From positions 1 through 23,036 of IMG/VR virus record IMGVR_UViG_3300044640_000150: 23,036 bases of DNA; one strand, given 5' to 3'. Below are positions 1-23,036 of this stretch, piece after piece. The position numbers and the translations under genes are program-made. The notes below the pieces were generated by a model. That model searched no databases. It saw only the letters and a list, made by a program, of their open reading frames with translations, and had not been told where the DNA came from. Each line of letters opens with the position of its first letter. Positions within the stretch are counted from its first letter, which is position 1. The DNA is from a virus.

Positions 1-32
1 ACATCTTTTTTCAGTAACGCTTCTATTGACAT
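1..32 (-). CDS. Start of a leftward gene, cut by the window edge
   Basis: Only the first ten codons are inside the window (MSIEALLKKD). I call it because a good ribosome binding site, AAAGGAGTTAATATG read on the minus strand, sits directly in front of the ATG. It lies just after the stop of the 62-residue zinc-ribbon-like gene, so it continues the same leftward operon. Nothing can be said about function from so few residues. Confidence 0.5.
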   Translation of the reverse strand, partial: MSIEALLKKD

Positions 33-33
33 A

Positions 34-222
34 TTAACTCCTTTGATTTTCGTTTAACTCTTGTTGAATAATCTCTTTTTGTTGTTCAGGATATAAATCC
101 TTGAACTCGATAAAGTCTGCTTCTTGGCAGCAAACTATTTTATCCCCTTTGATTGTCAAACAATAGGGGCAGTAGTGTATGTCTGAGAACTCTGACACAT
201 AGGTTTGGAATAGTGTCTTCAT
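34..222 (-). CDS. Small Cys-rich hypothetical protein (62 aa)
   Basis: Unrecognised 62-residue protein. It contains a CPYC pair near residues 18-21 and a CC pair near 31-32, a spacing that could hold one metal ion as a short zinc ribbon. The C-terminal half is acidic and Gln/Glu-rich and is probably helical. Its ATG overlaps the TAA of the upstream gene by one base (TAATG), which implies translational coupling inside the leftward operon. Metal binding is inferred from cysteine spacing alone; no catalytic motif is seen. Confidence 0.6.
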   Translation of the reverse strand: MKTLFQTYVSEFSDIHYCPYCLTIKGDKIVCCQEADFIEFKDLYPEQQKEIIQQELNENQRS

Positions 223-425
223 TAGTGGAAACTTTCATAAGCCATTGTCCACAGAACATCACCCGCCAGATCGGTGAGCTTATTCAACTCATCTTCTGTC
301 AATGGTGTTCCATCTTCGTAGCATCCACCTGAAAAGTAGGCATCAGAGAAGTCTGGGAAGTCTCTGCTATCTACTCCATCTACTTCTAGGTCTACAACCT
401 TTTTTCCATTAAGAATCGGCATCAT
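222..425 (-). CDS. Small acidic hypothetical protein (67 aa)
   Basis: Unrecognised protein of 67 residues, rich in Asp and Glu, with no membrane segment or cysteine motif. Its ATG overlaps the TGA of the gene upstream (ATGA) and its own TAA overlaps the next ATG. It is therefore the middle member of a tightly coupled three-gene leftward set. A small acidic phage protein in an early accessory operon could be a host-takeover or DNA-mimic protein, but nothing in the sequence demonstrates this. Confidence 0.6.
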   Translation of the reverse strand: MMPILNGKKVVDLEVDGVDSRDFPDFSDAYFSGGCYEDGTPLTEDELNKLTDLAGDVLWTMAYESFH

Positions 426-625
426 TCGCCCCTTGCTTTGAGCATTGCATCTGCCATTAAGTAGGCTTGCGCTGACACAAGTTCAGGGGTATTGCCATCA
501 GAAATGCTTTTAAACACATGACCTGATGACACAAAAGATGCCGCAAAGTAGTCACGCAAGGTCATGCCTTTAAATGGTTCACCCCATCCATTAAAGCCTT
601 CATTGGGAAATGCTGGTTCGTTCAT
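422..625 (-). CDS. Small conserved-type phage protein with MTLRDYFAA motif (67 aa)
   Basis: The frame is open from 673, but the likely start is the ATG at 625: it is preceded on the minus strand by AATAGGAGTGAATATG, a strong binding site, while the upstream start has none. The protein has an N-terminal Pro/Gly/Phe-rich part, then GMTLRDYFAAxF and an Ala-rich helix ending in MADAMLKARGE. The MTLRDYFAA stretch followed by an Ala-rich helix is common in small phage proteins of unknown role; I know it from memory only. First gene of the leftward operon. Confidence 0.7.
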   Translation of the reverse strand: MNEPAFPNEGFNGWGEPFKGMTLRDYFAASFVSSGHVFKSISDGNTPELVSAQAYLMADAMLKARGE

Positions 626-757
626 ATTCACTCCTATTGGTTTATTAAAATGTGGGTTTTTTGTTGCCCACACCCATAATGTGCCACAGGTTTTATAGGA
701 AATCTCTAGGGATAAACCCTAATAGACAAGCATAAAAACAACAGTAGTATTCTGAGT
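626..757. promoter_or_regulatory. Divergent intergenic control region with a TAGGG/CCCTA palindrome
   Basis: This non-coding gap separates the leftward operon from the rightward early operon and should carry promoters in both directions. At 707-721 is the interrupted palindrome TAGGG-ATAAA-CCCTA. At 721-737 is a stretch matching 14 of 17 positions of a sequence at 8528-8544, which lies in the only other divergent gap of the window. Read leftward both give TTTTATGCTT followed by an AT-rich box, compatible with a minus-strand promoter. A rightward box TAGTAT at 745-750 is a weak candidate. Promoter calls are inference. Confidence 0.45.
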
Positions 758-937
758 ATGAAAACTGAAATACTTGAAAAAAGATGCGCTGAAGCCTTGC
801 TTGGGTACTCTCAAACAATGGCAGATGCTTACACAACCGAACCAGAGGACTTTGATGCGGCTGTTACTGCTTTGCTTGCTAGAACATTAGAACTTCATCT
901 CAACCGAACAATCAACCTGGAAAACCTTTACAAATGA
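758..937 (+). CDS. Small hypothetical protein (59 aa), first gene of rightward operon
   Basis: An open frame of 59 codons starts at ATG 758 and ends in TGA at 935-937, where ATGA overlaps the start of the winged-helix gene. The product is predicted mainly helical (MKTEILEKRC, then an acidic loop, then AAVTALLARTLELHL) with no recognised motif. The binding site is weak (CTGAG only 1-2 nt from the ATG). Support comes from the precise 4-nt overlap and its place right after the divergent control region. Confidence 0.5.
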   Translation: MKTEILEKRCAEALLGYSQTMADAYTTEPEDFDAAVTALLARTLELHLNRTINLENLYK

Positions 938-1296
938 CCCAAGAAGCAGTTATCAGAGCATTGCAAAATGGCCCACTTACTTCCTATCAAATAGAGGATT
1001 TGACGGGCATACCAAGATTGTCTATTGCAGCTTGTTGCACAAAGATGAGCTATAAAAAGAAACTAAAAATCGGAAAAGTTAAGATGGGTAGGTCTTGGGT
1101 TTCTCAGTACACCCTAGCACCGCATATGATTGAGGCTGAAAAGGTAGAAGAACCTCGTGATCTGCTAAACCCGTTTGACATCAGAAACGCTAAAGGTATC
1201 TTCACTAAGGCTGAATATGCTTCTATGAACAACCAAGCTGTTCGTTTGTTTGGCAGAAAACCAACAAATGAAATAACCAACAATCAATTTATTTGA
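934..1296 (+). CDS. Winged-helix DNA-binding-like protein (120 aa)
   Basis: Residues 3-62 read as a winged helix-turn-helix. A helix (AVIRALQNGP) is followed by LTSYQIEDLTGIPRLSIAAC, a typical turn-helix in which a short domain selects DNA. Then comes a basic wing (KKKLKIGKVKMGRSWVSQYTL). The remaining half is polar and unassigned. It starts in an ATGA overlap with the small gene before it and is followed by a structured leader and the replication gene. It could be a transcription regulator of the early operon or a replication accessory protein; the sequence does not decide. Confidence 0.65.
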   Translation: MTQEAVIRALQNGPLTSYQIEDLTGIPRLSIAACCTKMSYKKKLKIGKVKMGRSWVSQYTLAPHMIEAEKVEEPRDLLNPFDIRNAKGIFTKAEYASMNNQAVRLFGRKPTNEITNNQFI

Positions 1297-1303
1297 TACA
1301 ATG

Positions 1304-1394
1304 TTTTGAAACACGGCTAGGCAGGGAGTAATTATCCTGCCGAAAAGAGTTATCCCTTCTCCTGCCGCAGTTTCTTCTTTAAGGGTGTTTAAAA
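1304..1394 (+). ncRNA. Candidate structured 5' leader RNA before the replication gene
   Basis: A long-range stem pairs TTTT-G-AAACAC (1304-1314, with one bulged G) with GTGTTTAAAA (1385-1394). Inside is a perfect 6-bp hairpin, GGCAGG (1320-1325) with CCTGCC (1336-1341), loop GAGTAATTAT. A second CCTGCC at 1361-1366 could compete for the same GGCAGG arm, and TTATCCC at 1350-1356 can pair with GGGAGTAA at 1324-1331. So two mutually exclusive folds are possible. The structure ends 12 nt before the ATG of the DUF1376 gene. I do not recognise a named riboswitch; function is inference. Confidence 0.45.
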
Positions 1395-1406
1395 AGCGGA
1401 AAATTT

Positions 1407-2249
1407 ATGCACTTTTACAAGTTTCACATTGGTGACTACATGAGTCACACTCGCCATCTTTCTTTACTGGAAGACCTGGCATACAGAAGACTTTTAGACT
1501 TCTATTTTCTCCATGAACAACCCATAAAACATCGAGATGCTGCTCGTCAGATCGGCATGAGGGAGCATGAAGAGGATGTTTTAACAGTACTTAATGAGTT
1601 CTTTTTGTCCACAGATAATGGTTTTGTAAACCCAAGGGCAAACAAGGAAATTGAAGAATATAAGGCTCATCAGGGTACTTCTGCTTATGGTGCGTTCATC
1701 AGGGACAACCAAAGTCTTAAGTCTGTTGTTCAAAAAGATGTTTATATTCAACACTTTACGAATGGAACACTAGACACATACATCAATACACTGAGGACAC
1801 AAGATGTACCCATCATGTCCACATCATCGATACACGATGCAACCAATAACCATAAACCACTAACCACTAACCATAAACCAAAGAGAGAGAACGCAACTAT
1901 CGTTGCTTGTCCTTCAGATGTTTCTCAGCAAGTTTGGGATGATTGGGTTACTTTGCGTAAGTCCAAGAAAGCCCCGATTACTAAAACAGTTCTTGATGGG
2001 GCAATAGTTGAAGCCAAAAAACTAGGCTGGACACTTGAGCAGTTTTTGATTGAATGGTGCAATCGTAGCAGCCAAGGTCTAAAAGCAGAGTGGATTGTTA
2101 AACCAAACCCTGCCGACAAAGTAAGGCTCACTGTTGCGCCAAGTAATGAGCCTGACCCTCAACTTTTGAAAATAATAGAAGATGCAAAGAAGGCTGCACC
2201 AATGCCAGACTTTGTTCGTCAGTTTGCTAAACAAGTGAAAAAAGCATGA
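1407..2249 (+). CDS. DUF1376/YdaU-type phage replication protein (280 aa)
   Basis: The N-terminus (HFYKFHIGDYMSHTRHLSLLEDLAYRRLLD) is the hallmark of the DUF1376/YdaU family, found in phage replication proteins that play the part of lambda O-like initiators. Residues 1-90 form that domain. A polar linker around 140-165 contains two copies of TNHKP. A C-terminal domain (about 170-250, with WDDWVTLRKSKKAPIT and WTLEQFLIEWCNRSSQGLKAEW) resembles the conserved tail of such proteins. No helicase Walker motif is seen, so it would recruit or load rather than unwind. The binding site before ATG 1407 is weak (GCGGA), which suits control by the upstream leader structure. It is followed by an ATGA-coupled small gene. 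Confidence 0.8.
   Translation: MHFYKFHIGDYMSHTRHLSLLEDLAYRRLLDFYFLHEQPIKHRDAARQIGMREHEEDVLTVLNEFFLSTDNGFVNPRANKEIEEYKAHQGTSAYGAFIRDNQSLKSVVQKDVYIQHFTNGTLDTYINTLRTQDVPIMSTSSIHDATNNHKPLTTNHKPKRENATIVACPSDVSQQVWDDWVTLRKSKKAPITKTVLDGAIVEAKKLGWTLEQFLIEWCNRSSQGLKAEWIVKPNPADKVRLTVAPSNEPDPQLLKIIEDAKKAAPMPDFVRQFAKQVKKA
1840..1881 (+). repeat. Six tandem heptamers (consensus NAACCAN) inside the replication gene
   Basis: Six contiguous 7-mers are seen: CAACCAA, TAACCAT, AAACCAC, TAACCAC, TAACCAT, AAACCAA. TAACCATAAACCA occurs twice with 21-nt spacing, so the repeat also encodes a 7-residue protein repeat (TNHKP type) in the linker. Direct repeats in the linker of the initiator gene are the arrangement of the lambda origin (iterons inside gene O). 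I therefore propose an origin, but low-complexity linker drift could also make this pattern. Confidence 0.5.
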
Positions 2250-2353
2250 ACTACTTTGAAGCCATGAGACTGCTAGACAAGGTGCGTGAAGGCGTACCTT
2301 ACCCACTTCACCTGATAAACCAAGCCCTAGAGCTTACTGGTGACTTGGACTAG
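2246..2353 (+). CDS. Small hypothetical protein (35 aa)
   Basis: A 35-codon frame starts in an ATGA overlap with the replication gene and ends at TAG 2351-2353. The product begins MNYFEAMRLLDKVREG and ends with a short helix and TGDLD. It looks like a compact helix-turn-helix or helical hairpin of a kind often found next to phage replication genes, though the family name is not known to me. Coupling to the initiator gene suggests a role in early DNA metabolism. Confidence 0.55.
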   Translation: MNYFEAMRLLDKVREGVPYPLHLINQALELTGDLD

Positions 2354-2370
2354 GGTATATACCTATGGCA
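2351..2370 (+). promoter_or_regulatory. TAGGG-type palindrome overlapping a stop and a start codon
   Basis: The 20-mer TAGGGTATATACCTATGGCA contains the stop codon of the 35-residue gene, a self-complementary core GGTATATACC, and the ATG of the next gene. A closely matching 20-mer lies at 4833-4852 (16 of 20 positions identical), also starting on a TAG stop and ending in ATGGCA. It may be an operator or a translation-coupling element; the role is unproven. Confidence 0.35.
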
Positions 2371-2577
2371 TACAGTAGAAAAAACATCTCTAATGCAGGA
2401 GACAGAGTTGTCCTAGAGAAAGCCGAAGCAAGGGAGATATACCGAACTTGGCAATCTCTGAGAGACAATGATTTTGTTCGTGCCAGGCTTGAGCGTTGCG
2501 AAAAGGTCTATGGATCAGGAGCAAGAGATCGAGTCAGGTTTTATATGCGTCAAATGAAAGAAGGACAAATTGAATGA
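2365..2577 (+). CDS. Basic helical hypothetical protein (70 aa)
   Basis: A highly charged protein with many Arg, Lys and Glu residues (EKAEAREIYRTWQSLRDNDF, then RARLERCEKVYGSGARDRVR). It is predicted all helical, with no metal or membrane motif. It begins at an ATG embedded in the TAGGG palindrome and ends in TGA 2575-2577, overlapping the ATG of the second methyltransferase-region frame. A nucleic-acid-binding role is plausible from charge only. Its last codons contain the AAGGA that serves as binding site for the following gene(s). Confidence 0.6.
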   Translation: MAYSRKNISNAGDRVVLEKAEAREIYRTWQSLRDNDFVRARLERCEKVYGSGARDRVRFYMRQMKEGQIE

Positions 2578-3598
2578 GTTGGCTTTATTCGCAGGTGCTG
2601 GTGGAGGCATTCTTGGAGGACATCTCCTTGGATGGAGAACAGTCTGTGCAGTCGAGTGGGAGCAATACCCCGCAAGCGTACTGTGCGCCCGACAAAATGA
2701 CGGGCTTCTCCCGCCTTTCCCGATTTGGGATGACGTTCAAACCTTTGACGGAAAGCCGTGGAGAGGAATTGTTGACGTTGTATCTGGCGGCTTTCCATGC
2801 CAAGACATCTCAGCCGCAGGGCGAGGCGCAGGGATTGATGGAGAACGAAGCGGAATGTGGGGAGAAATGGCGAGGATCATTCACGAAGTACGACCAGGTT
2901 TCGTGTTCGTGGAAAACTCACCAATGCTCACTTCTCGGGGACTTGGACGAGTTCTCGGAGACTTGGCCGCAATGGGGTTTGATGCGAAATGGGGAGTGTT
3001 GGGAGCAGCAGACGTTGGCGCAAACCATCAGAGGGACAGAATTTGGATTGTCGCCAAACAACGAAACATTCTTTCACACGCCTTGCACAACGGGGTTGGA
3101 CGGTGGCAGCAACAGCAGAAAAGCACTCAAAAAACGTCTTTTGCCAACACCAGATGCCAGTCAGAGAGGCCCTACAAAGGATTACAACCCACAAGCCAAA
3201 TCTCAATCGGGGAGGACGCTTCAATCGTTTGCGGCAAAGTTTCCGACTCCAACAACAATGGACACAATTACAAGAAGTCGAGAGAGTTATTTGCGAGTAC
3301 AGAACAGACCGAGACAAGGGAAGATGTTAACAAAATTAGCAGACATAATTCATTGGCCAACACCTCAAGCCTCGGACAATCGGGACAGGGGCAACATGAG
3401 CAACCCGTCAGTCCAGAGGCGTGTGGCAATTGGCAAGCAAATATCATTGAGTCAATCGGTTCATCCGACTTCTGGACAACTGAACCCAACGTGGGTCGAG
3501 TGGTTGATGGGATGGCCTCTAGAGTGGACAGACTTAAAGCCATTGGTAATGGACAAGTCCCCTTGTGTGCAGCAACCGCATGGAGAATCCTAAAATGA
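2570..3598 (+). CDS. DNA C5-cytosine methyltransferase (Dcm family), frame A of an overlapping pair
   Basis: The family motifs appear in order. SAM-binding ALFAGAGGG is at residues 5-13, catalytic GGFPCQ at 73-78 with nucleophile Cys77, VENSPML at 114-120, QRDRIW at 154-159, and the closing RLKAIGNGQVP at 321-331. It would methylate the C5 of cytosine in a short DNA site, for example to evade host restriction. Residues 165-300 replace a normal target-recognition domain with a low-complexity stretch of repeated ANT/SDS-like units, so specificity is unclear. The only start before motif I is TTG at 2570, just 4 nt after AAGGA, which is poor spacing. It ends in ATGA with the resolvase gene. A second frame of 339 codons lies entirely within it. 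Confidence 0.85.
   Translation: MNELALFAGAGGGILGGHLLGWRTVCAVEWEQYPASVLCARQNDGLLPPFPIWDDVQTFDGKPWRGIVDVVSGGFPCQDISAAGRGAGIDGERSGMWGEMARIIHEVRPGFVFVENSPMLTSRGLGRVLGDLAAMGFDAKWGVLGAADVGANHQRDRIWIVAKQRNILSHALHNGVGRWQQQQKSTQKTSFANTRCQSERPYKGLQPTSQISIGEDASIVCGKVSDSNNNGHNYKKSRELFASTEQTETREDVNKISRHNSLANTSSLGQSGQGQHEQPVSPEACGNWQANIIESIGSSDFWTTEPNVGRVVDGMASRVDRLKAIGNGQVPLCAATAWRILK
2574..3593 (+). CDS. Overlapping out-of-frame protein (339 aa) beginning MSWLYSQ, frame B
   Basis: This frame is open for 339 codons inside the methyltransferase gene, starting 4 nt after it and ending 5 nt before it. It has the better start: ATG at 2574 lies 8 nt after AAGGA and overlaps the TGA of the upstream gene (ATGA). 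The product has an N-terminal half rich in Ser, Trp and Glu, with FSRLSRFGMTFKPLTE at 45-60. It then has four HTP/PTP units (residues 168, 190, 224 and 262), three of them PTPxxxx, and a C-terminal block GQLNPTWVEWLMGWP at 301-315. From memory, proteins with MSWLYSQ and LNPxWVEWLMG blocks recur in phages, but I cannot verify this. No enzyme motif is recognised. It could be a real second gene or a by-product of constraint in frame A. Confidence 0.55.
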   Translation: MSWLYSQVLVEAFLEDISLDGEQSVQSSGSNTPQAYCAPDKMTGFSRLSRFGMTFKPLTESRGEELLTLYLAAFHAKTSQPQGEAQGLMENEAECGEKWRGSFTKYDQVSCSWKTHQCSLLGDLDEFSETWPQWGLMRNGECWEQQTLAQTIRGTEFGLSPNNETFFHTPCTTGLDGGSNSRKALKKRLLPTPDASQRGPTKDYNPQAKSQSGRTLQSFAAKFPTPTTMDTITRSRESYLRVQNRPRQGKMLTKLADIIHWPTPQASDNRDRGNMSNPSVQRRVAIGKQISLSQSVHPTSGQLNPTWVEWLMGWPLEWTDLKPLVMDKSPCVQQPHGES

Positions 3599-4023
3599 CA
3601 TTTATGGTGAATTTCAAAGTAGACGCTAACCCTGTTGGAAAACAAAGGGCTAGATACGTCAAGAGGGGAAACTTTGTGCAAACTTACACCCCTGAAAAGA
3701 CAAGAACCTATGAGACTTTAATCAGGGATTCTGCAATCGAGGCAATGGGTAGCTCAGAAGCCCTAGAAACCCCTGTTAGCCTTTATCTTTATATTCGAGT
3801 GCCAATCCCCAAGTCATGCACTAAAAAGCGGTTAGAAGCCATTGATAACGGGTCAGAGAAGCCAACAAAGAAGCCTGACGCAAGCAATATCCTCAAGAGC
3901 GTAGAAGATGGCATGAACGGGGTTGTTTACCATGACGACTCGCAGATCATAAACATCCACGTTACGAAGGTTTATTCGAGTCTGCCAGGTGTTGATATTT
4001 GCGTTAAGGAGTGTTTGGAATGA
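3595..4023 (+). CDS. rusA: RusA-like Holliday junction resolvase (142 aa)
   Basis: The C-terminal part carries the RusA signature: KPDASN (Asp95, Asn98), an EDGMNG stretch with Asp105, and YHDD with Asp114/115. These acidic residues hold the metal ions that cut four-way DNA junctions. The N-terminal GKQRAR and YTPEKTRTYE are also typical. It would resolve recombination and replication intermediates before packaging. I chose ATG 3595, which forms ATGA with the methyltransferase stop and has GGAG upstream; the longer frame from 3565 would run back into the methyltransferase gene. Length fits the family (about 120-150). Confidence 0.85.
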   Translation: MTFMVNFKVDANPVGKQRARYVKRGNFVQTYTPEKTRTYETLIRDSAIEAMGSSEALETPVSLYLYIRVPIPKSCTKKRLEAIDNGSEKPTKKPDASNILKSVEDGMNGVVYHDDSQIINIHVTKVYSSLPGVDICVKECLE

Positions 4024-4835
4024 GCAACCCATTTGAAATTATTGAGCCAACTTGCATCAGCTTCTCAGGAGGCAGAACATCGGCTTATATGCTTTACCGC
4101 ATTCTACAGGCTCACGACATGAGCCTACCGCCCGAAGCAATCGTATGCTTTGCCAATACAGGCAAGGAAGACCCAGCGACTCTAAAGTTTGTCCATGATT
4201 GCGAAACCCATTGGGGTGTGCCAATAACTTGGATTGAATACGATGGTGTAGACGAGGTCAAAGATCGATGGAAAATCGTCAATTACCAAACCGCAAGCAG
4301 AGAGGGAGAGCCTTTTGAGGCAATGGTAGAGCGCAAAAAGTATTTGCCAAACACTTTTGCTAGGTTTTGCACCCAAGAACTCAAGATTTTGCCTATCGAC
4401 AAGTACATGAAAAGCCTTGGACATGAGGAATATGTGACTTTTGTCGGCATCAGAGCAGACGAGCAAAGGCGTGTTGCCAAGATGAAAAACAACAAAGACA
4501 TCAAAGAAACACCACTTGCGACCGCAGGGATTGGCGTTAACGATGTTTTAGACTTTTGGTCTAAGCAGCCATTTGACCTTGATACTGTAACTGTTAATGG
4601 GAACTCATTGTTGAGCAATTGTGATCTTTGCTTCTTGAAAAAGGCAGATCATTTGATGGGGCTGATTATCGACAAACCTGAACGGGCTATTTGGTGGGCA
4701 AACATGGAGAAAAAGGTTGGTGCTAGGTTTAACCAGGCACACCCAAGTTATGTTGACATGATGCACTTCAATGCCAAACAACATGGATTGTTTGATCCCG
4801 ATGAGGAATCAATAGCGTGTTTTTGCGGAGATTAG
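4020..4835 (+). CDS. PAPS-reductase-like PP-loop protein (271 aa)
   Basis: SFSGGRTSA at residues 14-22 is the PP-loop that binds ATP or an adenylated sulfur donor in the adenine-nucleotide alpha hydrolase / PAPS reductase superfamily. FVGIRADEQRR at 141-151 is another conserved block. Cysteines at 117, 201, 204 and 267/269 (FCTQ, CDLC, CFC) could hold an iron-sulfur cluster or serve in sulfur transfer. Phages often carry such genes; proposed roles range from sulfur metabolism to DndC-like DNA or tRNA thiolation, none shown here. The ATG at 4020 overlaps the resolvase stop (ATGA) with AAGGAG upstream. No other dnd-type gene is visible in the window. Confidence 0.8.
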   Translation: MSNPFEIIEPTCISFSGGRTSAYMLYRILQAHDMSLPPEAIVCFANTGKEDPATLKFVHDCETHWGVPITWIEYDGVDEVKDRWKIVNYQTASREGEPFEAMVERKKYLPNTFARFCTQELKILPIDKYMKSLGHEEYVTFVGIRADEQRRVAKMKNNKDIKETPLATAGIGVNDVLDFWSKQPFDLDTVTVNGNSLLSNCDLCFLKKADHLMGLIIDKPERAIWWANMEKKVGARFNQAHPSYVDMMHFNAKQHGLFDPDEESIACFCGD

Positions 4836-4898
4836 GGTAAATCCCTATGGCAACCAACCAATAACTAGCTAACATTTAATTTTTAACAGGAGTGAATC
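4833..4898 (+). promoter_or_regulatory. Intergenic gap with TAGGG/CCCTA palindrome and a 5-codon mini frame
   Basis: TAGGGTAAATCCCTATGGCA starts on the stop codon of the PP-loop gene and forms an interrupted palindrome, TAGGG-TAAAT-CCCTA. Its ATG opens only MATNQ before TAA. The rest (AACATTTAATTTTTAAC) is AT-rich and could hold a promoter box before the AGGAG binding site of the next gene. The mini frame could be a leader peptide or a relic of a start site. Confidence 0.3.
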
Positions 4899-5135
4899 AT
4901 GGAAAAAACTTGGGAATTTGACACTACAACAGGTGCAGGTAGCGAGATTGTTACTGTCGTTTATGAGTATGAAAACGATGGTGAGACAACCTATAACGAG
5001 TCCATCAAAGAGGTTTGGTTTGAGGGCAGAAACGTCATTGGGCTATTCTCTGATGAGCAATTCAAAGAATTAGACATTGAGGCTTCTATGCGGTTTCAGA
5101 ATCACAAACTCAACTATAAGTTGGAGGATGTATGA
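4899..5135 (+). CDS. Hypothetical acidic protein (78 aa)
   Basis: A small acidic protein, apparently mixed beta then alpha: alternating hydrophobic strands EIVTVVYEYE and KEVWFEGRNVIGLF, then a helix from EQFKELDIE onward. There are no cysteines and no membrane segment. A clear binding site (AACAGGAGTGAATC) precedes ATG 4899, the first strong one since 4020, suggesting a new translational unit. The stop overlaps the next start (ATGA). Function unknown. Confidence 0.65.
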   Translation: MEKTWEFDTTTGAGSEIVTVVYEYENDGETTYNESIKEVWFEGRNVIGLFSDEQFKELDIEASMRFQNHKLNYKLEDV

Positions 5136-5455
5136 ACGAACCCACTAAAGCCATCCAATACTTAATTGACACCGCCCCTTTGTATGCAAAAGCAAAAGCG
5201 GATCGGATGTATTTAGAAGAATTTAGAAAATCCCGCAAAGCTCAGTTAATGAGTCAAGCGGGAACAGAGGTTTTAGGCAAACAAGAGGTTTATGCCTATG
5301 CTCACGCTGATTATGTCGGGATATTAGAGGGCATTAGAGAAGCGGTAACCCTTGAGGAGGAATATCGGTTTTTAATGAGGGCAGCAGAAGCAAGAATTGA
5401 GGTGTGGAGAACAAACCAATACTCAGCTCGAATGGAATTAAAGGCAACAACTTGA
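5132..5455 (+). CDS. Helical phage protein (107 aa), possible recombination/replication accessory
   Basis: Almost entirely helical and strongly charged (KAKADRMYLEEFRKSRKAQL, then LEGIREAVTLEEEYRFLMRA), with heptad-like spacing suggesting a coiled coil. It is rich in Ala, Glu, Lys and Arg. It starts in an ATGA overlap with the gene before it and runs into the next gene. Similar all-helical proteins of about 100 residues often sit beside phage recombination nucleases, so a DNA-metabolism accessory role is a reasonable inference. I do not recognise a named domain. Confidence 0.65.
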   Translation: MNEPTKAIQYLIDTAPLYAKAKADRMYLEEFRKSRKAQLMSQAGTEVLGKQEVYAYAHADYVGILEGIREAVTLEEEYRFLMRAAEARIEVWRTNQYSARMELKATT

Positions 5456-5742
5456 ATAATAAACTGAACGCCAAAGAGAGATTGCACCTTGCAAGGGTTA
5501 AATCCCTCCCATGTTCAGTATGCCAGGCATCACCTCCAACAGAAGCTCACCATTACAAACAGGGCTTGCAATATACTTGCATTGCTTTATGTGTCGATTG
5601 CCACCGCAACCCTGTTCTTGGATGGCATGGGCAACGAAGGGCGTGGGCCATAAGTAAGATGCTGGAAATTGATGCACTTAATGAGACCATTCGCAGATTG
5701 TGCGAAGAAATGCCCACCAAAGGGTCTAAAAGCCCTTTCTAG
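5452..5742 (+). CDS. Cys/His nuclease-like protein (Ref/HNH-type, 96 aa)
   Basis: Residues LPCSVC (Cys21, Cys24), EAHH (His33, His34) and CVDCH (Cys47, Cys50, His51) give a four-cysteine zinc site around a His pair, as in small HNH/Ref-like nucleases of phages. A conserved-looking WHGQRRAWAI block and a C-terminal helix follow. I prefer TTG 5452, which overlaps the previous stop (TTGA). A GTG at 5404 in the same frame would add 16 residues but overlap the upstream gene by 52 nt. It would cut or process DNA during recombination; catalytic function is inferred from the metal-site pattern. Confidence 0.65.
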   Translation: MNNKLNAKERLHLARVKSLPCSVCQASPPTEAHHYKQGLQYTCIALCVDCHRNPVLGWHGQRRAWAISKMLEIDALNETIRRLCEEMPTKGSKSPF

Positions 5743-5789
5743 GCGTTTTTAAGCATGGGTGAATGGGGTAATCGGGTAAAATGCCTTAA

Positions 5790-6251
5790 ATGGCAATTAA
5801 ACGCACTTCAAAAGCACATAGAAATGAACTGCTCAAACTATATGGGCATAGGTATGAACGCCATTGGAGTGGTCGGGCTGGCTGCTTTTATTGTGGTGAT
5901 AAATGGTCAGAATTAGATCATTGCCCGCCATTATCTTGGTGCGACGCAAAAGAGCTTAAATGGTTCAAAGAGAGAAAAATAGGGTTTTACCTTGCCAACT
6001 CATGCAAAGACTGCAACCGAGCATTGGACAATAAGCCGTTTTTTACCCTTCAAGAACGTGCCGATTACATACGAAAACGCCTAGAAGCAAAATCAGAAAA
6101 AATTGTTTTGTGGAACAAGCAAGAAATTGCAGAAATGAGCGATCGATTTCAAAAGACCATAGAAGCACGACAAGCCCTGCAAACTATCATGCTAGAACGC
6201 CTCTGGTTCGCTCAGGAACTGCAATTCAGGGCTGAGGATTTCCCTGAGTAG
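5790..6251 (+). CDS. HNH-like endonuclease (153 aa)
   Basis: CFYC (Cys32, Cys35) and CKDC (Cys72, Cys75) could bind a structural zinc around ELDHCPPL, whose Asp43-His44 matches the first catalytic His of HNH nucleases; Asn76 could be the middle N. The C-terminal third is a long charged helix. The start at ATG 5790 follows a 47-nt gap with no strong binding site (GGGTAAAATGCCTTAA). It is the last gene of the rightward early operon, just before a hairpin terminator. It may act on DNA in recombination or superinfection exclusion; target unknown. Confidence 0.65.
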   Translation: MAIKRTSKAHRNELLKLYGHRYERHWSGRAGCFYCGDKWSELDHCPPLSWCDAKELKWFKERKIGFYLANSCKDCNRALDNKPFFTLQERADYIRKRLEAKSEKIVLWNKQEIAEMSDRFQKTIEARQALQTIMLERLWFAQELQFRAEDFPE

Positions 6252-6260
6252 CATAGACGT

Positions 6261-6290
6261 AAAAAAACCCTCCTAAGAGGGCTTAAATTT
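6261..6290. terminator. Bidirectional intrinsic terminator between converging operons
   Basis: CCCTC-CTAA-GAGGG (6268-6281) forms a tight 5-bp hairpin with a 4-nt loop. Read leftward it is followed by seven Ts, a strong rho-independent terminator for the operon coming from 8476. Read rightward it is followed by CTTAAATTT, a weaker tail for the early operon. Confidence 0.8.
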
Positions 6291-6303
6291 AGATTGAAAT
6301 TAG

Positions 6304-6513
6304 TTATTGTGTAATCTCTTCCCACTCCTTGATCCATGCCAAACATTCGGCTTTGGTGTCAAACATTGCAATTTGACCATCCCCGAGGTATTGCACCCAC
6401 CAATGAGCTTGAAACGGGTGCATTGTGCCGTACATATCTTTTTGAGTGCGAATATATCCATATTCAAAACCATTTAGATAATAGATTTTGGATTTTATTT
6501 TTGTAATGGTCAT
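6304..6513 (-). CDS. Small aromatic hypothetical protein (69 aa)
   Basis: Last gene of the leftward middle operon. A 69-residue protein, predicted beta-rich, with many aromatic residues (KIYYLNGFEYGYIR, AHWWVQYLGDG) and a C-terminal helix (TKAECLAWIKEWEE). It has no signal peptide. A binding site GAAAGG lies 8 nt before ATG 6513 on the minus strand. Function unknown; the small strand-plus-helix layout resembles many phage accessory proteins. Confidence 0.6.
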   Translation of the reverse strand: MTITKIKSKIYYLNGFEYGYIRTQKDMYGTMHPFQAHWWVQYLGDGQIAMFDTKAECLAWIKEWEEITQ

Positions 6514-6523
6514 AATAAACCTT

Positions 6524-6577
6524 TCATTTTTTACCAGTTAAAATTTTAAGAATTAATGCCAGGCAAGCATAAATCAT
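6524..6577 (-). CDS. Possible hydrophobic micropeptide (17 aa)
   Basis: A 17-codon frame (MIYACLALILKILTGKK) starts in an ATGA overlap with the 75-residue gene upstream. It ends in a TGA that runs straight into the AAAGG binding site of the next gene. Ten consecutive mostly hydrophobic residues with a Lys tail could insert in a membrane. The coupling geometry is the only support; chance is a serious alternative. Confidence 0.3.
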   Translation of the reverse strand: MIYACLALILKILTGKK

Positions 6578-6801
6578 AAAATCCCCAATATTGCTTCATT
6601 ATCACGATAACAACCATCAAAGCCAACTTCAATTGTGTAAATATCATTTACATATTCTTTCCACCAATCCCTTTCAATGCCATAATCTCTAGAGTGCTGG
6701 ATTAATCCTAGTTTTAATGTCATTATTGCTTTGGCTTCGGTTTTACCAAATGCGGTGAATTGAAAATTAATAGAATCAAATTTTGCTTGATAAAAGGTCA
6801 T
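6574..6801 (-). CDS. Hypothetical protein (75 aa)
   Basis: A soluble-looking 75-residue protein with alternating strand and helix (FYQAKFDSINFQFTAFGKTE, AKAIMTLKLGLIQHSRDYG, then an aromatic and acidic end). It has a binding site AGGTGG close to ATG 6801 and lies 11 nt after the stop of the 110-residue gene. No motif or homolog is recognised. Confidence 0.6.
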   Translation of the reverse strand: MTFYQAKFDSINFQFTAFGKTEAKAIMTLKLGLIQHSRDYGIERDWWKEYVNDIYTIEVGFDGCYRDNEAILGIL

Positions 6802-6812
6802 GCTGCCACCTG

Positions 6813-7145
6813 TTAAAACTGTTGAAACACAAAAGAGCCATTGTCGGTTCTGCCAACGAAGAGGGCGTTTTCCTGAATGTATTCCGAAATAAACTTTTCA
6901 AATTGGTCATCTGTCATGCCATCAATTTCCTTTTCTAGGCGGTATTGATGCACAAATTCATGGGCAGATAATTCTAAATATTCGCAACAAATTGCAATCG
7001 GATCAAATTCGATTTCCTCGCCACTATCACGCTCGTACTCCTCAAAATACTCGAACATCATAATCAAAGCGTCACGAGAGAAATTATTTGGACGCAAGGA
7101 ATCGAATTGGTTAATAAATTCGTGGCAGTTAATTGTCTGTTTCAT
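6813..7145 (-). CDS. Acidic phage protein of the EEIEFDPIAICC type (110 aa)
   Basis: An acidic, largely helical protein with a central motif GEEIEFDPIAICCEYLELS (about residues 42-60), preceded by DALIMMFEYFEEYERDS. It ends in a likely strand (GRTDNGSFVFQQF). Proteins with this central motif occur widely in phages and plasmids but their function is not known to me. It is translated from a leader that copies the one in front of the sliding-clamp-like gene, which implies shared control. Its start site is CAGGCTTCAACATG on the minus strand. Confidence 0.7.
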   Translation of the reverse strand: MKQTINCHEFINQFDSLRPNNFSRDALIMMFEYFEEYERDSGEEIEFDPIAICCEYLELSAHEFVHQYRLEKEIDGMTDDQFEKFISEYIQENALFVGRTDNGSFVFQQF

Positions 7146-7223
7146 GTTGAAGCCTGTTAAGTTAAAAACCTAGGAAAACACCTAGGCCAATAACCCCCAA
7201 TTTGAGGGTTATCAGTCTAAGAA
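7146..7223 (-). promoter_or_regulatory. Intercistronic structured leader, copy 1
   Basis: Read leftward, the gap begins CTTAGACTG and forms a 7-bp hairpin (ATAACCC with GGGTTAT, 7190-7196 and 7206-7212). It then has two CCTAGG hexamers (7181-7186 and 7169-7174) and ends AGGCTTCAACATG. The hexamers are self-complementary and can pair with each other. The same order of parts occurs in copy 2 at 7845-7923. There is no T-tract, so it is not a terminator; RNA processing or translation control is inferred. Confidence 0.55.
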
Positions 7224-7844
7224 TTAAGCCACCTTTTGCTGCACTTGCATAAAATCAGGGTTTAAACCTTGATACGTTCCGGCATCATTACGCATTGGCA
7301 TAACGACAACAACGGCATTGTTTTGATTGTCATGAATAGCCCCTGAACCATCACCACGTTGCGACAACGGGAAAATCTTACCCTTTTTAGCCCCGTAATA
7401 CATTGCCAATGCCTCATTGCCCCTGACAAGCAAATCAGGTTCAAAATAGCTGGCTTTAATCTCTGAAAAAGCATCACGGGCAGGAACAACACGGGAAATA
7501 TCGGGGTAACGTGCATCGATGGCTTGAAAACGGGCATTACCTAAAAGATAATAATCTTTTGCACCGCCTTCAATTGTTTCCAAATCGATAAATTCTGACT
7601 TTTTATCAATGGCTTTAATGGTGTCAGATGGAATAATTATTTGAAACCCGTATTCTGTTGGTGCATCGATAACGACAATTGGGCATTGTCCCGCAAATAA
7701 AATGTGACCATCCGTCCCGTAAACCATTGCCACTTCTGGGTGATTGATTGAAATGCAAACCCCTTGCAAATAGTAACGAATATCTTTTTTTGCTGCACAA
7801 ATTAAAGCAGAACGAAGAACCGAAGTTTTGAGAGTGATTTTCAT
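7224..7844 (-). CDS. Phage DNA sliding-clamp-like protein (beta-clamp fold, 206 aa)
   Basis: The N-terminus resembles the DnaN-like clamps of phages: a Lys/Ala-rich first helix, then DIRYYLQGVCISI (residues 21-33) and YGTDGHILF (42-50), the latter matching the ATDGHRL block of bacterial beta clamps. At 206 residues it is much shorter than DnaN (about 366) and probably holds two clamp domains or fewer. It would tether a polymerase or repair enzyme to DNA. No polymerase gene is in the window. The last residues are QVQQKVA. Start ATG 7844 follows AAAGGCTTCAAC. The call rests on short motifs and the family's common presence in phages. Confidence 0.65.
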   Translation of the reverse strand: MKITLKTSVLRSALICAAKKDIRYYLQGVCISINHPEVAMVYGTDGHILFAGQCPIVVIDAPTEYGFQIIIPSDTIKAIDKKSEFIDLETIEGGAKDYYLLGNARFQAIDARYPDISRVVPARDAFSEIKASYFEPDLLVRGNEALAMYYGAKKGKIFPLSQRGDGSGAIHDNQNNAVVVVMPMRNDAGTYQGLNPDFMQVQQKVA

Positions 7845-7923
7845 GTTGAAGCCTTTTGAAAGTTGAAACCCTAGGCAATTCCTAGGCCATTGACCCCTAA
7901 TCTAAGGGTCAACAGTCTAAGGT
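7845..7923 (-). promoter_or_regulatory. Intercistronic structured leader, copy 2
   Basis: Same layout as copy 1. CTTAGACTG is followed by a 7-bp hairpin (TTGACCC 7890-7896 with GGGTCAA 7906-7912), then CCTAGG at 7881-7886 and 7870-7875, then AGGCTTCAACATG. Compared with copy 1, two base pairs of the stem are changed on both sides (A-T to T-A and A-T to G-C), so pairing is kept. It lies in front of the sliding-clamp-like gene. Confidence 0.55.
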
Positions 7924-8019
7924 TTAAGCGAATAAAACATCAAAGTAAGCAAGCAGACCCACGCAAAGCATAAGACCCAAACCAATGGCCGTCAGAATGT
8001 CCAAAATTGTGTTTTTCAT
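7924..8019 (-). CDS. Single-span membrane micropeptide (31 aa)
   Basis: A 31-codon frame starts at ATG 8019, overlapping the TGA of the upstream gene (ATGA), and stops just before structured leader copy 2. The peptide begins MKNTILDILTAIGLGLMLCV and continues through a hydrophobic run of about 20 residues ending DVLFA, so one transmembrane helix with a short positively charged N-terminus. Small phage membrane peptides can affect superinfection or lysis timing, but no specific role is visible. Confidence 0.55.
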   Translation of the reverse strand: MKNTILDILTAIGLGLMLCVGLLAYFDVLFA

Positions 8020-8273
8020 AATTTCACTTTCCAAATGTCAACAACAGTATCTGGGGCAAACCATCTTTGCTTAGAGTCGGGTGCATCTTTATGGGACAAA
8101 TAAACTGTTTTCTCAGACCTTTCCCGCCATGCAGACCCAACTTCGTCATAAAGGGTTTTACCTTTCCAGAGTGTAAATTTCCAATCATCGGGGATTGATC
8201 CATTCATTTCGAGGTCTGCAAGGTCTGTGATAGCCATTGAACAAACCAAATATTTCCAAACATAGGTTTTCAT
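8016..8273 (-). CDS. Hypothetical protein (85 aa)
   Basis: An 85-residue protein with several Trp residues and a mixed charge pattern (SIPDDWKFTLWKGKTLYDEV, then WRERSEKTVYLSHKDAPDS). It is predicted beta-rich after an N-terminal helix. It overlaps the gene before it and the membrane micropeptide after it by ATGA, so the three are probably translated together. Not recognised. Confidence 0.6.
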   Translation of the reverse strand: MKTYVWKYLVCSMAITDLADLEMNGSIPDDWKFTLWKGKTLYDEVGSAWRERSEKTVYLSHKDAPDSKQRWFAPDTVVDIWKVKL

Positions 8274-8476
8274 TGTGCCGCCCCGTCAAATGTTGGCTTG
8301 ATACTTTTAACATTTGCAACCTTGTCAAAAATCCCCTCAAATGCTTTAAAGAGGATTTCCCTGTTGCCGGTATCTGCGACTAAGAAAGCATCGCCTATGT
8401 GGCTTGCAAATGACCCGTATGCACCCAAAGCCATTGAGTTGGCGATCTTGTTCAGTTGATCGTAAGAATATTTCAT
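8270..8476 (-). CDS. Small helical hypothetical protein (68 aa), first gene of leftward operon
   Basis: The frame extends to a GTG at 8485, but the ATG at 8476 is preferred because AGGTG lies about 7 nt ahead of it. The product (MKYSYDQLNKIANSMALGAY...) is mostly helical with a Gly/Ala/Ser-rich centre and no metal or membrane motif. It is the promoter-proximal gene of the clamp operon. Function unknown. Confidence 0.6.
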   Translation of the reverse strand: MKYSYDQLNKIANSMALGAYGSFASHIGDAFLVADTGNREILFKAFEGIFDKVANVKSIKPTFDGAAQ

Positions 8477-8660
8477 AATTGACACCTGTTGAGTTAATGA
8501 AAGAGAGAGCTAAAAATCTACCCTCTCACTATATAAGCATAAAAGAATCGTGCCAGTTGCTGTAAGTTGTTGATTTATAACACCCCTCCAAAACCCTATC
8601 AGTACTTACCCTTAGAATTAAAGTATGCAATAATTAAATAAATCAATTTTCAGGCAAAAA
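8477..8660. promoter_or_regulatory. Second divergent control region
   Basis: No gene is seen here. Leftward, TTTTATGCTTATATAGT (8528-8544 reversed) offers a TATAGT box and shares 14 of 17 positions with the other divergent region at 721-737. Rightward, the AT-rich run TATGCAATAATTAAATAAAT before the 87-residue gene may contain a -10 box. CCCTATCAGTACTTACCC near 8594-8611 adds ACCCT/AGGGT-type sequence like that in the late control region. Confidence 0.4.
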
Positions 8661-8924
8661 ATGGGAAGACCCTCAAACCCTCAGACCCGATACTTTCAAA
8701 GAACATTGTCAGACCCTCAAAGAATGATCTTGCTTGCTGCAGGTAATGGCAATCTATGTAGAGGATTCGAGAACGTGCTAGACCTCTACCTGGAGGCGCA
8801 CAATCAAGGTTTCAGACCTAACATGCCATTGAGTTTTTTAAATATAGGGCGGGCAACAACTAACAACCCCAACTCAGAGGAATTAGTAGGAGATAAGGTA
8901 AGGGAAGATCGAAGGAACGAATAG
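8661..8924 (+). CDS. Small basic protein, possible regulator (87 aa)
   Basis: Begins MGRPSNPQTRYFQRTLSD, with a GRP turn like an AT-hook, followed by a helical core (PQRMILLAAGNG and FENVLDLYLEAHNQG) and a polar, disordered tail. Alone between a divergent promoter region and the late control region, it is well placed to be a transcription regulator of late genes. No recognised DNA-binding fold is certain. A weak binding site (CAGGC) lies 8-9 nt before ATG 8661. Confidence 0.55.
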   Translation: MGRPSNPQTRYFQRTLSDPQRMILLAAGNGNLCRGFENVLDLYLEAHNQGFRPNMPLSFLNIGRATTNNPNSEELVGDKVREDRRNE

Positions 8925-9192
8925 GCAAACACAATGACAAGCAATTCAAGTACATCGAAAAAGGTGCATCCGCTTCTTACACTTTCCTAATTGCAAATAA
9001 GAATCATTCGCATCTAGACAAGGTAAGGGTAAACCCTATAAGGGTAAGTACCTAGGTAGAAACCCTTAGGTAGAAACCCTAGGTGGTGAGATGTATGGGG
9101 GGGGAGGGGGTAGGTTGGGTTGATAGATATTTGTGTACCCGCCCCTAGACCGAAAAAGCTAAAATGAACTAATCCATTCCAAGGAGGACAAA
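8925..9192 (+). promoter_or_regulatory. Late/packaging control region with palindromes, tandem repeats and a G-tract
   Basis: 268 nt without a credible gene. It holds AGGGT-AA-ACCCT (9026-9037), a further AAGGGTAAGTACC, two perfect 14-nt tandem units (9053-9080), and a G-run GGGGGGGGAGGGGG (9097-9110) followed by TAGG and TTGGG. It ends in the strong binding site AAGGAGGAC of the terminase small-subunit gene. Position directly before the terminase genes suits a late promoter and/or a packaging (pac/cos) signal; neither is proven. Confidence 0.45.
9053..9080 (+). repeat. Two tandem copies of TAGGTAGAAACCCT
   Basis: The 14-mer occurs twice without a gap (9053-9066, 9067-9080), and the left copy is preceded by CC and the right followed by AGGTGG, extending the pattern. 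Each unit contains AGG...CCT half-sites like the AGGGT/ACCCT palindromes nearby, suggesting an array of sites for one DNA-binding protein. Confidence 0.7.
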
Positions 9193-9558
9193 ATGGAAAA
9201 AAGAGGAAGAGGAAGACCAAAGGGAAGCGTTAAGATGACCATACAGAGGTTTACTGACAATCCACCCCTAGTACTACCTAAGACAGACCATCAACGTCTG
9301 AAGGAGCTTAAAGAGCTGATGATTAGGAGTGGAGGTAAGGATGTGGCTCAGAAGGTTATTGAGATAGCCCTTAATGATGACCATCCCCATCAATTGGTAG
9401 CTCTTAAGATGTGTCTTGATAGGACTCTTCCTGTTTCTTTGTTTGAAAAGGACAAGAGTCAGAGAAGTGCCGTAACCATCAATATCACTGGTTTGGGACA
9501 AGAGCCACTGGTAGTAGATACTGAACAACCTGAAGATGTAGAGGCTAAATATGGCTGA
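9193..9558 (+). CDS. Terminase small subunit-like DNA-binding protein (121 aa)
   Basis: The N-terminus RGRGRPKGS is an AT-hook-like DNA-binding tail. The middle is helical (DHQRLKELKELMIRSGGKDVAQKVIEIALND) and the end acidic. It lies directly upstream of, and overlaps by 8 nt, the large terminase gene, which is the usual place of the packaging recognition subunit. It would bind the packaging site, possibly the repeat-rich region just before it. An AAGGAGG binding site makes ATG 9193 secure. The call rests on position and DNA-binding character rather than a clear motif. Confidence 0.65.
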   Translation: MEKRGRGRPKGSVKMTIQRFTDNPPLVLPKTDHQRLKELKELMIRSGGKDVAQKVIEIALNDDHPHQLVALKMCLDRTLPVSLFEKDKSQRSAVTINITGLGQEPLVVDTEQPEDVEAKYG

Positions 9559-10810
9559 TTTGAACTTCTCTCTACTTCCTTGGCAACAAGAAGTCTTCAA
9601 AGATTCCACGAGATTCAAGGTTGTGGCTGCTGGGCGTAGGTGCGGTAAGTCTCGTATGGCGGCAGTTACCCTACTGATTGAGGGACTCAAGTGTCCACAA
9701 GGCTCTGCGGTTCTTTACGTTAGTCCCACTATGGGACAATCAAGACAGATTATCTGGGACTTGTTGCTAGACCTTGGCAGAGAGGTTATTCAGAGCAGTC
9801 ATGTGAACAACCTAGACATTACCCTGATAAACGGGGCTAGGATATACGTTCGTGGTGCGGATAGACCTGATACCTTGCGTGGTGTTAGTCTGACCTATGC
9901 CGTTCTCGATGAGGTTGCGGACATTAAGCCTGAAGCATGGGAACAGGTCATTCGTGCCAGTTTGAGTGATAAACGGGGGAGAGCACTCTTTATCGGCACT
10001 CCAAAGGGACGCAATTGGTTCTACGATACCTTCAAACTAGGCGAGTCAGAAGATGACCCTGATTGGAAGAGTTGGCACTTCACCACTGCTGATAACCCCT
10101 TGATTGACCAAGCAGAGATAGATTCCGCTAAAAAGACTCTGAGTTCTTTCGCTTTCAAGCAAGAGTTTATGGCGAGTTTCACCAATGCGGGGTCGGACAT
10201 CTTTAAGGAAGAGTGGATCAAATACGGGGTTAAACCTGAACATGGAAGCTATTACATCGCTGTTGACCTTGCGGGATTCGAGGAAGTTGCCAAACAAGCA
10301 GCCAACTCTAAGAAGCGTCTGGACGAGTCTGCTATATCCATAGTGAAGGTCACAGACGATGGTAAGTGGTTTGTTGAGAAGATTGAACACGGAAGATGGG
10401 ACATCCGTGAGACTGCTTCTAAGATACTGATTGCTATTCGGGACTATCGCCCTTTAAGTGTGGGAATAGAGAGGGGGGCGTTAAAGAACGCTGTTTTGCC
10501 CTACTTGTCAGACTTGATGCGTAAGAACAACACTTATGCTCACATCATAGATTTGACCCACGGGAATAGAAAAAAAGCGGACAGAATCATCTGGGCTTTA
10601 CAAGGTAGGTTCGAGCATGGCAGAATTGTGTTAAATTCGGAAGAAGATTGGGATGAGTTTGTAGACCAGTTAATCCTGTTCCCTGCTCAAGGAGTCCATG
10701 ATGACTTGCCTGACTCCCTCAGTTACATTGACCAACTGGCTGTTACATCTTACATGGAAGAAGATGACAGTGAGGAATGGCAACCAGTAGATATTATTTC
10801 AGGAGTATAA
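9551..10810 (+). CDS. terL: Terminase large subunit (419 aa)
   Basis: The packaging motor ATPase and nuclease. The Walker A is GRRCGKS at residues 28-34, Walker B AVLDE ending at Asp120-Glu121, and the coupling motif IGTPKG at 148-153. The nuclease half begins at IAVDLAG with Asp239 as first metal ligand and includes HDDLPDSLSY near residue 385 as the last acidic cluster. It pumps DNA into proheads through the portal and cuts it. Length is normal for this family (about 400-500). Between Asp239 and the next strand there is a short insertion (VAKQAANSKKRLDE). Confidence 0.92.
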   Translation: MADLNFSLLPWQQEVFKDSTRFKVVAAGRRCGKSRMAAVTLLIEGLKCPQGSAVLYVSPTMGQSRQIIWDLLLDLGREVIQSSHVNNLDITLINGARIYVRGADRPDTLRGVSLTYAVLDEVADIKPEAWEQVIRASLSDKRGRALFIGTPKGRNWFYDTFKLGESEDDPDWKSWHFTTADNPLIDQAEIDSAKKTLSSFAFKQEFMASFTNAGSDIFKEEWIKYGVKPEHGSYYIAVDLAGFEEVAKQAANSKKRLDESAISIVKVTDDGKWFVEKIEHGRWDIRETASKILIAIRDYRPLSVGIERGALKNAVLPYLSDLMRKNNTYAHIIDLTHGNRKKADRIIWALQGRFEHGRIVLNSEEDWDEFVDQLILFPAQGVHDDLPDSLSYIDQLAVTSYMEEDDSEEWQPVDIISGV

Positions 10811-10812
10811 AA

Positions 10813-11091
10813 ATGGGTAAACGTATTGACTATGTAACTGAAAAGTTCAAAACTGCTGACACTCTTAGTGGGATGTATAGCGGTGGTGGAGCACCCGAGA
10901 ATGTAAAGCAGGGCTATCAGAAGGCATATAAAGAAGCCTTTAATGCTCAGTCTACTGCTGAAAAGGTAGGTGCTGGTCGTGGAATGGTTAATCCTCCATT
11001 GGCAAACAGCCGTGAGCAATATGAGAATGAGCGTGAGGCTGGCGATCCAAATGCCCTAAGGCTCTCTTTTGCCGAGTGGAAAAAACTTTAA
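10813..11091 (+). CDS. Small hypothetical virion-region protein (92 aa)
   Basis: Start chosen at ATG 10813 (MGKRIDYVTEKFK) because AGGAG lies 7 nt upstream; the in-frame start at 10777 would overlap the terminase. The protein is polar with a Gly-rich segment (GMYSGGGAPE), an Ala/Lys helix (QGYQKAYKEAFNAQS) and an acidic end (FAEWKKL). It sits between terminase and portal. Unrecognised; no membrane or catalytic motif. Confidence 0.65.
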   Translation: MGKRIDYVTEKFKTADTLSGMYSGGGAPENVKQGYQKAYKEAFNAQSTAEKVGAGRGMVNPPLANSREQYENEREAGDPNALRLSFAEWKKL

Positions 11092-11100
11092 AGGTCAATC

Positions 11101-13074
11101 ATGGAATTCCAAGAACCTAGCGACTCAGACAAAGAGATAGTTAACTTTGTTGTCAACCATTGTGATAGATGGAGGGATTGGAGAGATGTCAATTGCCTTG
11201 ATGATTGGCTAGAGTACGAGCGTATCTTCAATGGTGAGTGGGATGCCCAAGACAAAACCCGTGAGTCAGAGCGTTCAAGAATCGTTACTCCCGCTACCCA
11301 ACAAGCCGTAGAGACACGCCATGCCGAGATCATGGAAGCCATCTTTGGTCAGGGTGAGTTCTTTGACATTCAAGACGATATTCGTGATGTCAATGGTAGC
11401 CCCCTAGATGTTGCTGCTATCAAGTTGCAACTCATGGAAGACTTCAAAGTCGATAAGATTCGCAAGTCCATTGACCAGATTGAGCTACTTGCTGAAATCT
11501 ATGGTACGGGCATCGGTGAGATTGTTGTAAAAACAGAGAAAGTCTTTGTCCCCGCTACTCAGGCAATACCTGGTCAAATGGGGCAAGCCGCTATCGGTGT
11601 CGTAGAACAAGACCGCATTGCAGTCAAGATTGTTCCTGTTAACCCCCGTAACTTCTTGTTTGACCCCAATGGAACATCTATTGATGACTGTATGGGTGTG
11701 GCTATCGAGAAGTATGTCTCTATCCACAAGATCGTTAAAGGTCAAGAAGAAGGCATCTACCGCAAGGTAAAGGTCGGCACTGACTCGATGGATACCGACT
11801 TAGAGCCTACACAAGAAGTCTCCCAGTACGAAGACGATAAAGTTAAACTTTTGACTTACTATGGTTTAGTTCCTAGAGAGTATCTTGAGCAACTAGAGAA
11901 CGAAGAAGATGGCGAAGTAGAAGACTTATTCCCTGAAGACAGTATTCAGGATGAGTATTCCGATCTGGTTGAGGCTATTGTCGTTATCGCCAATGATGGT
12001 GTTCTTCTGAAAGCAGAAAAGAACCCATACATGATGAAGGATCGCCCAATCCTTGCTTATCAGGACGATACAGTTCCTAATCGCTTGTTGGGTCGTGGTA
12101 CTGTTGAGAAGGCTTACAACTCACAGAAGGCTATTGATGCCCAAGTTCGTTCACACTTAGATTCATTAGCTCTAACTACTAGCCCAATGATGGCTATGGA
12201 TGCTACCCGTTTACCAAGGGGTGCTAAGTTTGAAGTAAAGCCAGGTAAAGCAATCCTGACAAACGGCAATCCCAATGAGATTCTGTTCCCGTTCAAGTTT
12301 GGCAATACAGATGGTTCTAACCTGACAACTGCCAAAGAGTTTGAACGTATGCTTTTGATGGCAACAGGCACTTTAGACTCTCAGGGAATGGTTACTGCTG
12401 TCTCCAGAGATGCGGGTCAGGGCGGTATTTCGATGGCTACTGCCTCGATTATCAAGAAATACAAGCGTACCTTGGTGAACTTCCAAGAGGATTTTATGAT
12501 CCCCTTCATCACCAAAGCCGCCTACCGCTATATGCAGTTTGACCCAGAGCGTTATCCTACTGTGGACATGAAGTTCATTCCTACGGCAGCACTCGGAATC
12601 ATTGCTAGAGAGCATGAGCAACAACAATTTATCGCTTTGTTGCAGACTCTTGGCCCTAATACACCTGTTTTGCCTATCATTTTGAAGGGCATCATGGCTA
12701 ATTCTTCTCTGTCAAACAGATTTGAGTTGATTGAGATGCTAGACAAGATGGCTACGGCTGATCCACAGGCTCAACAAGCGGCTCAGATGCAACAACAATT
12801 GGCTATGCAACTGGCTCAAGCACAGATTGCTGTCCAAACTACACAGGCAGAGCAGAACAAGGCTGAAGCGCAAAAGTTATTGACTGAAGCGCAATTGATG
12901 CCTATTGAGTTGCAAGCAAAGAGTATGGCGGCTAATACCAAGAATCTACCTTCTGATGACGCTTTGGCTTCAAAAGAGTTTGATAAGCGTGTCAAAGTTG
13001 CTGAATTGATGCTTAAAGAAGCTGATATTCAGAATAAGGCTAAGATTGTTGAAAAGCAGATGACTAGACAATGA
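11101..13074 (+). CDS. Portal protein (head-to-tail connector, 657 aa)
   Basis: Large protein placed right after terminase and before scaffold and capsid genes, as podovirus portals are. The body is mixed alpha/beta. Residues about 555-650 are Gln/Ala-rich and helical (AQQAAQMQQQLAMQLAQAQ, then EAQKLLTEAQLM), like the long C-terminal barrel or coiled tail of podovirus portals. Twelve copies would form the ring through which DNA enters and leaves and to which neck proteins bind. Start ATG 11101 follows AAAGG. Size matches P22-type and marine podovirus portals (about 600-725). Confidence 0.8.
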   Translation: MEFQEPSDSDKEIVNFVVNHCDRWRDWRDVNCLDDWLEYERIFNGEWDAQDKTRESERSRIVTPATQQAVETRHAEIMEAIFGQGEFFDIQDDIRDVNGSPLDVAAIKLQLMEDFKVDKIRKSIDQIELLAEIYGTGIGEIVVKTEKVFVPATQAIPGQMGQAAIGVVEQDRIAVKIVPVNPRNFLFDPNGTSIDDCMGVAIEKYVSIHKIVKGQEEGIYRKVKVGTDSMDTDLEPTQEVSQYEDDKVKLLTYYGLVPREYLEQLENEEDGEVEDLFPEDSIQDEYSDLVEAIVVIANDGVLLKAEKNPYMMKDRPILAYQDDTVPNRLLGRGTVEKAYNSQKAIDAQVRSHLDSLALTTSPMMAMDATRLPRGAKFEVKPGKAILTNGNPNEILFPFKFGNTDGSNLTTAKEFERMLLMATGTLDSQGMVTAVSRDAGQGGISMATASIIKKYKRTLVNFQEDFMIPFITKAAYRYMQFDPERYPTVDMKFIPTAALGIIAREHEQQQFIALLQTLGPNTPVLPIILKGIMANSSLSNRFELIEMLDKMATADPQAQQAAQMQQQLAMQLAQAQIAVQTTQAEQNKAEAQKLLTEAQLMPIELQAKSMAANTKNLPSDDALASKEFDKRVKVAELMLKEADIQNKAKIVEKQMTRQ

Positions 13075-13493
13075 ATCCAGAAGATTTAGCCAAACAAAAG
13101 CGTAAAGAATCTTCTAAAAAGTACTATGAAGAGAATAAAGAGGCGTGTAAACAAAGGACTAAAGAGCATCCATCCTGTATAGCTGCGAGAGAAAAATATA
13201 GGAATAAGCCTGAAACAAAAGATAAGATCAGGAATTGGAAACTTTTGCAGAATTATGGGATAACAAACCAAGATTATGAGCAAATGCTTGAAAATCAGGG
13301 ATTTTGTTGTGCTGGATGCGGTTTACACCAAAATATCTTAGAAAAAAAGTTACATGTTGATCATGACCATGTAACGGGAAAAGTAAGAGGTCTTCTTTGC
13401 GGTAATTGCAATAGGGCTTTAGGATTGGTCAAAGATAATTTAGAAACATTGGTTAGACTACACGAATATTTGGAAAAATCTAATGCAACTTGA
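13071..13493 (+). CDS. Endonuclease VII-like HNH nuclease (140 aa)
   Basis: The C-terminal half is a recombination endonuclease VII domain (T4 gp49 family): cysteine pair CAGC at 80-83, HVDHDH at 95-100, TGKVRGLLCGNCNRALG with the second cysteine pair at 110-113 and Asn114. The N-terminal 55 residues are Lys/Glu-rich and probably helical. It could resolve branched DNA before packaging, or be a free-standing homing-type nuclease. It interrupts the portal/scaffold gene order, is AT-rich compared with its neighbours, and begins in an ATGA overlap with the portal gene. Confidence 0.82.
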   Translation: MNPEDLAKQKRKESSKKYYEENKEACKQRTKEHPSCIAAREKYRNKPETKDKIRNWKLLQNYGITNQDYEQMLENQGFCCAGCGLHQNILEKKLHVDHDHVTGKVRGLLCGNCNRALGLVKDNLETLVRLHEYLEKSNAT

Positions 13494-13728
13494 GCCATCA
13501 CTTCAGAAGTACTATGACGAGAGATTTTCCATGATGTCCACTCAAGGGTGGATAGATTTAATGGAAGATGTTGACAAAATGATAGAGCCTTTGAATAATA
13601 TCTCAACAATTGCAGACGAAAAAAGTCTACAATTCAGAAAAGGCGAGTATTCAATACTAATTTGGCTGAAAAACTTGAAACAAGTCAGCGAAAGAGCATT
13701 TGAGGACTTAAATGAGAAGAATGTATGA
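13483..13728 (+). CDS. Helical hypothetical protein (81 aa)
   Basis: An all-helical, acidic protein (QKYYDERFSMMSTQGWIDLM, then DKMIEPLNNISTIADEKSLQ, then WLKNLKQVSERAFEDL). It starts inside the nuclease gene by 11 nt. Proteins of this size and helical nature are usual between portal and scaffold genes of podoviruses, but no function is established that I know of. Confidence 0.65.
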   Translation: MQLEPSLQKYYDERFSMMSTQGWIDLMEDVDKMIEPLNNISTIADEKSLQFRKGEYSILIWLKNLKQVSERAFEDLNEKNV

Positions 13729-13939
13729 ATTTGCCTGTATAAACGGGCATAAGACAGAGAGATTTGTTGATTATGAGTCAACAAGTCTTGTGTGTGATTG
13801 TGGTGAGGAGACTCATCGCATTTTATCTGCACCAGCTTTTAAGCTAGAAGGGTGGTCTGGAGCGTTTCCATCATCGCATGGAAGGTTCGAGAAAAGTCAC
13901 TTAGATAGATTAAAGGCCGAGCAGAAACTCAACTCATAA
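13712..13939 (+). CDS. Zinc-ribbon protein, FmdB-like (75 aa)
   Basis: YEFACINGHKTERFVDYEST followed by CDCGEETHRILSAPAFKLEG is a short zinc ribbon with ligands C-x3-H and C-x-C, resembling the FmdB/CxxC_CxxC regulatory-type ribbon. GWSGAFPSSHGRF follows, which recurs in related phage proteins. Start ATG 13712 lies after GAGGAC; an in-frame ATG 13721 is possible. Role unknown; placed in the head gene cluster. Confidence 0.6.
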   Translation: MRRMYEFACINGHKTERFVDYESTSLVCDCGEETHRILSAPAFKLEGWSGAFPSSHGRFEKSHLDRLKAEQKLNS

Positions 13940-13997
13940 GCAATTATGCCGAGTTGAATCTCCTACAACCGATTGACGGCAGGAAAAGGAAATAAGT

Positions 13998-14741
13998 ATG
14001 TTGATTGATGATGAAAAAGAAGAGTTTGGCGAGTTAGAGATTGAACAGCAGAAGATCGAGCAAAAGGCTGAACTTCCTGAGAAATACAGGGATAAAAGTT
14101 TAGACGAGATTGTGCGGATGCACCAAGAGGCTGAAAAGCTAATTGGAAAGCAAGCACAGGAAGTAGGCGAGGTCAGAAAGTTAGCCGATGAACTTATCAA
14201 ACAGAACCTTGGTTCACGACAGCAACAGACTAGACAGGAAGAGCCTGAAGTAGATTTCTTTGAGAATCCACAGAAGGCAGTTCAAAGGACTGTTGATAAT
14301 CACCCCGACATCCTAGCGGCACGACAAGTTACGTTAGAAATGAAAAGGGCGCAAATTCAGCAAAGGTTAGCGCAAGAACATCCCGACTTTGGAGACATCG
14401 CCAGAGATCAGGACTTTGCAAATTGGGTGAAGTCTAGCCCTGTTCGCATCAAGATTTTTGAGCAAGCCGATTCTGGATATGATTTCGACTCAGCTAATGA
14501 ATTGCTATCTACCTATAAACAGCTACGCACTGTAAAAAGTAAGCAAGTAAGTGATGAGGGTGAGGTAACTCGCAAGCAGAACTTAAAGGCAGTAGGTGTT
14601 GATGTAGGTGGTTCTGGTGAATCATCAAAGAAAGTATATAGAAGGGCTGACCTTATTCAGCTTCAGTTGAGAGATCCAGATCGTTATGCTGCGCTTAGTG
14701 ATGAAATCATGCAAGCGTATGTAGAGAAACGGGTTCGTTAA
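13998..14741 (+). CDS. Capsid scaffolding protein (247 aa)
   Basis: Highly charged and mainly helical with long coiled-coil-like stretches (IEQQKIEQKAELPEKYRDKS, EIVRMHQEAEKLIGKQAQEV), a central low-hydrophobicity region, and a basic C-terminus (ADLIQLQLRDPDRYAALSDE, then VEKRVR) that could dock on the capsid protein. Its place just before the capsid gene is typical. A strong AAAGGAAATAAG site precedes ATG 13998. The call rests on composition and position. Confidence 0.75.
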   Translation: MLIDDEKEEFGELEIEQQKIEQKAELPEKYRDKSLDEIVRMHQEAEKLIGKQAQEVGEVRKLADELIKQNLGSRQQQTRQEEPEVDFFENPQKAVQRTVDNHPDILAARQVTLEMKRAQIQQRLAQEHPDFGDIARDQDFANWVKSSPVRIKIFEQADSGYDFDSANELLSTYKQLRTVKSKQVSDEGEVTRKQNLKAVGVDVGGSGESSKKVYRRADLIQLQLRDPDRYAALSDEIMQAYVEKRVR

Positions 14742-14764
14742 AATTTGTTTTAGGAGATTTAATC

Positions 14765-15727
14765 ATGGCATATCCAACACCAGCGGTAACAGTAACCACC
14801 GCAGCAACGTTCATTCCAGAAATCTGGTCTGACGAAATCGTAGCCGCTTACAAGAAAAACCTTGTTTTGGCTAACATCGTAATGAAGATGAACTTCAAGG
14901 GCAAGAAGGGCGATGTAGTTCACATTCCCGCACCTACCCGTGGTAACGCAACAGCGAAAGCGGCATCTACTGCCGTTACATTGATTGCCGACACTGAGAC
15001 AGAAGTTCAGGTTAACATTAACCAACACTTCGAGTATTCACGTTTCATTGAGGACATCGTTGAAGCACAAGCCTTGAACAGCTTGCGCCAGTTCTACACT
15101 GCGGATGCGGGCTATGCGCTTGCCAAGCAAGTAGACACTAGCTTGATCCAATTGGGTCGTGCATTCAATGGTGCTACTGTCGGTACTAACGACTATGCGA
15201 CAAGCAATACATCCACCAAAGCCTTTGTTGGCGGTGATGGTACTACTGTTTATAACAGCACATCTTCCAATGCTTCCGCATTGACTGACGCTGCTATTCG
15301 TCGCACTATTCAGCGTTTGGATGACAACGACACTCCTATGGATGGTCGCTTCTTTATCATTCCTCCTTCAAGCCGCAATACGTTGATGGGTCTTTCCCGT
15401 TACACAGAACAGGCTTTTATTGGTAATGGTAATGCAATCCGCAATGGTGAAATCGGTCAACTGTATGGCATCCCCGTGTTCACAACAAGCAATGCTGATA
15501 CTGCTGCTGGTAACTCTACAACAGATCGTATCTGCTTGATGGGTCACAAGGACTCTATGGTTTTGGTTGAGCAAATGGGCATCCGCTCACAAACTCAGTA
15601 CAAACAAGACTACTTGGCTACCTTGTTCACATCTGACACACTTTATGGTGTGAAAGCAATGCGTACAGCCGCTACTGTTGGTGCAGCTTTGTCTTCTAGC
15701 GCATTTGCGTTAGCAGTTCCAGCCTAA
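14765..15727 (+). CDS. Major capsid protein (320 aa)
   Basis: A HK97-fold-type coat protein by size, position after scaffold, and sequence character: N-terminal AATFIPEIWSDEIVAAYKKN, a beta-rich E-loop region with GKKGDVVHIPAPTRGN (about 47-62), a long spine-helix candidate (QVDTSLIQLGRAFNG), and P-domain strands (RFFIIPPSSRNTLM, GQLYGIPVFTTSN). It would build the icosahedral shell with about 415 or more copies. TAGGAGA precedes ATG 14765. It is followed by a strong terminator, as high-output coat genes often are. Confidence 0.85.
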   Translation: MAYPTPAVTVTTAATFIPEIWSDEIVAAYKKNLVLANIVMKMNFKGKKGDVVHIPAPTRGNATAKAASTAVTLIADTETEVQVNINQHFEYSRFIEDIVEAQALNSLRQFYTADAGYALAKQVDTSLIQLGRAFNGATVGTNDYATSNTSTKAFVGGDGTTVYNSTSSNASALTDAAIRRTIQRLDDNDTPMDGRFFIIPPSSRNTLMGLSRYTEQAFIGNGNAIRNGEIGQLYGIPVFTTSNADTAAGNSTTDRICLMGHKDSMVLVEQMGIRSQTQYKQDYLATLFTSDTLYGVKAMRTAATVGAALSSSAFALAVPA

Positions 15728-15738
15728 TAGTTGCCTTT

Positions 15739-15770
15739 TCCCCTCGCCTTAATCGGTGGGGGGATTTTTT
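15739..15770 (+). terminator. Intrinsic terminator after the capsid gene
   Basis: TCCCCTCGCC (15739-15748), loop TTAATC, and GGTGGGGGGA (15755-15764) form a 10-bp stem with two G-T wobbles, followed by TTTTTT. It should stop part of the transcription from the capsid gene. Confidence 0.88.
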
Positions 15771-15788
15771 ACATCAAGGAGATTTATT

Positions 15789-16112
15789 ATGGCAGCAGCA
15801 ACAGCAGTCGTTTCCCGTAGGGGCAATGACCAATTCCGTGGTTTGTTTGCAGACACTTGGGAAGTTTCATGCACTCTAAATACCGCATCAATAGCTACTA
15901 CTGCAACTGATACAGATACAGTAACAGTTCCAGGCGTTGCTTTGGGCGATATGGTTATCGGTATGTCTATTGGCGTTTCTGAGGCAGGTTTGGTTCGTAG
16001 AGCCTATGTTTCAGCCGCTAATACAGTTACTATCGTGTCTTACAACCCTACAGGTAGTTCTGTAGACTTGGCATCAACTACATTGACCTTGATTATTGGT
16101 CGTGCAGTTTAA
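15789..16112 (+). CDS. Probable head decoration or structural protein (107 aa)
   Basis: Start at ATG 15789, preceded by AAGGAGA; the frame extends upstream into the terminator but without support. The protein is beta-rich with many Thr, Val and Ala residues (DTDTVTVPGVALGDMVIGMS, then VSAANTVTIVSYNPTG), like small capsid-decoration or fibre-domain proteins that follow coat genes. No signal peptide. Bracketed by two terminators, so its dose may differ from both neighbours. Confidence 0.6.
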   Translation: MAAATAVVSRRGNDQFRGLFADTWEVSCTLNTASIATTATDTDTVTVPGVALGDMVIGMSIGVSEAGLVRRAYVSAANTVTIVSYNPTGSSVDLASTTLTLIIGRAV

Positions 16113-16114
16113 TT

Positions 16115-16141
16115 AAAGGGGGCTAATACCCCCCTTTTTTT
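16115..16141 (+). terminator. Intrinsic terminator
   Basis: AAAGGGGG, loop CTAATAC, CCCCCTTT gives an 8-bp hairpin ending in a run of seven Ts (16135-16141). It lies 2 nt after the stop codon of the 107-residue gene. Confidence 0.88.
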
Positions 16142-16150
16142 GGAGTTTTT

Positions 16151-16327
16151 ATGGCTACTTTTCGTTGTTTAGCAAGTGGAAACACAGTAACTTTCACCTA
16201 TCAACATGATATTGATAGCATGAAGGGTCATCAAGGCTATGTCCTTGTTGAGGAAACTCCAAAGAAAGACGAAGACAAACCTAAGGTTGGAAGACCAAAG
16301 AAAGAGGTTTCAAATGTCGGAAATTGA
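16151..16327 (+). CDS. Small protein with AT-hook-like tail (58 aa)
   Basis: A 58-codon frame with TGGAG 5 nt upstream. Residues 1-34 look like a small beta fold (MATFRCLASGNTVTFTYQHD, GYVLVEE). The tail is Lys-rich and ends in KVGRPKKE, an AT-hook-like minor-groove binder. Short virion-region proteins with this layout are known in podoviruses and may be structural. It overlaps the coiled-coil membrane gene by 14 nt. Confidence 0.6.
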   Translation: MATFRCLASGNTVTFTYQHDIDSMKGHQGYVLVEETPKKDEDKPKVGRPKKEVSNVGN

Positions 16328-16517
16328 TCCAAGAGAATTCGGAAAATTGGAAGCCCAAGTTGAGGCTTTACAAGCAGAAGTCCATGCACTTCGCCAAGAT
16401 ATTAAAACGCTTTTAGAAATGGCAAACAAGTCTAAAGGTGGTTTTTTCGTTGGAATGGCAATCGCCTCTGTTGTTGGCGGTATCATTTCTTTCATTGCAA
16501 CCAAGCTAGTTCGTTAA
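16314..16517 (+). CDS. Coiled-coil plus membrane-anchor protein, holin/XhlA-like (67 aa)
   Basis: Start ATG 16314, with GAGG 7 nt upstream; the frame is open further back but lacks a start site. Residues 8-36 form heptads (FGKLEAQVEALQAEVHALRQ), and residues 43-63 are a single transmembrane helix (GFFVGMAIASVVGGIISFIA) followed by TKLVR. This is the layout of XhlA-type lysis accessory proteins and some class III holins. No endolysin is seen nearby, so the role could also be a membrane-associated virion or host-interaction factor. Confidence 0.6.
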   Translation: MSEIDPREFGKLEAQVEALQAEVHALRQDIKTLLEMANKSKGGFFVGMAIASVVGGIISFIATKLVR

Positions 16518-16525
16518 GGATTTAT

Positions 16526-16711
16526 ATGCCACAAGTCGGAAACAAGAAATTCCCATACACAGAAAAAGGCGAGAAAGAAGCCAAAGAGTATGGCAAAAAG
16601 AAATCTATGCCTGTCACTGTGATGATTGCTATTGGTAAGCCTAAAGCAATGCCTACTCGTGGTGGTCGTACTGCTACCAATATGATGAAGAAATCTACAA
16701 GGGGTAAATAA
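16526..16711 (+). CDS. Small Lys-rich basic protein (61 aa)
   Basis: MPQVGNKKFPYTEKGEKEAK then KKKSMP; more than a fifth of residues are Lys or Arg, with a Thr/Met-rich C-terminus ending RGK. No fold or domain is recognised, but the KKFPYTxxG opening occurs in other tiny phage proteins. AAGGA precedes ATG 16526 and its stop overlaps the next start (TAATG). A DNA-binding or virion-packaged role is a guess from charge. Confidence 0.6.
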   Translation: MPQVGNKKFPYTEKGEKEAKEYGKKKSMPVTVMIAIGKPKAMPTRGGRTATNMMKKSTRGK

Positions 16712-16992
16712 TGGCTATAACTGCTCCAATTACACTTTTGAATGCCGTTGTCGCTACTGGAGCATCAACCGCAGTTCAGGCTGATCCTGGTCAACCCGCA
16801 TTCCTTCAAGTTTCAGGCATCACAAGTGCTACTGTTGCTTTGCAAGGTAGTTTAGATGGGGTAACATATTCAACGATTGGTACAGCCTTAACTGGTGATG
16901 GCATTATTACTGTGGCAAATGCGCCTAAGTATTTAAGAGCCAATTGCACAGTTTATGTAACTGGCACAATCACTGCCAAAATCATGTATTGA
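16711..16992 (+). CDS. Beta-rich structural protein (93 aa)
   Basis: Small protein of alternating hydrophobic strands with Ser, Thr and Gly turns (SATVALQGSLDGVTYSTIGT, then KYLRANCTVYVTGTITAKIM), characteristic of a beta-sandwich of capsid or tail decoration. It has no Lys-rich segment, unlike its neighbours. A virion-surface role is inferred. Confidence 0.55.
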   Translation: MAITAPITLLNAVVATGASTAVQADPGQPAFLQVSGITSATVALQGSLDGVTYSTIGTALTGDGIITVANAPKYLRANCTVYVTGTITAKIMY

Positions 16993-16993
16993 T

Positions 16994-17149
16994 ATGAAAA
17001 CCAAAGCCCAAAAGAAGATCAGCAAGGTGATGACTGAGTTTGGCAAGGGCAAGTTGACTACCAATAAAAAGGTCGTTACTAATCCAAAACAGGCTGTGGC
17101 TATTGCTTTATCCGAAGCAGGTATGTCTAAACCAAAGGGTAAGAAATGA
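16994..17149 (+). CDS. DUF6496-like small basic protein (51 aa)
   Basis: KTKAQKKISKVMTEFGKGKL is followed by VVTNPKQAVAIALSEAGMSK, the pattern of the DUF6496 group (basic start, then a conserved KQAVAIALSEAG block). It begins one base after the previous stop without a binding site, so it depends on reinitiation, and its end overlaps the next start (ATGA). Function unknown. Confidence 0.65.
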   Translation: MKTKAQKKISKVMTEFGKGKLTTNKKVVTNPKQAVAIALSEAGMSKPKGKK

Positions 17150-17292
17150 AACAAGGTCTATACGCTAACATCAATGCCAAGCAAGAACGCATCAAAGCGG
17201 GTTCTAAGGAAAAGATGCGTAAGGTTGGTTCTAAAGGTGCTCCTACTGAGGCGGCATTTAAGGCTGCGGCTAAGACCGCAAAGAAGAAATGA
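17146..17292 (+). CDS. Small Lys/Ala-rich basic protein (48 aa)
   Basis: MKQGLYANINAKQERIKAGS then KEKMRKVGSKGAP and an Ala/Lys helix ending KTAKKK. Related tiny proteins with the GLYANIxAKxxRIxxGSxEKMRK pattern occur next to DUF6496-like genes in phages (from memory). It overlaps both neighbours by ATGA. Strong positive charge suggests binding to DNA or RNA in the virion or in the cell. Confidence 0.6.
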   Translation: MKQGLYANINAKQERIKAGSKEKMRKVGSKGAPTEAAFKAAAKTAKKK

Positions 17293-17582
17293 AATCTCCT
17301 GTTTGGCAAACAAAAGAAGGAAAAAACCCCAAGGGGGGCTTGAATGCCAAAGGCAGAGCATCGTATAATGCAGAAACAGGTGGCAATTTAAAACCACCAG
17401 TCAAGTCGGGTGACAACCCTAGAAGGGCCTCCTTTTTAGCACGTATGGGCAATATGCCTGGCGCTGAGATGAAAGATGGAAAGCCTACCCGACTTTTACT
17501 TTCTCTTAGAGCTTGGGGCGCAACGTCCAAGGAAGACGCTAAAGCTAAGGCTAAAGCGATCTCTAAGAGGAATATGAAGTGA
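17289..17582 (+). CDS. DUF6321-like basic protein (97 aa)
   Basis: KSPVWQTKEGKNPKGGLNAK, then GRASYNAETGGNLKPPV, then DNPRRASFLARMGNMPG and RLLLSLRAWGA: this order of blocks fits the small phage family DUF6321. It ends in a Lys-rich tail (KAKAKAISKRNMK). It is the largest of the run of basic proteins and overlaps its neighbours by 4 nt on each side. The function is not established. Confidence 0.7.
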   Translation: MKSPVWQTKEGKNPKGGLNAKGRASYNAETGGNLKPPVKSGDNPRRASFLARMGNMPGAEMKDGKPTRLLLSLRAWGATSKEDAKAKAKAISKRNMK

Positions 17583-17914
17583 GACCAGTATCAGTCGGAG
17601 TTAACCCAACAGCCAATACGCTGACAACTGTTTATACAGTTCCTACGGGTTATTACGCCAAGTTTACTGTGATGTACATTCACAACACTGGCGGTTCGAC
17701 TAAGCACATTACTGTTCAATGGTATGACGCAAGTTCGGCTACAACATTGGATATTCTTACTAACTACGACTTGACTTCAAAGCAATACCTTCAGTTTGAT
17801 GGCAATGCTTATATCGTTTTAGAAGAAGGCGATAGGATTCAAATTACTACTCAAAGTGCAAGTTCCTTCAGTTTTATTGCCACATTTGAGGTTCAGGGAG
17901 CACAAAGAACATGA
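17579..17914 (+). CDS. Beta-rich virion protein (111 aa)
   Basis: Starts at GTG 17579 in a GTGA overlap. The protein alternates short strands and polar turns (TLTTVYTVPTGYYAKFTVMY, KHITVQWYDASS, NAYIVLEEGDRIQITTQ), typical of a jelly-roll or beta-sandwich virion component, such as a head-tail or fibre-attachment protein. It lies between the basic-protein run and the neck gene. Confidence 0.6.
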   Translation: MRPVSVGVNPTANTLTTVYTVPTGYYAKFTVMYIHNTGGSTKHITVQWYDASSATTLDILTNYDLTSKQYLQFDGNAYIVLEEGDRIQITTQSASSFSFIATFEVQGAQRT

Positions 17915-18555
17915 CCTACTTAGAACTTGTTAACGATGTTCTCATTCGATTGCGTGAGACAACTGTTTCTACAGTATCAGAAACAACTTATTCCGCATTG
18001 ATTGGCAAGTTTGTCAATGATGCTAAACGTCAGATTGAAGATTCCTATAATTGGAATGTCTTAGGACAAACAATTACAGTTACCACTACCAGTAGTACAA
18101 GTTCTTACGCTTTGACAGGTGCGGGTCAGAAGTTTCGTATCAATGACGCTATCAACACTACCAGTGTTATAACTTTGGATAACACGACTGTTGCGGATAT
18201 GAACCGCAAACTCAACTTTGGCACACCTTCACAGTCTATTCCCAGTGAGTTTTGCTTTAGTGGTGTAGATGGCAGTGGCGACACAAAGATTGACCTGTTT
18301 CCCGTTCCTGATGGTGTTTATACACTCAAGTTTGATTTAACCATCCCACAGGCTAATCTGTCTGCTGATGGCACTTCAGTCAAGGTATTGGACTATTTGG
18401 TGACTCAGAGTGCCTATGCTCGTGGTTTGATTGAGCGTGGTGAGGACGGAGGCACTGCTTCTAATGAGGCTTATGCTTTGTTCCGTGGAATGCTATCTGA
18501 CGCTATTGCATTGGAAAGCACTCGTTACCCTGAAGATAACTTTGTGGCGGTCTAA
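17911..18555 (+). CDS. Head-to-tail adaptor / tail tubular A-like protein (214 aa)
   Basis: MTYLELVNDVLIRLRE at the N-terminus and a helix VNDAKRQIEDSYNWNVL are followed by beta strands. A C-terminal helix pair (YLVTQSAYARGLIERGED and YALFRGMLSDAIALES) closes it. This is the plan of T7 gp11-like or P22 gp4-like neck proteins that sit beneath the portal. Size and place before a 514-residue protein fit. It starts in ATGA and ends in TAATG with its neighbours. Confidence 0.7.
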   Translation: MTYLELVNDVLIRLRETTVSTVSETTYSALIGKFVNDAKRQIEDSYNWNVLGQTITVTTTSSTSSYALTGAGQKFRINDAINTTSVITLDNTTVADMNRKLNFGTPSQSIPSEFCFSGVDGSGDTKIDLFPVPDGVYTLKFDLTIPQANLSADGTSVKVLDYLVTQSAYARGLIERGEDGGTASNEAYALFRGMLSDAIALESTRYPEDNFVAV

Positions 18556-20099
18556 TGGCAGCTCCTCTACAAAGTCAAAGCATTAGCGCACCAGGCTTTT
18601 TCGGCCTGAACACGCAAGATTCGCCATTAGATTTGGCATCTGGCTTTGCTTTGGTCGCCAATAATTGTGTGATTGACCAATATGGTCGTGTTGGTTCTCG
18701 CAAGGGCTACACAAGGGTTAATCCATCATCGGGTAATCTAGGTGCTAATGACGTTACTGTTATTCACGAATTAGTCCAAACTGATGGCACTTTGACTGTT
18801 CTGTTCGCAGGGAATCTCAAGTTATTCAAACTTGGTACTTCTAACGCAGTGACTGAGTTAACTTATGGTGGGGGCGGTTCTGCTCCTACTATCACAGCTA
18901 ATAACTGGCATTGTGCTTCTCTGAATGGGATTACTTACTTCTTCCAATCTGGACACGATCCTCTTATCTTTGATCCCGCAGTAAGTACAACTACTTATCG
19001 CAGAGTTTCTGAGAAGACAGGATATGTAGCTACTGTTCCGCAAGCCAATATCTGTATCTCAGCATTTGGTCGTTTGTGGGTAGCTAATACATCCACAGAT
19101 AAAGTTACGATTACCTTCTCTGATTTGATTGCAGGTCATGTATGGGGTGGTGGTACTTCAGGAACATTGGACGTATCTCGTGTATGGCCTAATGGTGCAG
19201 ATGAGATCATGGGTCTAGCGGCTCACAATGACTTTTTATTTATCTTTGGTAAACGACAGATTCTTGTTTACTCAGGTGCTACTACACCCGCTACGCTTCA
19301 GTTAAGCGACACAGTAGGTTCTATTGGTTGCATTGCAAGAGATTCTATTCAGAGTATTGGTACAGACGTAATCTTCTTATCTGATTCAGGTGTTCGTTCA
19401 TTGATGAGGACTATTCAAGAGAAGTCTGCTCCTTTGAGAGACCTATCTAAGAATGTTCGTTCCGATTTGATAGGCTCTTTGGCAGTAGAGACTCTGGCTA
19501 ATCTGAAGTCTGTTTACTCAGAGAAGAATGCCTTTTACTTGTTGACTCTTCCAGTAACAGCACAGGTCTTCTGCTTCGATACAAAGATGCAATTGCAAGA
19601 TGGTGCATCTAGGGTCACTAAGTGGGATTCAATCGCTCCTACGGCTCTCTATTCGCTTCGCAATGGTGATTTATACATTGGTAAGAGTGGATACATTGGT
19701 AAGTATGCAAGTTTCTTAGACCACACATCAACTTATCGATTTTCTTACTTTACGAATCATGCAGATTTAGGTAATCAGAATCAAATTTCCATCTTGAAAA
19801 GAATCAAGACAATTGTGATTGGTGGCTCTGACCAGTTCGTCACGATTAAGTGGGGATTTGACTTTGCTGCCAACTATTTGTCGGGTAATGCTTACATTCC
19901 TGAGCAGAAGAACTATGAATATGGTCTTGCTGAATATGGTGTGGCAGAATACTCTGGTGGTGTGCTTATCAAGACACTAGATGTGAATGCTTCTGGTGCG
20001 GGAAAGATTGTTCAAACTGGTTACGAAACCACCATTAACGGCACACAGTTGTCAATTCAGAAGATTGAGATTCAATCTAAGAACGGGAAAATATCATGA
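18555..20099 (+). CDS. Tail nozzle / tubular B-like or stabilisation protein (514 aa)
   Basis: A mainly beta protein with several repeated strand units of 40-60 residues (for example VTVIHELVQTDGTLTVLFAG, ITYFFQSGHDPLIF, RIWVANTST-type stretches), the plan of the beta-propeller nozzle that plugs the podovirus tail. N-terminal GFFGLNTQDSPLDLASGFAL and NNCVIDQYGRVGSRKGYTRV are typical of this phage group. It would close the tail and link fibres. It starts in TAATG overlap and ends in ATGA overlap with the fibre gene. Confidence 0.7.
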   Translation: MAAPLQSQSISAPGFFGLNTQDSPLDLASGFALVANNCVIDQYGRVGSRKGYTRVNPSSGNLGANDVTVIHELVQTDGTLTVLFAGNLKLFKLGTSNAVTELTYGGGGSAPTITANNWHCASLNGITYFFQSGHDPLIFDPAVSTTTYRRVSEKTGYVATVPQANICISAFGRLWVANTSTDKVTITFSDLIAGHVWGGGTSGTLDVSRVWPNGADEIMGLAAHNDFLFIFGKRQILVYSGATTPATLQLSDTVGSIGCIARDSIQSIGTDVIFLSDSGVRSLMRTIQEKSAPLRDLSKNVRSDLIGSLAVETLANLKSVYSEKNAFYLLTLPVTAQVFCFDTKMQLQDGASRVTKWDSIAPTALYSLRNGDLYIGKSGYIGKYASFLDHTSTYRFSYFTNHADLGNQNQISILKRIKTIVIGGSDQFVTIKWGFDFAANYLSGNAYIPEQKNYEYGLAEYGVAEYSGGVLIKTLDVNASGAGKIVQTGYETTINGTQLSIQKIEIQSKNGKIS

Positions 20100-22636
20100 G
20101 TAACTACACAAAAAGTACCAACTTTGCGACTAAAGACAACCTTAGTCCTGGTGATCCGTTAAAGATCGTCCGTGGTACTGAGATTGACACAGAGTTCAAT
20201 AACATCTCTACTGCCATCTCTACGAAGACAGATAACTCTGCTGCCGCAATTACTGGTGGTTCAATTACTGGTATCACAGACTTAGCAGTTGCTGATGGAG
20301 GTACAGGAGCTTCTACGGCTACTGCGGCTTTAAATAACCTCTTGCCTAGCCAATCAGGTAACTCTAGCAAGTATCTTCAGACGGATGGAACTAACGCTAC
20401 TTGGGATGCAATCAGTATCAATACTGGCGACATCACAGGTACTTTAGGTGTTACCAATGGTGGTACTGGTGTAACTACCTCAACAGGTACAGGCAATGTA
20501 GTGTTGTCAAACTCGCCAACACTGGTGACTCCCGCATTGGGAACTCCTGCTTCTGGTACTTTGACAAACGCCACAGGCCTGCCAATCTCTACGGGTGTGA
20601 GTGGTTTAGGTACAGGTGTAGCTACATTCTTGGGTACTCCATCATCTGCCAACCTAGCCTCCGCAGTATCAGATGAAACAGGTTCTGGTGCTTTGGTGTT
20701 TGCCAACTCACCTACCTTAGTAACTCCTGCTTTGGGTACTCCATCTGCTTTGGTAGGCACAAACATCACAGGCACTGCCTCTGGCTTAACAGCGGGTAAC
20801 GTCACTACTAACGCTAACTTAACAGGTGCAGTCACTTCTGTTGGCAATGCAACATCTTTGGGTTCATTTAGTTCTGCTAACCTTTTGGGTGCTTTGACAG
20901 ACGAAACAGGAACAGGGTCAGCAGTCTTTGCCACCTCTCCTACCTTGGTGACTCCTATCCTTGGAACACCCACTAGCGCAACCTTAACAAACGCTACAGG
21001 TCTTCCTATCGCTACAGGTGTATCAGGTCTAGGAACAGGTGTGGCAACGGCTCTAGCGGTCAATGTAGGCTCTTCTGGCGCACCTTTGGTCAATGGTGGT
21101 GTGCTTGGTACGCCATCTAGCGGTACTGCAACCAACTTAACTGGTTTGCCTTTGACAACTGGAGTGACAGGAACACTACCTACTGCCAATGGCGGTACAA
21201 ACTTAGGTGGTGCTACTCCATTCACATCAGGCGGTGTGGTTTACGCTTCTAGTTCTAGTGCATTGGCTACTGGCTCTGCGCTGACTTGGAATGGAACAGT
21301 TTTAAATGCTGTTGGAAAAGTTCAATCAACCAATTCTACAAATACTGTAGGCCAGACTGCTAATTTTGTATTAAACACATTCAATACAAATTTTGGAGCA
21401 ACAGATTCCGCAACTTTGCAATCAGTATTGAACAATACGACTACTGGTGCAAATGACTTTTTCATTAAACAATTTAATCACAACCAAGGCACAACTTCCG
21501 ACATAGTTTTAAAAGCAAGTTCAGGAGATAGCGGGTTTGTCAGTTTATATGCGGCAAATACTGAAGGACTACGCCTCACACCCTCAAGCCTTTACACGGC
21601 TAGTGGAATCAATGTAGGGTTTGGACTGAGTAATCCTGCTTATAAGTTGGATGTAAATGGTGACATTAACTTAGCAGACACTCAATCATTGCGTGGTGGT
21701 GGTCAGCTTCTTTTGAGAAGAACTGCATCTACAAATGAGATAAGGATTGGTTCTGGTGATGCTTCTGATTATATAGCGTTGTATTCGGGTGCGGCTCTTA
21801 AAGCAACACTTAACACCGCAGGCAATCTAGGCTTGGGAGTTCCTCCGAGTGCTTGGAATACAACCTATGCAAAAGCAATTCAACTTTCAGGGGGTTCACT
21901 TTGGTCTTATGATAATTCTCTAATTGCAATGCAACAGAATTCATATTACAACGCATCAGCAGGATTTACTTACATTGCAAATGGATTATCGTCTGAATAC
22001 TATCAATTTGATGGTAAACATATTTGGCGTACAGCCCCATCAGGCACAGCAGGAAACCCTGTTACTTTTACCGATGTAATGACGCTAGATGCGTCTGGGA
22101 ATTTGCTAGTGGGGGCTACTACATCTGGAGTGGCAAATGGAGGCATACATTTATTACCAGCAGGTTTTGGGGCTGGAATTCCATTTATTGGTACTGGTGG
22201 GAATACTTCAAGTGATAGCCAATTTTCAATGGCTGTTTATTCAACATCTGCCTCACAGTATCAGTTTTATGTTGGTTATGGTGGAACAGTCTTTGCCCGT
22301 TCAATTGTAATTAGTTCGCTTTCTGACCAGCGTTTAAAAGAAAACATTGTTGATTTAGATGTTGGCCTTGACAAAATCATGGCACTCAAGCCTCGCAAGT
22401 TTGATTGGAAAGAAGGCAAAGGCACAAACAAAAAGAATGTTCGTGGATTTATTGCCCAAGAACTTGAACAAGTTTTTCCTGACCTAATTGATGAATGGGC
22501 AGACCCTGCACCAGAAGGTGAAGACCCTTATAAATCTGTGCGTCAAGATTTAATGCCTGTATTGGTCAAAGCCATTCAAGAACAACAAGCAATCATTGAA
22601 TCACTCAAGGCACGACTTGATGCCGCTAATCTTTAA
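20096..22636 (+). CDS. Tail fibre / receptor-binding protein with S74 C-terminal chaperone (846 aa)
   Basis: N-terminus (about 1-60) probably attaches to the tail. Residues 120-370 are Gly/Thr/Ser-rich repeats with three SPTLVTPxLGTP units (140, 205, 281). Residues 400-740 are a variable beta region likely to bind the host receptor. The end is a peptidase-S74-type intramolecular chaperone, SDQRLKEN with Ser743 as probable self-cleavage residue, then KPRKFDW and GFIAQELEQVFP, and a closing coiled coil (KAIQEQQAIIESLKARL). The chaperone helps three chains fold and is then cut off. The C-terminal half is more AT-rich than the repeat part. Confidence 0.85.
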   Translation: MSNYTKSTNFATKDNLSPGDPLKIVRGTEIDTEFNNISTAISTKTDNSAAAITGGSITGITDLAVADGGTGASTATAALNNLLPSQSGNSSKYLQTDGTNATWDAISINTGDITGTLGVTNGGTGVTTSTGTGNVVLSNSPTLVTPALGTPASGTLTNATGLPISTGVSGLGTGVATFLGTPSSANLASAVSDETGSGALVFANSPTLVTPALGTPSALVGTNITGTASGLTAGNVTTNANLTGAVTSVGNATSLGSFSSANLLGALTDETGTGSAVFATSPTLVTPILGTPTSATLTNATGLPIATGVSGLGTGVATALAVNVGSSGAPLVNGGVLGTPSSGTATNLTGLPLTTGVTGTLPTANGGTNLGGATPFTSGGVVYASSSSALATGSALTWNGTVLNAVGKVQSTNSTNTVGQTANFVLNTFNTNFGATDSATLQSVLNNTTTGANDFFIKQFNHNQGTTSDIVLKASSGDSGFVSLYAANTEGLRLTPSSLYTASGINVGFGLSNPAYKLDVNGDINLADTQSLRGGGQLLLRRTASTNEIRIGSGDASDYIALYSGAALKATLNTAGNLGLGVPPSAWNTTYAKAIQLSGGSLWSYDNSLIAMQQNSYYNASAGFTYIANGLSSEYYQFDGKHIWRTAPSGTAGNPVTFTDVMTLDASGNLLVGATTSGVANGGIHLLPAGFGAGIPFIGTGGNTSSDSQFSMAVYSTSASQYQFYVGYGGTVFARSIVISSLSDQRLKENIVDLDVGLDKIMALKPRKFDWKEGKGTNKKNVRGFIAQELEQVFPDLIDEWADPAPEGEDPYKSVRQDLMPVLVKAIQEQQAIIESLKARLDAANL
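20513..21062 (+). repeat. Repeats inside the tail-fibre gene
   Basis: Three related units encode NSPTLVTPALGTP, NSPTLVTPALGTP and TSPTLVTPILGTP, followed in units 1 and 3 by TLTNATGLPIxTGVSGLGTG. Protein identity is high but codons differ, so they are old duplications kept by protein selection. Similar repeats are common in marine and freshwater phage fibres (from memory). Confidence 0.75.
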
Positions 22637-22647
22637 AAGGAAATAAC

Positions 22648-22953
22648 ATGACTACATCTTACAACTGGCTAATAACCCAAACTGACTACGAAACCGCCAA
22701 TGGTTTCATCACTACAGCGCACTGGACTTGCCGTGCAGTAGATGGCGACAACATGGCTTCAATCTACTCAACTTGCTCATGGGCTTCTGGTACACCAACA
22801 ATCCCCTATGCCCAAGTCACTATGGCTGAAGTATTAGATTGGGTTTGGGCTAATGGTGTTGATAAACAAGCCACAGAAGATGCTCTGGCGGCTAATATTG
22901 CTTTGCAGAAGAATCCTGTTACTGCTACTGGCACACCTTGGAGTGCAGCATGA
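22648..22953 (+). CDS. Small protein after the fibre gene, possible fibre chaperone (101 aa)
   Basis: A polar 101-residue protein with several Trp and Tyr residues (SYNWLITQTDYETANGFITT, then HWTCRAVDG, then AEVLDWVWANG). It follows the fibre gene by 11 nt with an AAAGGAAATAAC site. Its position matches small fibre-assembly or DUF7936-type proteins, but family identity is from memory. Ends in ATGA overlap with the last partial gene. Confidence 0.6.
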   Translation: MTTSYNWLITQTDYETANGFITTAHWTCRAVDGDNMASIYSTCSWASGTPTIPYAQVTMAEVLDWVWANGVDKQATEDALAANIALQKNPVTATGTPWSAA

Positions 22954-23036
22954 AATTAGAGTTAGACGTTAACGAGATTAACTTTGTATTACAAACTTTG
23001 GGGCAGTTGCCCTCTAGTAGTGGCGTATGGCCTCTT
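22950..23036 (+). CDS. Start of a small phage protein, cut by the window edge
   Basis: 29 codons visible: MKLELDVNEINFVLQTLGQL then PSSSGVWPL. It starts in an ATGA overlap with the gene before it. This opening, with a helix and a LPSSSGVWPL turn, recurs in short phage proteins of unknown function (from memory). The end lies outside the window. Confidence 0.6.
   Translation, partial: MKLELDVNEINFVLQTLGQLPSSSGVWPL

Follow-up and report, generated by a model that had tools for sequence, protein, structure and literature searches.

Two reading frames that lie over the same DNA of a tailed phage probably encode, between them, the two chains of one split C5-cytosine DNA methyltransferase. The strongest result is a switch of selection: computed on related loci, in which both frames are open, selection bears on frame A, passes to frame B, and returns to frame A. 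Frame A would contribute the catalytic domain, with motifs I-VIII, the binding of the cofactor and the transfer of the methyl group, together with motif X. Frame B, translated from its own ATG, would supply in its C-terminal half the target-recognition region (TRD) and a motif-IX-like block, and also, over A's motifs I-VIII, an N-terminal module. The complex of the two chains would presumably methylate phage DNA against host restriction. The window, by which we mean the whole stretch of DNA that was analysed, is a virus record of 23,036 bases; the features of the locus are the following.

2365..2577, + strand: upstream ORF, whose TGA (2575-2577) overlaps B's ATG (ATGA coupling)
2561..2565, + strand: AAGGA, Shine-Dalgarno-like, 8 nt from B's ATG and only 4 nt from A's TTG
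2570..3598, + strand: frame A, C5-cytosine methyltransferase subunit (PF00145, phrog_363, codon-position test)
2574..3593, + strand: frame B, putative TRD-bearing beta subunit (phrog_1008, recoding trials, relatives, codon-position test)
2574..3053, + strand: N-terminal module of B, residues 1-160, over A's motifs I-VIII
2585..2608, + strand: A motif I (LFAGAGGG)
2786..2812, + strand: A motif IV, with the catalytic Cys (GGFPCQDIS)
2909..2929, + strand: A motif VI (VENSPML)
3029..3055, + strand: A motif VIII (QRDRIWIVA)
3144..3365, + strand: TRD-like stretch of B, in the selected frame, its putative role taken from its position
3144-3152, 3243-3251 and 3357-3365, + strand: the three PTP units of B
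3480..3518, + strand: motif-IX-like block of B, LNPTWVEWLMGWP, so called by pattern and position only
3530..3562, + strand: A motif X (RLKAIGNGQVP)
3595..4023, + strand: downstream RusA-like resolvase gene, whose start overlaps A's stop, and which served as control gene

Frame A runs from the TTG at 2570 to the TGA at 3596-3598 and codes for 342 amino acids. Frame B starts 4 nt inside A, in frame +1 relative to A, and runs from the ATG at 2574 to the TAA at 3591-3593, for 339 amino acids. An earlier note on this DNA had reported a second frame open over 339 codons, with an ATGA-coupled ATG and a well-spaced AAGGA: both the frame and the signals, with the AAGGA 8 nt before the ATG, are found again here. 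The upstream ORF has no match to a PHROGs family at E 0.001, and the ORF of the RusA-like gene, 3565-4023, matches phrog_140 (E 3e-42). A PHROGs scan of ten window proteins yields primosomal protein, RusA resolvase, PAPS reductase, terminase, portal and major head families, and it is from such matches that the phage is taken to be tailed.

The family of frame A is clear. It matches PF00145 over residues 4-259 (E 2.9e-31) and phrog_363 over residues 1-340 (E 1.4e-65), and the profile of the A family matches the M.HhaI chain (residues 16-172, E 5.2e-16). The five stretches of A listed above are those that we take to be motifs I, IV, VI, VIII and X. Frame A thus contains the catalytic domain of a C5-cytosine DNA methyltransferase (PF00145; motifs I, IV, VI and VIII) and a C-terminal motif X (GNxxxP), the match with phrog_363 extending to residue 340. 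What it does not contain in one chain is a motif IX and a TRD between VIII and X: a search with a PSSM finds no above-chance match for motif IX in A. For this reason, and because selection from VIII to X does not bear on A, we do not file A as a complete enzyme; its residues between VIII and X read as a passenger, or linker, that would be largely dictated by the code of B.

The openness of B has to be judged against A. The chance first put forward for it, (61/64)^339, relies on the wrong null, because A constrains B. In the null used here the protein of A is kept and its codons are redrawn under three codon models, with 20,000 trials each. With the codon usage of ten other window genes, B is open in 0/20,000 trials, with a mean of 9.3 stops; with A's own codon usage it is open in 20/20,000, and under a shuffle of A's own codons, in 7/20,000. 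The reverse test, in which the protein of B is kept, leaves A open in 0/20,000 trials, and the longest +1 run in the ten other window genes is 66 codons. Frame B is more than a shadow of A.

Viral contigs scanned with B gave at least 598 relatives in at least 600 stretches, and bacterial genomes scanned with an alignment of B gave 174 relatives in 262 stretches; 80 loci were kept from each. All 160 (80/80 viral and 80/80 from bacterial genomes) have the +1 overlap of both frames, in a sample found with B as query, so that the presence of B there is not an independent count. Among the matches listed for annotated records there are 33 phage, 5 plasmid and 4 E. coli records, the E. coli query being a Salmonella phage relative. 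Of these 42 annotated regions, 19 were examined: 14 have the overlap and a match to the profile of the N-terminal part of B (the B-N profile), and the other 5 have an IX-like block in the +1 frame, without a B-N match. Over 175 loci, window included, the overlap ranges from 242 to 1091 nt, with a median of 827. Frame B is never wholly separate from A; only its C-terminal part extends past A in some relatives.

The start of B could be followed in 81 of 86 sequences (loci L001-L085 and the window, less L008, L020, L081, L083 and L084), those whose alignment reaches residue 1, and it is an ATG in 81/81. An ATG, GTG or TTG that could serve A is present 4 nt upstream of it in 60/81 loci, so A starts elsewhere in the other 21. 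Requiring complete frames and an A of at least 240 amino acids removes L002, L061 and L079, which leaves 78 loci, of which 70 are non-redundant. The ordered features that had been singled out in B, namely the MSW start, the PTP units and the LNPxWVEWLMGWP block, all recur among relatives. Two of these, L055 and L071, are especially close in the N half of A, matching that of the window at 93-94% over residues 1-166 and 1-161.

Some loci depart from this layout. A stop breaks frame A between VIII and X in L040, L114 and L136, and earlier in L061, L113, L143 and L153, with B open in all of them; in L011 and L159, A has no X at its end. A single stop hits both frames in L093, and the frames swap in the middle of the gene in L152. 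The broken A frames may reflect sequencing error, decay or a further split. Public records also annotate B as hypothetical with A omitted or reduced to a fragment: this is seen in L206 (1501-2229) and L208 (1501-2199), where B alone is annotated and A omitted, and in L084 (2465-3139).

The frame under selection is identified with a codon-position test on disjoint pairs of viral loci, 70-97% identical, in which position 1 of A's codons is position 3 of B's. Over codons 1-160, which hold motifs I-VIII, the difference rates at positions A1, A2 and A3 are 0.116, 0.061 and 0.255; the ratio A1/A3 is 0.45, and A1 exceeds A3 in 0/39 pairs. From VIII to X, the rates are 0.370, 0.142 and 0.105, with a ratio of 3.52 (95% CI 2.98-4.16), and A1 exceeds A3 in 34/34 pairs: the most variable position is A1, or B3, and consequently B is the selected frame there. 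In the last 45 codons the rates are 0.139, 0.072 and 0.158, for a ratio of 0.88, with A1 above A3 in 11/36 pairs. The downstream RusA gene, taken as control, displays the normal pattern (0.089, 0.065, 0.355), and a second control, the region from VIII to X of methyltransferases resembling that of the pneumococcal phage MM1, has a ratio of 0.47, with A1 above A3 in 1/27 pairs, and no switch.

The passage from A to B takes place at A codons 161-170, just past motif VIII, and B is the selected frame from there until about 40 codons before A's stop. Both frames are constrained from about 40 to 20 codons before that stop, where the IX-like block lies over the approach to X, and A is selected again from about 20 to 5 codons before it, over motif X. 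A within-pair permutation test adds a weak signal for the N half of B (median Z of 1.5, with 94% of pairs positive vs 40% in the control frame), and gives a median Z of 0 for the C-terminal codons.

A passage of PMC3404938 has the DNA-recognising part of C5 enzymes expected in their variable region. Since B is the selected frame over that region, the target-recognition region of the enzyme would be coded in B, and the residues that read the DNA would presumably be residues of B.

Profile searches give B a family. It matches phrog_1008 over residues 59-321 (E 1e-29); the end of this profile also weakly matches the motif X stretch of A (E 0.038), and for the B of locus L154, which contains an X block, the match reaches profile position 317 (E 5e-31). 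Both phrog_1008 and phrog_363 are labelled DNA methyltransferase; B fits the first and A the second, and the labels are silent on their being two overlapping halves. In Streptomyces phage Samy, a phrog_116 gene is annotated beside a phrog_1008 gene. Pfam assigns no methyltransferase family to the B of the window, nor to 71 relatives of B, which collect scattered names at chance level (best E 0.015), and PF00145 gives no hit in the B-frame C-termini of L033, L030, L081, L126 and L154. Sequence searches of the PDB with B give E-values of 0.24 and 0.1. The AlphaFold2 models are of low confidence, with a mean pLDDT of 53 for B (71-row alignment) and of 47 for A (69-row alignment), low even for A, though its fold is known.

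The motif-IX-like block was tested in two ways. Aligned with hhalign, it falls in the correct register, with a probability of at most 0.5 per cent, which is not significant. With a PSSM built from ten ordinary enzymes, the best score in B is reached by 280/1000 shuffles, the block ranks first among the 18-mers of B in only 52/70 loci, and a similar-scoring match exists in A.

The distribution of motifs between the two chains varies among relatives. The main class has X in A and the IX-like block in B, as in 74/80 viral loci (plus one with a split A) and 70/80 loci from bacterial genomes (plus four with a split A). In L033, L126 and L154, frame A ends without X, right after motif VIII in the last two and at 266 codons in the first, and B carries the PTP units, the IX-like block and X. 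Locus L030 has X in B, plus a profile match for X in A. In L084 it is A that has both X and the IX-like block, the PTP stretch being in B. Two methyltransferase genes are annotated in Arthrobacter phage RedFox, and the second is the C-terminal part of B, with the IX-like block and X. A split enzyme would be expected to leave pairs like these, in which one chain has what the other lacks.

In M.EcoHK31I, the beta gene lies inside the alpha gene, in another frame. The window shares with it the presence of X in A and of a second polypeptide encoded within the other frame of the first gene. M.EcoHK31I (YGGCCR) is described in part of PMC3404938 as consisting of two polypeptides, a large one with I-VIII and X and a smaller one with motif IX only, and the title of a 1995 article by Lee, Kam and Shaw, in the reference list of that source, states that both proteins are needed for methylation in vitro. 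The likeness drawn here is one of description, and there are differences: the B of the window covers nearly all of A, and it has an IX-like block by pattern and position, with profile scores that are not significant. Moreover, the predicted TRD of M.EcoHK31I is placed in the large subunit in that same part of PMC3404938, whereas the selected frame in the corresponding region of the window is B. The split of M.AquI falls within the variable region, with the rest of that region, IX and X in the smaller chain, as a passage of PMC3404938 puts it; this division of labour resembles that of L033, L126 and L154, in which A ends before X and B has the IX-like block and X, and differs from that of the window, which has X in A.

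Total overlap of C5-methyltransferase frames is reported in a section of PMC5601072 for the Streptococcus thermophilus 5093-group phages, and similar overlaps are cited there for the pneumococcal phage MM1 and the conjugative transposon Tn5252. As in the window, the second ORF of the MM1 and 5093 type is in +1, over the motifs up to VIII. However, the frame A of MM1 and 5093 has its own VIII-IX region and standard motifs IX and X, and their second ORF stops about 25 codons past motif VIII, when the B of the window is full length. The MM1/5093 type, with a complete A and a short +1 ORF, was thus rejected for the window, where A has no recognisable IX and B is full length. The hidden HNH gene within a phage methylase, described in part of PMC11855218, is unrelated.

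The novelty is reduced by these reports, both of total frame overlap in a phage C5-methyltransferase (PMC5601072) and of two-chain enzymes (PMC3404938). The literature consulted, mostly open-access, yielded no work on which frame is selected, on a second-frame TRD or on a partition differing among relatives, which is a weak negative. What looks new here is the place of the recognition region, the varying split of motifs among relatives, and the selected N-terminal module.

This module can be separated from the shadow of A. Scored with the B-N profile, loci from bacterial genomes have a median of 167 bits vs 79 for codon-shuffled A, and 69/69 analysed loci (of 80) score above all 20 shuffles of their own codons, so that B has homologs beyond the shadow of the methyltransferase. 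In the 70 non-redundant viral loci, B-selected and including the window, codons 2-160 of B contain no stop in 70/70, when 3.2 are expected (0.56 in codons 2-30 and 2.62 in codons 31-160). The synonymous sites of A give a mixed answer: fourfold-site identity in the N half is 60-83% vs 43% in RusA, but MM1-like genes have nearly equal values. Fourfold-site suppression, once considered as proof of the N half of B, was therefore downgraded, the MM1-like values being near-identical at equal protein identity; yet the MM1-like set is not a B-free control, since its own +1 frame is open.

The MM1-like set comprises L212 (6055-7023, with a +1 ORF at 6212-6640), L213 (7477-8634, with a +1 ORF at 7571-8053) and L214-L292. 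In the stretch up to and through motif VIII it has 0.24 stops in +1 vs 5.59 expected, and the frame is open in 57/71 analysed loci (of 79). Counted over codons 31-160, 58/72 MM1-like loci have no +1 stop, with 5.8 expected. Ordinary C5 methyltransferases have 6.0 stops vs 7.1 expected (6 bacterial) and 3.1 vs 4.2 (17 viral), and their +1 frame is open in 1/23 analysed loci. Since the +1 frame is kept open in the MM1-like set, the overlapping ORF already published for streptococcal phages seems to be a gene under selection. For these counts, the regex and open-frame filters kept 6/10 bacterial and 17/27 viral ordinary enzymes, 71/79 MM1-like loci, 69/70 non-redundant viral loci and 69/80 bacterial-genome loci.

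Whether the MM1-like module is the same as that of the window is a related question. With the B-N profile, 28/71 MM1-like loci score above all their own shuffles, with a median of 23.0 bits; 5/11 scored ordinary viral enzymes also do, at lower scores, with a median of -1.3 bits. (In all, hmmsearch gave scores for 3 bacterial and 11 viral ordinary enzymes, of which 1 and 5 beat their own shuffles, and for 71 MM1-like loci and 69 genome loci.) The +1 ORF of MM1 itself, 7571-8053, reaches 35.5 bits; its annotated gene is a member of phrog_16143 and also matches phrog_1008 weakly (E 0.0005). Homology of the module between MM1-like phages and the window is thus suggested as likely, but not secure. 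The module seems to be of use by itself: it is kept in MM1-like phages, in two of which, MM1 and 5093, A was seen to be complete, so that this use would be independent of the missing half.

Could B be a mere shadow ORF, open and conserved because of A's conserved protein and codon use? We regard this as very improbable. It is true that codon-shuffled A gives about half of the B-N score (median 79 of 167 bits), that 5 of the 11 ordinary viral enzymes scored beat their own shuffles, with low scores, and that the substitution ratio of the N half is 0.45 both in the window family and in MM1-like genes. However, the expected stops are absent from B, when ordinary C5 methyltransferases are near or slightly under expectation, with 1/23 open; and for the C-terminal half the idea is refuted by the selection on B between VIII and X in 34/34 pairs. 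Programmed ribosomal frameshifting, which would lead from A to B after motif VIII in one chain and leave B's own start unused, would agree with selected segments ordered A then B, and with the B of L033, L126 and L154, which continues through X. We still consider it very unlikely: the return of X to A in the window and in the main class would require a second shift, and frameshifting has no need of an N half of B that is open in 70/70 loci, starts with ATG in 81/81 and scores above the shadow in 69/69.

There is also the possibility that B is a real overlapping protein of another kind, a regulator, inhibitor or chaperone, and that the methyltransferase works alone in A. MM1 and 5093, with their complete single-frame enzyme, lend it some weight, as the MM1-like +1 frame nevertheless stays open to motif VIII. 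We find it unlikely, because a methyltransferase made of A alone would be left without a selected recognition region, B being the selected frame from VIII to X, and because A ends right after VIII in L126 and L154, or before X in L033. The selection on B between VIII and X is also why, of the "partner or modulator" of the earlier note, we retain the partner, a modulator being less likely than the missing half of the enzyme. The sequence evidence supports a methyltransferase with a partner encoded over it, as that note proposed, and the three tests that could have spoken against B, on its homologs, on its stops in relatives and on A's synonymous sites, do not refute it.

Given a split enzyme, it is possible, though we put it forward tentatively and with some doubt, that its recognition half moved between reading frames. 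An overprinted partner would have arisen over motifs I-VIII while frame A was complete, as in MM1-like phages; a downstream extension of this partner would then have brought the target-recognition region and motif IX into its own frame, as in the window; and in some lineages (L033, L126, L154) motif X would have followed, with a shortened frame A. The order of these steps is one that we infer.

If A and B do form one enzyme, a phage could alter its target specificity in one frame while catalysis is held in the other. Many genes of phages and prophages whose annotation now reads as one cytosine methyltransferase, or as a hypothetical protein, would encode one half of a two-frame enzyme; the annotated frame, expressed by itself, would yield an inactive protein and a wrong call of specificity. 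The locus is a clear natural case of selection passing between frames and back within a single piece of DNA, and it opens to testing the question of how an alternative frame can house a functional domain.

Two minor observations can be added. The second gene downstream of the methyltransferase in the window, at 4011-4835, is of the phosphoadenosine phosphosulfate reductase family. In an E. coli prophage region (L092) there are two cytosine methyltransferase genes, at 58-1044 and 3016-3753; the +1 frame of the first is also open, and with its PTP-type units and its LNPAHSRWLMGLP block it shows the same layout in a more distant form.
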